A stretch of DNA of 64,000 nucleotides from Sulfuriferula multivorans. Its GTDB lineage: Bacteria; Pseudomonadota; Gammaproteobacteria; Burkholderiales; Sulfuriferulaceae. The first letter of the stretch is position 1; every line of letters starts with the position of its first letter. The stretch is taken from assembly GCF_003851125.1 (NCBI RefSeq), contig NZ_BGOW01000013.1, positions 1 to 64,000 on the forward strand. The letters are read 5' to 3'. A model generated the notes under the pieces. The model was not told where the DNA came from. It was given only the letters and a program-made list of their open reading frames with translations, and ran no database searches. Both the position numbers and the translations under genes were made by a program. Shown here one piece after another: positions 1 through 64,000 of this stretch.

Positions 1-498
1 GGTCAGTGCTATGGCAGCCGCCGCCTGGTGCATGCGTTGCAGGCGCAGGGCATGACCATGGGTCGGCACCAGGTGAGCAGCCTGATGCGTGAAGCGAACA
101 TCCGTCCGGTCTGGAAACCCAAGTTCGTCGCCACTACCGATAGCAAACACGACATGCCGGTGGCCGGAAATGGGTTGAATCGTCAATTTGAAGTGGCCGC
201 GCCGAATCAGGCGTGGGTGTCTGACATGACCTATATCCGCACCCGCTCAGGATGGCTGTATTTGGCGGTCGTACTGGATTTATATGCGCGCAAAGTGGTG
301 GGTTGGGCAACCGCCCCTACCATGCCCACCGCGCTGGTGGTCGCCGCATTGACCATGGCGCTGCAACAGCGGCGTCCAGATGCTGGCCTGTTGCTGCATT
401 CAGATCGGGGGAGTCAGTATGCCAGCCGGGAATATCAGACTTTGCTGGCCCAAAACGGTATTCGATGCAGCATGAGCCGCAAGGGCAACTGCTGGGAT
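1..498 (+). pseudogene. IS3-family transposase orfB, 5' part, interrupted
   Basis: The frame is open from base 1, so the true start lies outside the window. It encodes the RNase H-like (DDE, rve) integrase core of an IS3-family OrfB: a 'YGSRR' segment typical of the N-terminal region, then 'WVSDMTYI' with the first catalytic Asp, 'LHSDRGSQYAS' with the second, and 'MSRKGNCWD' just before the catalytic Glu helix. The frame is broken right after GNCWD; the rest of the gene resumes at 1787 after an IS110-family insertion. The two halves together would make a near full-length OrfB C-terminal domain. The protein is certainly inactive as it stands. Confidence 0.9.
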
Positions 499-509
499 AC
501 TCAATCTAT

Positions 510-680
510 GATTGTCAAGAACGCCTGCCAAATCTGACCCATGCTGGGATTGGCCAGTTGCCTTTGCATTGACCTGTCGATTTGATCAAAGCGTTCCCCG
601 AGCGTTGCCGGGCCCAATGCGTGTGACCTAATAGGAGCTTTGTATTGCACCGTGAGTGTCCTGTCCGGCAAGTGGGATTG
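510..680 (+). ncRNA. Candidate IS110 bridge RNA
   Basis: IS110-family elements make a bridge RNA from the non-coding end; its two internal loops pair with target and donor DNA. Target loop: stem caaatc 529-534 with gatttg 579-584, enclosing tgctgggat (542-550), identical to the nine bases left of the insertion (490-498). A small ggc/gcc hairpin (552-562) follows, then gcattgac (566-573), the reverse complement of the right junction 1784-1791. Donor loop: stem ttgccgg 605-611 with ccggcaa 665-671, enclosing ataggagc (631-638), identical to the element's right end 1776-1783. In the same loop tgagtgtc (653-660) pairs with the left junction 496-503 with one G-T wobble. All four guides are in the order expected. 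RNA ends are approximate and no promoter was assigned. Confidence 0.72.
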
Positions 681-712
681 GTGATGCACCTACCTTGGAT
701 AAGGAGTGCGAA

Positions 713-1774
713 ATGGACGATCAATTAATACAAAACGAAGTGATTCTGGGTGTTGATACGCATTTGGATATGCACGTTGCCGCAGTCATTAGCCATGCGG
801 GCAAGCTTCTTGGAACACTTGCGACACCAACTAACACCGCTGGCTATCTGAAGCTACTGGCCTGGGCGCGCTCATGGGGTTGCGTACGGCGTGCAGGTGT
901 TGAAGGTACCGGCACGTATGGGGCAGGCCTTGCTCGCGTTTTACGCGGGCAAGGCATTGAGGTGCTGGAAGTGAATCGCCCTGACCGTGCTAAACGCAGA
1001 TTGCAAGGCAAGTCCGACCCGACTGATGCTGAGAATGCGGCACGCTCAGTTCTTTCTGGCACCGCGACGGCTGTTCCAAAGTCCCAGTCCGGCGCCGCAG
1101 AGGCTATGCGCACTATTTCCGTTGCCAGGCGAAGCGCAGTCAAGGCCAAGACGCAAACAATCAATCAGTTGAGAGCTCTATTGGTCAGTGCCCCACAAGA
1201 CATCCGTGAACGACTCTGGAAAGCCAAACCTGAGCAATGCGTTGCAGGATGCGCTCATCTTCGACACCTGGGTTCAACGACGCTCTTACAGACGTTAGCC
1301 ACAACGCTACGCTTGTTGGCAAAGCGCTGGTTAATGCTGGCGGCGGAGTTGAAAGAGATTGATACTGCATTAGAGCAGATGACAAGCCAGTCTGCGCCAC
1401 ACCTTCGGGAGCAGTTTGGCGTCGGGCCTCAAACCGCTGCCGCATTGATCGCTGTCGCCGGAGATAATCCGGAACGATTACACAGCGAGGCAGCACTTGC
1501 CACACTCTGTGGTGTAAGCCCTTTACAAGCCTCGTCAGGAAAAACGATACGGCATCGATTAAACCGAGGCGGTGACCGATCAGCCAACAATGCGTTGTGG
1601 ACCATTGCCATGGTTCGAATGAGAAGCGAGCCACGAACCCGCGCTTATGTTGAACGCCGAACAGCAGAAGGCCTGTCCAACAAGGAAATCCATCGCTGCT
1701 TGAAACGATACATCGTCAGAGAGCTCTATCCATTCATCCTCGCGGATTTGGTGGCCGCAGCAAACGTTTCTTGA
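713..1774 (+). CDS. IS110-family DEDD recombinase/transposase
   Basis: 353 residues. The ATG at 713 is preceded by a strong site (aaggag at 701-706), so I prefer it to upstream starts. The N-terminal RuvC-like DEDD domain shows 'GVDTHLDMHVAAV' (first Asp), 'VEGTGTYGAGLA' (Glu) and 'KSDPTDAENAA' (Asp pair). The C-terminal Transposase_20 domain has a helix-hairpin-helix-like 'FGVGPQTAAALIAVAG' and 'GVSPLQASSGK', with the serine-bearing segment used by IS110 enzymes. The gene appears intact and could be active. It acts with the RNA encoded just upstream to recombine the circular element with a guide-matched target. Confidence 0.93.
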   Translation: MDDQLIQNEVILGVDTHLDMHVAAVISHAGKLLGTLATPTNTAGYLKLLAWARSWGCVRRAGVEGTGTYGAGLARVLRGQGIEVLEVNRPDRAKRRLQGKSDPTDAENAARSVLSGTATAVPKSQSGAAEAMRTISVARRSAVKAKTQTINQLRALLVSAPQDIRERLWKAKPEQCVAGCAHLRHLGSTTLLQTLATTLRLLAKRWLMLAAELKEIDTALEQMTSQSAPHLREQFGVGPQTAAALIAVAGDNPERLHSEAALATLCGVSPLQASSGKTIRHRLNRGGDRSANNALWTIAMVRMRSEPRTRAYVERRTAEGLSNKEIHRCLKRYIVRELYPFILADLVAAANVS

Positions 1775-1786
1775 CATAGGAGCGTC

Positions 1787-2005
1787 AATGCGGTGATGGA
1801 GCGTTTCTTCCTGAATTTGAAGATGGAGCGTGTGTGGCAACGCGACTATGCCAATTTCGATGAGGCCAAACACGACATTACCGATTACATCGTTGGCTTC
1901 TACAATTGCACCCGGCTGCATTCAACACTGGGCTATCTGTCTCCCGCCGCCTTCGAGCGCAAAATGGCAGTAAAACAACCTATCGCTGTGTCTGAAAATA
2001 CTTGA
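1787..2005 (+). pseudogene. IS3-family transposase orfB, 3' part
   Basis: Reading from aat-gcg-gtg-atg-gag the product is N-A-V-M-E-R-F-F, which continues the GNCWD end of the upstream fragment exactly in phase (D-N-A-V-M-E is the conserved block holding the catalytic Glu). It ends with the usual OrfB tail 'RLHSTLGYLSPAAFE', then a TGA stop. It has no start or ribosome-binding site of its own. The IS3 element probably ends within about 10 bases after the stop, but its terminal inverted repeat cannot be verified because the left end is outside the window. Confidence 0.9.
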
Positions 2006-2021
2006 CCACTACAATGTTCTA

Positions 2022-2372
2022 GTGCTCACGACAAAACGGGTGCGCTACGACTCTGTAGTTTGGGGAAGGTCGAACTTAATTAGCATCACTCTTGATTCGG
2101 TGGCGTCTTGTGGTCTCATTACAAGATCATTTCCATTGCTACTCATCCTCGCGGCTATAGCCATCGTCGGCGCTTTCACTCAGCGTGGCGACGCTCTAGG
2201 GGGTTTGCTCTTTGTGGCGGTCGCTCTTATCGTTGCATATTTCTTCACTCGCAAAGCGGTCATTTCCGTTGCATCCAATGGAGGGCAAACCATTTTGGTG
2301 CCCACCAAAGGAATGCCCCGGGACACAATCATCGGGTTTATCGAGGCAGTGGAGCGAGAGAAGCTTAAGTGA
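2022..2372 (+). CDS. Small membrane protein, likely integron cassette gene
   Basis: 116 residues from a GTG at 2022. The beginning lies only about 15 bases beyond the IS3 end, so the original start region may have been altered by the insertion. Two hydrophobic segments (about residues 38-54 and 60-75) are followed by a short soluble tail with 'VPTKGMPRDTIIGFIEAVE', a kind of tail seen in uncharacterised small membrane proteins. The stop is followed after 11 bases by an attC site, which is how gene cassettes are built. Function unknown. No ribosome-binding site is evident. Confidence 0.6.
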   Translation: MLTTKRVRYDSVVWGRSNLISITLDSVASCGLITRSFPLLLILAAIAIVGAFTQRGDALGGLLFVAVALIVAYFFTRKAVISVASNGGQTILVPTKGMPRDTIIGFIEAVEREKLK

Positions 2373-2383
2373 GTATCGTGCGC

Positions 2384-2452
2384 GCCCAACCCGGCGGTCA
2401 ACCGGACCTGCCGCAGAAGGCCGCGGCAGGTCCGGTTACCTCTACGTTGGAC
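2384..2452 (+). repeat. Integron attC recombination site (69 bp)
   Basis: The site starts with gcccaac (2384-2390, consensus RYYYAAC, the R'' box) and ends with gttggac (2446-2452, consensus GTTRRRY, the R' box). Inside, ggtcaaccgg pairs with ccggttacc except for one extra C, which is an extrahelical G on the bottom strand, the hallmark that gives attC its polarity. The centre is a perfect 15-base inverted repeat (2400-2414 with 2423-2437) around an 8-base loop. Length, boxes, inner arms and bulge all agree with an attC. The cleavage point would be between G2446 and T2447. No integron integrase gene is in the window. Confidence 0.85.
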
Positions 2453-2482
2453 ACACTCCATACTGGCGTGAAAGGGTTCTCT

Positions 2483-2971
2483 ATGGATTCGTGGAAATTT
2501 GAAAGCAATTCCGGCAAACAGACTGCGCTCTCGCTGGCTTGCATTGCGGTTGGCACAATCCTGGTAATTGGTTTCCGTCACTTCGATGGCTCGAGCATGA
2601 CAAACAGTCTGGCGGGATTTCTGTGCGGTCTACTCCTGCTGCTCATCGGCATCTCCGCATTTCTGGTGAGTGGAAAACAAACCATTGTCGTCGACCCCCA
2701 GATGCGTCGCATTGTTGTGGAAGATAAAAACAAGTTTGGGATAAAGAAAAAATTGATCCGCTTCAGTGAAATTACCGACACCAGCATCGGTTATATTGGA
2801 AAAAGGTCCATTTTTGTCAACTTCTATTACATAGTTCTCAAACTCAAAAGTGGAGAGAAATATCCGCTGTTTTCACCAGGACGTTTCCATGATGGTGGAT
2901 CGGATAGGTCAGTTATGGAAAGCCGGAGACAGCGCCTTGAAAATTGTATTAAACAGGCTGCCGGCGAGTAA
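2483..2971 (+). CDS. Hypothetical cassette-borne membrane protein
   Basis: 162 residues from the ATG at 2483, 31 bases after the attC R' box; the purine stretch gaaaggg at 2470-2476 can serve as ribosome-binding site. There are two adjacent membrane helices (about residues 16-32 and 42-62), then a basic cytoplasmic or periplasmic domain with 'VVDPQMRRIVVEDKNKFG', resembling the architecture of small PH-like bacterial proteins. I do not recognise the family. After the stop, gtctaac at 2978-2984 fits an attC R'' box but no matching R' box follows, so the cassette's own attC seems truncated. Confidence 0.65.
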   Translation: MDSWKFESNSGKQTALSLACIAVGTILVIGFRHFDGSSMTNSLAGFLCGLLLLLIGISAFLVSGKQTIVVDPQMRRIVVEDKNKFGIKKKLIRFSEITDTSIGYIGKRSIFVNFYYIVLKLKSGEKYPLFSPGRFHDGGSDRSVMESRRQRLENCIKQAAGE

Positions 2972-3244
2972 ACGCATGTCTAACCCGGCATATACGGACT
3001 CCCTCAAAAAGCAAGAAACCTGATCGATAGATTTGGCTGGTTGGAATTGCGTGCAGTCGTATATCCGGCATCTCGTGTGGGTTCTGTGTGACCCGTGCCG
3101 ACATGGAATCTGCTCACGGCAAGACTATCGTTACAAGCGGCAGCTTGGGTGCCGGCAGTGTTACCGGCGTCAATCCGTGATGATGCAATCTGAACCCCGA
3201 TGGCGATCCGTCTCTGCGCTCACGGCTTCCTGATGCTTCCTGAG
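2972..3244. other. Non-coding stretch with a decayed attC half
   Basis: About 270 bases between the second cassette gene and the convergent Nramp-like gene. The only recognisable signal is gtctaacccgg at 2978-2988, which fits the left half of an attC; the nearest candidate for the right half (gttggaa around 3040) fails the consensus at its last base. Short open frames here show no family resemblance or ribosome-binding site. Confidence 0.4.
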
Positions 3245-4489
3245 TCAGCCAAATAGTCCGGTTAATCCGCCCCACACACCCAGTCCGGCGGTAAGTGTAA
3301 TGGTCAGCGCCACGACCACCGCGTAGGCGCCTCGAAGCTGGCTGCCCTGTGGCAATGCGCGTCGCGCCAGGGCGTAGAGAAAGCCAAGCACCACTGGCAG
3401 CAACAGGGCGTTCATGACCTCCACACCGACGCTGAGATCGACCAGATTAATACCGGAACTCACCAACAAACCGCTTGCCACCAGCACCGTTACGAACACC
3501 AGATAGAACCACGGTGCTTCGCGCGGATGATGTTCCAGCGAGTGTTTGTAGCCGGTGACTTCACCCAGCCCCCAGGCGGCGGTAAGCGACACCACAATAG
3601 CCGCCACCAGCGAGGCGCCAAGCATACCCAGGGCGAACATCAGGCGGCCATTTTCCACGCCCAGGTAGGGGGTAAGGGCATGGGAGATTTGCTGCACCGT
3701 GTCGAGCCGGGACGCCCCGCCGCTGCGCCCGAAGGTGGCCGCCACGGCGATGAGAATCGCCGCCATGATGGCCTGGGCGACGACCGCTCCGATAGCCGTG
3801 TCCCAGCGCGCAGCCGGCAGATGATGCGGTTTCAGACCCTTGTCCACCACGGCTGACTGCTGGTAGAAAACCATCCAGGGCATGATCACCGCACCGATGT
3901 TGGCCGCTACCAGATAGAGATAGCCGTGGTCGGCCAGCGGCATGCTGGCGAGTCCGTGGAGCACTTCTGCCGGATCCGGATGGGACACTATCGCAACGTA
4001 GACAAAGGCCAGTTCAAACAGGCCAATGGCTACCGCGACACGTTCCACCGAACGGTATGATCCGGAAATCACCATAGTGAGCAGGAATCCCAACGTCGCC
4101 AGCACACTCGCCCAGATTGGAATGCCGTAGAGTGAACCAACGCCGGCGATGCCGCTCATTTCGGTAATCAGCGCACCGAGGCAGGACACCAGTAAAGTGG
4201 ATACCGACAGCCACGCCCAGCCACGCCCGAAGTGTTGCTTGATCAGCTCGCCATGACCGCGCCCGGTGAGAAGGCCCAAACGTAGAGTCAGCTCCTGAAC
4301 CAGATACAGAATCGGGATCAGCAGCAGCTGCAAGGCCAGCAGCTTATATCCCCACTGCGCGCCGCTCTGCGCTGCGGTAATCACGCTACCGGCATCCGTG
4401 TCGGCCAGCATCACTACCAGACCCGGTCCGGCCACGGCAAAGAAAGCAGCCAGGCGGGCTCGGGACGGTGCAATAAGGGTATTTATCAT
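3245..4489 (-). CDS. Nramp-family-like divalent metal transporter
   Basis: 414 residues, about eleven membrane helices, matching the LeuT-fold Nramp/MntH family in length and order. In helix 1 the canonical DPGN is replaced by D-A-G-S within 'LADTDAGSVITA'; in helix 6 the canonical M-P-H reads M-P-W ('GAVIMPWMVFYQQSA'). The metal-binding Asp and Met are therefore kept, while the Asn becomes Ser and the His becomes Trp. It belongs to a divergent Nramp-related group and its substrate (Mn, Fe, Mg or another ion) cannot be read from the sequence. It is transcribed alone; the start codon has a poor Shine-Dalgarno sequence. Confidence 0.8.
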   Translation of the reverse strand: MINTLIAPSRARLAAFFAVAGPGLVVMLADTDAGSVITAAQSGAQWGYKLLALQLLLIPILYLVQELTLRLGLLTGRGHGELIKQHFGRGWAWLSVSTLLVSCLGALITEMSGIAGVGSLYGIPIWASVLATLGFLLTMVISGSYRSVERVAVAIGLFELAFVYVAIVSHPDPAEVLHGLASMPLADHGYLYLVAANIGAVIMPWMVFYQQSAVVDKGLKPHHLPAARWDTAIGAVVAQAIMAAILIAVAATFGRSGGASRLDTVQQISHALTPYLGVENGRLMFALGMLGASLVAAIVVSLTAAWGLGEVTGYKHSLEHHPREAPWFYLVFVTVLVASGLLVSSGINLVDLSVGVEVMNALLLPVVLGFLYALARRALPQGSQLRGAYAVVVALTITLTAGLGVWGGLTGLFG

Positions 4490-4505
4490 GATGCGCCAGT
4501 TAATG

Positions 4506-4524
4506 AATGAGAATTATTTTTATT
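4506..4524. promoter_or_regulatory. Possible Fur-like operator upstream of Nramp-like gene
   Basis: An AT-rich stretch containing tgagaattatt, which resembles half of the Fur consensus (GATAATGATAATCATTATC). It sits 17 bases upstream of the transporter start on the minus strand. The right half is poor. The placement suits metal-dependent repression, but this rests on a partial match only. Confidence 0.3.
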
Positions 4525-4641
4525 TTTCCATTCAAAAGACATATCGATCTGACAAATGGTTCCTTGATGACAAAAAAATTACGGGGCCCTGAAAAAACCG
4601 AATTTCAGCAAGCCATGACCGCAAGGCAAACAAATATGCGG

Positions 4642-5532
4642 TTATATTTCCCGCACCAGCCTGAATCCAAGATTGACGTCCAGCTCATCACGTAGCCGTG
4701 ATCTGCGCGCAGCGCTGCGTGCAGCCGTGGCCGGATCGAACCAGGAACCACCCTTGACCACGATACGCTTATTGTTGCCGCGTCCAGGCAGGCTATGACC
4801 GTCGGATGGCGCCTGCTGGTAATCGGGCTGCCAGGGGCTGGCAGTCATTTCCCAGACGTTGCCGTGCATATCGTGTAAACCCCACAGGTTGGCGGGTTTG
4901 GTACCGACTTCCATCGCCCACATCATGGAACCGCATTGCGCGAAGAAGCTGCGCCGTTTTTTGGTTTTTTCCGGAAACGGAAACATCGGTTTGAACAGCA
5001 CTTCCCGACAGCTGGCGTAATCGCCGTAATGGAATGGCGTATCCGTACCGGCACGTGCGGCATATTCCCATTCAGCTTCACTAGGCAGACGATAGAGCTG
5101 GCCAGTCTCACTATTAAGCCAGTCGATAAACAGCAATGCATCGGCCATGCGAATGTTCACTACCGGCTCGCGTCCTTGCGCCTGGATCAGTTCGCGCACC
5201 TGGCTCCAGCCTGAGGCGGCACGGAAACGCTGCCATTCCTCGGCGGTGATGGTGTAACGGCCGATCGCGAAAGCACGGCTTAGCTGCACATAATGAAGCG
5301 GTGCTTCGCTCGGCTCGTGACCCGGCTCGTGGCTGGGCGATCCCATCTCGAACCAGCCGGCTGGAATGACTGCCATTTCCGGCCCTGCCGAGCCATCGCT
5401 GCGCAGGGAGTCGCTGAAGTGTACATTCAGTCCCAGTTGCTGTGCGGTGGCCTGCTGGGCATGGCGCAAAGCAGCCTCATCCATGTCATGAACGAAACCG
5501 CTGGGGTGTGCTTGGGCTGGATTGATCTGCAT
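4642..5532 (-). CDS. Formylglycine-generating-enzyme-fold (SUMF1-like) protein
   Basis: 296 residues. After an N-terminal extension of about 50 residues comes the FGE-sulfatase domain: 'MAVIPAGWFEMGS', 'RLPSEAEWEYAARAG', 'GLHDMHGNVWEMTA', 'VVKGGSWFD' and terminal 'LGFRLVREI'. The two active-site cysteines that true formylglycine-generating enzymes carry in the C-terminal part are absent (that segment reads 'RSAARRSRLRDEL'). It is therefore not an ordinary sulfatase activator; the fold is also used for ligand binding and in EgtB/NirV-type proteins. Start: ATG at 5532 with aggatc ten bases before. It lies downstream of the hdrB end of the qmo block on the same strand, behind a terminator and an inverted repeat. 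Confidence 0.8.
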   Translation of the reverse strand: MQINPAQAHPSGFVHDMDEAALRHAQQATAQQLGLNVHFSDSLRSDGSAGPEMAVIPAGWFEMGSPSHEPGHEPSEAPLHYVQLSRAFAIGRYTITAEEWQRFRAASGWSQVRELIQAQGREPVVNIRMADALLFIDWLNSETGQLYRLPSEAEWEYAARAGTDTPFHYGDYASCREVLFKPMFPFPEKTKKRRSFFAQCGSMMWAMEVGTKPANLWGLHDMHGNVWEMTASPWQPDYQQAPSDGHSLPGRGNNKRIVVKGGSWFDPATAARSAARRSRLRDELDVNLGFRLVREI

Positions 5533-5543
5533 GCGTGATCCTG

Positions 5544-5575
5544 TATTCGATAGATAATGAATATTCTATCGAATA
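5544..5575. repeat. 11-bp inverted repeat, candidate operator
   Basis: Arms tattcgataga (5544-5554) and tctatcgaata (5565-5575) are perfectly complementary around a 10-base AT-rich centre. The repeat lies 12 bases upstream of the start codon of the formylglycine-fold gene, between it and the small gene 5582-5887. One arm per helical turn fits binding by a dimeric regulator; a hairpin in the mRNA leader is the alternative. Confidence 0.5.
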
Positions 5576-5581
5576 GGACGC

Positions 5582-5887
5582 TTATGAGCGAAATCCGTTC
5601 CGGTGTGCCTGATTAATAGCCACTAAAAGTGGTTTGAACGGAATATCGCGTCCCCATTTCTGCACCAATGGCATGAAATCGAGGTCGGTCTGTGCAGGGC
5701 AACTGTAGCGCCCCGCAGTCATGTCATCGAACAGCTTGCGCAATTGCACGTCGAGCTGGTCGATAAACGGCAGATAGCGTTCCATTTCTTCGGGCTCGTC
5801 CTCGATGCAGGCGCGCAGTTCATCCACTTCGTAAACGGCCTGATGGACAAGGTCGATCAGCTCGTCCATGGTTTTGGGTTGGTGCAT
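5582..5887 (-). CDS. Small uncharacterised protein next to qmo/hdr genes
   Basis: 101 residues from the ATG at 5887; an ATG two codons earlier (5893) is too close to the aggacagg ribosome site. Acidic and helical ('YEVDELRACIEDEPEEMERYLPFID'), with no signal peptide or membrane segment and one internal Cys near the C-terminal half ('GRYSCPAQ'). I do not recognise the family. It follows hdrB in the same direction after a rho-independent terminator, so it may be expressed by read-through or from its own promoter. Confidence 0.7.
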   Translation of the reverse strand: MHQPKTMDELIDLVHQAVYEVDELRACIEDEPEEMERYLPFIDQLDVQLRKLFDDMTAGRYSCPAQTDLDFMPLVQKWGRDIPFKPLLVAINQAHRNGFRS

Positions 5888-5904
5888 ATTCATCCTGTCC
5901 TGAT

Positions 5905-5931
5905 AAACAAAAACAGGGGCAAACGCCCCTG
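5905..5931 (-). terminator. Rho-independent terminator after hdrB
   Basis: Read on the minus strand: stem caggggc (5931-5925), loop gttt, stem gcccctg (5920-5914), then tttttgttt. The stem is seven perfect base pairs, GC-rich, followed by a T run, directly downstream of the hdrB stop at 5953. It would end the qmoAB-hdrCB transcript before the small gene at 5887. Confidence 0.85.
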
Positions 5932-5952
5932 TATCAATCGGCTCGAACAAGC

Positions 5953-6855
5953 TTAACGCTTGGCTGCGATTTCTTCCAGCCTGGTGGCGCGGATAACTTG
6001 ACCATCCAGCCCCGCATCCTTGGCAGAACCGCCATAAGCGACGGTCATCAACTGGCTGTAATACATCACCGGGATGTTGAATTTTTTACCGTATTTCTTG
6101 TTGATGGCACCCTGATAAATTTCCACGTTGGCCTGGCATAGCGGACACGGCGTAACGATCATTTCAGCGCCGTGGTCGTAGGCGGACTCGACGATGTCCT
6201 TGATCTGCGCCTGGGCCTTGTCCGGCTCGGAAAAAGCCAGCGCACCGCCGCAGCAGGTGACTTTCTGGTCGTAGCCGGTAAGGGCTTCGCCGCCCACCAT
6301 TTCCACCAGCTTGTCAAGGTACATGGGGTTTTCGAAAGATTCGCCGACGATACCGAACGGACGGTTGGTCTGGCAACCGACATAACCGGCAAACTTGATG
6401 CCTTCCAGTGATTTAACGACCGGTTTTTTCAGTTCATCGTAACCAAAATCTTCGATCAGCACTTCGACCATGTGGCGGATGTCGGACTCGCCCTTGTATT
6501 CGAGACCGGCTTCCTTGAGTGCTTCGTTGGTATCGGCCATCAGTTGCGATGAGGCGTCGAGGCGCTCCTTGGTCTCGCGCGCACCCAGCCAACAGGCTGC
6601 ACAAGTCGCGACGATTTCCTGGCCCGGCAGGTTTTGCTCGGCCAGCGCGAAATTGCGCGCATTCAAAACATGGCGCGGCAACTCGCCGCCTTCGGCATAA
6701 CCAATGGACGCGCTGCAGCAATTCCAGTCCGGGATTTCGGTAAGCTTGATGTCGAGGGTTTTGCACATCGAGTCCACGGATTTGAGGTAGTTGGACGCCG
6801 AGGCACCTCGCTGCGATGAGCAGCCTGGGTAAAATGCGTATTCTTTCTTGGCCAT
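5953..6855 (-). CDS. hdrB: Heterodisulfide reductase subunit B-like protein (HdrB)
   Basis: 300 residues from the ATG at 6855, with aaggagt seven bases upstream; a TTG two codons earlier has no support. Two CCG (cysteine-rich) domains are visible. The first has 'YPGCSS', 'WNCCSASIGY' and 'CAACWLG'; the second has 'YVGCQTN', 'VTCCGGALA' and 'PCPLCQANV'. In methanogen HdrB these hold non-cubane [4Fe-4S] clusters that reduce disulfides. In the Qmo context HdrB and HdrC replace the membrane subunit QmoC, as known from Gram-positive sulfate reducers and some sulfur oxidisers. It is soluble and cytoplasmic by sequence. Last gene of the four-gene block. Confidence 0.92.
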   Translation of the reverse strand: MAKKEYAFYPGCSSQRGASASNYLKSVDSMCKTLDIKLTEIPDWNCCSASIGYAEGGELPRHVLNARNFALAEQNLPGQEIVATCAACWLGARETKERLDASSQLMADTNEALKEAGLEYKGESDIRHMVEVLIEDFGYDELKKPVVKSLEGIKFAGYVGCQTNRPFGIVGESFENPMYLDKLVEMVGGEALTGYDQKVTCCGGALAFSEPDKAQAQIKDIVESAYDHGAEMIVTPCPLCQANVEIYQGAINKKYGKKFNIPVMYYSQLMTVAYGGSAKDAGLDGQVIRATRLEEIAAKR

Positions 6856-6867
6856 TTTCAATACTCC

Positions 6868-7500
6868 TTAAGCCGTTTTGATTGCCTTGCGGCGCTCTTC
6901 GATTTCGTGCGCCTTTTTCAGCATGGCATGGATGCCCTTCTGATCTTTGCAACCGTGCGCCTTGAACAATTCGAACGGATTGAGCCGCTTGGCTTTTAAC
7001 AAACCCAGAGCGACATCCTTCATTGCCAGGCCATTGATAATCCCTTGTTTGAAACCATCCTTGAAATACAAACCCAGCGAAAGTTTCAGCTCATTTACAC
7101 GACCGGTCTGGATACAGTTGTTCCAGAACAGCTTGGCAAAATGGCGGGTGGGCTGGTTCTTCGGGGCGAGGCCGAGGCGGTGCGCGTAATTGGCGAGCCC
7201 GTGCATGATGTGGGTAATCGGTAGCTTGCGCGGACAACGCACGATGCAGTTGTAGCACGAGGTACACATCCACATGGATTGCGAGTTCAGTACTTCCTCG
7301 CGCTTGCCGGCACGGATCATCATGAAAATTTCCTGCGGTGGATGATCCCATCCCGCCTGGAAATTGGTGGGGCAGGAGCCGGAGCATACGCCGCATTGCA
7401 TACACATCTTGACCCAGTTGCCCTCCTCCACCATGGCTTCGACTTCCTTGAGGAAGTTATTGTTGTACTGGGCTGCGGCCTGACTGCTTAAATTACTCAT
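6868..7500 (-). CDS. hdrC: Heterodisulfide reductase subunit C-like iron-sulfur protein (HdrC)
   Basis: 210 residues. Two [4Fe-4S] ferredoxin motifs near the N-terminus: 'CMQCGVCSGSCP' (about residues 33-44) and 'CTSCYNCIVRCP' (about 79-90). The rest is helical, with no membrane segment, unlike QmoC, which fuses this domain to a heme b membrane part. Start ATG at 7500 with aggaga eight bases before. It lies 12 bases after the qmoB stop. Expected to relay electrons between QmoAB and HdrB. Confidence 0.92.
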   Translation of the reverse strand: MSNLSSQAAAQYNNNFLKEVEAMVEEGNWVKMCMQCGVCSGSCPTNFQAGWDHPPQEIFMMIRAGKREEVLNSQSMWMCTSCYNCIVRCPRKLPITHIMHGLANYAHRLGLAPKNQPTRHFAKLFWNNCIQTGRVNELKLSLGLYFKDGFKQGIINGLAMKDVALGLLKAKRLNPFELFKAHGCKDQKGIHAMLKKAHEIEERRKAIKTA

Positions 7501-7512
7501 CGCGCTGTTCTC

Positions 7513-9753
7513 CTAGAAGCCTTTGAATGGGCTCATGCCGATTTCGAACATGCGTTTCTCGAAGTCGTTGATCAGCTTCGGTACGCGGTCAATGTCGGTA
7601 ATCGCCACTTCGTAGGTCTGTACCCGGTCGGTTTCCAGGTTGAAACCCTTCAAGGTGTCGTCAATTTTGCTCATGCGATAGTTGGCCAGTTCGGAACCTT
7701 TCACGAAATGACACTGGTACTCGTCGCCGTGCTTGCAGCCCATCAGCATCACGCCGTCATAACCGGAGTTGAGTGCGTCGGTAATCCAGATGGTATTGAC
7801 CGAACCCAGGCAACGCACTGGCACAACGCGCACGAACGAACTGGTTTCAGTGCGGTTCATCGCCGCCATATCCATCGCCGGGTAGGCGTCGTTCTCGCAC
7901 GCCAGCACCAGGATGCGCGGTTTCTCGGAGAATTCGTCGGGGATGCTGACCGCCTTGATCTGGCTGCCCACCGTGTCCACCGAGTAGTTCTCGAAAGAGA
8001 TCACCCGCACCGGGCAGGCACCCATGCAGGTGCCGCAGCGGCGGCAGCGCGATTCGTTGAACAACGGGTAGCGTTTTTCGTCTTCGTCAATCGCGCCGAA
8101 CGGGCACTCTACCGTGCAACGCTTGCACTGGGTACACCCTTCCAGCCGCACCGAGGGGTAGGACAGGTCGCCCGAGCGCGGGTGCGCAGCGCTGCCGATG
8201 GCGGCGTTTTCCAGCGCCTGGATTGCTTTCAGCGTGGCGCCGGTGGCGTCCTCTTTGGCTTGAGCGATATCCATCGGACGCCGAACCGGGCCGGCCGTGT
8301 AGATACCGGTGCGACGCGTTTCGTAGGGAAAGCAGATAAAGTGGGAATCAGTGAAGCCGTATTTCAGCTGCGGCACGTCCTTTCCCTGGCGATAGTCCAG
8401 GTTGAGGATGGAGATGGTTTTTTTCTCCACCTCGGCGGCTGCTTCCTCGCCTTCCACCGCCTTGAAATCGATGTTCACGCCCGAGTTAGGCACTTGACCG
8501 GTGGCGAGTACCACCAGATCTGCATTTTCGATGCTGGCGTTCTGGTCGTCGAGGATCAGATCGTGAAAATTCACCTTGCAGGTATTGCCGGCAGGTTGCA
8601 CCGAAGCCACTTTACCCTTGGTAAAAATCACGCCCTTTTCCTGCGCGCTGCGATAAAAGTCCTCACCGTTGCCAGGGGTGCGCAGATCAGTGTAGAGCAC
8701 CGTGGTGTCTATGTCGGCGTTGGCATCCTTGAAGTACATCGCCTGTTTGATACTGGTATTGCAGCAATGGCCCGAACAATAGGCCAGATGCGTGCCGCTG
8801 GCGTCACGCTGACCGGCGCACTGCACGAACACGACTGATTTTACCGGTTGGCCATCGGATGGGCGCAGAATCGGCCCGCCGCGTTCAGCCGCTTCCCGTG
8901 CCAGCTGTTCCAGACCGCCCTGGTCTACGACATTCGGCGATGCGCCATAACCGAGTTCGGGCAGCTTGTTGGCGTCATAAAGCTCGAAACCCGTCGCCTG
9001 AACAATTGCACCGACGTCTTCAGTGGCTGTGCTGCCGGATTCAGTGGCAATTTCAGCCTGGAAACGTCCCGGCGCGCCACTGGTTTTGGCGAGTGTTGCA
9101 TTCAGGTAAACCTTGATGTTGGGATCGGCTTCGATTGCCGACACCATCCCTGCCACGCCGTTATCCACTGGCGCTTTGTAGGGCTCGTGCGATGGCACAC
9201 GCATATGCAATTTGGCTGCCCAGCCACCGAGCTGACCGGATTTTTCCACCAGCACCACCGGATAGCCGGTTTTGGCCGCCTCCAGCGCCGCGGTCATGCC
9301 GGTGATGCCGCCGCCAACGACCAGTAATGTCTTGCTGGTGCCGGTATTCGGGTTGCCCTCAGGCTGACGCATGGCCTTGATCTCGGCGCAGCCCATGCGC
9401 AAGTAATCTTCCGCCATTTCCTGCGTGGTTTCACGCGCTTCCTCAGTATCGGGACGAATCCAGATCACACCCTCGCGCAGGTTGGCGCGGGACATGGCGA
9501 CGCTGGGGAAGTTGAACGCATCGGTCTTGGCGCGGCGCGAACACGCACCGATCATGATATGGCTTACGCCATCGTTATCGATGTCGTTCTGGATCATCGT
9601 CACCCCTTCGCTGCTGCACAGGAAGGGATGAGGTTTGACTTGCTGGATTTTGCCTTCTTTTTTAACCACATCGACCAGTGCATCCGTATCCAGACGTTCG
9701 CCCAGACCACAACCCTGGCAGATATACGCGGCGACTTTTTTCTCTACGGCCAT
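7513..9753 (-). CDS. qmoB: QmoB: HdrA-like flavoprotein fused to an MvhD domain
   Basis: 746 residues. Order of domains: N-terminal 'CQGCGLG' segment; FAD-binding HdrA core with 'VVGGGITGMTAALEAA' (about 143-158); Cys cluster 'YCSGHCCN' in the middle; two [4Fe-4S] motifs 'CTQCKRCTVECPFG' and 'CRRCGTCMGACPVR' (about 562-607); and a C-terminal MvhD (F420-non-reducing hydrogenase delta) domain with 'LACENDAYP', 'VRCLGSVN' and 'GCKHGDEYQC'. That composition is diagnostic for QmoB of the quinone-interacting oxidoreductase that exchanges electrons with APS reductase. Its ribosome site (ggaggt) overlaps the qmoA stop codon, so the two are translationally coupled. The genes aprBA are not in the window. 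Confidence 0.93.
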   Translation of the reverse strand: MAVEKKVAAYICQGCGLGERLDTDALVDVVKKEGKIQQVKPHPFLCSSEGVTMIQNDIDNDGVSHIMIGACSRRAKTDAFNFPSVAMSRANLREGVIWIRPDTEEARETTQEMAEDYLRMGCAEIKAMRQPEGNPNTGTSKTLLVVGGGITGMTAALEAAKTGYPVVLVEKSGQLGGWAAKLHMRVPSHEPYKAPVDNGVAGMVSAIEADPNIKVYLNATLAKTSGAPGRFQAEIATESGSTATEDVGAIVQATGFELYDANKLPELGYGASPNVVDQGGLEQLAREAAERGGPILRPSDGQPVKSVVFVQCAGQRDASGTHLAYCSGHCCNTSIKQAMYFKDANADIDTTVLYTDLRTPGNGEDFYRSAQEKGVIFTKGKVASVQPAGNTCKVNFHDLILDDQNASIENADLVVLATGQVPNSGVNIDFKAVEGEEAAAEVEKKTISILNLDYRQGKDVPQLKYGFTDSHFICFPYETRRTGIYTAGPVRRPMDIAQAKEDATGATLKAIQALENAAIGSAAHPRSGDLSYPSVRLEGCTQCKRCTVECPFGAIDEDEKRYPLFNESRCRRCGTCMGACPVRVISFENYSVDTVGSQIKAVSIPDEFSEKPRILVLACENDAYPAMDMAAMNRTETSSFVRVVPVRCLGSVNTIWITDALNSGYDGVMLMGCKHGDEYQCHFVKGSELANYRMSKIDDTLKGFNLETDRVQTYEVAITDIDRVPKLINDFEKRMFEIGMSPFKGF

Positions 9754-9756
9754 GTT

Positions 9757-11043
9757 TTAAACCTCCGCCTTTGCCACTCTGTTAACCACTTGAATCGCCC
9801 GCAACGCCGCTGCTGTGGCCGATTGCACCGAGCGATTCACATCCAGCGCGTTGGACGCACACCCTGCGCCAAAGAACGCGCCGTTGGCTGGATCAGCCTC
9901 GATAAAACCGCTGGAATCGGCAAGAATTTCTGCTGGAATATTGGCGCCTTTCACCGACGGTTCCATACCTACCGCCAGTACGCACAGGTCGTGCGGGGTA
10001 GCATAACGGTGATAGCCTTCGGTGTTCACACCGTGCAGGATTACATCCCCGCTGGCGTCGTCCTGGGTGACCTTGGCCACTTTGGATTTGATGAAACTGA
10101 CGTTGGGATTGGCCTGCACCTTGGCGTAGAAATCCTCGAAACGGTCAATGGCGCGGATATCGATATAGTAAATGGTGGACTTGCCCTCATTGCCATACCG
10201 CTCCTCCACATAGTTGGTCTGCTTGAGCGAGGCCATACAGCAAATACGCGAGCAGTGGCGCAGGTGATTTTCGTCACGCGAACCGGCACACTGGATGAAA
10301 GCGACATTCTTCGCTTCCTTGCCATCCGACGGGCGCAAAATCTTGCCGCTGGTGGGACCATGCGGATCAGCCAGGCGCTCGAACTCGACGCTGGTAATCA
10401 CATTCTTGAAGCGGTCGTAGCCGTAAGGCTGAATCTTGTTGGCGTCGTAGGGTTGCCAGCCAGTTGCCCAGACCACTGCACCGGCTTTGATCTGCACGGT
10501 TTCTTCCTGCATATCGAGGTCAATGGCGTTATATTTGCATGCCGCCTTGGCCTTGTCGGCATCCGGCGTGCCGATAATGGATTTATCCAGCACAAAGCGC
10601 ATCGGATAAGCCATTTTATTGGGCAGATAAGCCGCCTTCATTTTGTTCAGGCCATAATTGAACGGGTTGGGTATCTCGGCGCCTACTGCCTTGGCACAAT
10701 CACCGCAGGCAGTACAGTTGGCGTTGACATAACGCGGCGTGATTCTGATGGTGGCGGTGTAGTCGCCTTTGGCGCCGGTGATGCCGGTTACCTCCGCCAT
10801 GGTCAGCAGACGGATACGCGGATTGGACTTGAGCCGGCGCAGGTTGATTTCCAGGCCGCAAATCGGATGACACAGCTTGGGAAAATAGCGGTATAGCTGA
10901 GAAGTACGCCCACCTATGGCCGGATTTTTCTCCACCAACACCACATTCTTGCCGGTTTCTGCTGCTTCCAATGCAGCTGTCATACCGGATATGCCGCCAC
11001 CGACGACCAGGATGGTCTCGTTTGTTGCTACAACTTCCGTCAT
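9757..11043 (-). CDS. qmoA: QmoA: HdrA-like FAD/iron-sulfur subunit
   Basis: 428 residues from the ATG at 11043, backed by ggaggaga six bases upstream; earlier starts lack a ribosome site. The N-terminal Rossmann motif 'VVGGGISGMTAALEAAETG' binds FAD, followed by 'YFPKLCHPICGLEINLRRLK', a segment characteristic of QmoA. Further cysteines are in 'NCTACGDCAKAVG' and 'CSRICCMASLKQ'. First gene of qmoA-qmoB-hdrC-hdrB. The complex is thought to link APS reductase with the quinone pool; in sulfur oxidisers the flow is sulfite/AMP to quinone. Confidence 0.93.
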   Translation of the reverse strand: MTEVVATNETILVVGGGISGMTAALEAAETGKNVVLVEKNPAIGGRTSQLYRYFPKLCHPICGLEINLRRLKSNPRIRLLTMAEVTGITGAKGDYTATIRITPRYVNANCTACGDCAKAVGAEIPNPFNYGLNKMKAAYLPNKMAYPMRFVLDKSIIGTPDADKAKAACKYNAIDLDMQEETVQIKAGAVVWATGWQPYDANKIQPYGYDRFKNVITSVEFERLADPHGPTSGKILRPSDGKEAKNVAFIQCAGSRDENHLRHCSRICCMASLKQTNYVEERYGNEGKSTIYYIDIRAIDRFEDFYAKVQANPNVSFIKSKVAKVTQDDASGDVILHGVNTEGYHRYATPHDLCVLAVGMEPSVKGANIPAEILADSSGFIEADPANGAFFGAGCASNALDVNRSVQSATAAALRAIQVVNRVAKAEV

Positions 11044-11354
11044 CAGGTCTCCTCCATTCAAACGGATAAAGTGTCTGCCGATTACGGCCAACACTAGAAT
11101 TTGCGAGAAGCCGCTTGAGCAGTCTTTTCACCAAAAATAAACTTGTTTAGGCACAATTCTGAGCTGCGGTGAATGTTACCCTGAACCACGCGGGCTATCC
11201 ACAGCAGGCCGGGGTAAATTCAATTGAAAATTCTTATCCCGAAATAGAGGGGGTGAATTGCAGCGAATGCTTATGCTGATGTTGTGTAGTCAACAAGGTG
11301 CATCCAGCATATCTTAATTCGGGATTCCGGTGGCTAAAGTGAGATTGATACCGG
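11044..11354. other. Intergenic region upstream of qmoA
   Basis: 311 bases between the histidine phosphatase stop (11355) and qmoA. It must hold the qmo promoter. The minus strand has a ttgact at about 11287-11292 but no convincing -10 at the right distance, and a short palindrome ttcaattgaa at 11219-11228. I assign no promoter. No open frame looks real. Confidence 0.5.
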
Positions 11355-11984
11355 TTAGAGTAGTTCCCTGGATGCATCACCGGCCAAACCGAGGAGATGT
11401 GTCACATCGTTCATGTCATCAATGGCGCATTTTCCATCTTCCAAAGTGAAAGTGGTCATTGAAGCGTTCTCGATGCGGATATTCCGAAATGCGGAAAGCG
11501 GTTGGCCCAGCGCTTCCAGCACCGCCATCCTGGCAACACCATCGTGGGTGATTGCCAGAATAGTTCCAGACTGGCCGGCCGTATACTCAAAAAATGACTG
11601 CACGCGCTGTTGCATGTCGCTGAGCGATTCTCCCCCGGGAAATGTCACTTGATCAGGGTTGCGCTTCCACTGGCGCAACAGCTCGGGCCATTTCTGCTTG
11701 ACGGTTGCCTGTTGCAACCCTTCCCATTCACCGTATGCAAGCTCCATCAGACGGTGATCGGTGGTAACCGGGAGATTGAGCCGGGTAGCAATAATCTGCG
11801 CCGTTGCCTGAGCCCGCATTAATGGGCTCGCCACGATGCTGATCTCATCGCTTGCTGCAAATCGCTCGGCAAGGGCCTGTGCTTGCACCTCTCCACGCGC
11901 CGAGAGCGGCGGATTACTGTGCCCTTGATAGCGACCGTCCCGGTTCCAGGTTGTTTCGCCGTGTCTAGCCAGCATCAATCTCAT
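11355..11984 (-). CDS. Histidine phosphatase (phosphoglycerate-mutase superfamily)
   Basis: 209 residues from the ATG at 11984. The catalytic 'LARHGETTWN' (RHG) is at the very start. Phosphate-binding Arg and acid residues follow in 'SPLMRAQATAQIIA' and 'ELAYGEWEGL', and the second catalytic His in 'AITHDGVAR'. It resembles CobC/GpmB-type phosphatases rather than true glycolytic mutase; the substrate is undetermined. Placed 42 bases after the outer-membrane protein gene on the same strand, it may be the last gene of the sugar-polymer operon. Confidence 0.85.
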   Translation of the reverse strand: MRLMLARHGETTWNRDGRYQGHSNPPLSARGEVQAQALAERFAASDEISIVASPLMRAQATAQIIATRLNLPVTTDHRLMELAYGEWEGLQQATVKQKWPELLRQWKRNPDQVTFPGGESLSDMQQRVQSFFEYTAGQSGTILAITHDGVARMAVLEALGQPLSAFRNIRIENASMTTFTLEDGKCAIDDMNDVTHLLGLAGDASRELL

Positions 11985-12025
11985 TGAATACCGATCCTGA
12001 GCAAATTGAACGGATGCGAAATCAC

Positions 12026-12874
12026 TCAGTAACGCCAGGCTACGCCAAACACCCATCGATTGCCGGCGTGGATGCCCTGACCCGCCAGATCGGCCTCATA
12101 CTCGATGATCGGACGTATGTTCCTGGTCAGTGAAAAGCGCAACCCCAGTCCGCCTCTGAGCAGGTTATACACTTCCGACGCGTTCGGATTTTCGCTGGAT
12201 GGAAGTGCAGTGTTTACGCCAAAGGTCCGCGCGCAGAACAGAGAACCAAAGATGTCCACGTTCTGAAACAGCCGGGTACCCACGTCTGCGGTAGCACGCC
12301 ACTGCGTCACGCTGCTGTTGAAAAACATGCGCGGCCCGATGGAAAAACTGCCATAGGCGAGCCGCTGGCCGAATTGGTGCTTGATGCCGAATTGATAGTC
12401 CGGTTCTATCGCAGTGTGGCCCACACCCATCTGCGGATTGCTCGAGGTCGATCCTGCAGGCAGGATAATGTTCAAAGCAATGGCATCGGCAAAAACCTTA
12501 CCTTGTCTCAATCCGCGCACCAGGCCAATCTCCTGATCCTGCAGACCAGATGCTGTGTAGGTCGTGCTCGTATTTTTTTTCGTCTTGGTCTTGCTCTCCT
12601 GTGCCGCCCGCAAGTCATATTGCAGCGCCCATCCGTCTCCCAGGCCATGTTCTCCGGTTACTTTAAGTTGCGTCTCGGAAATTTTTGAAGTGCTGGGAAA
12701 CGTTTCACTGCCAAAGTGTGATGAAGAAAACGTACGATCAGAACGGTATAGGCGCAGTACCGGTTTGACTTTTCCCGTTCCCGCCGCAGGAATCCAGGGG
12801 TCTGCGCTGGCAGGAAAAACAATCAGGGCTGGCGCCAATGCAATCAACATCCTGACGCCTGTTTTTATATGCAT
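12026..12874 (-). CDS. Beta-barrel outer-membrane protein
   Basis: 282 residues from the ATG at 12874, which starts a clean signal peptide ('MLIALAPALIVFPASA', cleavage probably after ASA). The mature part is rich in alternating hydrophobic/polar strands and ends in '...GVAWRY', a C-terminal aromatic residue as recognised by the Bam machinery. Length suits a 10-12 strand barrel. It follows the ABC exporter and three glycosyltransferases. A role in outer-membrane passage of their product is an inference from position only. Confidence 0.75.
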   Translation of the reverse strand: MHIKTGVRMLIALAPALIVFPASADPWIPAAGTGKVKPVLRLYRSDRTFSSSHFGSETFPSTSKISETQLKVTGEHGLGDGWALQYDLRAAQESKTKTKKNTSTTYTASGLQDQEIGLVRGLRQGKVFADAIALNIILPAGSTSSNPQMGVGHTAIEPDYQFGIKHQFGQRLAYGSFSIGPRMFFNSSVTQWRATADVGTRLFQNVDIFGSLFCARTFGVNTALPSSENPNASEVYNLLRGGLGLRFSLTRNIRPIIEYEADLAGQGIHAGNRWVFGVAWRY

Positions 12875-12933
12875 ACTTATTCTTGGCCTCTCTTTGTTGT
12901 GTGCAAAATCTGTGTTTGTCGTCCTGGTGTGAC

Positions 12934-14745
12934 TCAACTGGAAAGTGCGACAGCACTGCGACCGCTATTCCATAGATCGAAATAACGCCCGCTCTGGGCT
13001 AGCAGTTGTTCGTGTGTACCCATTTGCACAACATGGCCCTGGTCAAGCACAAGGATGGCGTCGGCGCCGGTAACCGTTGCCAGTCGATGTGCGATGATGA
13101 GCGTGGTGCGGCCGACGGTGAGGCGTCGTAAAGCTTCCATCACGATGCGCTCGGTAAATGCATCCAGACCGCTGGTGGGTTCGTCCAGAATGACGATAGG
13201 CGCATTGCGTAGCATGGCCCGCGCGATCGAAACACACTGGCGCTGCCCTCCGGACAATGTCGCCCCGCGTTCTCCCACCAACGTGTCATAGCCGTCTGGC
13301 AAACCTTCGACCAGTTCGTGAATACCCGCCGCCTGCGCCGCGGCGATAGCCTCGTCGCGACCCGCGCCCGCCAGACCGTAGGCAATGTTTTCCCAGATCG
13401 CGCCGGAGAACACCAGCGCTTCCTGCAATACCAATGCGACCTGGCTGCGCACGAAATCCAGCGCCAGTTCACGCAGATCATGGCCGTCCAGCATAATCTG
13501 GCCGCTGAGCGGATCATGGAAACGCGGAATCAGACTCACCAATGTGCTCTTGCCGGCACCGGTCGCTCCGACGAGTGCCACCGTCTGACCCGGTTTGACG
13601 TGGAATGAAACATTCTGCAATACCATATCGCCAGGATGGTAGCCGAAACTCACCGAGCGAAACTGCAATTGCCCTTTGCAGGTAGATGGAATGAGCGCAT
13701 CGGGTGCTTCGCGGATTTCCGATGCTTCCGAGAATACCTCGCCCAGACGCTCCGCTGCTGCCGAAGATTTGCCGACCACACCCGCTATCTTGGCAAACTG
13801 CCGGACCGGAGAAGCCATGCCGCGCAGGTAGGCAAGAAACACCAGCAATTCGCCCGCCGTAATGCTCCCCGCCAGCACCCGGGTAGCGCCATACCAGACC
13901 GCCGCCCCGGTCGCCAGAGCCATCACCAGACCCACCAATGGTGTGAACTGCACCTGCAAATCGCTCGCTTCCAGGGTGGCATCCAGGCTTTTCTCGGCCT
14001 GTTCGGCAAAGCGCTCATCCTCGTGCGCTTCCCGGCCGTAGGCTTGCACAACGTGGACATTGGCAATGATCTCCTGCACTTTACCCCACAGTTCACCTTC
14101 TTTCTGGCGCGCACGCCGGAAGGCAATCCGCAGGCGCGCGCTGTAACGCTGCATGATGAACAGCAGCAAGGGCACCACCGCCATCACCACCAGCGCAAAG
14201 CGCCAGTCAACGATCAGCATGACGACGATCATTCCGACCATGGTCAGCAGATGCGCAGACAGATTGGTTCCCGCCGACACCACGAAATCCTGCAGCGTCT
14301 GGATGTCGCCGCCCAGCCGGGCCATGATGTCGCCGCTTTTCTGGCGGCGATGAAAGGACAGGGAAAGCCGCTGCATGTGGGCAAACAGATCGCGCCGTAT
14401 GTCGAAGATTGCGTGCTGTCCGGTACGCAACAGCAATCGGTTGCCCCAATAGCTGAGCGCTGCATCCATTAAACCCAGCGCAAGCATGGCTATCCCCAGG
14501 GTATTGAGCAGCGCAAGGCTATGGCTAGGGTCAGGCAAAAATCCGCTCAATCCATGCGGCAGCGGTTTCCGGAATATGACACTGTCAATAATGAACTTGA
14601 GGGGCCATGGCGCAAGCAAGAGCACGACAGCCTTCGCTGCCATGAATAAACCAGCGGCACTGAGCGCAGCTGTATACGGCCGCAAATAGCCACGCAGATC
14701 CCACAGCGAAAACCTACGGCGTCCCGCTGTACCGACTTCTGTCAT
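12934..14745 (-). CDS. MsbA-like ABC exporter (fused permease and ATPase)
   Basis: 603 residues. The N-terminal ABC transporter type 1 membrane domain (about residues 20-310, six helices) is fused to an ATPase domain. Walker A is 'LVGATGAGKSTLV', Q-loop 'LVLQEALVFSG', signature 'LSGGQRQ', Walker B 'IVILDEPTSGLD' and H-loop 'IIAHRLATV'. All key residues are present. It acts as a homodimer in the inner membrane, typically flipping lipid-linked glycans or glycolipids. The start overlaps the preceding glycosyltransferase stop by four bases, so product and exporter are probably functionally linked. Confidence 0.9.
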   Translation of the reverse strand: MTEVGTAGRRRFSLWDLRGYLRPYTAALSAAGLFMAAKAVVLLLAPWPLKFIIDSVIFRKPLPHGLSGFLPDPSHSLALLNTLGIAMLALGLMDAALSYWGNRLLLRTGQHAIFDIRRDLFAHMQRLSLSFHRRQKSGDIMARLGGDIQTLQDFVVSAGTNLSAHLLTMVGMIVVMLIVDWRFALVVMAVVPLLLFIMQRYSARLRIAFRRARQKEGELWGKVQEIIANVHVVQAYGREAHEDERFAEQAEKSLDATLEASDLQVQFTPLVGLVMALATGAAVWYGATRVLAGSITAGELLVFLAYLRGMASPVRQFAKIAGVVGKSSAAAERLGEVFSEASEIREAPDALIPSTCKGQLQFRSVSFGYHPGDMVLQNVSFHVKPGQTVALVGATGAGKSTLVSLIPRFHDPLSGQIMLDGHDLRELALDFVRSQVALVLQEALVFSGAIWENIAYGLAGAGRDEAIAAAQAAGIHELVEGLPDGYDTLVGERGATLSGGQRQCVSIARAMLRNAPIVILDEPTSGLDAFTERIVMEALRRLTVGRTTLIIAHRLATVTGADAILVLDQGHVVQMGTHEQLLAQSGRYFDLWNSGRSAVALSS

Positions 14746-16001
14746 CGCCCGCTACCGGCTGCGCGGGGTGCGCGCAAACGCATCATGATTTCAGTGGCAC
14801 GCAAGGCCGTCTTGTCCCAACCGAAATCTTCACGCGCTGCCGCGGCTGCCGCATGACTCATGGCTCGCAGTCTGGGTACGTCATTCAGCAATTCAATCAC
14901 CTGATTTACGAAGATGTCACGATCGCCGGGCGGATACAGCAGGCCCGTCACACCGTCCTGCAGCAGATCGGTCAGTTGACCAAGCCGCGGAGCGACAACC
15001 GGTCGCCCGGCGGCCAGGGATTCGACCACTTTCAGGGGTGAGAAATAGAAACCATCCTGCGCGGTATAGGGTGCCACCGTGATATCCATGGCGGCCAGGT
15101 AAGCAGGAATATCGGCATGCGGGATACGCCCGGTGAGGATGACCCGTCCATGCAGTTGATCGCGCGCTACCCGTGCCTGCAGATCGATCAGGGCGGGACC
15201 CTCTCCCACCAGCAGCAAGGCTGCATCGGGACGGCGCGTCAGGATGTCGGTAAAGGCATCGAGCAGAAAATCCAGGCCATGCCACGGCTTCAGGCTGCCG
15301 ATAAACCCGATCACCGGTCTGCCGTCGAGTTCGTAACGCTCACGTACCGGCCCGCCGTCCACGCCGGGATGAAAGCGGCTGGTGTCCACCCCATTGGGCA
15401 ACACGGTGACGCGCTCGCCCAACGCGCCGCGCGCCAGCGCGTGTTCCCTGACCGCTGCAGACACCGCGATGACATGGTCGGAACGGCACAGGGTTTCAGT
15501 CTCGGTTGCATCCGCCAGTGCTTTCAGACGCAGCCCCCGGAAGCGTTCCTGCTCTTCCGCCAGCGGCGCATTCACTTCGAGCATCAAGGGAATATTCAGA
15601 GCGGTCGCAACCTGTCCCCCTGCCCGGTGAAACAGCGCATAACGCTCATACAGCAGATCCGGCTGGACACCGGCCTGATCCAGCGCCCTCAGCACGCGCG
15701 CAGCCAGTTTGCGGTCGCAGGCGAGCTTGCCGAGTTCGCGCTGCAAAGTCTGATCTTTTTCCTCATTTCCCATACCGAGCTGCGCCGCTTCCAGCGCCAT
15801 TTCGTCCGCGCTTTCATCCGGGGGCAACTCGATCATGCGTACCGGAGGACAAGGATTCCCGGTGCCCTGTTTGGCGCACAATAGCGTCACCTCATGCCCC
15901 AGTCCGGCCAGGGCGGAAACAAATTCGCGCACATGGACCGAGGCGCCCTTGTCACCCAGCACAGGAATGCCGCGATCGGCACAAAGATAGGCGATTTTCA
16001 T
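14742..16001 (-). CDS. GT4-type glycosyltransferase
   Basis: 419 residues from the ATG at 16001, overlapping the upstream stop as ATGA. GT-B fold: N-terminal 'IAYLCADRGIPVLGDKGASV' acceptor half; C-terminal Glycos_transf_1 half with 'LPNGVDTSRFHPG', 'IGFIGSLKPWHGLDFLL' and the sugar-nucleotide Glu motif 'SPLKVVESLAAGRPVVA'. It should be an inverting/retaining class GT4 enzyme (retaining as a family) using a nucleotide-sugar at the cytoplasmic face. Acceptor and donor are unknown. Middle of the coupled operon. Confidence 0.88.
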   Translation of the reverse strand: MKIAYLCADRGIPVLGDKGASVHVREFVSALAGLGHEVTLLCAKQGTGNPCPPVRMIELPPDESADEMALEAAQLGMGNEEKDQTLQRELGKLACDRKLAARVLRALDQAGVQPDLLYERYALFHRAGGQVATALNIPLMLEVNAPLAEEQERFRGLRLKALADATETETLCRSDHVIAVSAAVREHALARGALGERVTVLPNGVDTSRFHPGVDGGPVRERYELDGRPVIGFIGSLKPWHGLDFLLDAFTDILTRRPDAALLLVGEGPALIDLQARVARDQLHGRVILTGRIPHADIPAYLAAMDITVAPYTAQDGFYFSPLKVVESLAAGRPVVAPRLGQLTDLLQDGVTGLLYPPGDRDIFVNQVIELLNDVPRLRAMSHAAAAAAREDFGWDKTALRATEIMMRLRAPRAAGSGR

Positions 16002-17293
16002 CAGCGTGCACCTACCTGAAGCAAGGTTTGCACGGCCTTGGTGGTCTCCCAGCATTCGAAGCTGTCCTCCATTTTGCGGCGCGCTGCCACAGCCAGGCTT
16101 TGGCTTTTGGCCGGATCGTTTAACAGGCGTTCTATTGCATCGGCCAAGGCGGCCGGATCCTTGGGTCCTACCAGCAGTCCGGTGTGTCCATCCTCAACCA
16201 ACTCGGGGATACCGGAAACACAGGTCGATACCACCGGCAAGCCGGCAGCCATGGCCTCTGCCAGGACATTGGGAATCCCGTCCCGGTCGCCGTCTTCCAT
16301 GACTTGCGGGGAGAGCGCAAATACACTGGCTTGACCATAAAATGCAACCAGCCGGTCATGCGCCATCGCGCCGAGCAGGGTCACTGTGTCTTCCAGACCA
16401 AGCTTGCTGATTTGGCTCTCCAGTTCACCGCGCAGCGGCCCCTCACCCACAATGGCACAGCGAAACTTGACGCCGCGCGCTTTCATCAACTGGCAAGCCG
16501 AAATCAGATCATTCAGCCCTTTTTTCGGCACCAGACGGCCGACCGACAAGATCAGCGGAACCGACAGGGCGATGGGGATAATCTTCGCAGCACGGTTCCC
16601 GTCACTTGTTGCTGCCTTTGCGTTAGCCGTCGGAAAGGGGAACGCAGCCAAGTCTATACCATGATAGACCAGATGAATTTTGTGCCAATCCTGTTGTGGC
16701 AGAAAACTCTGCAGGTATTCAAGATTGTGGCGCGTGCAGGTCAGCACAAAGCTTGCCGAATCAATGCGCCGGCGCAGTACTTTTTTCGGCGTCAGGTAAA
16801 GATCCTTGGCATGCGTGGTAAAGCTGTACGGAATATTGCACATCACGCTCACCAGACGGGCGACGATGGCGGGCGCATTGGCAAAGTGCGCATGCAGATG
16901 CTCGATCTGCTGCTGGCGACAGGCAACAGCCATGTATCCGGAGCGCAGGAATTGCTTCCATACGCTAAACGGGCGGCGCGACAGCATGGACCACCAAAAC
17001 GCCAGCCCGACCGCGTGCATATAACGCAACGGCGCCGTCAACAGCATCGCGGCATGCGCCTTGGCCACAGCCGGGATTTTCGCTGCCCAGGCCTCGGGAA
17101 AATAGGTGACAGGCGCTTGCAGTTCCTGCACCGCCGGATGCGACAGCGCCTCTTCCGGACGCATCAGCGAGAACACATGCAGTTGCGTACCCAGCCGCTC
17201 CAGCGCGCGCATCTCATTGAGAATAAAAGTTTCCGAAAGGCGTGGGTAGCGCTTCAGCATGTAGCCAATGGTCCGGGTTGCAGTCTGTGTCAT
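16001..17293 (-). CDS. GT4-type glycosyltransferase (colanic/EPS type)
   Basis: 430 residues. 'YPRLSETFILNEMRALE' near the N-terminus is typical of exopolysaccharide transferases of the WcaL/EpsF kind. The C-terminal half has 'LILSVGRLVPKKGLNDLI', 'EGPLRGELE' and the 'EDGDRDGIPNVLAEAMAAG' nucleotide-sugar-binding segment with E-x7-E-like spacing. The start ATG overlaps the stop of the upstream gene by four bases. The donor sugar cannot be predicted. Membrane association is probably peripheral. Confidence 0.88.
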   Translation of the reverse strand: MTQTATRTIGYMLKRYPRLSETFILNEMRALERLGTQLHVFSLMRPEEALSHPAVQELQAPVTYFPEAWAAKIPAVAKAHAAMLLTAPLRYMHAVGLAFWWSMLSRRPFSVWKQFLRSGYMAVACRQQQIEHLHAHFANAPAIVARLVSVMCNIPYSFTTHAKDLYLTPKKVLRRRIDSASFVLTCTRHNLEYLQSFLPQQDWHKIHLVYHGIDLAAFPFPTANAKAATSDGNRAAKIIPIALSVPLILSVGRLVPKKGLNDLISACQLMKARGVKFRCAIVGEGPLRGELESQISKLGLEDTVTLLGAMAHDRLVAFYGQASVFALSPQVMEDGDRDGIPNVLAEAMAAGLPVVSTCVSGIPELVEDGHTGLLVGPKDPAALADAIERLLNDPAKSQSLAVAARRKMEDSFECWETTKAVQTLLQVGAR

Positions 17294-18558
17294 AGCGTTG
17301 CTCCGATCGCGGACATACGGTTGATGCCAAGTAGATCGTCGAGGGTGCTGCCAACCCGGTGAACCCCGCCAAGATCCACAGCATTCCAGTCATTACGGGG
17401 TGGCTTGGCGCCAGCCAGCGCGCCCAGAACCAGATCTGCCAGGCGGGTTACCAGGTCTTCCTCCGGCTGTATGGCCCACGCCAGACCCAAATTGCTCAGC
17501 AGCGTCGCGCGCAGACGTTGCTCCATGCGCGGCGCACCACGCGGCACCAGAATGGCCGGTTTTTTGGCGACGAGAATCTCTGCGGTAGTGTTATATCCCG
17601 CCATGGACACCACCAGATCCGAGCTGCGGATCAATTCTGCCAGTTCCGTGGTAAACAGGATTATGCGCACATCCGGCCGTTGTGCGGCGGCCAGTTCAAG
17701 TGCACGCTGTTCCTCTACAGCCATGAGCGGGCCAGGTACGATGATGCTTTGCGCGACATTGTGCGGGATACGATCCAGCGCACGCAGATAGGCGCTTAGC
17801 AATGGGTAGCCATCGCCGCCGCCGCCGGCAGTGACCAGAACGACCGGCCGTCTGGATACCGGTGAGGCTCCCTGAAAACCACCCAATGTGGAGATCACTT
17901 TGCTGTCGTTACGGGCAATGTATCCGCAGTAACGTATCTTGGCCGCAATGGAGCCGGGAATATCGTATTCACGTACCAGATCGAACAAGTGCCGGCTGCC
18001 ATACACCAGGATGTGATCGTAAGCGGTTTCAAGCAATTGATAGACGTTTTGCTCGCGCCACTGGCTACGCACTGTTTCCGCACTGTCGATAATGTCGCGT
18101 AAACCGAGCACAGTACGCGTTGCCGGCATTTCTTCGCGGATGAATGCCAGCGCTTCCAGCAACTCTCCTTTCATGCCGGCAGGCGCATGATCAATCAGGA
18201 ATACGTCGGGACGATAGCGGATAACCGACTCCAGAATCACCGCTTCACGACGTTCTTTTACCGTTGCAAAACTGAACGAGCTATCCCGTGACGCATACTC
18301 TTCCGCACCCGTTTTGACGACGGGCGGCATCGCCTGTACTTGCAAACCGGCAGGCATGGGCCACGATTCCACCACAGGCGAACCCGTTAGCAGCAATGCA
18401 GAAAAAGGCTGGCTGCGTCGCAACAGATGGGTGGCAATAGCCAGATTCCGCCGTAAATGACCGAGACCGAATGTGTCATGGGAATACATCAGTACCCGCG
18501 GTCTCGTACTGGGTACAGGTATGTATCTGGGTGTTACGGGCAAATGATGTAGTTGCAT
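17290..18558 (-). CDS. MurG-like (GT28 C-terminal) glycosyltransferase
   Basis: 422 residues from the ATG at 18558; a GTG six codons earlier is possible, as tggag lies 12 bases before the ATG. The opening block 'VLMYSHDTFGLGHLRRN' is the GT-B acceptor loop of MurG/MGDG-synthase-like enzymes. The C-terminal half has 'VLVTAGGGGDGYPLL' and 'SDLVVSMAGYNTTAEIL', then a phosphate-binding 'VPRGAPRMEQRLRA'. First gene of the operon, so it might act on a lipid or first-sugar acceptor. Expression is probably from the sigma-54 promoter at 18687-18702. Confidence 0.82.
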   Translation of the reverse strand: MQLHHLPVTPRYIPVPSTRPRVLMYSHDTFGLGHLRRNLAIATHLLRRSQPFSALLLTGSPVVESWPMPAGLQVQAMPPVVKTGAEEYASRDSSFSFATVKERREAVILESVIRYRPDVFLIDHAPAGMKGELLEALAFIREEMPATRTVLGLRDIIDSAETVRSQWREQNVYQLLETAYDHILVYGSRHLFDLVREYDIPGSIAAKIRYCGYIARNDSKVISTLGGFQGASPVSRRPVVLVTAGGGGDGYPLLSAYLRALDRIPHNVAQSIIVPGPLMAVEEQRALELAAAQRPDVRIILFTTELAELIRSSDLVVSMAGYNTTAEILVAKKPAILVPRGAPRMEQRLRATLLSNLGLAWAIQPEEDLVTRLADLVLGALAGAKPPRNDWNAVDLGGVHRVGSTLDDLLGINRMSAIGATL

Positions 18559-18865
18559 GAGTAGAGACAGCTCCACTTTAAGGTTTGAAAATCACACGGA
18601 CTGATCAATTGCATGCTTCCAGAACCAGCCCTACCAGGATTGCCATTGTTTTGGCATGACCCAAAAACAGATTTCAGGAATACCAGCGCAATAGACGTGC
18701 CAAACCCGGACGCAAGTCGATAAACATGCGTATCCGTATGTTTAATATTGAATAATCAGAAAGCCGGGGAGGACTTCAAGGAATAAAGCGGGGAAATAAA
18801 AGCCTGCAAATAATGTCTGACTGCAAAATTCGCAACCAAATATTGCGGGATTGGAAGGGATAAAA
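18559..18865. other. Intergenic region with the operon leader and activator space
   Basis: 307 bases between the PstS-like gene stop and the MurG-like gene, both on the minus strand. It holds the sigma-54 promoter, about 118 bases of leader, and about 160 bases upstream where an activator could bind. Several AT-rich runs are present but I see no paired operator repeats and no terminator with a T run for the PstS-like gene. Confidence 0.5.
18687..18702 (-). promoter_or_regulatory. Sigma-54 (-24/-12) promoter of the glycosyltransferase operon
   Basis: On the minus strand the sequence reads TGGCAC-GTCTA-TTGCG, an exact match to the -24 element (TGGCAC), the five-base spacer and the -12 TTGC core. 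Transcription would start near 18677, about 118 bases before the operon's first start codon at 18558. Sigma-54 promoters need an AAA+ activator; one is encoded at 22264-23625. No activator site was identified upstream. Confidence 0.78.
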
Positions 18866-19357
18866 CTATTTTGGACAGGCAATATCGGCAGCTGATCCGC
18901 CTACATGGCCTTTTGCACTAATCACCAGCACAACAGTTACCCGCTTGTCGGCGTCGCAATAGGGTACGTAGCCAATGGCGCCTGGGGTCTCGGCGACGAA
19001 ACGGAGAACCGCCTCTTCCGAGGACAGCACATAGGGTGGCAATACCCCGTGAAAGTAACGGTCATTCCAGTACTGTTCCAACTCTTCCGGCGCATAGCCC
19101 AGAACAGCTTTTGAAAACGCACGTCGGGTCGGATTATCGGCCGGCAGATTGACCGGTTGAATTTTGGTACCGTCCTCCCAATAATTCCTTTTTCGTCGGT
19201 ATATCGCCGCCAATTCGCTTTTACCCATGCTCAATTTGGACTGGGTGGCCTGCACGATCACAGCCAGAGGTTCCTCAGCGGCCCAGCCGATGGAAATGGC
19301 GCATCCCCCCCACATCAACAGGATGAATGTTGCGCGCAATAATGAGACGGGTCGCAC
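18866..19357 (-). CDS. Short PstS-like periplasmic solute-binding protein
   Basis: 163 residues with a signal peptide (hydrophobic stretch about residues 9-25, ending at 'GWAAEE'). The mature part carries PBP-like landmarks: 'KSELAAIYRRKRNYWEDG', 'RRAFSKAVLG' and 'VAETPGAIGYVPY'. At about 140 mature residues it is much shorter than PstS (about 320) and represents only one lobe, so it more likely senses than transports. It starts just 3 bases after the porin stop and is thus co-transcribed with it. Confidence 0.8.
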   Translation of the reverse strand: MRPVSLLRATFILLMWGGCAISIGWAAEEPLAVIVQATQSKLSMGKSELAAIYRRKRNYWEDGTKIQPVNLPADNPTRRAFSKAVLGYAPEELEQYWNDRYFHGVLPPYVLSSEEAVLRFVAETPGAIGYVPYCDADKRVTVVLVISAKGHVGGSAADIACPK

Positions 19358-19360
19358 GGA

Positions 19361-20407
19361 TTAGAAAAGCACGCTAATCGAGGACAGGAATCCTTCATGG
19401 GCGTTGATCTGATTGTTTACCCCATGAACAAATTCCGCTTTCAATACGGATGTCGGTGTAATGCGGAACGCGAGCCCGGCAACCCATAGATTCACGCCGG
19501 GCAGCGTCCCTGCCTGGCGAAAATATTCATACCTGCCAACGCCATACAGCCTTTCGGAGAGTGGTACAACAGCCTGGATAAATATTCCCTTTTCATCTAA
19601 TGAACTGCCGTGACTGGAATGCCGATAGATCGCCTCACCACTTAGCTCATAACGATCTCGCGACCAGAGGTAATCGACACCAAACAGGTTTTTTCTGTCC
19701 CCGACATCACTTTTTTGAGTGAAATTGGCATATGAGAATCCTAGCTGGCTGGAATCCCCCATAGCGTATGAAAGATGCAAACCGTACGCAGAGTCAAATG
19801 GATCCTGACTGGAATTGCCACGTATTTGCTGTCCGTTTGAGGCATACAGTGAATAATCCACCTCCTTGCCCAATCCGGTACTGGTCCCGTAAATCATTGC
19901 GCCGGTAGCATAAGTAGGGAAAGGGCGATTCGTGACCAAGGGACGTGAAGTGGTCCACACCAGAGGATCCGCATGGATGAGATTCCAGTGCCCGACCGGC
20001 GTCAGAAATTTCCCCAGGCGGAAATTCAGCAGCTCGGATTGCGCATAATCAAAATAGGCGCGTTCGAATGCCAAAGACCGCTGGCTGGTAGTAAATTTTC
20101 CCGGCCGCTTGAAGACCAGCGCATCTTCCAGACTCAGCTCGGAAAAAAACTTGAGTTTCCCGGTGCCTTCCCAACCCACAAACAGGCTGAGATCTTCCGT
20201 GTTTAATTCCCAGGACTTATGCTTTTTTATCGTGAAATCCTCAGTGGCATAACCACCCAGGGTGAAGCCGGTTCCAGGTATTTGCCAGCCGCGCTCCAGC
20301 TGCAGATGGGGCTCGGTGGGTACTGGTTGCTCAGCTCGCGTATTGATACAACCCAGCGTGAGCGCCACAGAAACAATTAAAGCTGCGCGAAACGCCCTGT
20401 GGCGCAT
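19361..20407 (-). CDS. Outer-membrane porin-like protein
   Basis: 348 residues from the ATG at 20407, with aggga about ten bases upstream; the ATG at 20416 directly abuts that site and is less likely. Signal peptide up to about residue 24. The mature chain has the layout of phosphate-selective or carbohydrate porins: 'GGYATEDFTIKK', 'LSLFVGWEGTGKLKFFSELSLED', 'FDYAQSELLNFRLGKFLTPVG', and a terminal '...SSISVLF' with the final Phe used for barrel insertion. Co-transcribed with the PstS-like gene and divergent from a two-component system. Confidence 0.8.
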   Translation of the reverse strand: MRHRAFRAALIVSVALTLGCINTRAEQPVPTEPHLQLERGWQIPGTGFTLGGYATEDFTIKKHKSWELNTEDLSLFVGWEGTGKLKFFSELSLEDALVFKRPGKFTTSQRSLAFERAYFDYAQSELLNFRLGKFLTPVGHWNLIHADPLVWTTSRPLVTNRPFPTYATGAMIYGTSTGLGKEVDYSLYASNGQQIRGNSSQDPFDSAYGLHLSYAMGDSSQLGFSYANFTQKSDVGDRKNLFGVDYLWSRDRYELSGEAIYRHSSHGSSLDEKGIFIQAVVPLSERLYGVGRYEYFRQAGTLPGVNLWVAGLAFRITPTSVLKAEFVHGVNNQINAHEGFLSSISVLF

Positions 20408-20512
20408 AGCATCCATCTCCCTGCAAGGTAAGACAAAAAATCGGTTATTGTGACCACTTTGCTTATACTTTAGCCTAAGTAACGACCAAACCCATAGTCG
20501 GCTTTCTTTCTC

Positions 20513-22267
20513 GTGACAATACGAAAAACTCTCGTTGTGGCGTTCCTGCTGGCTAGCCTGGTGCCCGCTATCGCCCTGACCTTCCTGGCCTTTGTCAAAA
20601 CGCAACAGGCCATGCAGGCTGAAATTGAGCAGACGCTCCTGGTACAGGCAGCCACTGTTTCCGCAGATATCGACAAGATGCTGTTCGAACGTTTTCAAAA
20701 CGCGATCACATGGAGCCATCTTGAGGTCATGCAGGATATTTACGTAAAGGATATTGATAAACGCCTGTCCGCTTTTCTGACCGAACTGAAAACCGGCTAC
20801 CAGAACGTTTACCGCAACTTGTATTGCACCGACATGAGCGGCATGATTGTTGCCAGTAACAAGGCGGCCGCCATCGGGACTATACCTGTCGCGCAACAGC
20901 CCTGGTTGCATGCCACATTGCCAGGCGGACGCGTTGTCCTGGATGTTCCGGACGGCAGCACAATGAACATCCGTTCCAGCATCCCGTCGAAATTCGGCAG
21001 CGGCAATCTGGGAGAACTTGTGCTGTCCTTCGACTGGACACAAATCTTCCAGATTCTGGACCAGGCGGCGAAAGATGGTCGTATGGTCGCCATAATGGAC
21101 CACAACGGGAAAGTCATCGCAGCGTCCAGAGAATTGAGACAGCAAGGCTTTCTGATGAGCAAAAAATTTCTGCCATGGCTGTCCAACATTCCCAAAAGCG
21201 GTGTCGAAATCGTCGACGGATCTCCCCTGCATACATCCCGTGTCATTATTGGTTTTGACCGTTCGCACGGCTATGAAAATTTTTCCGGCCTGGATTGGAC
21301 AACGATAGTCATACAGCCGCTTGATCAGGCACTTCAGCCCATTCACCGACTGGCCATCATATTTCTCGGCTTCCTGCTGGCTACCATCGTGATTGCCACC
21401 TGGATTTCCTTATGGGTGGCGAACAATATAGCCCGGCCCATCGTGGCGCTCACTGCCTTCACGCGCCGGTTTATTAACGAGAAATCTCTTCCGCCCTCCC
21501 CTCCTGTATCGAGTGGCGAAGTGGGAGAACTTACTACTACATTTGTCCAAATGGTTGAGGATCTCGATCAATCCAGACAACATCTGGTCAGGGCATCACG
21601 CTTCGCTGTCATGGGTGAAATGGCTGCGGTCATGGCGCACGAAATCAGGACACCGTTAGGGATATTGCGATCATCATCACAAATGTTGAAACGGGAACCT
21701 AATATCAGCGATGAAGCACGCGAACTGATCGGTTTCATCGAGAGCGAAACGGACAGGCTCAACCGTCTGGTTTCAACCATGCTGGACGGCACCCGCCCGC
21801 GCCTGCCCAGTTTTCAGCTGACTAACGTCCATACGCAGATTCACAATTGCATATTGATGCTGGCCGCACAAACCCAGACAAAAATGATCCAGGTTGAAGA
21901 GTCATTGCAGTCCTCTGATCCTTATTGCGAATGCGATGCCGAACAGATGACACAGGTATTCCTGAACCTGCTTATGAATGCCCTGCAAGTGCTGCCGGAG
22001 CATGGAAAAATAACCGTAACCAGCCGCAGCGAAACAGAAAAAATAATCATCGAAATTGCAGACAACGGCCCTGGCATTGCCAAAGAAGAACGTGACAAAA
22101 TTTTTGACTCGTTTTTCCACAAACGCGAAGGCGGTATCGGATTGGGGCTGGCCGTGGTCCAGCAAATTGTGTCTGCGCATGGAGGAGATATCACGGTGAG
22201 CGAAAGTCGGTGGGGCGGTGCATTATTCAGAATATCGATCCCGAGAAAATTGAGCGAACAATCATGA
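20513..22267 (+). CDS. Sensor histidine kinase (Cache-HAMP-HisKA)
   Basis: 584 residues from a GTG at 20513. Membrane helix 1 (about 8-26), a periplasmic double-Cache-type sensor (about 30-270), helix 2 (about 283-302), HAMP, then HisKA with 'MAHEIRTPLG' (phospho-acceptor His about 376) and HATPase with 'NLLMNALQ', 'DNGPGI' and 'GIGLGLAVV'. It pairs with the sigma-54 activator whose start overlaps its stop as ATGA. Divergent to the porin/PstS-like operon, which suggests sensing of the same solute. Weak -12-like ttgct at about 20458 has no proper -24. Confidence 0.9.
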   Translation: MTIRKTLVVAFLLASLVPAIALTFLAFVKTQQAMQAEIEQTLLVQAATVSADIDKMLFERFQNAITWSHLEVMQDIYVKDIDKRLSAFLTELKTGYQNVYRNLYCTDMSGMIVASNKAAAIGTIPVAQQPWLHATLPGGRVVLDVPDGSTMNIRSSIPSKFGSGNLGELVLSFDWTQIFQILDQAAKDGRMVAIMDHNGKVIAASRELRQQGFLMSKKFLPWLSNIPKSGVEIVDGSPLHTSRVIIGFDRSHGYENFSGLDWTTIVIQPLDQALQPIHRLAIIFLGFLLATIVIATWISLWVANNIARPIVALTAFTRRFINEKSLPPSPPVSSGEVGELTTTFVQMVEDLDQSRQHLVRASRFAVMGEMAAVMAHEIRTPLGILRSSSQMLKREPNISDEARELIGFIESETDRLNRLVSTMLDGTRPRLPSFQLTNVHTQIHNCILMLAAQTQTKMIQVEESLQSSDPYCECDAEQMTQVFLNLLMNALQVLPEHGKITVTSRSETEKIIIEIADNGPGIAKEERDKIFDSFFHKREGGIGLGLAVVQQIVSAHGGDITVSESRWGGALFRISIPRKLSEQS

Positions 22268-23625
22268 CCGGACAACAAATCCTTATCGTCGATGATGAAG
22301 CACGAATGCTGCGCGTCCTCGAAATCATGCTGCAAAAAATGGGGCACGATATCTCATGTGCCAGTAATGGAATGGAAGCACTGCAGAGCTTGCAGGAAAC
22401 GCCGGTCGATCTTGTCGTCAGCGACCTTCGCATGCCCGGGATGGATGGTATCGAATTATTGAATCAGCTCCGCGCTCAGGGTAATAACGTTCCCTTCATC
22501 ATCATGACAGCTCACGGCACGATACAGAGCGCCGTGGAATCAATGAAGCTGGGCGCATGTGATTACATCCTGCGCCCCTTCGATATGGAAGCGCTCGAGT
22601 TGTCGATCAACCGGATACTTGCGACCGGACGAATATTGCGTCAAAACGATTTTCTGCGCCGCGAGCTGGAAAAAGGATGGGAAGGATTTATCGGCGAAAG
22701 CCCTGCCATGCACAAGGTTTACGAGCAGATACGGCTGGTGGCGCCCAATAAAACAACTGCGCTGATCACCGGCGAAACAGGCACTGGCAAAGAGCTGGTC
22801 GCACGTGCGATACACCGGGCTTCACCCAGACGCGACAAGTTATTTGTACCGATCAATTGTGCGGCGATCCCAGCTGACATGCTGGAAAGCGAACTGTTCG
22901 GCTATGAAAAAGGGGCGTTTACCGGCGCGCATAAAGAGCGCATTGGCAAGTTTGAACTGGCTCATGGAGGCACGATTTTTCTGGACGAGCTGGCAGAAAT
23001 GCCTGTCGCGTTGCAGGCTAAACTGCTTCGGGTGTTGCAGGAAAATGTGATTGAGCGCTTGGGTAGTAATCGCAGTATCCCGATTGATATCAGAATCATT
23101 GCTGCAACCAACAGAGACCCTCAAGCTGCCATTGCCGAAAACAGGTTGCGGGAAGACCTGTACTATCGTGTGAATGTATTTTCGCTTGAACTACCTCCGT
23201 TGCGCGACCGCAAGGAAGATATACCTGCTTTGATCCATTATTTTATTGCTGAATTTTCGAAAGGCAGCTCTTCGATGCCAAAAATCACCGAAGACGCCTT
23301 ATCCAATCTACAGCAATACGCATGGCCGGGTAACGTACGGGAACTGAGAAACGTAATGGAACGCGCTATTGTCCTGAGCGGTGGAAAGCAGCTTGATATG
23401 ACTCATTTTCCGCTGGGAGCGAATGCGACGAAAGAAAAAGCACCCTTGCAGGATAATCTGTCTTTTGACGGCATGTCATTAAACTGCGCCATCGAAACCC
23501 TTGAAGCCAAAATGATCGCCGCTGCATTGCACAACACTGATGACAACAAAACCAAGGCCGCGCGGCTTCTGGATATCAGCGAGCGCTCGCTTTGGTACAA
23601 GGTTAAGAAATATCATCTGGAATAA
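22264..23625 (+). CDS. Sigma-54-dependent response regulator (NtrC type)
   Basis: 453 residues from the ATG at 22264. Receiver domain with phospho-acceptor Asp54 in 'VVSDLRMPGMDG'; AAA+ domain with Walker A 'GETGTGKE', the sigma-54 contact loop 'GAFTGA' (about 217-222), Walker B 'TIFLDELAEM' and the R-finger region; C-terminal Fis-type helix-turn-helix 'KTKAARLLDISERSLWYKVKK'. Fully equipped to open sigma-54 promoters. Targets may include the divergent porin genes or the operon with the sigma-54 promoter at 18687. Confidence 0.92.
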   Translation: MTGQQILIVDDEARMLRVLEIMLQKMGHDISCASNGMEALQSLQETPVDLVVSDLRMPGMDGIELLNQLRAQGNNVPFIIMTAHGTIQSAVESMKLGACDYILRPFDMEALELSINRILATGRILRQNDFLRRELEKGWEGFIGESPAMHKVYEQIRLVAPNKTTALITGETGTGKELVARAIHRASPRRDKLFVPINCAAIPADMLESELFGYEKGAFTGAHKERIGKFELAHGGTIFLDELAEMPVALQAKLLRVLQENVIERLGSNRSIPIDIRIIAATNRDPQAAIAENRLREDLYYRVNVFSLELPPLRDRKEDIPALIHYFIAEFSKGSSSMPKITEDALSNLQQYAWPGNVRELRNVMERAIVLSGGKQLDMTHFPLGANATKEKAPLQDNLSFDGMSLNCAIETLEAKMIAAALHNTDDNKTKAARLLDISERSLWYKVKKYHLE

Positions 23626-23662
23626 GCAAAGCCGTCCAGGTATTTTCCAGAATAAAAATTTC

Positions 23663-23690
23663 TTGACACATCCATACCGGTTGGTATGAT
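23663..23690 (+). promoter_or_regulatory. Sigma-70 promoter of the tetR-type gene
   Basis: -35 TTGACA (23663-23668), 16-base spacer, -10 TATGAT (23685-23690): nearly perfect consensus. The start codon ATG is at 23697, where transcription itself should begin, so the mRNA is likely leaderless. The operator overlaps the -10. Confidence 0.8.
23673..23688. promoter_or_regulatory. TetR-type operator, copy 1
   Basis: cataccggttggtatg, with arms cataccg/ggtatg inverted around a short centre. It covers the spacer and -10 of the regulator's own promoter, implying autorepression. The same arms recur at 24364-24383 in front of the next gene. Confidence 0.75.
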
Positions 23691-23696
23691 TCGATC

Positions 23697-24326
23697 ATGG
23701 ACACCAAACAATCCGATCTGACACGCGACAAAATTTTGCACGCCGCGTTCGACGAAATGCACCGCAACGGTTTTCAGGCGGCGAGCATCGCCAATATTCT
23801 TGGCGACACGGGGTTGACCAAGGGCGCGCTGTATCACTATTTCCCTGCCAAGCATACGCTCGGCCTCGCGGTGATTGATGAGGTGATCCGGGAGGGACTG
23901 GAAGAAATGGTATTCCGCCCGCTGCGCGAAGCGGAGCAACCGGTAACTGAATTGCTGAATATCATGCAGCGCAAGGCCGAATATGCCAACGATGACACCA
24001 TCCGCCTGGGCTGCCCCCTGAACAATCTGATGCAGGAAATGAGCCCGCTGGATGAGGCGTTCAAGGCACGCCTGACTCTGATACTCAAAGCCTGGCAAAA
24101 GGCCATACGCAACGCACTGGAAACCGGGCAGCGCCAGCGCCAGATCAGGGCCGATGTCGATTGCGAAGCCGCTGCGCTGTTTATTGTGTCGGCCTGGGAA
24201 GGCTGCTGGGGCGTGGCCAAAAACATGCAATCGGTAAAGACCTTCCGGTTGTGTATAACGCAATTGCAGGATTACGTTCTGAGCCTGGGTCCACGATCCA
24301 GGCCCAGGAATAAGCAGACTCAGTGA
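23697..24326 (+). CDS. TetR/AcrR-family transcriptional regulator
   Basis: 209 residues. The N-terminal helix-turn-helix includes 'FQAASIANILGDTGLTKGALYHYF' (about residues 23-46), the classic TetR pattern. The C-terminal ligand domain contains two cysteines, in 'GCPLNNLMQEM' and 'WEGCWG', which could respond to electrophiles as in NemR-like repressors; that is a guess. It controls itself and the downstream carboxymuconolactone decarboxylase-like gene through matching operators. No Shine-Dalgarno sequence precedes the ATG, consistent with a leaderless message. Confidence 0.9.
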   Translation: MDTKQSDLTRDKILHAAFDEMHRNGFQAASIANILGDTGLTKGALYHYFPAKHTLGLAVIDEVIREGLEEMVFRPLREAEQPVTELLNIMQRKAEYANDDTIRLGCPLNNLMQEMSPLDEAFKARLTLILKAWQKAIRNALETGQRQRQIRADVDCEAAALFIVSAWEGCWGVAKNMQSVKTFRLCITQLQDYVLSLGPRSRPRNKQTQ

Positions 24327-24363
24327 AATCGCCGCACGCAGCGCGATTTTATTTGGGCAACAA

Positions 24364-24383
24364 CATACCGGATGGTTGGTATG
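24364..24383. promoter_or_regulatory. TetR-type operator, copy 2
   Basis: cataccggatggttggtatg: the same arms as copy 1 but with a centre four bases longer. It lies 34 bases upstream of the ATG at 24417 and probably overlaps that promoter's -10 (tatgta, 24380-24385; no good -35). It links the regulator to the downstream redox genes. Confidence 0.7.
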
Positions 24384-24416
24384 TATTCGTGAGTTGTCAA
24401 TTCAAGGAGAAGCAAT

Positions 24417-24950
24417 ATGCCTATCATTCAAACCGTAGCCAGCGATCAAGCAACCGGCAAAGTAGCTGAAATTTACCGTCAGATTGAAAAGGCTTTCGGA
24501 CGCGTGCCGAATGCCTTGCAAATGAGCAGCAGCAGCCCCGGGATGCTCGAACAGCAATGGCAATCAATTGGCTACTACATGAATCATCCCACACTGGGGT
24601 TTCCGCTGCTGACCATGGTACGCATGCTGGTGTCGCAGGAAAATCACTGCGATTACTGTGTCGGGTTCAACGCCGCCATGCTGATCAACCAATGCGGCCT
24701 GACGCCGGAACAGGTTGCCCTTACCAAGCAGAATCCCGCGCAAGCACCTTTGGCAGACAAGGACAAGGCGATGTTGCTACTGGTGCTGAAAGCCGTATCC
24801 ACCCCGGAAGCCGTCAATGCAGTCGATTTGCAGAAACTGCGCGATCTTGGCTGGAGCGATGGCGACATTCTGGATGCGGTATCGCATGGCGCGAGAAATA
24901 AGGCCGCCGATATCATTTTCAATGCATTCAAAATCGAAAACGATTTCTAG
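24417..24950 (+). CDS. Carboxymuconolactone decarboxylase/AhpD-like protein
   Basis: 177 residues with aaggaga upstream. All-helical CMD fold with the AhpD-type redox motif H-C-D-Y-C-V-G-F ('ENHCDYCVGFNAA'): CxxC next to the conserved His. Such proteins act as thiol peroxidase partners or as decarboxylase/hydrolase relatives; substrate unknown. First gene of the series with tusA and a nitroreductase, under TetR control, suggesting a response to reactive or electrophilic compounds. Confidence 0.88.
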   Translation: MPIIQTVASDQATGKVAEIYRQIEKAFGRVPNALQMSSSSPGMLEQQWQSIGYYMNHPTLGFPLLTMVRMLVSQENHCDYCVGFNAAMLINQCGLTPEQVALTKQNPAQAPLADKDKAMLLLVLKAVSTPEAVNAVDLQKLRDLGWSDGDILDAVSHGARNKAADIIFNAFKIENDF

Positions 24951-24964
24951 ACTGGAGATTCGAC

Positions 24965-25192
24965 ATGAACTTCGATAAAGAACTGGATGCGCGCGGTTTG
25001 AATTGCCCGCTACCGATACTGCGTACCAAAAAATCGCTGGCTGAGTTGAGTACGGGACAAATATTGAAAATCTCGGCCACCGACCCGGGGGCGGTGAAGG
25101 ATTTTCAGGCCTTCGCCAAGCAGACCGGCAACGAGTTACTGTCTTCAGCACAGAACGATGCCGAATTCGTGTTTTTCATGAAAAAGAAATAA
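24965..25192 (+). CDS. tusA: TusA-family sulfurtransferase
   Basis: 75 residues. The single-domain TusA fold is shown by 'LDARGLNCPLPILRTKKSL', where the Cys of the CPxP motif carries persulfide sulfur. The spacing of 14 bases from the preceding stop and an own ggaga site indicate an operon. In sulfur oxidisers TusA is a cytoplasmic sulfur carrier feeding Hdr-like or Dsr pathways; here the neighbours are redox enzymes, so this copy may serve another sulfur-transfer role. The symbol denotes the family. Confidence 0.88.
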   Translation: MNFDKELDARGLNCPLPILRTKKSLAELSTGQILKISATDPGAVKDFQAFAKQTGNELLSSAQNDAEFVFFMKKK

Positions 25193-25210
25193 TCCTGAAA
25201 AAATAGTCAG

Positions 25211-25316
25211 TCCACGAAAAGCACGAAAGGCACGAAATAAATCATTCATCTTTTTGGTGATGATCACAGCTTGTTATCTCTTTGAATAATTTCGTGCCTT
25301 TCGTGCTTTTCGTGGA
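25211..25316. repeat. 28-bp perfect inverted repeat of CACGAAA units
   Basis: The left arm (25211-25238) and right arm (25289-25316) are exact reverse complements, separated by 50 bases. Each arm contains three CACGAAA heptamers spaced by two bases. The structure lies between tusA and the nitroreductase gene. It could fold as a long hairpin in the transcript, be a protein-binding array, or be a small non-autonomous mobile repeat. No T run follows, so it is not a standard terminator. Confidence 0.9.
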
Positions 25317-25365
25317 TAAATCGCCTTTTTATGGATTATTCGTTTTTAACCAAGGAGAAAGCAAT

Positions 25366-25968
25366 ATGAATGTCACCACCGCAATTGAAACCCGCCGCTC
25401 CTTCAAGACGTATGATCCCGACCACCGCATGACCGAAGCGGAAATCGACAAGCTGTTGTCGCTGGCCATGCTCGCCCCCACCGCATTCAATATCCAGAAC
25501 TGGCGCTTCGTGCTGGTGCGCGATCCCGAACTGCGCAGTGAAATCCGCAACGTGGCCTGGGATCAGGCGCAAGTGACCGACGCCTCCTTGCTGATCGTGC
25601 TGTGCGCCGACACCAAATCCTGGGAAAAGGATACCGCGCGCTATTGGCGCAATGCGGCGCAGCCGATACAGGAGTTCATGGTTCCCGCCATCGGTCAGTA
25701 TTACGCCGGCCGGGAACAGGTGCAGCGCGACGAGGCCATGCGCTCATGCGGCATCGCGGCCATGACACTGATGCTGGCGGCCAAAGAAATGGGTTACGAC
25801 TCGTGCCCGATGGACGGCTTCGACTTCGAGGCAGTGGGCAAACTCATCAATTTGCCGCAGGACCATGTGATCACCATGATGACGGCAATCGGCAAGGCCA
25901 CCAAAGAAGCATGGCCGCGCGGCGGGCAATTGCCGATGAACGAAGTGGTGATCAACAACCATTTTTGA
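25366..25968 (+). CDS. Nitroreductase-family FMN oxidoreductase
   Basis: 200 residues from the ATG at 25366, preceded by aaggagaaagcaat, nearly identical to the leader of the gene at 24417. 'TAIETRRSFKTYDPD' is the FMN phosphate-binding start of the family. It continues with 'LAPTAFNIQNWRFVLV' and 'SCPMDGFDFEAVGKLINL', and ends after 'GGQLPMNEVV'. Typically an NAD(P)H-dependent flavoenzyme reducing nitro-compounds or quinones. The 28-bp inverted repeat separates it from tusA, so its co-transcription is uncertain. Confidence 0.9.
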   Translation: MNVTTAIETRRSFKTYDPDHRMTEAEIDKLLSLAMLAPTAFNIQNWRFVLVRDPELRSEIRNVAWDQAQVTDASLLIVLCADTKSWEKDTARYWRNAAQPIQEFMVPAIGQYYAGREQVQRDEAMRSCGIAAMTLMLAAKEMGYDSCPMDGFDFEAVGKLINLPQDHVITMMTAIGKATKEAWPRGGQLPMNEVVINNHF

Positions 25969-25998
25969 TGCTTTTCAGCGCTTGCGGCAGGCGTGAGA

Positions 25999-26571
25999 TT
26001 ACCCGCCGCTCTCCGAAGTATGTGAGGCAACCCGCGTCAGGTTGGTCAATTCACTCGGTGCTGCCGGTACGTCGCAAACTTCAAACTGCATGGTTTCCAG
26101 GTCGCCCATGATGTAGGTGGGCGGCGCACCGACCCCGCCTACCGTGCCGGGATTGAGCATCAGGCTCTGGCTGCCACTGACGTTATCCACGTGCCTGATT
26201 TCGGCACGGTGGTCGTGCCCGCAGCAGACCAGGTCGTAATCGCCAGTACATGCCATGGCGCGCGCGTAATGCGGATAGTGGACGATGAAAATCTTGCGCC
26301 CGCCCAATTCAATTTCGGCGTCCTGGCCATGGTAGCGAATGACGCTGCCCTCCTCCGCCCCCAGGCGCGACAGGTTGAACATGTCGCCGGTATTGTTGCC
26401 GTGGATGACATGCACCGGCAACGCGAATTTTTGCAGCGCACGCAATGTAGTAGGTGCGACCACGTCGCCGCAGTGCAGCACGGCTTCGGCACCACGGCTT
26501 AACGCGTCTTCTACGGCGAGCGCCATCAGGCGACGGTTGTCATGGCTGTCGGAAATGATGCAGATTTTCAT
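25999..26571 (-). CDS. YfcE/MJ0936-type metallophosphoesterase
   Basis: 190 residues from the ATG at 26571. Metal ligands of the calcineurin-like fold are all present: 'IISDSHDNR' (D-x-H), 'LHCGDVV' (GD), 'VIHGNNTGD' (GNN, here GNNTGD) and 'VCCGHDH' (GH-x-H). This small class cleaves phosphodiesters in vitro; the natural substrate is unknown. It lies immediately downstream of the terminator that ends the ppa gene, so it needs read-through or a promoter within that short gap. Confidence 0.88.
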   Translation of the reverse strand: MKICIISDSHDNRRLMALAVEDALSRGAEAVLHCGDVVAPTTLRALQKFALPVHVIHGNNTGDMFNLSRLGAEEGSVIRYHGQDAEIELGGRKIFIVHYPHYARAMACTGDYDLVCCGHDHRAEIRHVDNVSGSQSLMLNPGTVGGVGAPPTYIMGDLETMQFEVCDVPAAPSELTNLTRVASHTSESGG

Positions 26572-26584
26572 GCTGGCACGCCCC

Positions 26585-26608
26585 AAAAAAGAGCCGCCGG
26601 TAGGCGGC
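26585..26608 (-). terminator. Rho-independent terminator after ppa
   Basis: Read on the minus strand: gccgcc (26608-26603), loop tacc, ggcggc (26598-26593), then tcttttttgg. Six GC pairs and a T run of six, starting 10 bases downstream of the ppa stop. It lies 14 bases from the next start codon. Confidence 0.85.
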
Positions 26609-26617
26609 GCTGGCGGA

Positions 26618-27166
26618 TTAAAATGCAGGCTTGTCGGCAGCGGCGTTGTAGCGTTCCACGCCGGCCATGATTTCGGCCTTGGCTGCGTCCGCATCAACCC
26701 AGCCTTCCACCTTGACCCACTTGCCGACTTCCAGGTCCTTGTAATGTTCAAAGAAATGGGCAATTTGGGCCAGGGACATTGCAGGCAGATCCTCGGGTTT
26801 TTGCACGTTTTTGTACATGCCGCACAATTTATCTACCGGCACGGCCAGCAGTTTGGCGTCCACGCCGGCTTCGTCGCTCATCTTGAGCATGCCGATGGTA
26901 CGGCAGCGCACCACCACACCGGTAATCAGCGGCACCGGGGTCATGACCAGCACATCCACCGGGTCGCCGTCTTCGGACAGGGTGTGAGGAATATAGCCGT
27001 AGTTGCAGGGATAATGCATGGCGGTGGACATGAAACGATCCACGAACATCGCGCCGCTTTCCTTGTCTACTTCATACTTGATGGGATCGCCGTGCATGGG
27101 GATTTCGATGATGACGTTAAAATCGTTGGGAACGTCCTTGCCAACGGGAACCAGATTCAGACTCAT
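26618..27166 (-). CDS. ppa: Inorganic pyrophosphatase (family I)
   Basis: 182 residues, the usual bacterial length. Signature '[12 protein letters not shown]' holds three metal-binding Asp residues; '[17 protein letters not shown]' and '[13 protein letters not shown]' complete the active site. Hydrolyses pyrophosphate in the cytoplasm to drive biosynthesis. The sequence is close to the proteobacterial hexameric type. It has its own terminator and is divergent from the Y-family polymerase gene. Confidence 0.97.
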
Positions 27167-27215
27167 GCGTTAAACCTTTACTTTCAGTGCGGTACAAAAG
27201 CCGCAATTATACCGT

Positions 27216-28436
27216 ATGCTCCATTCGCTCTACGTTGATTTCAATTCCTATTTTGCCTCTGCGGAACAGCAGGCCGAGCCGGATCTGCGCGGCAAACCCG
27301 TCTGCGTGGCGCCGGTGGTGGCGGAAACCACCTGTTGCATCGCGGCAAGCTATGAAGCCAAGGCATTCGGCGTCCGGACCGGAACGCCCATCCATGAGGC
27401 GCGCAAATTGTGCAAGGGTATCCTTGTCGTGCAGGCGCGCCCCTCCATGTATGTGGACTATCACCATCAACTGGTCGCTGCGGTGGAATCCTGTACCCAT
27501 GTGGAAGCCGTCTATTCCATCGACGAAATGCACTGCGAGCTGACCGGCAGCCAGCGCTTGCGCGCCAATGCCGAAACGCTGGCACACAAGATCAAGCGCA
27601 CCATTTACAACACCGTGGGTACGGAATTGCGCTGTTCGATCGGCATTGCGCCCAACCTGTTTCTGGCGAAGACGGCATCCAACATGCGCAAGCCGGACGG
27701 CCTGACGGTGATCGAACTCAACGACCTGCCCGATTGCCTGTATCCACTGGAACTGCGCGATATCAATGGCGTCGGGCGACAGATGGAAAAGCGGCTGAAA
27801 CAGGCCGGGATTCACACCCTGCGCGATTTGTGGGCTGCCGACAAGGCCCGGCTGGCGCGCGCATGGGGCAGTATCGAAGGCGAGCGCATGCATGCCAAAT
27901 TGCGCGGCGAATGGCTGCTGCCCGCACCCAGTGCGCGCGCCAGCATCGGACATTCGCATGTGCTGGCGCCGGCAATGCGCAACGACCACACCGCGCATTC
28001 GGTACTGCACAAACTGCTGCAAAAAACCGCCATGCGCCTGCGCAGCCATGAATTGCTGGCAGGCGCGATGCAGATCAAGGTGAAATACCTGCGCTACCCG
28101 TCCTGGAACGAGAAAATAAGCTTCGATCCCAGCTCGGATACGCTCACTCTGACTGACATCCTGGATCTGCTGTGGAAGAAGAAACCGGTCATGCGCGACG
28201 ATCCGCTGGCGGTCGGTGTCACGCTCACGCGTCTGGTGGAAGCGGCGCATCACACGCCGTCACTGTTCGATACCGGCATTGCGCGCAGCCAGCTCAACGC
28301 CACGGTGGACAAACTCAATGCGCGCTTTGGCAAAAATGCCGTGTATTTTGGCGCTGCGCACGATGCGCTGCAGGCCGCGCCGATGCGCATCGCGTTCGGC
28401 CATATTCCTGATCTGGATACGGAAAGCGACGAATAA
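27216..28436 (+). CDS. Y-family DNA polymerase (DinB/UmuC type)
   Basis: 406 residues. Catalytic first Asp is in 'LYVDFNSYFASAEQ', whose D-x-N pattern resembles UmuC more than DinB (D-x-D); the second pair is in 'VYSIDEMHCEL' (S-I-D-E intact). Helix-hairpin-helix 'LRDINGVGRQMEKRLKQAG' follows. The little-finger domain runs about residues 240-370. No UmuC C-terminal extension (DUF4113) and no UmuD neighbour, so it is a stand-alone translesion polymerase. No LexA box seen in the 49-base gap to ppa. Confidence 0.9.
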   Translation: MLHSLYVDFNSYFASAEQQAEPDLRGKPVCVAPVVAETTCCIAASYEAKAFGVRTGTPIHEARKLCKGILVVQARPSMYVDYHHQLVAAVESCTHVEAVYSIDEMHCELTGSQRLRANAETLAHKIKRTIYNTVGTELRCSIGIAPNLFLAKTASNMRKPDGLTVIELNDLPDCLYPLELRDINGVGRQMEKRLKQAGIHTLRDLWAADKARLARAWGSIEGERMHAKLRGEWLLPAPSARASIGHSHVLAPAMRNDHTAHSVLHKLLQKTAMRLRSHELLAGAMQIKVKYLRYPSWNEKISFDPSSDTLTLTDILDLLWKKKPVMRDDPLAVGVTLTRLVEAAHHTPSLFDTGIARSQLNATVDKLNARFGKNAVYFGAAHDALQAAPMRIAFGHIPDLDTESDE

Positions 28437-28441
28437 TCGCG

Positions 28442-28765
28442 CTACGGGTAGATGCCGTTGCCCTGTGCTGGATCAGGCAAATATGCTATCGGCCGGCTGT
28501 GCAGACCGGCTTGCGCAGCAAAACTGCGTGCCGCATCGGCGCCCACTGTTTGCGATTCCATCTGGTTGACTTGCGCTGCATCATATTGCGCCGCCTTGAG
28601 TTTTTCCTCATCCAGCCCACGGATCCCGGCAGTGGCAACAATCTGGCCGGTTCCCAGTCCAGCCGCCGATTGTGGCCGCGTCCCCATGGCTTGGGCAGCG
28701 GGCAGGCATGCGGCAGCGATTGCGCAAAATGCACCGATACTCATTAATAAATAACGTATACGCAT
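28442..28765 (-). CDS. Small secreted protein of unknown function
   Basis: 107 residues from the ATG at 28765, with ggaggt nine bases upstream. Signal peptide 'LLMSIGAFCAIAAACLPAAQA' with cleavage after AQA. The mature part is short, Ala/Gln-rich and partly helical ('LDEEKLKAAQYDAAQVNQ'). No cysteine remains after cleavage. I do not recognise the family. It converges on the polymerase gene and is divergent from another secreted protein gene at 28871. Confidence 0.72.
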   Translation of the reverse strand: MRIRYLLMSIGAFCAIAAACLPAAQAMGTRPQSAAGLGTGQIVATAGIRGLDEEKLKAAQYDAAQVNQMESQTVGADAARSFAAQAGLHSRPIAYLPDPAQGNGIYP

Positions 28766-28814
28766 AATATTGACCTCCGGCGGTATTTTGACTGCTGGTG
28801 ACGAGTACAACTCG

Positions 28815-28834
28815 ACTTGACCCCCCAGTCAAGT
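28815..28834. promoter_or_regulatory. 7-bp inverted repeat between divergent genes
   Basis: acttgac (28815-28821) and gtcaagt (28828-28834) around six bases, in the 105-base space between two divergently transcribed secreted-protein genes. Position suits a shared operator; its length also allows a weak hairpin. No regulator is suggested by the sequence. Confidence 0.35.
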
Positions 28835-28870
28835 TAATCTCATGGAAAATTCCGTACGCCTGAACAGACC

Positions 28871-29362
28871 ATGAATACCAAAATCGCCCTGCTAAGCTTG
28901 ACCCTGCTTGCTTGCTGTCAGTCCGCCCTAGCCTTTGAAGTCGGTGAATTCAAAAGCGGCATGACCCGCAACCAACTAAAAACCACGCTCAAATCGTGGA
29001 ATTTTGAAAACAGCGTTGAAGCCGGCGACACCCTGATGGCGTATGACTCATCAGACAGCCCGGCAGGCCGGCGCTATGTATTCATCTTTTGCAATGACAA
29101 GCTGGTGGAATTCGATCAGGAAATGGCCGCTTCTTTCAACAATTTTGTAACTGTTACCAGTAATTTTAATACCCAGTACGGTAGTCCGCTGAAAGTCGTG
29201 GCGCTACACAACGTGGTAGGCGCAGGCGAAAAAAATACCCTGGCGATTTACTGGCGCAAGATGAGCGACGTCATCGGCGTGCGTTACATCCTGCAGCCCA
29301 ACAGCGAACAACTCACCACCGCCTATCAGGTCAGCAATAACTGCTGGCAGGCGCCAAGATAA
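28871..29362 (+). CDS. Periplasmic protein of unknown function
   Basis: 163 residues with a signal peptide ('IALLSLTLLACCQSALAF', signal peptidase I site after ALA; the cysteines do not make a good lipobox). The mature domain has 'GMTRNQLKTTLKSW', reminiscent of BamE/SmpA-like or YcfL-like 'G-M-T' helix starts, and a Cys pair (one in 'FIFCNDKL', one in 'NNCWQAP') that could form a disulfide. The function is unknown. Confidence 0.75.
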   Translation: MNTKIALLSLTLLACCQSALAFEVGEFKSGMTRNQLKTTLKSWNFENSVEAGDTLMAYDSSDSPAGRRYVFIFCNDKLVEFDQEMAASFNNFVTVTSNFNTQYGSPLKVVALHNVVGAGEKNTLAIYWRKMSDVIGVRYILQPNSEQLTTAYQVSNNCWQAPR

Positions 29363-29503
29363 AAAGTCGATAATGGGCGATCTCGCTCACGTCGCGCACG
29401 CATCGGCAAATCACTTACAAAACGCTATCAATACCGCAAGAATCGGGTGGAAACGCGGTCCATACTCAACGATACTGCACCTGAATAACTTCCTGGACAC
29501 ATC

Positions 29504-30397
29504 GTGAACCTCGCCAGCCTTATCCGACTGATCACCCTCGCCGCCATCTGGGGCGGCTCGTTCCTGTTCATACGCATCGGTGCGCCGGTGCTGGGGCCGG
29601 TGATTCTGATCGAGTACCGCGTCGGCCTCGCTGCGCTATTTCTGACTATCGTGGCCGGATTTCTGCACAAGCCGCTCAACGCCAGACAGCACTGGCGCCA
29701 CTACCTGATGCTGGGCATATTCAACGGCGCCTTGCCTTTCCTGCTGTTCGGGTTTGCCGGGCAGACGCTTTCGGCTTCGGCCATGTCCATTCTGAATGCC
29801 ACCTCGCCCATATGGGGCGCGGTAATCGGCGCAGTATGGTCGCGCCATGCGCTGAACGGACGCACCGCGCTAGGACTGGGGCTCGGTATCATTGGCGTTG
29901 GCCTGGTGGTCGGTGTTGATCATCTAACCGCGCAACGCGGTGCCGGAATTGCCATTGCAGCCGCGCTTCTGGCCGCATTCTCCTATGGCATAGCCACCAC
30001 CTATGCGAAGACCGCAAAGTCCGTGGACAGCTTTTCCAACGCACATGGCAGCATGTGGGCGGCTACGCTGGTCATCGCGCCCGCCGTTCCTTTTGCAGCG
30101 GTTTCGGCATCGCCGAGCGTCGGCGTCCTGCTCGCAGTCGTCGCGCTGGGCATTGCCTGTACCGGTATTGCCTTCCTGCTCTATTTCCGGCTGATCCGCG
30201 ACATCGGGGCGACCTCCGCACTCACGGTCACCTTCCTGATTCCGGTCTTCGGCATGCTGTGGGGCAGCCTGTTTCTGGGCGAAATCATTACCTGGGGCAT
30301 GATTGCCGGTTCGTGCATCGTCATTGTGGGCACGGCCCTGGTCACCGGCTTTAATCCGGCAGCGCTGTTGCCGCGCAGGGCAGCCGGCAATGCGTAA
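29504..30397 (+). CDS. EamA/DMT-family transporter
   Basis: 297 residues with ten predicted membrane helices as two EamA repeats (about 8-135 and 150-285). 'AAIWGGSFLFIRIG' in helix 1 is the family hallmark, and the second repeat has 'TFLIPVFGMLWGSLFLGE'. Probably an inner-membrane exporter of amino acids or metabolites. The downstream Ada-like gene begins inside its last codons (8-base overlap), so the two are translated from one message. Confidence 0.9.
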   Translation: MNLASLIRLITLAAIWGGSFLFIRIGAPVLGPVILIEYRVGLAALFLTIVAGFLHKPLNARQHWRHYLMLGIFNGALPFLLFGFAGQTLSASAMSILNATSPIWGAVIGAVWSRHALNGRTALGLGLGIIGVGLVVGVDHLTAQRGAGIAIAAALLAAFSYGIATTYAKTAKSVDSFSNAHGSMWAATLVIAPAVPFAAVSASPSVGVLLAVVALGIACTGIAFLLYFRLIRDIGATSALTVTFLIPVFGMLWGSLFLGEIITWGMIAGSCIVIVGTALVTGFNPAALLPRRAAGNA

Positions 30398-31241
30398 TAC
30401 CGTTGCAGATCAGGCGCGGCAATATGAGACAGTCGCGCGTGCCATTGCCTTTATCCGCAGCCATGCGCGACGCCAACCCACGCTCAATGAAATTTCCGAC
30501 AGTCTCGGGCTGAGCGAATTTCATCTGCAAAGAATGTTCTCGGAATGGGCGGGCGTCTCGCCCAAACGGTTTTTGCAATACGTCACAAAGCAGTATGCCA
30601 AGCAGGCATTACGCGAATCAGCCGATGTGCTGTCCGTCACACTGGACACCGGCTTGTCGAGCCCTGGACGCTTGCATGATTTGATGGTGACGTGCGAAGC
30701 CATGTCGCCGGGAGAGATAAAAACCGGGGGTGCGGGCCTGGAAATCGGGTTCGGCGCAGCGCCCACCCCATTTGGCAATGCGCTTATCGCCTGGACACCG
30801 CGCGGTATCTGCCATCTCGGGTTTGTGGAGGACGCTGCCATGGCAAACGCGGTGGCCGGCCTGCAACAGGATTGGCCGGCTGCGACCCTGATACAGGATC
30901 GGCAACGCGCGTTACAGCTTGCTGCCGAAATTTTCCACGCCGGTCCGTCAACGCAAGCCTTGCATTTGATGTTGCGGGGTAGCAACTTTCAGATCAAGGT
31001 GTGGGAGGCCTTGCTGTCAGTGGCTCCGGGCGAGATGGTGTCCTACACCCAGCTTGCGCAAAGGACGGGCGTTCCCAAGGCACGCCGCAGCGTCGCTACG
31101 GCCATTGCCAAAAACAGCATCGCCCTGCTTATTCCCTGTCATCGCGTCATCCGGGAAAGTGGGGAAATCGGCAGCTATCGCTGGGGATCGGACAGAAAAA
31201 CCGCGCTACTCGCGTGGGAGGCGGCACAGGCTGCCAGATGA
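30390..31241 (+). CDS. Ada-like protein: AraC HTH plus methylated-DNA-cysteine methyltransferase
   Basis: 283 residues from the ATG at 30390. N-terminal AraC-type helix-turn-helix ('LNEISDSLGLSEFHLQRMFSE', about residues 34-54), then a C-terminal O6-alkylguanine transferase domain with 'NFQIKVWEALLSVAPG' and the active site 'LIPCHRVI'. The Ada N-terminal methyl-phosphotriester domain with its zinc cysteines is missing, so it cannot act by the classical Ada activation route; it repairs alkylated bases and may still bind DNA. Overlap with the DMT gene indicates coupling. Confidence 0.9.
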   Translation: MRNTVADQARQYETVARAIAFIRSHARRQPTLNEISDSLGLSEFHLQRMFSEWAGVSPKRFLQYVTKQYAKQALRESADVLSVTLDTGLSSPGRLHDLMVTCEAMSPGEIKTGGAGLEIGFGAAPTPFGNALIAWTPRGICHLGFVEDAAMANAVAGLQQDWPAATLIQDRQRALQLAAEIFHAGPSTQALHLMLRGSNFQIKVWEALLSVAPGEMVSYTQLAQRTGVPKARRSVATAIAKNSIALLIPCHRVIRESGEIGSYRWGSDRKTALLAWEAAQAAR

Positions 31242-31545
31242 TATCTCGCGCAGGTGCTGGCCTCGCCGCGAGCCCGATCGGACAAGATTAACCCACGCTT
31301 CAAGGCAACAACGACACCACACTCATCCAGGCAGCCCGCGCTTTGCGTCGCCACGCAAACCTCCACGATTTTCTTGATTGAGTCTTCAAATGCACCGCAT
31401 TGGCGATTATGTACGTTCACGCACAGACAATGAGGATGGGGAATCTTATCTTGGTTACACCATTGCAGTGATTCCGGTGCCTGTGCTGTTAACAAGAAAC
31501 CTGGCATCAATCGTGTTGCCAACGTGGAACAAAGGGAGGGTTGCC
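31242..31545. other. Intergenic region, no gene recognised
   Basis: 304 bases between the Ada-like gene and a small secreted protein gene. No ribosome site with a credible frame, no strong hairpin with T run, and no clear promoter found. aaagggagg at 31531-31539 is the ribosome site of the next gene. Confidence 0.5.
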
Positions 31546-31800
31546 ATGAGATATAAGGCTTTAGTTGCAATATGTTTTATAACCGTTTCCGTTACGGGGC
31601 AGGCGACTGAATCTTCGATGTTCGCAAGCTCGACACCCCTGGAACGCTCCATAGCGGATAACAACGGTATTGATAAACCTCGTCAGAAAATCAAGAGTTT
31701 GTCGACACGAGACCAAACCAATGCCAGATCGATCTTAAAAATTACTCTGGCCTATCAGAAACTGCATTATGAAACATCGTTTTCGCGAGGCTGTGAATGA
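31546..31800 (+). CDS. Small exported hypothetical protein
   Basis: 84 residues from the ATG at 31546, with gggagg six bases upstream. Signal peptide 'YKALVAICFITVSVTGQA' and a short polar mature part with 'NGIDKPRQKIKSLSTRDQ'. Family not recognised. It opens the run of stress-type genes extending to 33952. Confidence 0.6.
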   Translation: MRYKALVAICFITVSVTGQATESSMFASSTPLERSIADNNGIDKPRQKIKSLSTRDQTNARSILKITLAYQKLHYETSFSRGCE

Positions 31801-31862
31801 TTTAAAGCCAGCGTCTCTAACAGAAGGCTCTGGATTAAGGGAGCTAATTGGAAAATATCATT

Positions 31863-31880
31863 TAACGCCTGACGGCGTTA
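31863..31880. repeat. Short GC-rich hairpin upstream of the stress-protein gene
   Basis: taacgcc (31863-31869), loop tgac, ggcgtta (31874-31880): seven perfect pairs. No T run follows, so it is not a standard terminator. It lies about 75 bases before the next start codon and could be an operator or leader hairpin. Confidence 0.35.
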
Positions 31881-31953
31881 GCAAGCCCGGGAGTGATAAC
31901 ACTGAAAAATAACATTGCAGTTGAAGTTTTTTCAATTTATCAAGGAGTCCATC

Positions 31954-32508
31954 ATGTCAAAAGCTGTGATATGCATTGCCAATACCCTGGTCCAGGCAGA
32001 AACGATTGTGACCTATCTTAAAGACGCCGGCGTATCGACCGCCGACATTTCGGTTCTGTTGCCTGACCGTACCGGAAGTCGCGATTTTGCTCACGAACAC
32101 CATACCAAGGCGCCTGAGGGCGCAACGATCGGTGGAAGTGCAGGAGGACTGGCCGGAGGTGTTCTGGGCTTACTCGCAGGAATCGGCGCTTTAGCCATTC
32201 CGGGGGTCGGGCCTTTTATTGCCGCGGGCCCCATCATGGCTGCTTTGAGCGGTGCAGCCGTGGGTGCCGCTCTGGGCGGGATTGCCGGCGCTCTGGTGGG
32301 TATGGGCATGCCGGAATATGAGGCAAAGCAATACGAAACCAAGGTGAAAGATGGGAATATCCTGATCTCCGTGCACACGGATAGAAGCGAGGAGGCAAAG
32401 CTGGTCCGGAAAATAATGAAAGATGCCCATGCAGAGGATATTTCCACCACAGGCGAAGAACACGTCAGAAAATCCGACAGGGCCTATTCAGCCGGGAAAA
32501 GCTTGTAG
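31954..32508 (+). CDS. Stress-type membrane-associated protein with a glycine-zipper core
   Basis: 184 residues from the ATG at 31954, with aaggag eight bases before. The N-terminal 30 residues ('VICIANTLVQAETIVTYLKD') form an alpha/beta half like general-stress protein 17M. A central Gly/Ala-rich double helix (about residues 50-115; 'GGSAGGLAGGVLGLLAG') can insert in membranes. The C-terminal 'GNILISVHTDRSEEAKLVRK' completes the ferredoxin-like fold. Proteins of this DUF1269/GSP17M type appear in stress clusters; biochemical role unknown. Confidence 0.78.
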   Translation: MSKAVICIANTLVQAETIVTYLKDAGVSTADISVLLPDRTGSRDFAHEHHTKAPEGATIGGSAGGLAGGVLGLLAGIGALAIPGVGPFIAAGPIMAALSGAAVGAALGGIAGALVGMGMPEYEAKQYETKVKDGNILISVHTDRSEEAKLVRKIMKDAHAEDISTTGEEHVRKSDRAYSAGKSL

Positions 32509-32647
32509 TACTTGATCACCCCTATCTTATGAAATTGGCAAACTGGCATTAGGCAATAAATATTACCTGCCAGCCCATCGGAATGCGCCGACATCGCTTC
32601 CCATGAATATGGCAGGTAGTAACTCTCAAATTATCAAGGAGACCATT

Positions 32648-32725
32648 ATGGGTAAATATTTTATTGCCTGGATATTGGGTGTTCCCGCAATCGTACTCGT
32701 CGTAATTTATTTTTTTATGCACTAA
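32648..32725 (+). CDS. 25-residue single-helix membrane protein
   Basis: MGKYFIAWILGVPAIVLVVI followed by YFFMH. The ATG is preceded by caaggagacc at good spacing, and the whole chain is one membrane helix with a short charged N-terminus. The same ribosome-site wording (tcaaggag) precedes the stress gene at 31954. Similar 25-30 residue 'MGKYF' proteins occur beside envelope-stress genes in other Proteobacteria as far as I recall. It is too short for normal gene callers. Confidence 0.7.
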   Translation: MGKYFIAWILGVPAIVLVVIYFFMH

Positions 32726-32795
32726 TGCACTATTGAAAACATCAATATTGTTTGGTGATCAATTGAATTGCAGGTTAATTTTCTAGGAGAATTTC

Positions 32796-33149
32796 ATGGA
32801 AACGTCAGTAAATAATTTGAGTTCGAATCCCGGCACTATGGGAAAGCCATTTACCAGCAACATTGATGAAGCTAGCGCCGGTGCCCATCACACGATTGAC
32901 AAAGTGACTGATGCGACGCGTCCTGCCGTCGAACGTGTTGCTACGGGCGCTCATCAGGCTGTCGACAAACTGGCTGATGCAGCAGCAAATGCGGCAGAAA
33001 CATTTGGCGTCAAAAGTGAGCAGCTCAAAGAAGCGCAAACACGCATCACTGAAAATTGTCGCAATTATGTACGCGATAATCCGCTAGCCACGGTAGGTAT
33101 TGCGGTTGCGGCAGGATTTCTGCTGAGCAAATTCATTAATGCCCGCTGA
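32796..33149 (+). CDS. YqjD/ElaB-type (DUF883) inner-membrane ribosome-hibernation-like protein
   Basis: 117 residues. A long amphipathic helical region with HxxxDK repeats ('AHHTIDKVTDATRPAVERVATGAHQAVDKLADAA', about 30-64) and a C-terminal anchor with the family ending 'YVRDNPLATVGIAVAAGFLLSKFI'. E. coli YqjD anchors ribosomes to the membrane in stationary phase. First of the yqjD-yqjE-yqjK-like trio and overlapping the next gene by 11 bases. Confidence 0.87.
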   Translation: METSVNNLSSNPGTMGKPFTSNIDEASAGAHHTIDKVTDATRPAVERVATGAHQAVDKLADAAANAAETFGVKSEQLKEAQTRITENCRNYVRDNPLATVGIAVAAGFLLSKFINAR

Positions 33150-33594
33150 TCCCGCAACGTCTGGCATGACCAACCCTGCTGGAGATATTCCATCCGCGAG
33201 CGAAGCATCCCCAAAGCCGGCGAGTCTGATAGACGACGTCAAAATATTGGGACGTGAACTCCTCGGATTACTGCACGATCGTCTCGAACTCGCGGCGCTA
33301 GAAACCAAATTCGCCGCGCAAAATCTGGTCGGCATGATCGCGACCGGTGTGGTGGTGGCGGTGTTGTTGGTCAGCGCCTGGCTGTGCTTGCTGGGAGCGA
33401 TGGTTCTGTGGTTGATCCATGTCGGTTTGATGGCAAGCGTCGCCATGCTGCTAGGGGTTCTCGTCAATCTGGCACTGGCAGCCTTATTGTATCGATCCAT
33501 TCTTCGCCAAAGCCACCATCTCGGATGGCCAGCTACCTTGCGTAGCCTCAAGCAATTCGACACGACAGAAAAGGGTGATCATGGCAGGCAATGA
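33139..33594 (+). CDS. YqjE/phage-holin-superfamily membrane protein
   Basis: 151 residues from the ATG at 33139; an internal ATG at 33166 is also possible. Amphipathic helix 'LGRELLGLLHDRLELAALETKFA' precedes two membrane helices (about 65-88 and 93-117), the YqjE (DUF1469) layout. It overlaps both neighbours, showing tight coupling with the YqjD- and YqjK-like genes. Likely an accessory to the YqjD membrane anchor. Confidence 0.85.
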   Translation: MPADPATSGMTNPAGDIPSASEASPKPASLIDDVKILGRELLGLLHDRLELAALETKFAAQNLVGMIATGVVVAVLLVSAWLCLLGAMVLWLIHVGLMASVAMLLGVLVNLALAALLYRSILRQSHHLGWPATLRSLKQFDTTEKGDHGRQ

Positions 33595-33952
33595 CGCTCC
33601 TCTACCCGCACAAATCGACTTGGCAGAGCGGCAGATTGCTGTGCGCCGGCTTGCCGTTAGCCGCAACATGAAGCGCTTTAACGAGGATGTTCGGCAGAAA
33701 CTGGCAATACCTGCTGTCCTGCTGGCTAGCGCAGGAGTGGGTTTGTCGATTGGCGTGCTGTTGAAACACCGGCTCCAGACCCCGCCGCACTCGACAGCCA
33801 TAAAAAGCGGGGAAACGCCATCCGGCAAAATTGCGCACACCTTCGGCAACCTGCTAAAGATAATCGCGATGGTACGCACTATCGCAGCAGCACTGCCCCC
33901 TGACATGACCTGCCGTACTCAGCCAAAATCAGGTTCAAAACCCCAGCCATAA
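33581..33952 (+). CDS. YqjK-like membrane-associated protein
   Basis: 123 residues from the ATG at 33581, with aaaggg upstream; it overlaps yqjE by 14 bases. N-terminal charged helix 'LAERQIAVRRLAVSRNMKRF' is followed by one membrane segment (about 45-62) and a polar tail. Third gene of the yqj-type cluster. Assignment rests on position and layout, since the sequence family is weakly conserved. Confidence 0.65.
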   Translation: MAGNDAPLPAQIDLAERQIAVRRLAVSRNMKRFNEDVRQKLAIPAVLLASAGVGLSIGVLLKHRLQTPPHSTAIKSGETPSGKIAHTFGNLLKIIAMVRTIAAALPPDMTCRTQPKSGSKPQP

Positions 33953-34032
33953 ACAGCGCATCAAACATTTCGCCTTATTTCGAATTGTGAGCATAAATAT
34001 TCCCAGACATCAAAAGTAAAAGGTCAAACGTC

Positions 34033-35577
34033 ATGAATACCCGTCTCTCCTGGATCGCATTACTGATTGCTACCCAAGCATTCGCAACCGGTTCGCAGCC
34101 ATCTTCGCATGAAGCCTCTGGAAATTCGCAGCACGTCGAAAATGCCACCCGCACGGTCGCTTCATCGACAGAAGTGGCTGTCGAAAAAGGCGGTCCTTAT
34201 GACCGTGTATATCACCCCGAAAACCTGCCTTCCATGCATGATGGAAAATTCTTCCCCGACAGCTGGCTGTCTCTGGGTGCCAATCCTGCCCATAACGCCG
34301 CGTTTGAACTTTCTTCGGGCGCTCCAGCCTGGCTTAAGCAGGGCGTCGAATGGAAATTTGCGGAAGCGCGATCCTGGCCGCTTGATCGTAAAGATGCATT
34401 CGATACCCAGGTCTATGGCGAACGTCGCGGTCCTTCGACACAGACGCAGTTCTATGGCAATGCAGTGGGTGTATCTATCGCGAACGGCATTATTTACGCC
34501 GAGAGCGATGATCAGTTCGCCTATGCGGTGAATGCGCGCACCGGCAAACTCATCTGGCGCACAAGCCCGGTGGGCAATACTTTGATGGGTACGCCCATCG
34601 TAGCGCAGGGCAAGGTCTTCCTTTCCGCGGGCAATGTCGGATTCAACTTTTCCAACGTAACCAAGTTCTCCAAAACCAAGACAGCTGCGCGTGGTGAGGG
34701 GATCAGTTTCAATGGAATTTATGCCCTTTCTGCAAAGACCGGGGAATTGCTCTGGCACTATGGTACCAACGGCGAGGCCATGCCCACGTCCACTTTTAGC
34801 GACGGAAAAATATATATCACCACCGGTGATGGCTATGCGCAGGCTATCGACGCCGGAACAGGGAAACCAGTCTGGAAGACCGAACTCCAGGGTATGGCCA
34901 ATATGTCTAGCCCCGCCATTGTTGACGGCAAAATGTATGTCGCCATGTCATCGCCTGGCGGCGTGTTCTGTCTGGATGCCCGTAGCGGCAAAGTGCTTTG
35001 GAAATCCAACATTCAGGGCGCAGAGGATACGGGAATCGGCGATGTATCCCCTGCAGTGAGCAATGGCGTTGTGGTGATGGACGCGGTCGCGGATGCGAAA
35101 CAGCAGAATGGCAAGACCACCATGGACACGCGCATTGTGACGTATGACGCGGATACTGGAAAAATCTTATGGCAGGCCAACATGGGGCGCGGGGCTAAAC
35201 CGCCCGCATTCAAGGGGGGAGTGCCCATGATTCATGACGGCGTCGTCTATGTGGGCACACCGGTGAATAATGTGATCCAGGCATATGACCTGAAATCCGG
35301 CCAGCAGAAATGGACATGGCAGGTGCCGGACGCCAGCGCAGCAGGTTCGGGGCGGGGAGCACCTACCTATTACAGGGGCGCACTGTATGTGTCGACAGGT
35401 GAATACCTGTATGCGTTAAACCCTTCAAGTGGCGAGCTCATTCATAAATACCACGTGGGAGGTCGTTTCGGTATCGTCAATCCCGTCATTATCGGGGGTA
35501 CGATCTACCTCAGCAATTCATGGGATTGGCTCATGGCTGTGCCGCTCTCGAAAGTCAATCCGACAGCCAAAAGTTGA
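34033..35577 (+). CDS. Periplasmic PQQ-type beta-propeller protein
   Basis: 514 residues with a signal peptide (about 1-19). Multiple tryptophan-docking/PQQ repeats of the form 'A-x-D-x-x-T-G-K-x-x-W': 'AVNARTGKLIWRT', 'ALSAKTGELLWHY', 'AIDAGTGKPVWKT', 'CLDARSGKVLWKS', 'TYDADTGKILWQA' and 'AYDLKSGQQKWTW'. At least seven blades are visible. It lacks the cytochrome c domain of quinohaemoproteins and the vicinal Cys-Cys pair of methanol dehydrogenases. It could be a PQQ enzyme of unknown substrate or a BamB-like binding scaffold. It stands alone, with no pqq or cytochrome genes beside it. Confidence 0.8.
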   Translation: MNTRLSWIALLIATQAFATGSQPSSHEASGNSQHVENATRTVASSTEVAVEKGGPYDRVYHPENLPSMHDGKFFPDSWLSLGANPAHNAAFELSSGAPAWLKQGVEWKFAEARSWPLDRKDAFDTQVYGERRGPSTQTQFYGNAVGVSIANGIIYAESDDQFAYAVNARTGKLIWRTSPVGNTLMGTPIVAQGKVFLSAGNVGFNFSNVTKFSKTKTAARGEGISFNGIYALSAKTGELLWHYGTNGEAMPTSTFSDGKIYITTGDGYAQAIDAGTGKPVWKTELQGMANMSSPAIVDGKMYVAMSSPGGVFCLDARSGKVLWKSNIQGAEDTGIGDVSPAVSNGVVVMDAVADAKQQNGKTTMDTRIVTYDADTGKILWQANMGRGAKPPAFKGGVPMIHDGVVYVGTPVNNVIQAYDLKSGQQKWTWQVPDASAAGSGRGAPTYYRGALYVSTGEYLYALNPSSGELIHKYHVGGRFGIVNPVIIGGTIYLSNSWDWLMAVPLSKVNPTAKS

Positions 35578-35714
35578 CAGGAAATGAAGCCGCTTTGAGG
35601 TATTCAGAAAACCGAAAATAAGTGGTGAATTTTATTTCATATGCTAAAATCTTGCAAAATATCGATTTTTGATATATGTCCTCTGCTTGTTCACTTTGAG
35701 TATTGGAAAATCTC

Positions 35715-36494
35715 ATGCCCTGGAGAAATCTTCTGACCCACCCCGAAGCGGGAAATCATATCGCTCAGATTTGTCGGGATGAGGCCTTTTTGGTTAATGC
35801 AGTGACCCAGTTTGTCGGTGCAGGCATAAACGACGGGGCTGCATCGATTGTTATCGCGACACCGGCTCACAGGCGGGCGTTCATAGCCAGCCTGGAACAT
35901 CAGGGTCACTCTGTCCAGAACGCCAAAGGCGAGGGTAAGATCAAGTTTTTTGACGCGGAATCTCTGCTTTCCAGCCTCATGTCAGACGGCATGCCTGTAT
36001 GGAAGGCGTTCGAGAAACACATAGGAAGCCTGATGCGGGAAACGCAGTCGCAACACAAGAACGTGCGCGTCTACGGAGAAAAGGTGAATTTGCTATGGCA
36101 AAAAAACAAACTCGATGCTGCGATCCGGCTTGAAGAGTTCTGGAATGAGTTGTCCCAGCAATTGAATTTTTCGCGACTGTGCACCTACACAATGGACAAC
36201 CTGGACCCGGGTGTCTATGAAGGCTCTTTGGAACGCATATGCAAATGTCACTCCCATCTTATCCCGACAGAGAATTACGCTTTACTCGAAAACGTGGTGC
36301 AAAAAGCCACGAACGATCTTCTCGGGCGCGACCTGACTGACGCAATCGGCAAACTCGCATTATCTCGGCCCAGTACTACGCAAATGCCGCCGGCTCAGGC
36401 CACACTTCTATTCCTGAGCGAGAAGCTACCGCTCTCCGCCAGGAAAATACTGTCCCGTGTCCAGAGGGAGTATGCGCTCGCCGCTGCAGGCTGA
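35715..36494 (+). CDS. MEDS-domain (DcmR-like sensory) protein
   Basis: 259 residues from the ATG at 35715; a TTG four codons upstream is less likely. The fold matches MEDS domains: 'HIAQICRDEAFLVNAVTQFVGAGINDGAASIVIAT' followed by 'VRVYGEKVNLLWQKNKLDAAIRLEEFWNEL' and 'RLCTYTMDNL'. These RecA/KaiC-like domains sense unknown signals in DcmR-type regulators. No helix-turn-helix is visible, so it acts by protein contact. It converges on a Crp/Fnr gene. Confidence 0.75.
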   Translation: MPWRNLLTHPEAGNHIAQICRDEAFLVNAVTQFVGAGINDGAASIVIATPAHRRAFIASLEHQGHSVQNAKGEGKIKFFDAESLLSSLMSDGMPVWKAFEKHIGSLMRETQSQHKNVRVYGEKVNLLWQKNKLDAAIRLEEFWNELSQQLNFSRLCTYTMDNLDPGVYEGSLERICKCHSHLIPTENYALLENVVQKATNDLLGRDLTDAIGKLALSRPSTTQMPPAQATLLFLSEKLPLSARKILSRVQREYALAAAG

Positions 36495-36514
36495 CGAAGA
36501 CATTCAACACGCGA

Positions 36515-36530
36515 CAGCCTGATCAGGCTG
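36515..36530. repeat. 16-bp perfect palindrome between convergent genes
   Basis: cagcctgatcaggctg reads the same on both strands and covers the Crp/Fnr stop codon (36523-36525), 20 bases past the MEDS gene stop. It could form a tight hairpin in either transcript and slow readthrough, but no T run follows. Confidence 0.45.
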
Positions 36531-37257
36531 CACGCAGGTCTATAAGCAATCGTTCGGACTCTTTCTTCAATATGCTGTAACACTCACACACGTGGGTCTC
36601 AAGTTCTTCTCTGTTTGTTACCTCGATATGTCCCCGACGATAGCTCAATATGCCCGCCTGTTGCAATTTTCTGGCGGCTTCGGTGATGCTTTCGCGGCGC
36701 ACGCCGAGCATGTTGGCAATCAATTCCTGCGTCATCGTCAAGCTGCTTGAATGCATACGGTCAAAATTCAGGAGTAACCAACGGCATAGTTGCTGCTCCA
36801 CCGAATGACGCCGATTGCACGCAGTCGTTTGAGCCATTTGAACAATCAGCGTCTGCGCGTAACGCAAAGACAATTGTTGCAAGTTGCCGGTTCGGCGCCC
36901 TCCGCTACGAGCCAACGCTTCGCGCAGAGCTTTTGCCCTGATACGATACCCATGACCTGCCGAGTGGACGGTTGCCTGGGTAAGCGCCGTCTCCCCGCCC
37001 ATGAAGACCGAAACGCCGAGCATGCCTTCATTCCCTACCACAGCCACTTCTACCAAGGTTCCATCTTCCAGGCCGCAGAGCAATGACGCCGTAGCTGTGG
37101 TAGGGAAATAGGCATACTGCAGTTTCTCGTTCACCTCATATAAAACTTCTGCAGATGACATTGAAACCAATTCAAGTTCGGGCGTTATGCGCTCGAATTC
37201 ATGTGGACTCAATGCGTGAAGAATATAATTCTGTTGCGGATCACAGAGTTCAGACAT
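36523..37257 (-). CDS. Crp/Fnr-family regulator without iron-sulfur cysteines
   Basis: 244 residues. The cyclic-nucleotide-type beta barrel (about 20-135) carries 'LEDGTLVEVAVVGNEGMLG'; the C-terminal winged helix-turn-helix has 'ELIANMLGVRRESITEAARKLQQAG'. The N-terminus has only one Cys, so it is not an oxygen-sensing Fnr; the ligand is unknown. Such proteins are common in Betaproteobacteria next to signalling genes. Same strand as the diguanylate cyclase upstream at 37278-38603, with a 20-base gap. Confidence 0.88.
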   Translation of the reverse strand: MSELCDPQQNYILHALSPHEFERITPELELVSMSSAEVLYEVNEKLQYAYFPTTATASLLCGLEDGTLVEVAVVGNEGMLGVSVFMGGETALTQATVHSAGHGYRIRAKALREALARSGGRRTGNLQQLSLRYAQTLIVQMAQTTACNRRHSVEQQLCRWLLLNFDRMHSSSLTMTQELIANMLGVRRESITEAARKLQQAGILSYRRGHIEVTNREELETHVCECYSILKKESERLLIDLRAA

Positions 37258-37277
37258 TTTTACCCCCTGATATTGAT

Positions 37278-38603
37278 TTATATTTTTTTTTGCAGCGAAA
37301 AAATAAAATGCTCCTTCTCCTTGCCCTCGAAAATCTGAAAGTCATTGCCCCCTGCTGTCTTGGCCTGGTACATGGCATTATCGGCGTGTTTCAGCAAAGT
37401 ATGGCCATCCTCACCGTGCTCCGGATAGATTGCTATACCGATACTCGCCTGCAGGGGGATATCCCTGCCGTCAATTGCTAACGGTTCACTTAGCAGCACA
37501 ACAATTTTTTCAACCACATTCATGACATCCCGAGTTGAGGAAATCTCTGTCAGGATTAGCGAAAACTCGTCTCCTCCCAAACGCGCAACGGTATCTTCTT
37601 CACGCAAGCACTGCCGGATCCTGCATGCGGCGGTTTGCAAGACCACATCGCCCACAGCATGCCCCAGCGTGTCATTGATTGCCTTGAAGTGGTCGAGGTC
37701 CATTACTACAACAGAAAATCCCTCATGATTGCGTGACCCACGTGCTTCTGCCTGTCGCAATCTGTCGAGAAACAGATTGCGGTTGGGCAAGCCGGTCAGG
37801 CAATCATGGTTGGCGAGATGCTCAAGTCGATGCATGATCTGGATACGCTCACTGACATCACGTCCGCTGGCTATAAAATGACTCATTTTCCCGCGGGCAT
37901 TGTAGTAAGGGCGAATGATCTTATCCTCATAAAAAATGCTGCCATTTTGCCGGCGATTCACGAAAATGCCTCGAAATGTCCTGCCCGCCCGTAATGCTTT
38001 CCACATGTCCACAAAGAATTGCGGCTCTTGCATCCCCGAATTCAAAACAGCATGAGTTCGTCCCACCATCGCGGCCTTCCGATAACCAGTCAGTTCCTCA
38101 AATGCCGGGTTCACATATTCAATCAGTTCGTCCACTGTGGTAACGGCTACTGCATCGCCATTGAATTCGGAGACTTCCAGAAATTTATGCAGTTTGTTGT
38201 CTTCGCTTGCCAAAACAAACAATTCAAGCAAAAAAAAGCGACGGTCCTCAATCTCCAGGGGCGCCAGGGAAGCCTTCAAAAGAACTTCCCGGCCCTCCCT
38301 TCTGTTCCATCCGACAAATTCAAATTCAAACCCATTGTCAGATTCCGGAGAAAAAATATAGTGGCTGCGGATCGATTCCGGCCAACTCAGGTCACCCTGC
38401 AATGCCGGGAATATATCAGCCACGGATTGTCCGATCAGCAAGGTCGGATTATTGTTATCGTTGCACAGGTAGTTCCCCACTTCGGGACTGCCATATTTGA
38501 TGGTGCCGTTTGTGTCCAGCACCAGGAACGCACGTTTGCTTTCAGCTGGGAAACAGACAGACGAAAACATCTTTCTCAGGCTATCCGGAACCGGAATTTC
38601 CAT
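37278..38603 (-). CDS. Diguanylate cyclase with PAS domains
   Basis: 441 residues. Two PAS regions (about 20-130 and 145-260), the second with 'VNPAFEELTGYRKAAMVGRTHAVLNS' and a PAC tail 'GRDVSERIQ'. The C-terminal GGDEF domain starts at 'DCLTGLPNRNLFLDRL' and has the active loop 'ARLGGDEFSLIL'. No RxxD inhibitory site directly before it (that position reads 'LREEDTVA'). Makes cyclic di-GMP in response to a PAS signal; cytoplasmic, no membrane helix. Confidence 0.92.
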   Translation of the reverse strand: MEIPVPDSLRKMFSSVCFPAESKRAFLVLDTNGTIKYGSPEVGNYLCNDNNNPTLLIGQSVADIFPALQGDLSWPESIRSHYIFSPESDNGFEFEFVGWNRREGREVLLKASLAPLEIEDRRFFLLELFVLASEDNKLHKFLEVSEFNGDAVAVTTVDELIEYVNPAFEELTGYRKAAMVGRTHAVLNSGMQEPQFFVDMWKALRAGRTFRGIFVNRRQNGSIFYEDKIIRPYYNARGKMSHFIASGRDVSERIQIMHRLEHLANHDCLTGLPNRNLFLDRLRQAEARGSRNHEGFSVVVMDLDHFKAINDTLGHAVGDVVLQTAACRIRQCLREEDTVARLGGDEFSLILTEISSTRDVMNVVEKIVVLLSEPLAIDGRDIPLQASIGIAIYPEHGEDGHTLLKHADNAMYQAKTAGGNDFQIFEGKEKEHFIFSLQKKI

Positions 38604-38768
38604 CGGTGGATCCTTACCCAGAATAATATATAGCTAATTTAGTTCACTGCATTCAGAGCAACTGTATATCCACGAAGCTTTCACCGACATACTTGGAATA
38701 AGGTATTTTATATACCTTCTTGATGGTAGATAACCTCTGCATGAGGACCCTCTTCTATAGTATTGTAT

Positions 38769-39416
38769 TTATAAAGCTATATAGCCTGCACGAATGGCGT
38801 ATTGAGTAAGTTCTGCAACGTTATGTAAATCAAGCTTGTTCATGATATTGCGGCGATGGACATCCACAGTGCTCACTGCAATATAGAGCACATCAGCAAT
38901 TTCGGAAGAGCGCTTGCCTTGCGCCAGCAGACGCAGGACATCACGTTCGCGCGAAGTGAGGATAGATGAATTATCCAATTCTTCTCTGACCTCGGCTTTC
39001 CCCATGGAAGTCATAAGCATCATGAGAACTTCCGGGCAAAAATAAGGCTCATTGCGCTGTACCGCACGTATCGCATTCAATAACTCGTTCCCTGGAGCTG
39101 CTTTGGAAACATATCCCGAGGCACCCGCATTGAGCATCTCATCAACGAAGTCCCATTCCGAATGACCGGACAAAGCGATCACCTTCACTCCGGGTTGTTG
39201 CGCAATCAACTGTCGGGTAGCCTCGATGCCGTCCATGCCTGGCATGCTAATATCCATGATCACAATGTTCGGGTCTACGCGCGCTGCGACATCAAGCGCG
39301 TCACGCGCATTTCCCGCTTCTCCCACCACCTCGATATCTTCTTCCATATTCAAAAGGTAGCGCAATGCCTCCCTCAGCAACTTGTGGTCATCCACCAATA
39401 ACACGCGCATAGTCAT
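38769..39416 (-). CDS. NarL/FixJ-type response regulator
   Basis: 215 residues. Receiver domain 'VLLVDDHKLLREALRYLL' with phospho-acceptor in 'PNIVIMDISMPGMDG', and C-terminal LuxR HTH 'LTSRERDVLRLLAQGKRSSEIADVLYIAVSTVDVHRRNIMNKL'-type arrangement near residues 150-200. The start overlaps the kinase stop as ATGA, so it is the cognate partner of the histidine kinase at 39413-40510. Confidence 0.92.
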   Translation of the reverse strand: MTMRVLLVDDHKLLREALRYLLNMEEDIEVVGEAGNARDALDVAARVDPNIVIMDISMPGMDGIEATRQLIAQQPGVKVIALSGHSEWDFVDEMLNAGASGYVSKAAPGNELLNAIRAVQRNEPYFCPEVLMMLMTSMGKAEVREELDNSSILTSRERDVLRLLAQGKRSSEIADVLYIAVSTVDVHRRNIMNKLDLHNVAELTQYAIRAGYIAL

Positions 39417-40510
39417 GGGCGGAACTCCCGAGCAATGGATGCCGAAGCGCCCGCCAGCGGCGCTGATAAAACCATCCTTGTGCGACCCGGCATGTCTTCG
39501 ACTTCAATACCGCCATAAAGGTAATTCAATCGCTCCTCTATGCTGCTCAATTCGAATCCGCCAGCTTGGGTCAAGATCGCCCGATAGTCGAATCCGCTTC
39601 CCGTATCGTCAAGTATCAGTTGTAGCCGATTATCCAGGCACCTGGCTGATAAAAGAATCTGGCTGCTCTGAGTGAGCGTGGCGACGCTAACGAGGATTGC
39701 GCGCACGGCGCGGAACAACAGAGTCGCCACCGGCAAATCCAGCGGCATGTCCATGCCGTCATTTTGCACCGTGATCTCCAGGTCGCTGGTACGGTGTAAT
39801 TCTTCAGCCAACCATTCCAAGGCCGGCCCCAAGCCAATTTCGTGCAGGAAAGGCGGGCATAGCTGAAAAATCATTGAGTGTACGGAACCAGATGCCTGAT
39901 TAAGCAGAGACTCCAGTTCTGCAGCGCGCTGCTTAAACATGTGGGGCGAGTTTTCTTTTTCGCAGGCCCTCAGCTTAAGCTTCGTGGACATCAGGACCTC
40001 ACCCAAGTCATTATGAATATCTTGAGCCAGAGTATAGCGCTCGTGCTCTTCCGCCAGAGTCAATTTCATCGTAAGTGTTCGCAATTCTGCAATTCGCTCT
40101 TGCTTATGCCACTTCAATGATTCTGTTTTCTGCCAAGCATTAAAATTCATATTTTCTGTATGTCTATTTTTACTAATATCAATAAATAAAATTACCATAC
40201 CGGAGGAATTGTCATTTTTTCCAGCGTGAGGAATAATCTGGCGTAAAAAACTGCGCCCGTTTTGCATTGTAAAATTCCGCTGAAGCGACAGCCTTGTTTT
40301 GGCAACAATTCTAGCGTCATTGATCAAATTATTGGTTCCAAAATTCGGGGAAACATCACAGAGCAACCTGCCCTGACTAGAGCCGGATAAACCAAACATA
40401 CTTTGCGTGGCTCGAGTAAACCACAAAATACGCAGCTCACGATCCAGACACAGCACCCCTATTTCGCTTCCCCCGAATTCGTTATCGGGCAAGAAATAAG
40501 CATTCGTCAT
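39413..40510 (-). CDS. Cytoplasmic PAS histidine kinase (HisKA_3, NarX-like)
   Basis: 365 residues. The N-terminal PAS-like domain (about 12-112, 'GVLCLDRELRILWFTRATQ', resembling the PAS_10/CheR-linked type) is followed by HisKA_3 with 'LAQDIHNDLGEVL' (phospho-acceptor His) and a degenerate HATPase_c with 'LDDTGSGFDYRAIL'. There is no membrane helix, so it senses an internal signal. Co-transcribed with the NarL-type regulator. Confidence 0.9.
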   Translation of the reverse strand: MTNAYFLPDNEFGGSEIGVLCLDRELRILWFTRATQSMFGLSGSSQGRLLCDVSPNFGTNNLINDARIVAKTRLSLQRNFTMQNGRSFLRQIIPHAGKNDNSSGMVILFIDISKNRHTENMNFNAWQKTESLKWHKQERIAELRTLTMKLTLAEEHERYTLAQDIHNDLGEVLMSTKLKLRACEKENSPHMFKQRAAELESLLNQASGSVHSMIFQLCPPFLHEIGLGPALEWLAEELHRTSDLEITVQNDGMDMPLDLPVATLLFRAVRAILVSVATLTQSSQILLSARCLDNRLQLILDDTGSGFDYRAILTQAGGFELSSIEERLNYLYGGIEVEDMPGRTRMVLSAPLAGASASIAREFRP

Positions 40511-40914
40511 CTGGAAATCGTTTACTCGCTATGGACAAACCCGGTTGAATTCGAATCTACAGTTCGCCGTTACTAGCCCCAACCTCGATTTATTGGGAAA
40601 TTTCTCACACTTCGAAGTTTGAATACCGATCCAACTGATTTATGGAAATAATATATTAGTTGCTTGAAATATTTCTGTTCGGTAACTCACATTATTTACA
40701 TATAAAAATATTTAATTGAAAAGCCTTGACATTCTCAGGCAGTCTGAAGCTGAGGGTAAGATTGGATAAATGGCTGAAACATCTTCACGTACGGCTAACC
40801 GAATATGACGCGTTGCATATTCGTTCAATATTAAGAAGCCAGAAATATTTATTTGATACGGAAGCTTGCGCCCGCGAGCAGTCAGCAATACACGGACGCA
40901 AACAATTTGACAGA
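40511..40914. other. Intergenic region, AT-rich
   Basis: 404 bases between the kinase start and the Spy-like gene stop, both on the minus strand. It should hold the promoter of the kinase/regulator pair. The right part (40740-40915) can be read as an open frame on the plus strand, but that frame runs antisense into the Spy-like gene and resembles nothing. No terminator with T run recognised. Confidence 0.45.
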
Positions 40915-41412
40915 TTATTTCTTGTGATCCATGGATTGCATGTGACTCATGTGCATTTTGTCGAATTCGTCTTTTTGTTCCGGCTTGAGCTCGCTATAAA
41001 AAGCTTTTACCGCATCTGCCATGGCGGCCATATTCTGCGCACGTTCTTTCATCATGTCCGCCATCATCGCCATGCGATCAGGCATGGTCTTGGGCATGTT
41101 CTGCATATCCCCTTTCATCTTGTCGTGCATTGATGCCATGTTTTTGGCTTGTGCGTCGACCTTATCGGAGAATGCTTGCCAGGCAGGCTCCTGATCTTTG
41201 GTCAACTTAAGTTTGGCTTTCAGCTCAGTCAGGTGTTTGTGGGCCATAGCGACCGGGTCCTTCATCATTTGACCCTGCATCATGCCCATGCCATCACAAC
41301 CCATCTCATGTTTTTCCTTGTGCATCTTCCCTTCATGGCTGGCAGCCGTTGCGACGCCGATTGCGAACACGGTAGAGATCAGGCCAAGAGCGAGTTTTGT
41401 ACGCAGTTTCAT
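40915..41412 (-). CDS. Spy/CpxP-like methionine-rich periplasmic protein
   Basis: 165 residues from the ATG at 41412. Signal peptide ('LALGLISTVFAIGVATA'), then a Met/His-rich stretch ('MGCDGMGMMQGQMM') and an LTxxQ-like helical core ('LKAKLKLTKDQEPAWQAFSDK' and 'ELKPEQKDEFDKMH'). Spy-family proteins are periplasmic chaperones or metal-stress sensors; the many Met and His residues suggest copper or other metal binding. The C-terminal tail 'MHMSHMQSMDHKK' adds further ligands. Confidence 0.82.
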   Translation of the reverse strand: MKLRTKLALGLISTVFAIGVATAASHEGKMHKEKHEMGCDGMGMMQGQMMKDPVAMAHKHLTELKAKLKLTKDQEPAWQAFSDKVDAQAKNMASMHDKMKGDMQNMPKTMPDRMAMMADMMKERAQNMAAMADAVKAFYSELKPEQKDEFDKMHMSHMQSMDHKK

Positions 41413-41598
41413 GGAATTTCCTTTCAGTGGTGAAAAAATATTGCCTGCAACCTGCTGGTCGCAACAAGCAATAGTAGTGATGCGTTTGCTATGAGTTGCA
41501 GATTTACAATTGCTGTTTATATCAATCGCCACCCGGTCCGGCCCCGATTTGTTGAAAGCGTCTATCGGATTCAGGCCAGGCCACGATTCCAGTCTTAC

Positions 41599-41790
41599 TT
41601 ACCGCCCAATCCGAACCCCCGAGAGGGAGCCCAGTACCCCGAAAACGCTCAACAACCAAAGGATCACCACAATGATCACCACCACATTCAGGATTTTCTT
41701 GATCGTGGCTTCCATCGGTATGTAGGTATTGATCAGCCAAAGCACCACTCCCACGACAACCAACACAATCACTAATTGAATCAATGGCAT
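41599..41790 (-). CDS. Small two-helix membrane protein (Thivi_2564 type)
   Basis: 63 residues from the ATG at 41790; the ATG directly before it (41793) is equally possible after aaggag. Helix 1 'LIQLVIVLVVVGVVLWLI' and helix 2 'KILNVVVIIVVILWLLSVFG' are joined by 'YIPMEATIKK', matching the small Thivi_2564 family found in Betaproteobacteria and Gammaproteobacteria. Role unknown, inner-membrane. Confidence 0.82.
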   Translation of the reverse strand: MPLIQLVIVLVVVGVVLWLINTYIPMEATIKKILNVVVIIVVILWLLSVFGVLGSLSGVRIGR

Positions 41791-41885
41791 CATTATTCTC
41801 CTTGGTATCGCCTAAATGGATAGCACAGCGCGCACTTGCACGCCACTGCCGGACAGCATCCAGCGTGGCGTGTAATCAACCGCTC

Positions 41886-42197
41886 TTATTTGAGACGCAT
41901 GTCATTCTTGACGGAGCGTACGCCTTCGACCTTGCGTGTTACCTCTACAGCACGATTGATGTCTGCCTGCGAGTTCACAAAACCACTCAATTGAACTACA
42001 CCCTTGAACGTTTCAACATTGATTTCGGTTGATTTGAGCGTGGGTTCATTAAAAATGGCTGCCTTGACCTTGGTTGTAATCACGCTGTCGTCGATATAGC
42101 CGCCGGTGCTCTCCTTGGTCTGGGTAGACGCGCAACCCATGAAAGAAACCAGCACAACACTCAGGAAAAATGCGGAAAAGAATTTAATTATTTTCAT
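41886..42197 (-). CDS. BON-domain lipoprotein
   Basis: 103 residues from the ATG at 42197. A lipobox 'VSFMGC' gives lipidation at Cys22, then one BON domain: 'DSVITTKVKAAIFNEPTLKS', 'VETFKGVVQLSGFVNS' and 'AVEVTRKVEGVRSVKND'. OsmY-like proteins bind phospholipid and are induced by osmotic or envelope stress. It stands among other envelope-stress genes. No promoter assigned. Confidence 0.88.
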   Translation of the reverse strand: MKIIKFFSAFFLSVVLVSFMGCASTQTKESTGGYIDDSVITTKVKAAIFNEPTLKSTEINVETFKGVVQLSGFVNSQADINRAVEVTRKVEGVRSVKNDMRLK

Positions 42198-42300
42198 GAT
42201 CAGACGCTCCAAATAAATACAAAAAAACAAAATTTACTCACGGTCAGGTGACGCGTCCTGTGAGTGTTTATTCGCCTTTCGGCAAATCTGTTCCAGTGCG

Positions 42301-42456
42301 TTATATCCGCCCCAGCAACAGCAGGATGATCAGGATGATCAATATCAATCCCAATCCGCCGCTCGGACCGTACCCCCATCCCCTGCTGTGTGGCCAGCTT
42401 GGGAATGCACCAATCAGCATCAGGATCACCACAATCAGCAGTATTGTCCCCAACAT
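42301..42456 (-). CDS. DUF3309-type 51-residue membrane protein
   Basis: Reads MLGTILLIVVILMLIGAFPS, then 'WPHSRGWGYGPSGGLG' and a second helix ending 'LLLLGRI'. The central 'WPHSRGWGYGPSGG' turn between two hydrophobic helices is the DUF3309 signature. ATG at 42456 with gaggaga upstream. Too short for standard length cut-offs. Function unknown; homologues sit near stress genes. Confidence 0.85.
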   Translation of the reverse strand: MLGTILLIVVILMLIGAFPSWPHSRGWGYGPSGGLGLILIILIILLLLGRI

Positions 42457-42798
42457 TTTTCTCTCCTCGCAGTGTCAATTAAAATCCGTATCCAGCCCTG
42501 TTATTTTCATAACGGCGCATGAATTTTCTCTATAGGTCACTCAGCGTGTACGGCATTGACACCATCGTCAGACGGGATAATTTCCACATGACGATTCAGT
42601 TGAAGAACTGGTATCCAAGCCAATCAATGCGGTGCATACCGCATTACCACGCAACCTGACCGACAGGATGAAATTTAGACGTAAATGCAGACGCGGTCTG
42701 TGCGGTGTCACACATAACGGCATATGTCTAGTCAGCGTGGCGGCGACTGTTCCGGCTGCATCACACTGGTTGAAAGCGTGCGTGCTATCCTGCGCATC
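42457..42798. other. Intergenic region between divergent membrane-protein genes
   Basis: 342 bases. It must contain promoters for the DUF3309 gene (minus) and the gene at 42799 (plus). No clear -35/-10 pair or operator repeat stands out. The short frames present lack ribosome-binding sites. Confidence 0.45.
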
Positions 42799-43695
42799 AT
42801 GGAATTTATCGATCTGTGGAATCCCACCCACCCCGGCGTTGCCGCCGCACTGGTCACCGCATTACTGCTGGGCCTGGTCCACGGCATGGTGCCGGACGAG
42901 CACACCTGGCCCATTACCTTCAGCTACGCGGTCGGTAGCTACTCCACCCGCAAGGGTCTGCGTGCCGGGCTGCTGTTCTCGCTGACTTTCACTGTGCAGC
43001 GCGCGATCGCCAGCGAATTGGCGTGGCTGGGGCTGTCGCAATGGATGCAGAATGACTGGCTGAACCAGGCCCTGTTCGTGCCCATCGGCCTGTTGATGGC
43101 AGGCGGCGGCTGGCTGATGCTGCGCCAGCGTCGTGCCATGCACCTGCACCTGATCGGTGAGTGCCAGCAAGATCGTCTGGATGACACGCCCGAAACCATT
43201 CACTGGACCCGCATGACTGGCTGGATGCCGGCGCTACACGGCTTTGTCGCCGGCTGGGGCTTCGGTGCCTTTGCCCTCATTCTCTACACCACCCTGGCAC
43301 CTGCAATGCCCAGCGCCGCCTGGGGCTGGTTACCCGGCGCACTGTTCGGGCTGGGCACCCTGATCGTGCAAGCCGTGGCGGGTGCCCTGTTCGGCCGTAT
43401 GGCAGCCAGCCGCAAGCTTTCTCCCCAGGCAATACGTGCGGTGGCGCTGACAACGGCCGCACGCACCCTGCTGTGGGGCGGCGCCGCCTATATGACTGCG
43501 GGCGTGTTCGGCCTGCTGTTCCCCAGCCTGGCTAACTGGAGCATCGACACGGGCCTCCACGTGCACGGCCTGTCCCACATCGACCTGCCGCTGGTGCTGG
43601 CGGTGGTGTGCGTGGCGGGCGTGGGGCTGGGCACTTTTATTACCCAGACCCGGACCTTGCGCGCGTTGCAGGACACGGTAGCCAGTAGCAAATAG
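42799..43695 (+). CDS. Polytopic membrane protein, possible NicO-like metal efflux protein
   Basis: 298 residues from the ATG at 42799; there is no convincing ribosome site and an upstream start is possible. About seven to eight helices. Helix 1 carries 'LLLGLVHGMVPDEHTWP', similar to the H-x-x-x-D-H-type motif of nickel/cobalt permeases and of UreH/SafE relatives. A second His motif 'HVHGLSHID' lies near the C-terminal end. A His-rich loop ('RRAMHLHLIGE') also suggests a metal. The family assignment is tentative. Confidence 0.5.
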   Translation: MEFIDLWNPTHPGVAAALVTALLLGLVHGMVPDEHTWPITFSYAVGSYSTRKGLRAGLLFSLTFTVQRAIASELAWLGLSQWMQNDWLNQALFVPIGLLMAGGGWLMLRQRRAMHLHLIGECQQDRLDDTPETIHWTRMTGWMPALHGFVAGWGFGAFALILYTTLAPAMPSAAWGWLPGALFGLGTLIVQAVAGALFGRMAASRKLSPQAIRAVALTTAARTLLWGGAAYMTAGVFGLLFPSLANWSIDTGLHVHGLSHIDLPLVLAVVCVAGVGLGTFITQTRTLRALQDTVASSK

Positions 43696-43718
43696 CGCTC
43701 GCCCCTCAGCAAGGCATA

Positions 43719-44492
43719 TCAATGCGCTGCAGCTGTTTGGTAAAACAGTGCGAGCTGTTTGTGGACGGCCGGACAACAGTTTTTCAAAATATCCGGTGCG
43801 GTAAAGAAATACTCGCTCATCACCGCAAAAAACTCCGCCGGATTGGTGGCGGCATAAGGATTGATAAAACCGGATTCTCCTGCTGCCACTTGCTGACACA
43901 GCGCATCGTAGGCCTCACTGAATGCCTCGGCCCATCGTTTCCTGCTCATGCCGCGACGCAATGGCGGCATGCCGTTCGTGACACCGGTAAGACCGTCCAG
44001 CTTATGTGCGAACTCGTGCAATACGACGTTGTGGCCGGCCTGAAAACGATAGGTATCCCGCTCGACGTCATCCCAGGACAAAATCACCGGGCCACGCAAC
44101 CATGACTCGCCGGTTAAAACGCTTGCTTCGTTACGGACCAGGCCAATGGCATCCATCTGTGCATGCTTAACGCGAAACGCGCCCGGATAGAGGATGACCT
44201 CGACCCAACCGTCGAAATGCTCCACGCCCAGATTCAGAATCAACAGACAGGCCTGGGCGGCTACCGCCACTCTCATTGACTGCGTCACCTCCAGGCCTTG
44301 AGCGCCGGTGATTGATTTCTGATCCAGGAACCATGTCGTCATCTCGCGCAGGTGCGCCATTTGCACCGCATCCAGCCCTCTCAACACCAACATGCGCCGG
44401 GTCACACTTTGCCAGACGTGCTGAGGTATCGGATGACGCTGAAGCATTCTGCGCATGCGCCAGCGCCGTAACGCAGTGCCTAGCGGACGCAT
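43719..44492 (-). CDS. mtfA: MtfA-like M90 zinc peptidase
   Basis: 257 residues. The zinc-binding 'VVLHEFAHKLD' (HExxH-type within MtfA: H-E-F-A-H) is followed by the third-ligand region 'ATNPAEFFAVMSEYFF'. N-terminal 'RMLQRHPIPQHVWQSV' matches the conserved MtfA start. E. coli MtfA titrates the Mlc repressor and has aminopeptidase activity; that role is not proven for this homologue. Cytoplasmic. It is transcribed alone, convergent with the putative metal-efflux gene. Confidence 0.9.
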   Translation of the reverse strand: MRPLGTALRRWRMRRMLQRHPIPQHVWQSVTRRMLVLRGLDAVQMAHLREMTTWFLDQKSITGAQGLEVTQSMRVAVAAQACLLILNLGVEHFDGWVEVILYPGAFRVKHAQMDAIGLVRNEASVLTGESWLRGPVILSWDDVERDTYRFQAGHNVVLHEFAHKLDGLTGVTNGMPPLRRGMSRKRWAEAFSEAYDALCQQVAAGESGFINPYAATNPAEFFAVMSEYFFTAPDILKNCCPAVHKQLALFYQTAAAH

Positions 44493-44591
44493 CTCGTTTT
44501 CTCGATGACGGTTAGTCCGTTCCCCCTCAACAACATGGCAATCTCTCTTGATTGCCTGGTCGGGAGTGTGACCTGGAAATTGCAGACAAAA

Positions 44592-45104
44592 TCATTCAAT
44601 ATGCTGCCGATGGAAGTGCGCGCTGTGACACTTGGGACAAGGAGGAATGCGGCCTGGTTTGTGAAAATGCAGTTTTTCACCGCACTGATCGCATACCAGC
44701 GTTCCTAAACCAATCAGTTCGCCGCTATGATACTCGGCGATTTCCGCCTCCAGCTTTAATTGATATAGCGCCGTCGTGGTCTGATCTGCAGCTTGGGAAA
44801 ACCGCTCCCAGAATTCGTGCTTCATCAACGCCACATCAAAACCCAGCCAATCTTTCAATTCCTTGCCGGTCTTATCCAGATACCACGCAGCATCGACCAT
44901 ATCCCGTTTCACATATTCTTCCAGCTGGACGACTTCGTCATCACTGAACTTGTTCAAGGCCGCGATATCGCCTCGAATCGCACTCATCATGTCGTGGACG
45001 GCGGAGCCGCTTTGATGCGCTTTCTGTAACGCCTTTTCCAATAACGCTTCATAAGCCTCACCCATTGCCTCGATGGGGTCGTGTGGTGGAGGAAGATCTT
45101 TCAT
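44592..45104 (-). CDS. Zinc-ribbon protein (DUF1451-like)
   Basis: 170 residues. Long helical N-terminal part ('MGEAYEALLEKALQKAHQSG') and a C-terminal zinc ribbon with 'CDQCGEKL' and 'PPCPKCHSAHF', separated by 'HFHKPGRI'. This is the layout of YgaV/DUF1451-type proteins (E. coli YjgA/YhfZ group not implied). Likely nucleic-acid or protein binding; function unknown. It is on the same strand as a small gene 109 bases upstream. Confidence 0.82.
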   Translation of the reverse strand: MKDLPPPHDPIEAMGEAYEALLEKALQKAHQSGSAVHDMMSAIRGDIAALNKFSDDEVVQLEEYVKRDMVDAAWYLDKTGKELKDWLGFDVALMKHEFWERFSQAADQTTTALYQLKLEAEIAEYHSGELIGLGTLVCDQCGEKLHFHKPGRIPPCPKCHSAHFHRQHIE

Positions 45105-45213
45105 TTTAGCGCTCCTTTTAACTATATAAATTCAACCGGAATTTATGCAACAACCGCCTAATGACCCAGCCTGACGCGTTGGTTCAAATGTTTCGCTCTG
45201 CCATTGTCTGTAT

Positions 45214-45408
45214 TCAGTTCAGCAATTCCTTTTCGATATCATCTACGGCCTTGCGCATTTCCGCCAGGATAAGTTTATCCGCAAGGTTTTGATCGATTTC
45301 AGGCACATCCCAATCGAATATTGCACGATATTTTTCGACCAGACTTTTCACGTCAGCAATGATTTCACTACGATGTCCTTCCAGTTCCAACTGTTCTATT
45401 TTTGCCAT
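45214..45408 (-). CDS. Small acidic hypothetical protein
   Basis: 64 residues, ATG at 45408 with aaggag upstream (45416-45421). Fully helical and acidic ('HRSEIIADVKSLVEKYRAIFDWDVPEIDQNLADKLIL'-type pattern over residues 12-50), with no cysteine or signal peptide. Family not recognised. It may be co-transcribed with the zinc-ribbon gene downstream. Confidence 0.6.
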   Translation of the reverse strand: MAKIEQLELEGHRSEIIADVKSLVEKYRAIFDWDVPEIDQNLADKLILAEMRKAVDDIEKELLN

Positions 45409-45697
45409 TTTTTATCTCCTTGATATCCAGGTGAAGAGCGCTATTGTTCTTGGCCGGCTCTGATGAGGCGAGACCGAAATTTGAAATCCGGGTTCGATTG
45501 AACATCCTCCATCCAGTTAAAGTTCATCCAGCAAAGCTTGGGGTTACCGCAATCAATCCATGCACCGCATGGTAGTTGTACCACGCGCTACCATTCGATC
45601 CGGGTACTATCATCAAACTGGTGCGTTCGAACACTCATCCTGAAAGTGCCTATAACGAGAAAATCCTTACAGATTTTCCAGGTTCATTGGAGCAATC
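45409..45697. other. Intergenic region between divergent genes
   Basis: 289 bases between the small acidic protein gene (minus) and the DUF1566 protein gene (plus). No inverted repeats of note and no clear consensus promoter. ttggagcaatc before 45698 contains the downstream gene's weak ribosome site (ggagc). Confidence 0.4.
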
Positions 45698-46711
45698 ATG
45701 ACCACTCGCCATTATCTGCATACCGGCCAACGCACCTGCCATGCCGACGATGGACGCGAGCTTGCGTGCGAAGGCTCCGGTCAGGATGCATCGTTTGCCG
45801 TCGGCAAGCCCTGGCCGGAACCGCGCTTTGACTTGCGCAACGACGAGGTCATGGATGGCCTGACCGGTCTGATCTGGTGTCGTAATGCCAATCTCGCCGA
45901 GTTTCCACTCACCTGGCAGGAAGCACTGGATTTCGTCGCAAGCATGAACCGCGAACAGCGTTTCGGCCAGCACGATTGGCGCCTGCCCAATCGCCGCGAA
46001 TTGCGCAGCTTGCTCAGCCTGCAAACAAGATTGCCTGCCCTGCCTGAGCGACACCCGTTCCTCAATGTGTTCAACGGCTGGTACTGGAGCGCGACGACGG
46101 CGGCCATCAGCCCGGCGCACGCCTGGTATGTGGCGCTCGATGGCGCGCGCATGTTTTACGGCGGCAAAGATCAATCCTTCATGCTCTGGCCGGTACGCGG
46201 CGCAGGCCTGGGTGTTGTCCCGCGCACCGGCCAAAGCCTGTGCTACGACGCCGCCGCCGGCAAAGTCATTGCATGCGCCGGGACGGGACAGGACGGCGAA
46301 TGGCGTTTCGGTGCAGCGTGGCCTGAACCGCGCTTCGAAATACACACAGCCGGTGTCCTGGATCGTCTCACCGGTCTGCTCTGGCGCCGCAGCGCGAACC
46401 TCACATCGCAGCCGGTGGTCTGGCGCGAGGCATTGGCAGCGGTGGCCGAGCTCAATCATCAAGGCGCGGGAAATACCTGGCGGCTGCCCACGATCAACGA
46501 ACTGGAGGCGCTGGTGGATTGCGCCGTCCACAGCCCGGCCTTGCCGCCCGGACATCCTTTCGCCGACGTGCAGGACATTTACTGGTCGTCAACCACCAGC
46601 CTGTTCGAGCCCGATTGGGCCTGGGCCCTGTACCTGGAAAAAGGCGCGACGGGAGTCGGACAAAAGCGCTTCGCGCAATTTTCGGTATGGGCCGTGGCCA
46701 GTTACGATTGA
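45698..46711 (+). CDS. Tandem DUF1566 (Lcl C-terminal) protein
   Basis: 337 residues with two homologous halves. First: 'GLTGLIWCRNANL', 'WRLPNRRELRSLLSL' and 'FNGWYWSATTAA'. Second: 'RLTGLLWRRSANLTS', 'WRLPTINELEALVDC' and 'QDIYWSSTTSLFE'. Each half follows the DUF1566 pattern (WRLP-x-x-x-E-L, YWSST), a C-type-lectin-like fold. No signal peptide is visible, unusual as many DUF1566 proteins are secreted. Role unknown, possibly ligand binding. Confidence 0.82.
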   Translation: MTTRHYLHTGQRTCHADDGRELACEGSGQDASFAVGKPWPEPRFDLRNDEVMDGLTGLIWCRNANLAEFPLTWQEALDFVASMNREQRFGQHDWRLPNRRELRSLLSLQTRLPALPERHPFLNVFNGWYWSATTAAISPAHAWYVALDGARMFYGGKDQSFMLWPVRGAGLGVVPRTGQSLCYDAAAGKVIACAGTGQDGEWRFGAAWPEPRFEIHTAGVLDRLTGLLWRRSANLTSQPVVWREALAAVAELNHQGAGNTWRLPTINELEALVDCAVHSPALPPGHPFADVQDIYWSSTTSLFEPDWAWALYLEKGATGVGQKRFAQFSVWAVASYD

Positions 46712-46721
46712 CTGATGACCA

Positions 46722-46847
46722 TCACCTTTTACGAATGACGGCAACAATTCCGGCAATGACTAAAATCACGACCAGTATCATCCATAATCCGCCCCACCCA
46801 CCCATGTAACCATTCCCCCAGCTTCCCATCCAATCACTTCGCATCAT
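46722..46847 (-). CDS. 41-residue Trp/Gly-rich membrane protein
   Basis: Starts MMRSDWMGSWGNGYMGGWGG, then one hydrophobic helix 'LWMILVVILVIAGIVAVI' and a basic 'RKR' end. ATG at 46847 (or the next codon) with gaggtgaa upstream. The W/G-rich N-terminal end plus a single helix with basic tail is a common pattern of tiny SHOCT-less membrane proteins. Convergent with the DUF1566 gene. Function unknown. Confidence 0.68.
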   Translation of the reverse strand: MMRSDWMGSWGNGYMGGWGGLWMILVVILVIAGIVAVIRKR

Positions 46848-47004
46848 GGTCTTCACCTCATGATTTTTTGAATGCCGTCTATCGTTACGGCGGGTTATGG
46901 CAATTATTCACCGCCCCGGCAAAATGCTCTGTGCGTTGACATACACAAAGCAGAAAAAGCGTCATCAGCCACAAACGTGGTTGACAAGGCGCAGCCTCCA
47001 AAAA

Positions 47005-49377
47005 TCAGACGATGGCAAAGCGCTGGAAGACATAGCGTTTGGCCTGATCCAGCAGCAGAGCGAAGACCGCGCAGGCGATGAGCAGACCCACGACCAGCGC
47101 GGTTGGCAGCGCTGCCATCAGCCAGCCGAACACGGCCAGCCCGCTCACCAATATGACATCGCCCACGCTGGCCAGCGCCATCCAGCGCCCTGGCGCGAAC
47201 GACCACAGCCGTCCATCGGTGCGTAGCACGTAGATGTTGGCCTGGTTGGTGAACACCAGCAGCAGGAACACCACGGTCTGCATCTGCACCGGGCTCAGGC
47301 CCTGGGTGCTGCGCGTCCACCAGTACATGGAGAACGAGAACAGCAGCGACAACACGGCGAACACACCAGCCGCGCCCACCAGCCGCCGCACTGCCCAGCG
47401 CTGCGGTTTGGGCGCAGGCTGCACGCGGTCGGTGGCGATGGTCATGGTGACGAAGTCGTTGGTGAACAGCAGCAGCACGATGAGCGTGGCCGAGATCACG
47501 AAGCTGCCGGTGAGCAGCAGCCCAAGGGTGAGGAACACCACGATCTCGAAGGTCTTGAGCGTCTTGTTCAGCGTGTAGGTGAGCATGCGCCGATGCACTT
47601 CGCGACCGGTGCGCACCACGGTCAGCACACCCGCCAGGCCGGGGTCGGTCAGCACCACGCCGGCGGCGGCCTTGGCCACATCGGTGGCGCTGGCCACGGC
47701 CACGCCCAGCTCGGCCTGGCGCAGCGCCGGCGCGTCGTTGACGCCGTCACCGGTCATGCCGGTGACGTGTCCGGCGCGCTGCAAGGCCTGCACGATGGCG
47801 TGCTTGTCCTCGGGCAGTACTCGGGCGTAAAGATCACAGTCTTCGGGGTTTTGCGCGGCAGGCCCCTTGGCCTCGCACACGCGCGAGCCCAGGCCTAGCT
47901 TGGCACCGATGGCGCGCGCGGTTTCCTGCGCGTCGCCGGTGGCCATGCACACACGCACACCGAGTTGCGTGAGTTGCGCAATCAGGTCGCCGGCATCCGG
48001 GCGCGGCGGGTCGGACAGGCCCACCACGCCGAGCAGTTGCAGTGCGTTTGCAGGGCCGGCGGCCACCGCCAGCACGCGCGCGCCGCTCGCAGCGAGCTGG
48101 CGCTCGGCGGCGTCCAGTGCCGCTTGCTGAGAGGCGTCCAGCTTGCACAACGGGCCGATGACGTTGGCCGCGCCCTTGACCGCGTGCCACTCGCCCCCGT
48201 CCACGGTGTACACACCTTCGCTGCGCCGGGTCGACGGATCGAAGGGGAGGAAGACCTGCCGCGCCGGTGTGTCCGCGAGCAAGCTTTGCTCACGCGCCGG
48301 GCCGAGGATGGCCAGATCCAGCGGGTCTTGCGTCGCGTCGTCGCTAGCCAGGGCCGCTGCGCGCAGTACGGCGTGTTCGTCGCTGCCGGCAGCAAGCGCG
48401 GTCGCACCGGCCAGGGTCAGGGTGTTTTGCGTGAGCGTTCCTGTCTTGTCCGACACCAGCGTGTCCATCGCCGCTGCCTCTTCCACTGCCGGCAGGCGGG
48501 TGACCAGCACGCCCTGGTGCGCGAGCTGCAGGCTGCTGATCGCGGTAGCCAAGGTGTAGGTGGCCGGCAGCGCCACCGGCACCGAGGCCACCAGCAGCAT
48601 CAGCGCGAACACGGCGGTGTCCAGCAGCGGCAGGTGGTGCAGCAGGGCGTAGGCCACCACCAAAACGACCAGCACGGCGTCGAAGATCACCAGACGCTTG
48701 ACAATGGCGAAGATGGTGCGCTGCATGTGGCTGGGTGCGTTGGACGTGCGTACCAGTTCCGCCGTGCGGCCGAAAAAGGTGCGCGCGCCGGTGGCGGTGA
48801 CCTCGCCCGTGGCCTCGCCCTGGCGCACGATGGCGCCGGTATAGGCCGGCTTGCCGGGGCCGGCATCGACCGGCAGCGACTCTCCGGTGAGCGCGGCCTG
48901 GTCCAGCGCTACCGCGCCGTCGAACAGGACCAGGTCGGCCGGCACCAGATCGCCTGCGCGCACATGCACGATATCGCCCGGCACCACCTGCTCGGCCGGA
49001 ATCTGGCTCCATTGGCCATCGCGCAGCACGCGCGCGTTCACGTGCAAGCGCTTGCGTAACAGCGCCAGCGCATCCTTGGCACGCCGCTCCTGCATAAAGG
49101 CCACCACAGCGTTGAACGTTAAAAGCACCGCGATCACCAGCGCCTCCAGCTGCCGCTCCAGCAGCACCTGCAGCACGATCACCAGCTCCAGCATCCACGG
49201 CACCGGCGACCAAAACTTGGCGGCAAGCTGTTTCCACGCCGGCACCTGCTTGTCCTCGATGGCATTGGCGCCAAACTGCGCCAGCCGCCGCTGCGCCTCG
49301 GTGCTGGACAGACCTTGCGTGGGGTCGGTGGACGGCAGATCGGGCAGCGCGGATTGCGGGGAGGCGGTAGTTTTCAT
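47005..49377 (-). CDS. P3A-type proton-pump ATPase
   Basis: 790 residues, the length of plasma-membrane H+-ATPases without a long regulatory tail. 'AALTGESLPVD' is the actuator loop; 'SDKTGTLTQNTL' holds the phosphorylated Asp; 'MATGDAQETARAIG' and 'MTGDGVNDAPALRQAELGVA' complete the hinge. Membrane segment 4 reads 'VASVPVALPATYTLA' as in fungal and archaeal P3A pumps. Probably exports protons at the cost of ATP, useful in acid produced by sulfur oxidation. Its start overlaps the stop of a small upstream gene as ATGA. Confidence 0.9.
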   Translation of the reverse strand: MKTTASPQSALPDLPSTDPTQGLSSTEAQRRLAQFGANAIEDKQVPAWKQLAAKFWSPVPWMLELVIVLQVLLERQLEALVIAVLLTFNAVVAFMQERRAKDALALLRKRLHVNARVLRDGQWSQIPAEQVVPGDIVHVRAGDLVPADLVLFDGAVALDQAALTGESLPVDAGPGKPAYTGAIVRQGEATGEVTATGARTFFGRTAELVRTSNAPSHMQRTIFAIVKRLVIFDAVLVVLVVAYALLHHLPLLDTAVFALMLLVASVPVALPATYTLATAISSLQLAHQGVLVTRLPAVEEAAAMDTLVSDKTGTLTQNTLTLAGATALAAGSDEHAVLRAAALASDDATQDPLDLAILGPAREQSLLADTPARQVFLPFDPSTRRSEGVYTVDGGEWHAVKGAANVIGPLCKLDASQQAALDAAERQLAASGARVLAVAAGPANALQLLGVVGLSDPPRPDAGDLIAQLTQLGVRVCMATGDAQETARAIGAKLGLGSRVCEAKGPAAQNPEDCDLYARVLPEDKHAIVQALQRAGHVTGMTGDGVNDAPALRQAELGVAVASATDVAKAAAGVVLTDPGLAGVLTVVRTGREVHRRMLTYTLNKTLKTFEIVVFLTLGLLLTGSFVISATLIVLLLFTNDFVTMTIATDRVQPAPKPQRWAVRRLVGAAGVFAVLSLLFSFSMYWWTRSTQGLSPVQMQTVVFLLLVFTNQANIYVLRTDGRLWSFAPGRWMALASVGDVILVSGLAVFGWLMAALPTALVVGLLIACAVFALLLDQAKRYVFQRFAIV

Positions 49378-49529
49378 CGTGACTGCCTTCGTGCGCCCTG
49401 TCGGTTGAACACCAGCTTGATGAAATTTTGCGTTTCGCCGCAGAGTTTCGCCGAAGATTCGCGTGTGGCTTCGGCCTGTGCGGTGGCAAGGCCGATGGGG
49501 ACAAGTTCAGACTCGGTCAACATGGTCAT
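49374..49529 (-). CDS. 51-residue protein coupled to the P-type ATPase gene
   Basis: ATG at 49529 with ggag eight bases before; the stop overlaps the ATPase start by four bases. Soluble, mixed charge, with a single Cys ('SSAKLCGETQNFIKL'), and no membrane segment. Could be a leader peptide that controls translation of the ATPase by coupling, or a small accessory protein. Family not recognised. Confidence 0.55.
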   Translation of the reverse strand: MTMLTESELVPIGLATAQAEATRESSAKLCGETQNFIKLVFNRQGARRQSR

Positions 49530-49568
49530 AGGGCGCTCCGATTCGAAGACGCCTCCAGCATACATCGA

Positions 49569-50513
49569 TTAATCCTTCGACCGCCTGTACCAGTCCCGCC
49601 AGATGAGCCGGTAGACCGGGATCAGGTAGGGGATCCGGTTGAGGCCGGGTATCACGGGAAGGAAGATCAGGATGAAGAAGGCGGCGGCCATGATGAGTCC
49701 CGTGATCAGATCAGCATTTGGCGAGTTCACGATCCCGGGTAGCTGGTAGAGGAAGGCATAGGGCCACAGCCACCATGCCCCCGGGTAGGGTCCCATCTCG
49801 TTCGTCATCCCCCACTGGGAGCCCAGTTCGTTGAGATGCTGCGCGACCCTGTTCTCGATGGGCCCCTCGAGGAACAGGAGCGACTTCGTGTTGTTGAGGT
49901 CGTAGGGCAGGAGCGCGCTGCTGTCGAGCGCCCGTTCGAGCAGCCCGGCACGCGCAAGCTTAAGCATCCCGTTCATCAAGCCTGCGACGGGACCGTAATC
50001 GCCCTGCGCGAGGATCACCTTTCCGTTGTCGTCGGTGGCTTTCTTGAGGGCGACAGCATAGTTCTTGATCCAGTTCTGCTGCTGATCGGGCGAGGCCTGC
50101 TTGTAAGCAGCCAGGGCCGTCGCCACCTCCGGATTGAGCACTGCAATGCGTTCCAGTGGCTTCATCGCCAGATCCTGCTGGGCGTTGACCGGACTCACGA
50201 CGCCGACCCAGCGCGCCGGCGAGATGAATCCGAACACCGCCTGCGCATTCTGGTCGTCCTTCGTGTAGGGCGGGCCATAGGTTTGAAGGCCGCTTTGCCC
50301 CGAAAAGTAGGAGAGTGAGCGATCGAGAAAGAGCAGCGGCTGCTTGGTCGCAACCTCCTTTGCCGTGACCGTCGGGTAGTCGGGTGTTCCGAAAAAAGCG
50401 GCGAGAAGCACGATCACGAGCGTCACGACGCTCAGGACGATGAGCCCCTCGCGGATCATGTCGTAGCGCTCCATCGGCACGCCGCTCAGATACGCCTCTG
50501 ATCGCTTGCTCAT
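49569..50513 (-). CDS. Subunit IV-like membrane protein with a large extra-membrane domain
   Basis: 314 residues from the ATG at 50513, overlapping the cytochrome b stop as ATGA. One N-terminal helix (about 21-42, 'GLIVLSVVTLVIVLLAAFFG') is followed by about 190 soluble residues and then a pair of helices ('LITGLIMAAAFFILIFLPVIPG') and 'LIPVYRLIWRDWYRR'. Placement after a b6-like subunit and the P-G-x-N-R-x-P-like C-terminal part suggest the cytochrome b C-terminal/subunit IV role. The large middle domain is not typical of b6f or bc1 complexes and I do not recognise it. Confidence 0.65.
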   Translation of the reverse strand: MSKRSEAYLSGVPMERYDMIREGLIVLSVVTLVIVLLAAFFGTPDYPTVTAKEVATKQPLLFLDRSLSYFSGQSGLQTYGPPYTKDDQNAQAVFGFISPARWVGVVSPVNAQQDLAMKPLERIAVLNPEVATALAAYKQASPDQQQNWIKNYAVALKKATDDNGKVILAQGDYGPVAGLMNGMLKLARAGLLERALDSSALLPYDLNNTKSLLFLEGPIENRVAQHLNELGSQWGMTNEMGPYPGAWWLWPYAFLYQLPGIVNSPNADLITGLIMAAAFFILIFLPVIPGLNRIPYLIPVYRLIWRDWYRRSKD

Positions 50514-51115
50514 CGCACCTCCTCCTTGCGACTGCGCTCGATGGGGCGCACCGGGCTTTCGCTGCGCACGATACCGATGTGAATCGCCGCGAAGAGGACG
50601 ATAAGAAAGGGAAGCAAGGCAACGTGCAGTGTCAGCAGTTGTCCGGGATCCATCGCGTTTATCCAGGCAAGGCCGAGGGCGTTCATCGGATCCTTGCCCT
50701 GAACGGCGTTCCATTGGGCGTCCCAGTTCTGCTGTAGCAGCGTCCCCGTGATCCCGGAAAAGATCGTCACTGCGAAGGTCACCAGGCCGATCACCCAGGT
50801 GCGCCACCGCCCGTCACGCCAGGCGGCCTTGAAGAACTTCGCGAGCAGATGCAGCACCAGACCGAAGTAAAACACCTCCACTCCCCAGAAATGGACGGAG
50901 TTGAAAAAGTGACCCGTCGGCGATACGTGCCACCAGCCGGGGCCGAAGATGGCGATGATGATTCCGCTCCCGATGACGACCATCAGCGCTGACAGGGTCA
51001 TCGTGCCGAAAAAGTACGCCATCGAATTCACGTAGACCGGCATCTGCGTCGGCAACACGTCCTCAAGCGTCAGGTGCGATTTCAGCCACCCTTGAAGCTT
51101 CTCGTCGATGTTCAT
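50510..51115 (-). CDS. Cytochrome b6-like diheme membrane protein
   Basis: 201 residues, four helices. Heme b ligands: His75 and His89 in one helix (14 apart) and His164 and His179 in another (15 apart); the 14/15 pattern is that of cytochrome b6 rather than mitochondrial-type cytochrome b (14/14). It therefore should bind two hemes across the membrane and move electrons from quinol. Start ATG overlaps the upstream 62-residue gene stop. No Rieske protein or cytochrome c1/f is encoded within the operon. Confidence 0.85.
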   Translation of the reverse strand: MNIDEKLQGWLKSHLTLEDVLPTQMPVYVNSMAYFFGTMTLSALMVVIGSGIIIAIFGPGWWHVSPTGHFFNSVHFWGVEVFYFGLVLHLLAKFFKAAWRDGRWRTWVIGLVTFAVTIFSGITGTLLQQNWDAQWNAVQGKDPMNALGLAWINAMDPGQLLTLHVALLPFLIVLFAAIHIGIVRSESPVRPIERSRKEEVR

Positions 51116-51300
51116 TTGCCCGCGCCCCGCTCCTCCGGCGTGGCGCCGTGAGTCATGAAGTTCGGTATGCGCGCCCAGCAGCCCGCGAAGAAAGCGACGA
51201 TGACAGCAACCCAGAAGATCAGGTCCGGTATCGCCAGGTCAAAAATGCCGAACACGATATGCGGCACGACCGGCAGCGTTTCAATGACCAGGTTCTGCAT
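51112..51300 (-). CDS. 62-residue single-helix protein of the cytochrome b operon
   Basis: One membrane helix ('AIPDLIFWVAVIVAFFAGCW') and a short polar end. GTG/ATG-type start at 51300 (ATG), ribosome site aaggagc upstream; the stop overlaps the b6-like start as ATGA. Likely a small stabilising subunit, like the short Pet proteins of b6f complexes, but without sequence match that I can name. Confidence 0.68.
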   Translation of the reverse strand: MQNLVIETLPVVPHIVFGIFDLAIPDLIFWVAVIVAFFAGCWARIPNFMTHGATPEERGAGK

Positions 51301-51345
51301 GGCGTTGCTCCTTCAAACCATCCAATCAGTTAAAAAACATAAAAA

Positions 51346-51468
51346 TCATGATGGGCCAAACGTGGCATTGATGGTGCGTCCGCCCGAGAGCTGGCATTCG
51401 CCCTGGCCGCCACCCAGTACAGTCAAGCTTGTCAACAGAATGAATCCCGTCGCTGCCGATTTGTTCAT
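51346..51468 (-). CDS. 40-residue exported peptide at the head of the cytochrome b operon
   Basis: Begins MNKSAATGFILLTSLTVLGG, a signal-like helix, then 'GQGECQLSGGRTINATFGPS'. ATG at 51468 with taggag eight bases upstream. The Cys at position 25 does not sit in a good lipobox. It precedes the 62-residue gene by 45 bases. Could be a secreted small subunit or a leader peptide. Confidence 0.5.
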   Translation of the reverse strand: MNKSAATGFILLTSLTVLGGGQGECQLSGGRTINATFGPS

Positions 51469-51535
51469 GACACACTCCTAATCGCTACTGGTTGTCAAAA
51501 GACATTCACGAACCATGTTTCAGCGACGCGGCCTG

Positions 51536-52198
51536 TTACTTCACACCGATCTTGTGTCCGAGTTTGTCCAGCGCATGCCCCAGCACATCGAAACCTCGGC
51601 CAACTTCATCGCTCGTCCACGTTGCGCCCGTGGCGAGTTTGTCGCCCAGTGCCTCGGTATCAGCCACCGCCCCGGAGGCGCCTGCCTTCGCTTTCGCGCC
51701 GGCCCAGCCCGCAGCGCTTTTCAGGTCGCGAGCGGCCGCCTTGAGATCAGAGCCAGCCTTGTTGTAGTCCTTGCGCGCCCACGATTCAGCCGCTTCGGCA
51801 CGATGCGCCAAGGCGAGTGCGTGGTTGGCTCTGGCGAAATCCATGTCCATCGATTTCTCGTCCTTGACCGCGCCTTTCTCGACGGAATCGGCAAGCTTGT
51901 CGAGTTCGGCCACGGAGCTGTTGAGTTCCTGCCTGGCATTGCCGGTGACGCGCCCCGCTTCCAGGCGCATGTAACCGGTCGCCTTGCGGATCTCGCTGGC
52001 CGACACCTTGTAGTCCTTCTTTGCGAAGGCCTCAACGGCTCTACCGAAATGTTGTTGCGGTTCTTCGGATCCCGCGGCGGGTGCTGCTTGCGTCGCAGGC
52101 GCGGCGGGTGCTTTCGTGGTCTGTGCGAACGCCACACCGGAGAGTTGTGCGCTGGCGATCAGGACGGCTGCCGTCAGGGGCTTGAGAGTGCGTTTCAT
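51536..52198 (-). CDS. Periplasmic helical protein of unknown function
   Basis: 220 residues with signal peptide ('TAAVLIASAQLSGVAFA', cleavage after AFA), a Pro/Ala-rich linker and then a long helical region with repeating 'A-x-x-D/K' elements ('ALAHRAEAAESWARKDYNKAGSDLKAAARDLKSAAGW'-type, residues 125-160). Rich in Ala and Lys, no Cys. Similar proteins of Betaproteobacteria have no assigned role. Its far-upstream promoter block carries the AAGTGACC palindrome shared with the cytochrome c gene. Confidence 0.75.
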   Translation of the reverse strand: MKRTLKPLTAAVLIASAQLSGVAFAQTTKAPAAPATQAAPAAGSEEPQQHFGRAVEAFAKKDYKVSASEIRKATGYMRLEAGRVTGNARQELNSSVAELDKLADSVEKGAVKDEKSMDMDFARANHALALAHRAEAAESWARKDYNKAGSDLKAAARDLKSAAGWAGAKAKAGASGAVADTEALGDKLATGATWTSDEVGRGFDVLGHALDKLGHKIGVK

Positions 52199-52397
52199 TA
52201 GGTGCTCCTTTCAAAATGAATTTAGATTGCTTATGTGGAAGGTGTTTGCTGCGTTTGCGTCAGATGATGAGCCCGGTACGCGCCAGTTCAAGCGACGGAG
52301 TGATGATCGAACAAAGCCAGACCGGAGGTCGCGAACAGTTCATCCACCTACATGATCTCCTGCGCATCGCCATGAACGATCAACAGAAACTTTTCAT

Positions 52398-52550
52398 TCA
52401 TTTGATCTATCGGGTATGAACGCCGCGATGCTGTCTTTGACCATACATCTTGCCTCGAACTTTAGGCCACGGCCTGGCAGATGTAAGCGCCCGAAAGTCA
52501 TGACTTGGACGTGTCCCCGGTCACGATCTGCAAGTGACCAAGGTCACTTG
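52398..52550. repeat. Promoter block A, duplicated in front of the cytochrome c gene
   Basis: From ttcatttgatctatcggg onward this stretch is a diverged copy of 55654-55781. Shared pieces include gaacttta, cggcctggcaga, gcgcccgaaagtca and the terminal caagtgaccaaggtcactt. Block A also has a perfect palindrome aagtcatgactt (52495-52506), which is partly changed in block B. Each block lies upstream of a minus-strand gene, about 200 bases before 52198 here. Confidence 0.75.
52531..52550. promoter_or_regulatory. Operator site A: AAGTGACC-AA-GGTCACTT
   Basis: caagtgacc/ggtcacttg, perfect nine-base arms around AA. Identical core to site B (55764-55781), and site C (58415-58434) is a looser version. 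Its length and symmetry suit a LuxR-type response regulator dimer such as the one encoded at 57362-58114. Confidence 0.7.
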
Positions 52551-52845
52551 CGCCGCGTTGGGCCTATCTGTGGGCCGAGGGCATCCACTCGGGGCTGGTT
52601 GGAAGCACGAGGCGGTCAACGTCCGAGACTACCTGTCATGGGTGCCGTCGCAAGAATGTCGGCCAGACAAATCTAACAAGGCTCGGATAATATCTTTCAA
52701 CCAAACGCCATCGCGGCCAGGAATCAATGAGGTGGTGAGGTATCGAATGGCGTCTAAGCAGTCTCCGAGTGCGCCAGCGGCTCAGGGCATGCCCAGTTTC
52801 AATGGAGCCTTTCCGTCCAGCAACGAGCAATGGCGGATGCGGCTC

Positions 52846-54087
52846 TCATGAGTGGTCGACTTCCATGTTCGCGTCGAGCGCGTTGAAAAAGTGCCAGTAC
52901 AGCACCAGATACAGCGTCTGCAGGGCAGCGGCGAGCAGGAATGGGGTGATGAAATAGCCGGCGTGGATGAACGCGCCACCAAGCACCGGTCCGACAGCGC
53001 GCGGTATCTGCAGCGACAGGTTTTGCACGCTAGCGCCGAGTCCGCGGCGCATGGCGCGTGTGAGGCTGGCGGCGACTGTTTGGCGCGTGCCCGTGGTGCC
53101 TTGGTTGAACGCGGCACGCAACGCATACAGCGCTGCCGCCAGGATGAACACCGGGGCGAACGGCGTTGCGATCAGCAGCACCACGCCAATCAGGCGCATC
53201 CATAGCATCGAGCGCACCGCGCCGAAGCGCAGGGCGAGCCGACCGCTCAACATCGAGCCCACCGCCGCGAGGACGAAGCTGGCCGCCAGCGCCTGGCCGA
53301 TCGTCGCCGGGCTCTGGGCGAAGCGCTGCGCGAACCAGTACGCCATCAGCGGGCCGACGATGCCGATCGCCAGTCCGTTGACGGCGTTGGTCAGCGCCAG
53401 CCGCCACAGTTGTCGGTTTTCCACACGGTTGAGGTTCGCACCGGTGCGCGGGCCATTGTCCGCCGGTTGGGCTGCGGGACGCGCTGCGGCGGGCTCGTGC
53501 GCGCTGGCGAGCAGTGCGATCGAAACCAGCGAACCCGCCAGCGGCAGCAGGAACAGCAACCGGTAGGTGCCGACAACGGCAAAGCTGCGTCCTATGACCG
53601 CCGGCAAGGCCACCAGCGCCGCACCGGCGGCCATGCCGAGAAACCCCAGCGTGGCGTTGAGTGTGAAGGTGCGCTGTCGCGCCGCGCCGTCCACCTCGCG
53701 CGCCAGCCAAGCCTGTTCGGCCGGGGCGAACGGCCCCGCAGCGCCGTTGGCACCACGACCGAACCCGGCGACAGTGGCGGCGACGATCAGCACCGCCTCA
53801 ACGTGAGACAGGACGGCCGCCAGTGCGGCGATCGCAGCGGCGACTTCGTAGCCCAGCAGCAAGACGCGGCTCCCGCAACGGTCGCTGAGCGGGCCGATGA
53901 TCAACGTCAGCAGCGCACCGAACAGCAGGCCCGCCATCAGGATGGTACCGATCGTTGTACCGCTGTAGTTCAGTGCATGCAGGTAGAGCGAGAAGCTGGC
54001 CACAGTGGCGCCCTGACCGACGCTGCGCACCGTACGTGAGGCCATCAGCAGGCGCACGTTGCGCGGCAGTCGTCGCGCCTCACTCAT
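52846..54087 (-). CDS. MFS transporter
   Basis: 413 residues from the ATG at 54087 and twelve predicted helices. The MFS A-like motif 'GPLSDRCGSRVLLLG' lies between helices 2 and 3. Mid-chain 'GFGRGANGAAGPFAPAEQAWLA' and the second-half copy 'GSMLSGRLALRFGAVRSML' follow. A drug or metabolite efflux role is likely but the substrate is unknown. It is the last gene of a coupled unit starting with the CcoQ-like gene; its start lies inside the upstream gene. Confidence 0.88.
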   Translation of the reverse strand: MSEARRLPRNVRLLMASRTVRSVGQGATVASFSLYLHALNYSGTTIGTILMAGLLFGALLTLIIGPLSDRCGSRVLLLGYEVAAAIAALAAVLSHVEAVLIVAATVAGFGRGANGAAGPFAPAEQAWLAREVDGAARQRTFTLNATLGFLGMAAGAALVALPAVIGRSFAVVGTYRLLFLLPLAGSLVSIALLASAHEPAAARPAAQPADNGPRTGANLNRVENRQLWRLALTNAVNGLAIGIVGPLMAYWFAQRFAQSPATIGQALAASFVLAAVGSMLSGRLALRFGAVRSMLWMRLIGVVLLIATPFAPVFILAAALYALRAAFNQGTTGTRQTVAASLTRAMRRGLGASVQNLSLQIPRAVGPVLGGAFIHAGYFITPFLLAAALQTLYLVLYWHFFNALDANMEVDHS

Positions 54088-54313
54088 TTCGCGGTGTCCT
54101 GCGGGACACATGCGCTTTCGCCGGTACCGGCGAAAGCGCTTCGGCAGCGCTGACCAGGCTGCCAGGATGCTGGGTAGCCAGATGCCCGGTTAAGGCCATG
54201 CCCTCGTGAAAGGCCACCGCGGCCAGCGCGCCGATCAGCGCCGCCCAGAGCAGCAGCCAGCGGTCGTCGCCGTGATGGCCGACGGCATGCGGCGCGGGTG
54301 GCGCATGTTTCAT
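54080..54313 (-). CDS. 77-residue single-helix membrane protein
   Basis: ATG at 54313 overlapping the preceding stop as ATGA; the end overlaps the MFS start by eight bases. His-rich N-terminus ('HAPPAPHAVGHHGDD') followed by one helix 'WLLLWAALIGALAAVAF' and a polar tail. No family recognised. Position suggests an accessory of the CcoQ-like/MFS unit. Confidence 0.6.
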   Translation of the reverse strand: MKHAPPAPHAVGHHGDDRWLLLWAALIGALAAVAFHEGMALTGHLATQHPGSLVSAAEALSPVPAKAHVSRRTPRNE

Positions 54314-54645
54314 CAGGACGCGCTCACAGGCTCCATTTGGCCGCGATGTCCATCCAATTCTATCGTTTGACCAAGCGCCATCAATGCAAAAACGGCTTGA
54401 CCAAAGCCGAAGGCCGCCGATTTCAACTGCGAAGGGCGCCAAGGAACTTCGCCGGCGACGGCGACGGCTTCCAAGTAATCCGCTCCGGTTTCGCCTTTGC
54501 CGTGCCCGAGAAAATATTGCAGCACCAGCGCACCGAGTATGCCGATCATGACCGCCAGCCCCAACAACCGCAGCAATTGCACATTGTGACCACAGGGCGC
54601 CGGCGGATCGTACCAGGCATCCGCCGTTGCGCGTGTCGTTGCCAT
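54313..54645 (-). CDS. 110-residue membrane-anchored protein
   Basis: ATG at 54645, one base after the CcoQ-like stop. N-terminal 'WYDPPAPCGHNVQ' precedes a membrane helix (about 25-46, 'LLGLAVMIGILGALVLQYFLG'); the rest is a soluble domain with 'VPWRPSQLKSAAFGFGQAVF'. I do not recognise the family. It lies where ccoP or ccoG would follow ccoQ, but the sequence fits neither. Confidence 0.6.
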   Translation of the reverse strand: MATTRATADAWYDPPAPCGHNVQLLRLLGLAVMIGILGALVLQYFLGHGKGETGADYLEAVAVAGEVPWRPSQLKSAAFGFGQAVFALMALGQTIELDGHRGQMEPVSAS

Positions 54646-54646
54646 C

Positions 54647-54784
54647 TTATTGCTTGTCCTGGAAAGGAATCTTCGCGTCTTTCTCAAAGCGTTTTTTGCG
54701 CTTTTTACCAAACGCCCAGAACAGCATGCCTATGAACAGCACCGCCAGTACAACTGTGTAGATAAAGTACGCGTTTCCGCTCAT
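54647..54784 (-). CDS. ccoQ: Orphan CcoQ-like protein (45 residues)
   Basis: Reads MSGNAYFIYTVVLAVLFIGM, then 'LFWAFGKKRKKRFEKDAKIP' and 'FQDKQ'. A single helix followed by 'KKRKKRFEKDAKIPFQD' is the characteristic CcoQ/FixQ form (compare 'KKxFEEAAxLPFxD'). ATG at 54784 with gagaaagct upstream. CcoN, CcoO and CcoP are not present next to it, so this copy is detached from the cbb3 oxidase operon. It may serve another complex. Confidence 0.75.
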   Translation of the reverse strand: MSGNAYFIYTVVLAVLFIGMLFWAFGKKRKKRFEKDAKIPFQDKQ

Positions 54785-55184
54785 GAGCTTTCTCTTTTGG
54801 ATTCATCCGGCCTTCATGTGGGTCATGGCAGCCGGACGCTGATTCAAGTTTGAAGTGCAACGGCCAATAGAACGGCTCTGCCCCGCCGACACGACCTTGG
54901 CGAAGCCATCCGGGGCCGGAGGCGGGGCATGGGCGCGCTCCTCGCAAGCGGACGACTTTGTCGCTAGCGAGCCAGCACGCCCCTGCAAAACCTACCCTTG
55001 CCCAGCCGAATTTTGCGAACATCCGCTGTGCGGATTGCCTGCTTGAACCTTTTCGCTACGGCCCTTCAAATCCGACAGGTTCCTAGCTGTTGAGACACCT
55101 AAAGCGCTTTTTTAATTAGAGAAGCATATCGACTTTGGAGTGCCTAAAAATGCGGCGCAAGTCTCGTCGACCCCCAGATACCCA
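54785..55184. other. Intergenic region between CcoQ-like gene and cytochrome c
   Basis: 400 bases with no credible gene. It contains the promoter of the CcoQ-like unit (minus) and the 3' flank of the cytochrome c gene. gcgcttttttaatt at 55106-55119 has a T run on the plus strand but no proper stem before it. No copy of the AAGTGACC palindrome was found here. Confidence 0.45.
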
Positions 55185-55643
55185 TTACTGCGGCTTCCCA
55201 CCCATATCCAGCGGCTTACCCTGCGAAAGAGACGTGACATAACTGACAAGCTGAGTCAGTTGCTCGCTGCCGTAAGCGGGCGGCTTCCCCTGGAGTCCGC
55301 CTGCGATGCAACCCCTGATCTGGTCTTCCAGTGCGATCACCTTGTTTACCTTTGGACTGAAACGCGGAAAGATCGCCGCAGCATTGGAAAGGCTCGGGAT
55401 TGCCGCGCCGTTGGGCAATTTTCCCGCCCCAACACCACCATTATCATGGCAGGTTTGACAGGTCTTGCCATTGCCACTGAAAGTTTCATGGATATAGAGC
55501 GCTTTACCGTCCTGGATAGCCTTTTCCAGATGGGGCTCAGTGGCGGCGGCGTGCTGAATGCCTAACGCGCAAAGACCCGAACCTAAAAAAATCGTTGCCG
55601 CGAGGGAGCGGGCCTTACGTCCATTTCTAATGGTAAATTTCAT
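55185..55643 (-). CDS. Class I cytochrome c, periplasmic
   Basis: 152 residues from the ATG at 55643. Signal peptide 'LAATIFLGSGLCALGIQHAAA', one heme site 'CQTCH' at about residues 63-67, a C-x-C-like 'GCIAGGLQGKPPAYG' and the distal methionine probably near the end. The mature size (about 115 residues) suits a monoheme electron carrier. The operator palindrome (55764-55781) lies about 120 bases upstream of its start. It might accept electrons from the nearby b6-like complex. Confidence 0.87.
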   Translation of the reverse strand: MKFTIRNGRKARSLAATIFLGSGLCALGIQHAAATEPHLEKAIQDGKALYIHETFSGNGKTCQTCHDNGGVGAGKLPNGAAIPSLSNAAAIFPRFSPKVNKVIALEDQIRGCIAGGLQGKPPAYGSEQLTQLVSYVTSLSQGKPLDMGGKPQ

Positions 55644-55653
55644 TGGGTATCCT

Positions 55654-55781
55654 TTCATTTGAGCTATCGGTTTGAACATCGCGGCGGTGTCTTTGTCCGT
55701 GCGTCCGCTTCGAACTTTATGCCTCGGCCTGGCAGAAGTCAGCGCCCGAAAGTCACGACCTGCAAGTGACCAAGGTCACTT
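55654..55781. repeat. Promoter block B with operator site B
   Basis: Diverged duplicate of 52398-52550, placed directly upstream of the cytochrome c gene. It ends with the perfect inverted repeat aagtgaccaaggtcactt (55764-55781). Conservation of the palindrome is stronger than that of the rest, supporting function. Confidence 0.75.
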
Positions 55782-55922
55782 TCGCTTGTAGACTGCGAAG
55801 CGTTTCCAACCCATTCCAACACTGCCCGCAGTGAGGCCGTTGAGTTGCCGCAGCACCGGGAAGAAACGCGCGACGATGACGACTTCGGTGTGACTTTGGT
55901 TATCCGACATGGCCGGACACTA

Positions 55923-57332
55923 TCAGAGCTGGAAACCGATCCACAGCACCAGCCCCTCGCCGAGGTCGCGCCACAGACCGGGCGACCGCGCCACATATGG
56001 ACGGGCCGTACTAAGTTCGAGATCGAGCCACGCGCTGTAACGGGCAATATCGCCGGCGTCATGAAACGCCACCATCAGCTCGTAGTTGATGAACAGACTG
56101 CGGTTGTCGAGGTTGGCGGAGCCTACCAATGCCAATACCTCATCGACGATGGCGGCTTTGGCATGCAGCATATGCGGCGCCAGCCAGACGCGTACCCCCG
56201 CGCCGGCCAGAGCGCGCAACGAACGATGCCGCGCGATATCGGCGAGCCGATGGTTGGAGCGCTCTGGCAACAGCAACTCCACTTCCACGCCGCGCCGTGC
56301 CGCCAGCGTGAGTGCCATCAGCAAGGCGTCGTCGAGTACGACATAGGGCGAGACCAGCCGTATGCGCGTGCGTGCACGATAAGCCGCGCTGACAAGCAGC
56401 GCCTGCACGGTGTCGTCGGCCTGGTCAGGGCCCGAGGCGATGACTTGCCCGGCAGGCTCACCCGATGCTGCAACTGGGACAGCCTTGGCGTCCGCCTCCG
56501 CCGCGCCAGTGGTTGGCAGTTCGGCCCCCATCGCGAACACCCAGTCGCGCTGGAACAGATCGGCCGCTTGCCGGGCCAGCGGGCCTTGCAGATCGAAGCT
56601 CAGATCGTGCCACGCCGAGTGGCTCGGCTGACCTTCGAAATACTCGGCGGACAGATTACGTCCGCCGCACCACAGTCGCTCGGCCGCGTGACCGGCGTCG
56701 GCTACTACGAGCTTACGGTGGTTGCGCAGATTGGTGCGGCCTTTCAGGGGAGAGTGCAATGGGGGCACGAAGAGCTCGACCTGCACACCCGCGTGCCTCA
56801 ATGCGGATAGGTCGGGCCGCCCGCCCAGCATGCGGCCCACCCCGTCGAGCAGCAGCCGCACCCGCAGCCCGGCGCGTGCCTGGGCCACCAGATGGGCGCT
56901 CACCGCCGCACCGGCCGCATCGCGTCCGAGGATGAAGGTACACAGATCGAGAGTGTGCCGTGCGCCATCGATCATCTCCAGGAGCGCTCGCAGCGACTCC
57001 GAACCATCGGCGTGGACGCATAAGGCCCGGTACGTTGCGGGACGCGGCTGTCCCAGTGCGGCGGCTACCTGGGCCGGCCACGCAGCTTCATCGTCAATCG
57101 GCCGGGCCGCGCGAGCGACTAGTGATGAACGACCGGCGCGGATGAGCTTGCGCGTGCCGAACAGCAGATACAGCGGCAGCGCGGCGTAGGGCAACAGGAG
57201 CATGAACAGCACCCACCCGATCGCGACGGATGGATGGCGACGTTGTTGCCGCACATGGGAAACCACCACGTACACGAGCAGTCCAGCGATGCTGAACAGG
57301 CCGTGCAGTGTGAGCCATTGCGAGAGAGCCAT
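55923..57332 (-). CDS. Cardiolipin synthase-like phospholipase D-family enzyme
   Basis: 469 residues. Two N-terminal helices (about 10-27 and 37-58), then two PLD HKD motifs: 'NHRKLVVAD' (H-x-K-x4-D) and 'LHAKAAIVDEVLALVGSANL'. Layout and length equal bacterial ClsA/ClsB. It condenses two phosphatidylglycerols, or PG with another head-group donor, in the inner membrane. The start ATG at 57332 lacks a strong ribosome site. Same strand as the downstream cytochrome c gene, with 142 bases between them. Confidence 0.9.
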   Translation of the reverse strand: MALSQWLTLHGLFSIAGLLVYVVVSHVRQQRRHPSVAIGWVLFMLLLPYAALPLYLLFGTRKLIRAGRSSLVARAARPIDDEAAWPAQVAAALGQPRPATYRALCVHADGSESLRALLEMIDGARHTLDLCTFILGRDAAGAAVSAHLVAQARAGLRVRLLLDGVGRMLGGRPDLSALRHAGVQVELFVPPLHSPLKGRTNLRNHRKLVVADAGHAAERLWCGGRNLSAEYFEGQPSHSAWHDLSFDLQGPLARQAADLFQRDWVFAMGAELPTTGAAEADAKAVPVAASGEPAGQVIASGPDQADDTVQALLVSAAYRARTRIRLVSPYVVLDDALLMALTLAARRGVEVELLLPERSNHRLADIARHRSLRALAGAGVRVWLAPHMLHAKAAIVDEVLALVGSANLDNRSLFINYELMVAFHDAGDIARYSAWLDLELSTARPYVARSPGLWRDLGEGLVLWIGFQL

Positions 57333-57361
57333 GGGTCACGCGCGATCCGGGATAGAACGGC

Positions 57362-58114
57362 TCAATCGCCGCCGCGCCGCTGGCGCACCGCCATTACGGC
57401 CAACTCGGTGCGCGTGTTGGCATGAAGCTTTTCCATGATGCGGCTGACGTAGTTCTTGATCGTGCCCTCGGCCAGGAACACCGCGTTGGCGATCTGCTTG
57501 TTGCTCTTGCCCTCGGCGATGAGTTGCAGGATCTTCTCTTCCTTGTCGTTGAGCAGCTCGGTTATGACACCCTGCGCCTTGGTTTGCGGGATGGTTTGAG
57601 CCGGCCGCGGCGCCGCTGCCGGGCTCAAAGTTGCACCGGGCGGCTGAGCTTCGGACAGCGGCGCAAGCCGACGAAATTGATCCATGACCTTGCGCGCGAT
57701 CTGCGGGGTCAGCCTGGATTCACCGCGATGCACCGCGCGCACCGTCTCCAGCAATTCCTCCTCGGTCGCGTCCTTCAACAGATAGGCTTGGGCGCCGGCG
57801 CGGATGGCTTCGAAGACCGTTTCTTCAGCGTCCAGCGTGGTCAGCACCAGTACATGCGTGCGCGGCAGCGACAGCGCGATCTCGCGCGTGGCGGCCACGC
57901 CGCCCTTGCGCGGCATGTGCAAATCCATCAGCACCACGTCAGGGCGCAACTGCTGCGCCATCTCGACGGCTTCCTCGCCGTCAGACGCCTGGCCAACCAC
58001 CTCCATGTCCGGCTCGACCGAGAGCATCAACGTCATCCCCCGGCGAACCAGGGCCTGATCGTCGACGACGAGCACGCGAATGCGAGGTGATTCGTCAGGA
58101 GATGCCGCGGTCAT
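57362..58114 (-). CDS. LuxR/NarL-type response regulator
   Basis: 250 residues. Receiver 'VLVVDDQALVRRGMTLML' with the phospho-acceptor in 'PDVVLMDLHMPRKGG'; a long linker (about 130-180, Pro/Ala-rich); LuxR HTH 'LNDKEEKILQLIAEGKSNKQIANAVFLAEGTIKNYVSRIMEKL' spread over residues 185-228. Divergent from the kinase gene at 58448, hence the likely partner. Its start overlaps a small gene upstream as ATGA. Candidate binder of sites A, B and C. Confidence 0.92.
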   Translation of the reverse strand: MTAASPDESPRIRVLVVDDQALVRRGMTLMLSVEPDMEVVGQASDGEEAVEMAQQLRPDVVLMDLHMPRKGGVAATREIALSLPRTHVLVLTTLDAEETVFEAIRAGAQAYLLKDATEEELLETVRAVHRGESRLTPQIARKVMDQFRRLAPLSEAQPPGATLSPAAAPRPAQTIPQTKAQGVITELLNDKEEKILQLIAEGKSNKQIANAVFLAEGTIKNYVSRIMEKLHANTRTELAVMAVRQRRGGD

Positions 58115-58302
58115 TTGCCGCCGCCCTGGTCGCCGTCGGGGTTGCGATGGGGTTGCGCTTCTCCCAATTGCTCGCGGATGCGTCCGACCACCGGAGAGGG
58201 CAGACGCACGGTGAGGTAGTTCAACATCGCCGCGACGGCCAGCGCCGCCTGCGCTGAAGAGATACCCGCCCGTTGCGCCACCAGTTGAATCAATTCGTCC
58301 AC
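58111..58302 (-). CDS. 63-residue protein coupled to the response regulator
   Basis: Start GTG at 58302 with aaggat eight bases before; an upstream TTG (58335) would add 11 residues. Helical: 'DELIQLVAQRAGISSAQAALAV' followed by 'LNYLTVRLPSPVVGRIREQLG', similar to the repeated helices of DUF2267/DUF937-type proteins. The stop overlaps the regulator start as ATGA. Could modulate the two-component system; no evidence beyond position. Confidence 0.62.
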   Translation of the reverse strand: MDELIQLVAQRAGISSAQAALAVAAMLNYLTVRLPSPVVGRIREQLGEAQPHRNPDGDQGGGK

Positions 58303-58414
58303 ATTGAAGATCCTTGCCGTTGGGGGCTTGCGCAAAAATGAGCAGGCTTCTTTTTCATGTAGGTGAGTCTACTGAATTCCTTGCCGGCTCGCGAGTGCGA
58401 CAGGTCATGAGTTT

Positions 58415-58434
58415 GCAGTTACTTTTGTCACTTG
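58415..58434. promoter_or_regulatory. Operator site C and promoter of the histidine kinase
   Basis: gcagttac-tttt-gtcacttg is an imperfect version of the AAGTGACC palindrome; the right half gtcactt is intact. It sits between a -35 ttgcag (58413-58418) and a -10 aataat (58436-58441) with a 17-base spacer. Transcription would start near the ATG at 58448, so binding here should repress the kinase gene. Confidence 0.5.
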
Positions 58435-58447
58435 CAATAATGCCGTG

Positions 58448-60346
58448 ATGCTTACCACGATATCAAGCCGCCGAATGCCGCGCCTGCTACGCTATCTGGA
58501 CCCTCGACGCAGCCTGGCTAGCGCACTCGGCTGGCTGATCATCGCACTGTCCCTGGTCTTCGCGCTGGTCGCGGCGTGGTGGCTCGGGGGAATGGCCCGG
58601 ACGAGCCTGATGCAACAACACAGCCGACAGTTGGTATTGAGCGCCGACCAATTAGGCGCCGGACTCGACCAGGCCCTTGCTTCGCGGCTGCAGTCGGTAC
58701 GCGCCACGGCCGCCATGCTGGGAACCGGCCTGGGTACCGATACACCGCGTGCGCAGCGCGCGGTGCTCGACGAGTTGCAATCGGCTTACCCGGAATTTAC
58801 ATGGATCGGTCTTGCCGATGCAAAAGGTCGGGTCGTGGCTGCCAGCGATGGCCTGCTCGAGGGGAGCAGCGTCGCCGAACGTGCCGGGTTCGCACAGGGG
58901 TTGAAAGAGTCCTGGATCGGCGACGTAGCAGTAGACAAGAAGCGACCTCCGCTGCCCGGCGGCGAAGCGCAGCGCACTGTCGATATGACGACCCCTGTGC
59001 GAGATCCGCGCGGCCGCGCCGTGGGCGTGCTGGGCGCACAATTGAGTTTACGCTGGGCACGAAACTACGCACAGGGCTTGCGTGAGACGCTGCATCTGCA
59101 CGATGCCGCCCAGGCATTGGTGCTGGACAGGAAAGGCGTGGTTCTGATCGGCCCCGACGCGCTTCAAGGCAAGCGCTGGCACAGCACCCCGGTCAATGCT
59201 ACCAACTTGATCGATGCGGCGCAGGTGGTTACAGGCGACGGGACTCACTCCCCCGTGCCCGCGTTTGAGCGTCTCGCGAGCGGTCAGGTCGTTCTGGTGA
59301 CCCGCACCGAACCACGGGTGGGCAGCGCGCTGCACACCCTGGGCTGGCGCGTGCAACTCATTGAGCCGGCGGATCGGGCGGGGCAACGCGCCGATACCCT
59401 GTGGCTACGGATATTGTGGGGCTCTTTGGGGCTGGGCGGTACCGCCGCGCTGTTCGGCGTGCTGATCACGCGCCGCCTGACCCGACGCTTGACGGATTTG
59501 ACACGGGCCGTCCAGAACGTGGGCAGAGGCAAGGCGCAGCATGTCGAGGTGCCCTCCGGCATCGACGAGGTCGCGCGGGTCGGGGCCGCTTTTGCGGAGG
59601 TGCTGGGCGCCTTGCAGCTTGAACGCGGCGAGTTGCGCACGCTCAGCTCAGAACTCGAACAACGCGTCGCCACCCGCACCCGCGAGGTCGAGCGGCTAGC
59701 CAAGGAAACACGCTACGCCGCGATGGTGCGCGAACGCCTGAAGATTGCGCGCGACCTGCACGATACGCTCGCGCATTCGATGATGGCCATGCTCACCGAG
59801 ATTCGCCTGCTCAAGAAACTGCATGTCCACGATCCCGCGGCATTGCCTGACGAATTGGTCCACGCGGAGCAAGCGGCCCATCAGGGGCTGAAAGAGGCGC
59901 GCGCCGCCATCACCCAATTGCGTTTCAACGCCGTACGCGATGTCGGACTGGGCGCGGCACTGGCCGATGCCATCAAGCTCTTTTCCGAACGCACCGGCCT
60001 GGTCGTCGATTACAGCAGTGAACCCCGCGCCGCAAGCCTCGCGGACGAGCGTGCCGAAACACTGTTCCGCATCGTTGAAGAGGCGCTGCGCAATGTGGAG
60101 TGTCACGCCATGGCCAGCCTGGTGAGGGTGAGTCTGCGTGATGCTGCTGACCGGCGTCTGGAACTGAGCATCGAGGACGATGGCGTGGGGTTCGATTCAA
60201 GCGCGTCGCATCCCGGGCACTACGGCCTGGTGGGTCTACGCGAGCAGGCACAGTTGATCGGGGCAGAGCTGAGCGTCCAAAGCGCGCCGCACGCAGGCAC
60301 GACCTTGCGGCTCGCATTGGATATGGGGCCTGATATATGGTCATGA
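58448..60346 (+). CDS. Membrane sensor histidine kinase (Cache-HAMP-HisKA_3)
   Basis: 632 residues from the ATG at 58448 (a GTG directly before it is possible). Helix 1 (about 28-50), a periplasmic double-Cache domain (about 55-315), helix 2 (about 325-345), HAMP ('RRLTRRLTDLTRAVQNVGRG'), then HisKA_3 'KIARDLHDTLAHSMMAML' and HATPase_c 'EDDGVGFDSS'. A NarX/LiaS-type kinase, the probable partner of the divergent LuxR-type regulator. The Cache domain may sense a small organic acid or similar ligand. Confidence 0.9.
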   Translation: MLTTISSRRMPRLLRYLDPRRSLASALGWLIIALSLVFALVAAWWLGGMARTSLMQQHSRQLVLSADQLGAGLDQALASRLQSVRATAAMLGTGLGTDTPRAQRAVLDELQSAYPEFTWIGLADAKGRVVAASDGLLEGSSVAERAGFAQGLKESWIGDVAVDKKRPPLPGGEAQRTVDMTTPVRDPRGRAVGVLGAQLSLRWARNYAQGLRETLHLHDAAQALVLDRKGVVLIGPDALQGKRWHSTPVNATNLIDAAQVVTGDGTHSPVPAFERLASGQVVLVTRTEPRVGSALHTLGWRVQLIEPADRAGQRADTLWLRILWGSLGLGGTAALFGVLITRRLTRRLTDLTRAVQNVGRGKAQHVEVPSGIDEVARVGAAFAEVLGALQLERGELRTLSSELEQRVATRTREVERLAKETRYAAMVRERLKIARDLHDTLAHSMMAMLTEIRLLKKLHVHDPAALPDELVHAEQAAHQGLKEARAAITQLRFNAVRDVGLGAALADAIKLFSERTGLVVDYSSEPRAASLADERAETLFRIVEEALRNVECHAMASLVRVSLRDAADRRLELSIEDDGVGFDSSASHPGHYGLVGLREQAQLIGAELSVQSAPHAGTTLRLALDMGPDIWS

Positions 60347-60587
60347 CCAAAGCCCCATGGAAGACTGGGCTTGCCCAGGAGCCTGTCTCATGCCCTTGCT
60401 CTCAAGAAACATCATGCCCTTGCTCTCAAGAAACATCATGCACCCCATTGATTCCGTATGGTGCGCCTCGGCCAGATACAGGAAGTCAGGAGACACCTGC
60501 TTTTGAAGCATCCATTCCTGCTGCGCCGAACTATGCCGACGGTTGCGAAATGCTGTCATATACCCCAGATTTGTTGCTGCATCAGTC
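60347..60587. other. Intergenic region with a 24-bp tandem duplication
   Basis: 60388-60411 is repeated exactly at 60412-60435 (unit tcatgcccttgctctcaaga plus aaca). The region lies between the convergent kinase and PPK2 genes. A minus-strand frame across it would encode 'MMFLESKG' twice, but no family is recognised and it lacks a ribosome site. A gccca/tgggc pair around 60365-60380 may end transcription weakly. Confidence 0.6.
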
Positions 60588-61457
60588 TTACTTCGCAAGC
60601 TGTTTGCGGATAGCCTGCAATTCCTGCCGGCGCTTTGCGTCGGTTTTGGGGTAGTGCATTTTGAGCGCCTTGAAAGTATCGAGAATAATCCGGGAAATAA
60701 TCAGCCGGGCGTTCTCCTTGTCGTCGGCGGGAACGACATACCAGGGCGCATTGCGCGTGCTGGTGGCGCTCAGGCATTCCTCATAGGCTTTCATGTAATC
60801 GTTCCAGAATTTCCTCTCGGTAATGTCGGCAAGGCTGAATTTCCAGTTCTTTTCCGGTTCATCGATGCGATCAAGGAAGCGCTTGCGCTGTTCCTCCTTG
60901 GACAGGTGAAGAAAGAACTTGATGATGCGCGTGCCGTTACGGGTGAGATGGTTCTCCAGGTCAACAATGGAACGATACCTCTCCTCCCAGACCGTCTTCT
61001 CGTCGAGCAACTCACCCGGCAGGCCTTCACCGCGAAGAATCTCGGGATGCACGCGAACAATCAGCACCTCTTCGTAATAAGACCGGTTAAAGATGCCGAT
61101 CCGGCCACGTTCCGGCAGACACTGGGTAGTGCGCCAGAGAAAATCGTGTTCCAATTCCGCAGCGCTCGGATGTTTGAAACTGAATACCTGGCAGCCTTGC
61201 GGGTTGATGCCGGACATCACATGTTTGATGGCGCCGTCTTTCCCGGCGGCGTCCATCGCCTGAAAAATCAGCAGCACGGCATAACTATTGGCTGCGTATT
61301 GCAGTTGTTGCAACGCGCTCAATTGCTCAATGTGCTCTGCCAGGAGTGTTTGATACTGCGCCTTCGACTGGTAAACGGGCTTCACCAGCGTCGGCCACTT
61401 CTTGAGCTTGACCTTGTCGCCCTCCTGCACCCGGAAATCCTCTGAATTGATTTTCAT
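60588..61457 (-). CDS. ppk2: Polyphosphate kinase 2-family protein
   Basis: 289 residues. Walker A-like '[16 protein letters not shown]' (about 67-80), lid '[15 protein letters not shown]', '[18 protein letters not shown]' (Walker B-like with Arg/Tyr), and '[17 protein letters not shown]' that aligns with the class I PPK2 nucleotide loop. It phosphorylates nucleoside mono- or diphosphates from polyphosphate. ATG at 61457 with aaaggat about ten bases upstream; the gene begins 17 bases after the ATP synthase gamma stop. Confidence 0.93.
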
Positions 61458-61473
61458 CCTGATCCTTTCATCA

Positions 61474-62361
61474 TCATTTCGTCCCGGTCAGCGCTTCGAA
61501 GCCGGACACAACGTCGAATAATTCCTCGTCGATGCCGCTCTGACGCAGGCGGTGAAACGTCCTGTTCAGGTCCTCCAGCAATTCGTCGATGTTTTTTTCA
61601 GCGCGTTGCATCGCAGCCAGACGACTGGCGTTTTCGCTTGCCAGGGATTCAGCGCAGGCCCTGAACAGCGAGACGAAAAGATATTCGCGAACCAACGCCA
61701 GCAGCGTCTGCTGCCCGCCCCCCATGACCTCGGGCAAATTTCCGGTCGGCCAGCGCAGCGTCGCCAGATCGCGCCGCCACACGGCGTCCAGCGGCAGCAG
61801 CCGTTGGCTCACGGGGGTATAAATCGCCCCGGACTGGGGGCGGTTATGAAACAGGTAAACCTGCGATATTTCGCCCTTTTCACGCCGCGTTTCCATCTCG
61901 ATCAGAATCTGTCCCACCAGTGGTGTAATCGCGCCAATGGAATTCGGCAGGATGAAACTTGCCCCCGGCAGCAAGTCAGTGTCCGCGAGACGCGACTGAA
62001 TGCGCTCGCCGACCGTCCAGACCATCTTTTTACCCGGCAGCTTTCCCAGCGCATTCACGACAAACTCCGCCATCACCTCATTGAATTGGCCCACCAGTCC
62101 CTGGTCGGAACCAAACACCACCGCGCCAATCGACCCGCTTTCTTTCTGCGTCGCTGGCATCACGGCACCCCAGGGTTCACCCTGGCGGAAACACGCAACC
62201 AGGCCCAGTTGCACCGTCCGATAATACTCATCCAGGGAGCGCACCGCGTTCTCGTATTGCCCAATGCTGGCTGCGGCCATGGCCTTCATCGTGCGTACCA
62301 CGGCTTCGAGCTCGCCAGCGCTGGCGATCTTGTGGCGCAGGCTTGCGGCGGTTTCGCTCAC
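61474..62361 (-). CDS. atpG: N-type ATP synthase gamma subunit
   Basis: 295 residues from a GTG at 62361, which overlaps the alpha-subunit stop as GTGA. Coiled-coil ends: N-terminal '[25 protein letters not shown]' and C-terminal '[35 protein letters not shown]'; the central stalk region '[17 protein letters not shown]' is family-typical. The N-terminal part diverges from standard F-type gamma, as in N-ATPases. Last gene of the atpDCQRBEFAG order. Confidence 0.9.
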
Positions 62362-63911
62362 TTTGTTTCCTTGCGTTCCGGCTGAGGTTGAAAGCGTGCG
62401 AGTGCGTTGCGGGCGATCTGGATAATCGTTGCACCATCTTCGTTGCTTAATTTTTCGGCAGTATCGAATCGCGCGCACACCTCGGCAGGGATGTCCGCCG
62501 CCGCCTCGCGCACGGCGTGCTCGGCATCGCTCATCCGGTCAAGCGGCACGTTGTCGAAGAGTTCCGCGGTCAACGCCAGCAGCACGGCGATTTGTGCGGC
62601 CACGGACACCGGGGCGAATGCCGGCTGCTTGAGGCAGGCACGAATGCGCCGTCCATGCTCGATGATTTTGCGCGTATTTTCATCCAGCCGGGCGCCAAAC
62701 CGGGCAAAAGTTTCCAACTCCTCGAACTGTGCATAGGCAAGCTTGAGATCGCCCGCCACCGCACGGTAAGCCGCGCGTTGCGCCTTGCCGCCGACGCGCG
62801 AGACGGATTTGCCGACATCGACCGCGGGCAGCACGCCCAATTCGAACAGCGACGGCGAAAGGTAAATCTGTCCGTCCGTGATGGAAATCAGGTTGGTCGG
62901 AATATAGGCGGAAATGTCCTGCGCTTCGGTTTCGATAACCGGCAGCGCAGTCAGCGATCCGCCACCGAGTTCCGGGCGCAGGTGCGTTGCACGTTCCAGC
63001 AGCCGCGAGTGGATGTAAAAGATGTCGCCGGGAAAAGCTTCCCGTCCGGGCGGGCGGCGCAGCAACAGTGACAGCTCGCGATAGGCGCGCGCATGATGCG
63101 TGAGGTCGTCGTAAACCACCAGCACGTCGCGGCCTTGTGCCATGAAATGCTCAGCGATGCTGGTCGCGGCATAGGGTGCGATGTAGGTAAGGCCGGGTGG
63201 ATCGTTGCCTTCGGTGACGACCACGATGGTATATTCCAACGCGCCTTTTTCACGCAGGGTATCGACCACTTTGGCCACGTCGGACGCGCGCTGGCCGATG
63301 GCGCAATATACGCACAGCACATTCTGTCCGCGTTGATTGAGTATCGTGTTGAGCGCGATCGCGGTCTTGCCGGTCTGGCGGTCGCCGATGATCAATTCGC
63401 GCTGGCCGCGCCCGATGGGAATGAGCGCATCGATGACCTTGATGCCGGTTTGCAACGGCACGGTGACCGGCGCGCGGTCCATGATGTGCGGTGCCGTGCG
63501 TTCGATGGGCAGGCGCACGCTGGAAACCACCGGCCCCATGCCGTCCAGCGGGCGGCCCATTGGATTGATAATGCGTCCAATCAATTGGTCTCCCACCGGC
63601 ACGTCCATCACGTGCCCCCTGCGTTCGACTTCATCACCGGCATGCAACTGCCAGTAGTCGCCCAGCAGAACAACGCCGATTTCGTCTTCATCGACGTTGA
63701 ATGCGATGCCATACAAATCGCCGGGGAATTTCAGCACCTCCTCGAACCCCACGCCGGGGAGACCGGAAACTTTCGCGATGCCCGTCGCGATGCTGGTGAT
63801 CGTGCCCACTTCCCGCGACGCCAGCTGCGGCGCAAAGGCCTCCCGCGCATGGCGCATTCCCGCAAAGGCGCTGTCGAATACCCGCTGCAGGCTGTCAGGC
63901 GCCATTTTCAT
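62358..63911 (-). CDS. atpA: N-type ATP synthase alpha subunit
   Basis: 517 residues. Walker A '[14 protein letters not shown]', catalytic-interface Arg region '[19 protein letters not shown]', and beta-barrel start '[19 protein letters not shown]'. Substitutions against housekeeping AtpA are visible (for example '[19 protein letters not shown]'). The ATG at 63911 lies inside the b-subunit gene end; ATG at 63905 is an alternative. N-ATPases are thought to be laterally acquired and often predicted to pump Na+; the c-ring is outside this window, so ion choice cannot be tested here. Confidence 0.92.
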
Positions 63912-64000
63912 TGGCGTTTTGCCCGGTTTTTACTTCAGGTTTGGGTTGCGCTTTCAGCAATGCATCAACGCCCTTTCCCAGCGACGCGAGATAATCCGTG
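63895..64000 (-). CDS. atpF: N-type ATP synthase b subunit, C-terminal end (partial)
   Basis: The frame enters from the right edge: '...[17 protein letters not shown]' to a TGA at 63895-63897. It overlaps atpA by 17 bases. Only about 34 residues are inside the window. Assigned to the b-type stalk subunit because atpF precedes atpA in N-ATPase operons; the fragment itself is too short for certainty. Confidence 0.7.

What the first reader, a model, noticed from the sequence alone, without database searches (positions are those of the whole stretch)
499..712. A readable bridge RNA with matching target and donor guides in an IS110-family element
The non-coding left end of the IS110 element has two stem-bounded loops. 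The first (529-584) holds a nine-base copy of the left target flank (542-550 = 490-498) and an eight-base reverse complement of the right junction (566-573 against 1784-1791). The second (605-671) holds an eight-base copy of the element's right end (631-638 = 1776-1783) and a near-complement of the left junction (653-660 against 496-503). All four guides are in the order established for IS621-type bridge RNAs, which implies this insertion was guided into a conserved IS3 catalytic motif.
Basis: partly seen in the sequence, partly recalled or inferred. Interest (0 to 1): 0.75.

Follow-up and report, generated by a model that had tools for sequence, protein, structure and literature searches.

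The report
RNA-guided transposon inside an IS3 transposase
A jumping gene here carries an RNA sequence whose guide segments match the exact spot in another jumping gene's enzyme where it landed, and relatives carry guides matched to their own landing spots, mostly in the same or other transposase genes.

Summary
All four guide matches are at the stated coordinates, and 0 of 20,000 random left ends gave three of the four. The window element (499-1786, recombinase CDS 713-1774) is an IS110-family insertion in the CWD|NA codons of an IS3 orfB, between the second catalytic Asp and the Glu. Of 58 relatives with a readable left end, 52 have IS3 sequence on at least one side by phmmer, 54 by eye. Guides co-vary with targets: left guide 428 of 456 Watson-Crick pairs, permuted mean 409, 0 of 10,000. 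Both loop stems show compensatory changes. Joining the ends creates a TTGACA-18-TATGAT promoter. The closest known system is ISEc21 (43% identical protein), whose guide RNA and IS3 target at the second catalytic Asp are published (PMC11187229). New here: another IS3 codon; more distant relatives whose guides match IS3, IS5-type, IS630 and TnpB genes; and donor and target cores that differ (T8C9 versus A8Y9), each right guide being complementary at position 8 to the other DNA, like the IS621 'handshake' one position inward. No transcript or movement was tested.

The parts
1..498 (+). Interrupted IS3-family orfB, left part; reads up to ...GNCWD (Asp codon 496-498). Target positions 1-9 are 490-498
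   Evidence: Pfam rve 102.3 bits and HTH_21 41.1 bits; junction comparison
499..1786 (+). IS110-family element, ends from comparison of relatives: left end begins ACTCA (donor positions 10-14, 499-503), right end finishes AGGAGCGTC (donor positions 1-9, 1778-1786)
   Evidence: single copy in own genome
507..512 (+). -10 box TATGAT of the predicted circle-junction promoter
521..594 (+). Target-binding loop closed by stems 521-538 / 576-594
   Evidence: 13 pairs in helices 1-3, 8 with changes on both sides; window positions
542..550 (+). Left target guide (LTG), pairs with the bottom strand of target positions 1-9; base 550 (U) reads GAT directly and GAC by wobble
566..571 (+). Right target guide (RTG), pairs with target positions 14 to 9
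572..573 (+). Handshake guide of the target loop: A572 pairs donor T8 (not target A8), C573 pairs G7
   Evidence: sequence; same at position 8 in 15 of 15 more distant relatives scored; concept from PMC11208158
596..612 (+). Short linker hairpin (596-598 / 610-612)
   Evidence: helix 4: 3 pairs, 2 with a change on both sides, one sequence each; weak
614..675 (+). Donor-binding loop closed by stem 614-620 / 668-675
   Evidence: helix 5: 6 pairs, 5 with changes on both sides
631..638 (+). Left donor guide (LDG), copy of the right end 1776-1783
653..660 (+). Right donor guide (RDG) plus handshake: pairs donor 14 to 9 (653-658), then target A8, G7 (659-660)
   Evidence: fully paired with the left junction, wobble included, in 52 of 57 loci; 3 have one mismatch, 2 were not scored
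713..1774 (+). IS110 recombinase, 353 aa; DEDD residues D15, E64, D102, D105 and Tnp serine S275 by alignment to IS621
   Evidence: Pfam PF01548, PF02371; PDB match 8wt6; positions; the equivalence of residues is read by eye from the alignment
1771..1776 (+). -35 box TTGACA of the circle-junction promoter
   Evidence: TTGACA in 51 of 52 loci
1787..2005 (+). Interrupted IS3 orfB, right part, starts NAVMERFF (target positions 10-14 are 1787-1791; catalytic Glu codon 1799-1801)
   Evidence: Pfam rve_2 above its cut-off, rve_3 just below, on 1793-2002

Best explanation
This is an IS110-family insertion sequence of the ISEc21 type. When its ends join in the circular form they build a promoter (inferred) that transcribes the left end as a bridge RNA and then the recombinase. 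One RNA loop recognises 14 bases of IS3 orfB, TGCTGGGAY|AAYGC, which encode Cys-Trp-Asp-Asn-Ala just before the catalytic Glu; the other recognises the element's joined ends. The recombinase cuts after position 9 and joins the element between the Asp and Asn codons, which separates the two catalytic Asp codons from the Glu codon and so should inactivate the IS3 copy. The insertion position and the guide-target matching are shown by sequence; transcription, RNA binding and strand exchange are inferred from ISEc21 and IS621.
For: Four guide matches, three or more together in 0 of 20,000 random left ends. IS3 sequence at the same codon in 52 of 58 relatives by phmmer, 54 by eye. Guide-target co-variation: target positions 1-8, 428 of 456 against permuted 409.3, 0 of 10,000 as high; positions 11-14, 164 of 204 against 149.9, 2 of 10,000; position 15 pairs in only 13 of 51 (Watson-Crick), as a 14-base footprint predicts. 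Changes of guide with target in L029, L047, L034, L082, L083, L087. Compensatory stems. Junction promoter with at most 2 mismatches in 45 of 52 against 1.1% of shuffles. Homology to IS621 and ISEc21, whose RNAs are experimental.
Against: No transcript data. Single-sequence folding is not better than shuffles (z 0.38). No Rfam match. Only one copy in its genome, none in 17 other genomes of the genus, so recent movement is not shown. 4 of 58 relatives lie outside IS3 by both counts (L006, L007, L012, L016; the right flank of L012 is missing); L007 matches its guide poorly, and on the right side L006 and L016 match only 2 and 3 of 5 positions. Mismatches inside the target are common at some positions: left position 3 in 16 of 57; right positions 12, 13, 14 in 6, 6 and 7 of 51. 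Permutations ignore relatedness.
Confidence: 0.93

Rival explanations
1. The recombinase recognises IS3 DNA by protein contacts; the target-like words in the left end are decoys or relics of past junctions and guide nothing.
For: Most guides and targets are nearly constant, so constancy alone cannot separate RNA from protein recognition. No RNA was seen here.
Against: Guide and target change together in L029/L047, L034, L082/L083/L087, and in 16 more distant elements with several different targets the positional guide matches 123 of 144 bases against 70.0 permuted, 0 of 10,000. The stems that hold the guides show compensatory changes. ISEc21 needs its non-coding region and RNA (section 12 read).
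Confidence: 0.03
2. One ancient insertion was carried along inside IS3 elements; the shared position reflects common descent, not repeated targeting.
For: Nearly all are at the same codon; relatives are mostly Proteobacteria.
Against: The flanking orfB sequences differ widely between loci (right halves such as NAVMERFF, NAPTESLW, NACSESLF, NSPMERFF, NALAETIN). L006 and L016 have only a guide-length match on the left side, outside IS3. Sister elements L108 and L110 (100/99 support) sit in IS5-type and IS3 genes. Element and IS3 trees were not compared.
Confidence: 0.03
3. A shared identical core dinucleotide (CA, or YA) is exchanged as in IS621, rather than unlike cores.
For: Left junctions read YA and right junctions CA across the cut in most loci when the frame is moved by one base.
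Against: In that frame the ISEc21-type loci have target YC opposite donor CA, and the junctions keep them apart; the right guide matches up to position 14 and not 15, and the left guide covers nine bases, which fits the 14-base site of IS621 in the A8Y9/T8C9 frame.
Confidence: 0.2

Closest known systems
ISEc21 (IS110 family, E. coli; seekRNA) - PMC11187229, sections 4, 12, 13, 14 and passages seen
   Same: Left-end non-coding RNA region; target inside an IS3-family transposase at a catalytic codon; circle junction with promoter; recombinase 43% identical over 344 aa. Its junctions, read from L085, show the same A8Y9/T8C9 pattern.
   Different: ISEc21 targets HSD|QG (second catalytic Asp); the window element targets CWD|NA, 3' of it. 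The seekRNA of ISEc21 was isolated and reprogrammed; here there is only sequence.
IS621 bridge RNA system - PMC11208160 (passages), PMC11208158 (sections 8 and 12 and passages)
   Same: Two loops with target and donor guides, pairing with a 14-base target, top-strand cut after position 9 and handshake guides are described for IS621; the guide anatomy here fits this frame.
   Different: IS621 has CT at positions 8-9 of both donor and target. Here donor TC, target AC or AT, and position 8 of each right guide pairs only with the partner DNA. IS621 targets REP elements.
ISMch6 (relative of ISEc21 with a changed target; PMC11187229)
   Same: Natural redirection by changed guide bases.
   Different: One such IS110-type example is named there; here several within one clade and between transposase families.
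IS4321/IS5075 (IS1111 group; IS4321 target mentioned in PMC11187229, details recalled)
   Same: IS110/IS1111 elements that use another mobile element as target.
   Different: They target terminal inverted repeats of transposons (recalled), not catalytic codons; the RNA region of the IS1111 group lies downstream of the gene.

Membership tests
IS110 family (IS110 group) | DEDD RuvC-like domain plus Transposase_20 domain with serine | tested here: met
   PF01548 79.1 bits, PF02371 71.4 bits; D15, E64, D102, D105, S275 by eye on the alignment with 8wt6
IS110 family (IS110 group) | Long non-coding left end, short right end, no target duplication | tested here: met
   499-712 before the CDS, 12 bases after it; junctions of relatives. 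Sub-terminal repeats and a true empty site in this genome were not tested
IS621-type bridge RNA | Two internal loops with LTG, RTG, LDG, RDG in this order and strand sense | tested here: met
IS621-type bridge RNA | Identical core dinucleotide (CT) in donor and target | tested here: not met
   Positions 8-9: left junctions AC 36, AT 20, TC 1 of 57; right junctions TC 52 of 52. Depends on the frame (see third rival)
IS621-type bridge RNA | Non-coding RNA bound by the recombinase | not testable with these tools
   no RNA data
ISEc21-type IS110 | Related recombinase and a target at conserved catalytic-domain codons of IS3 orfB | tested here: met
   43% identity; L085 sits at HSD|QG, window at CWD|NA
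ISEc21-type IS110 | RNA required for movement | not testable with these tools
   shown for ISEc21 only
Rfam families | Match to a curated RNA family | tested here: not met
   0 matches

The most novel reading that the evidence does not exclude
A large IS110 clade uses bridge RNAs as a homing device against rival mobile elements: its guides are written against conserved, often catalytic, codons of IS3 (at two codon sites, with C-W-D, C-F-D, S-Y-D and H-S-D versions), IS5-type, IS630 and TnpB genes, and switch between these families by guide changes. The clade recombines donor and target with unlike cores (T8C9 and A8Y9); each right guide is complementary at position 8 to the partner DNA only, so that the full duplex forms only after strand exchange.
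Probability: 0.6. Interest if true: 0.75.

Novelty: new variant of a known kind. Interest (0 to 1): 0.62.

Why it matters
It turns a single hand-read match into a natural experiment on guide reprogramming: one recombinase clade, several target genes or motifs, and guides that follow them. It suggests that a coding motif which a transposon cannot change without losing activity is a safe address for a parasite of transposons. It also gives a sequence-level test of the handshake model at a core position that differs between donor and target, which could widen the target rule for bridge-RNA tools beyond a shared CT core.

Tried and rejected
Rfam search of the window and of 480-760: nothing. DNA-level search of plasmids with megablast: nothing. 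Other copies in the own genome: none; the only other piece of the host IS3 found with 1-498 is 94 bases at the start of another contig, so no empty site in the same genome. Single-sequence folding was uninformative (z 0.38). L069 looked like an abutted circle junction, but the sequence after the first bases is not a left end, so it was not used. Viral contigs gave one partial locus. A phylum sample of 398 genomes with the L096 protein at E 1e-40 gave matches in three, one of them the window's own. Core frame YA/CA was considered and set aside (see rivals).

Rows dropped before counting: 30 of 88 loci lacked one clean left end under the pattern used (fragments, contig ends, more divergent left ends); L031 was dropped from the tests as a near copy of L008, but is in the counts of 58; L015 and L076 were left out of the RNA alignment because their left ends are interrupted or the element is deleted, and their RDG was not scored. 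In the Fisher test of guide position 3, L007, L009, L029, L047 and L052 were left out. The class 'IS3 at this codon' was made by eye (54 of 58); phmmer with the two window halves finds 49 of 58 left flanks, 42 of 52 right flanks, 52 of 58 on either side, and misses L047 and L060, which I count by motif. In the tree the label IS3_CWDN was given by default to all rows not otherwise named, including rows whose junctions were seen on one side only. L097, L103, L106 and L107 were not in the guide test; L103 has a guide-like match by eye but interrupts an open frame that did not look like a transposase. In one search the positional rule took the first of two guide-like segments in L098 and L099 (5 and 7 of 9) and was off by one base in L096 (4 of 9); they are in the count as they fell. 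In one search the left guide was the best-matching 9-mer, so only its right-guide results are used.

Full report
What is there. The window begins inside an IS3-family orfB (Pfam rve). At base 498 the reading frame is broken by a 1,288-base element, 499-1786, that encodes a 353-residue IS110-family recombinase (PF01548 and PF02371; the two solved relatives found are IS621 8wt6 and ISCro4 9t56). The orfB frame resumes at 1787. The break lies between the Asp and Asn codons of CWD|NAVME, so the two catalytic Asp codons are left of it and the catalytic Glu codon (1799-1801) is right of it (the roles of these residues are recalled knowledge of IS3). The element is alone in its genome and absent from 17 other genomes of the genus. 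A second, different IS110-type gene lies on contig C26.

The four guide matches are real. One search prints them. In 20,000 random left ends of the same first-order composition, no case had three of the four. The left target guide (542-550) equals target positions 1-9; the right target guide (566-571) is complementary to target positions 14-9, with a G.T wobble at 9 if the target was GAT; the left donor guide (631-638) is a copy of 1776-1783; the right donor guide (653-658) is complementary to donor positions 14-9.

Relatives. The search for related loci found 94 relatives in genome contigs, kept the best 80 and gave 78 distinct loci; nine further loci came from viral contigs, plasmids and E. 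coli. Of 88 loci held then, the window's own copy included, 58 had one clean left end under my pattern and 30 did not. In 54 of the 58 the flanks read by eye as IS3 orfB in the frame C-W-D|N (S-Y-D|N in L029 and L047) on at least one side; phmmer with the window's two halves confirms 52 (left 49 of 58, right 42 of 52), missing L047 and L060. L009 and L052 show IS3 on the right side only. L006, L007, L012 and L016 show it on neither side, though the right flank of L012 is missing. L006, L012 and L016 still have TGCTGGGA at the left junction; on the right L006 and L016 match the guide at only 2 and 3 of 5 positions (read). L007 matches poorly on the left too. So the guide-length match on the left can occur without the IS3 context.

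Guides follow targets. After removal of the near copy L031, 57 loci give 428 of 456 Watson-Crick pairs at target positions 1-8 against a permuted mean of 409.3 (0 of 10,000 as high); 51 loci give 164 of 204 at positions 11-14 against 149.9 (2 of 10,000); position 15 is unmatched (13 of 51). These permutations do not allow for relatedness. Clear cases: L029 and L047 (AGTTACGA, AGCTACGA, in both guide and target), L034 (target ACTC, guide A at position 13), L082, L083, L087 (target ACAG, guide T at position 13). At guide position 3, U goes with target T in 5 of 5, C with T in 14 of 47 (Fisher p 0.0045, 52 loci). At position 9, the third base of the Asp codon, the guide is U in 52 of 57 and so reads GAT directly and GAC by wobble. 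Misfits are not rare: position 3 is mismatched in 16 of 57, positions 12, 13 and 14 in 6, 6 and 7 of 51; position 12 alone shows only weak co-variation (438 of 10,000 permutations as high).

RNA structure. An alignment of 55 left ends gives a consensus with 34 pairs, 16 with compensatory changes. For the 22 pairs of the main stems, 94.1% of cells pair, 15 pairs change on both sides, covariation score 0.372 against 0.235 in shuffles (0 of 500) and at most 0.102 when slid. The target guides lie inside the first loop and the donor guides inside the second. Against this, the window sequence alone folds no better than its shuffles, and no Rfam family matches.

Expression. Joining right and left end gives TTGACA, 18 bases, TATGAT. 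Over 52 loci TTGACA is present in 51, and 45 have at most two mismatches in the twelve positions with a spacer of 16-18, against 1.1% of shuffles. That a promoter forms at the joined ends is published for ISEc21 and for earlier IS110/IS1111 elements. Transcription here is inferred.

Position 8 and the handshake. IS621 cuts after position 9 of a 14-base site and has CT at 8-9 in both DNAs; bases 81-82 and 166-167 of its RNA pair with positions 6-7 of the other DNA after exchange. In the window clade left junctions read A8-C9 (36), A8-T9 (20) or T8-C9 (1) of 57, and right junctions T8-C9 in 52 of 52. So, in this frame, donor core TC and target core AY differ, and each junction keeps the bases of the strand that IS621 calls the top strand. 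The right target guide has A opposite position 8, which pairs donor T8 and not target A8; the right donor guide has U there, which pairs target A8. The right donor guide pairs along the whole left junction, wobble included, in 52 of 57; 3 have one mismatch and 2 were not scored. In 15 of 15 more distant elements scored the same position-8 rule holds for the target loop, and its position 7 pairs the donor base in 13 of 15 but the element's own target in 8 of 15 (Watson-Crick). This looks like the IS621 handshake moved one base inward. It is an inference from sequence; the cut site was not mapped, and the donor core is read from right junctions, not from a sequenced circle.

Beyond the clade. 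I fetched 18 more relatives from plasmid records (one of them, L104, proved to be of the window type), besides ISEc21 itself. They are a hand-picked spread, not a survey. With the guide taken by position after TGACYCN (or close variants), 16 loci match 123 of 144 bases of their own left flank against 70.0 when flanks are permuted (0 of 10,000). The interrupted genes: IS3 at HSD|QG for L085 (ISEc21), L099-L101, and L098, where the left flank shows only HSD beside other sequence; IS3 at CWD for L096 (left side only); IS3 at CFD|NA for the Streptomyces element L110 (rve 54.5 bits); IS630 at CDN for L102, L112, L113, L115 (right sides YATH in three, LSAH in L113; DDE_3 above cut-off for the right half of L102, below it for L112; L113 annotated IS630); IS5-type at RYD for L108, L109, L114 (DDE_Tnp_1_2 below cut-off for L108 and L114; L108 annotated IS5); TnpB for L111, just before IVIEDL (OrfB_IS605 55.2 and Cas12f1-like_TNB 57 bits). 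That is 15 of the 16, those without a Pfam score or annotation by eye; the gene at L095 was not identified. L103, outside this set, interrupts a frame that does not look like a transposase, so the habit is not universal. In the tree the window clade is one side of a branch (57 rows, 100/99), and L108 (IS5-type) and L110 (IS3) are sisters at 100/99, which implies a change of target family between close relatives.

What is known. Siddiquee et al. 2024 (PMC11187229; sections 4, 12, 13, 14 and passages seen) showed for ISEc21 the left-end RNA, its target in IS3 at the second catalytic Asp, reprogramming, and natural redirection in ISMch6. Durrant et al. (PMC11208160; passages only) and Hiraizumi et al. 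(PMC11208158; sections 8 and 12 and passages) give the bridge RNA and handshake. The window protein is 43% identical to ISEc21's. So the kind is known; the codon, the breadth of transposase targets and the unlike cores are what I did not find in the searches made (mostly listings; open-licence papers only; supplements not opened). Siddiquee's target survey of over 300 elements may contain members of this clade.

Verdict. The element is a relative of ISEc21 with another address in the same victim gene family, and the wider set points to a clade that often uses transposase genes as its address.

Noticed in passing
L082 (E. coli plasmid NZ_CP010123.1), 1-984: One IS3 copy carries two IS110 elements: an ISEc21 (98.5% identical over 275 aa) at the HSD codons and a window-type element at the CWD codons.
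   Followed up: partly
L098 and L099, left ends: Two successive LTG-like segments (TGACTCAAACACTGATCG and a second one) precede a single RTG; possibly a duplicated target loop with two guides.
   Followed up: partly
L013, L017, L045, L047, about 90 bases upstream of the left junction: A different insertion sequence end (GTGTTGCGACGACC...) lies at or near the HSD codons of the same IS3 gene.
   Followed up: no
L009 and L052, left flanks: Left flank is not IS3 but resembles the element's own right end (ATAGGAGGAC, ATAGGACGTGGTC), as if recombination used a donor-like site; may be chance.
   Followed up: no
G000 contig C26, 15262-15684 (L094): A second, different IS110-type recombinase gene in the window's own genome.
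   Followed up: no
L111 (Streptomyces globisporus plasmid): An IS110 relative inserted in a tnpB gene (TnpB proteins are known RNA-guided nucleases, recalled) just before its IVIEDL motif, with matching guide.
   Followed up: partly
L015: About 1.7 kb separates the first part of the left end from the rest and the recombinase gene; the non-coding RNA region seems interrupted.
   Followed up: no
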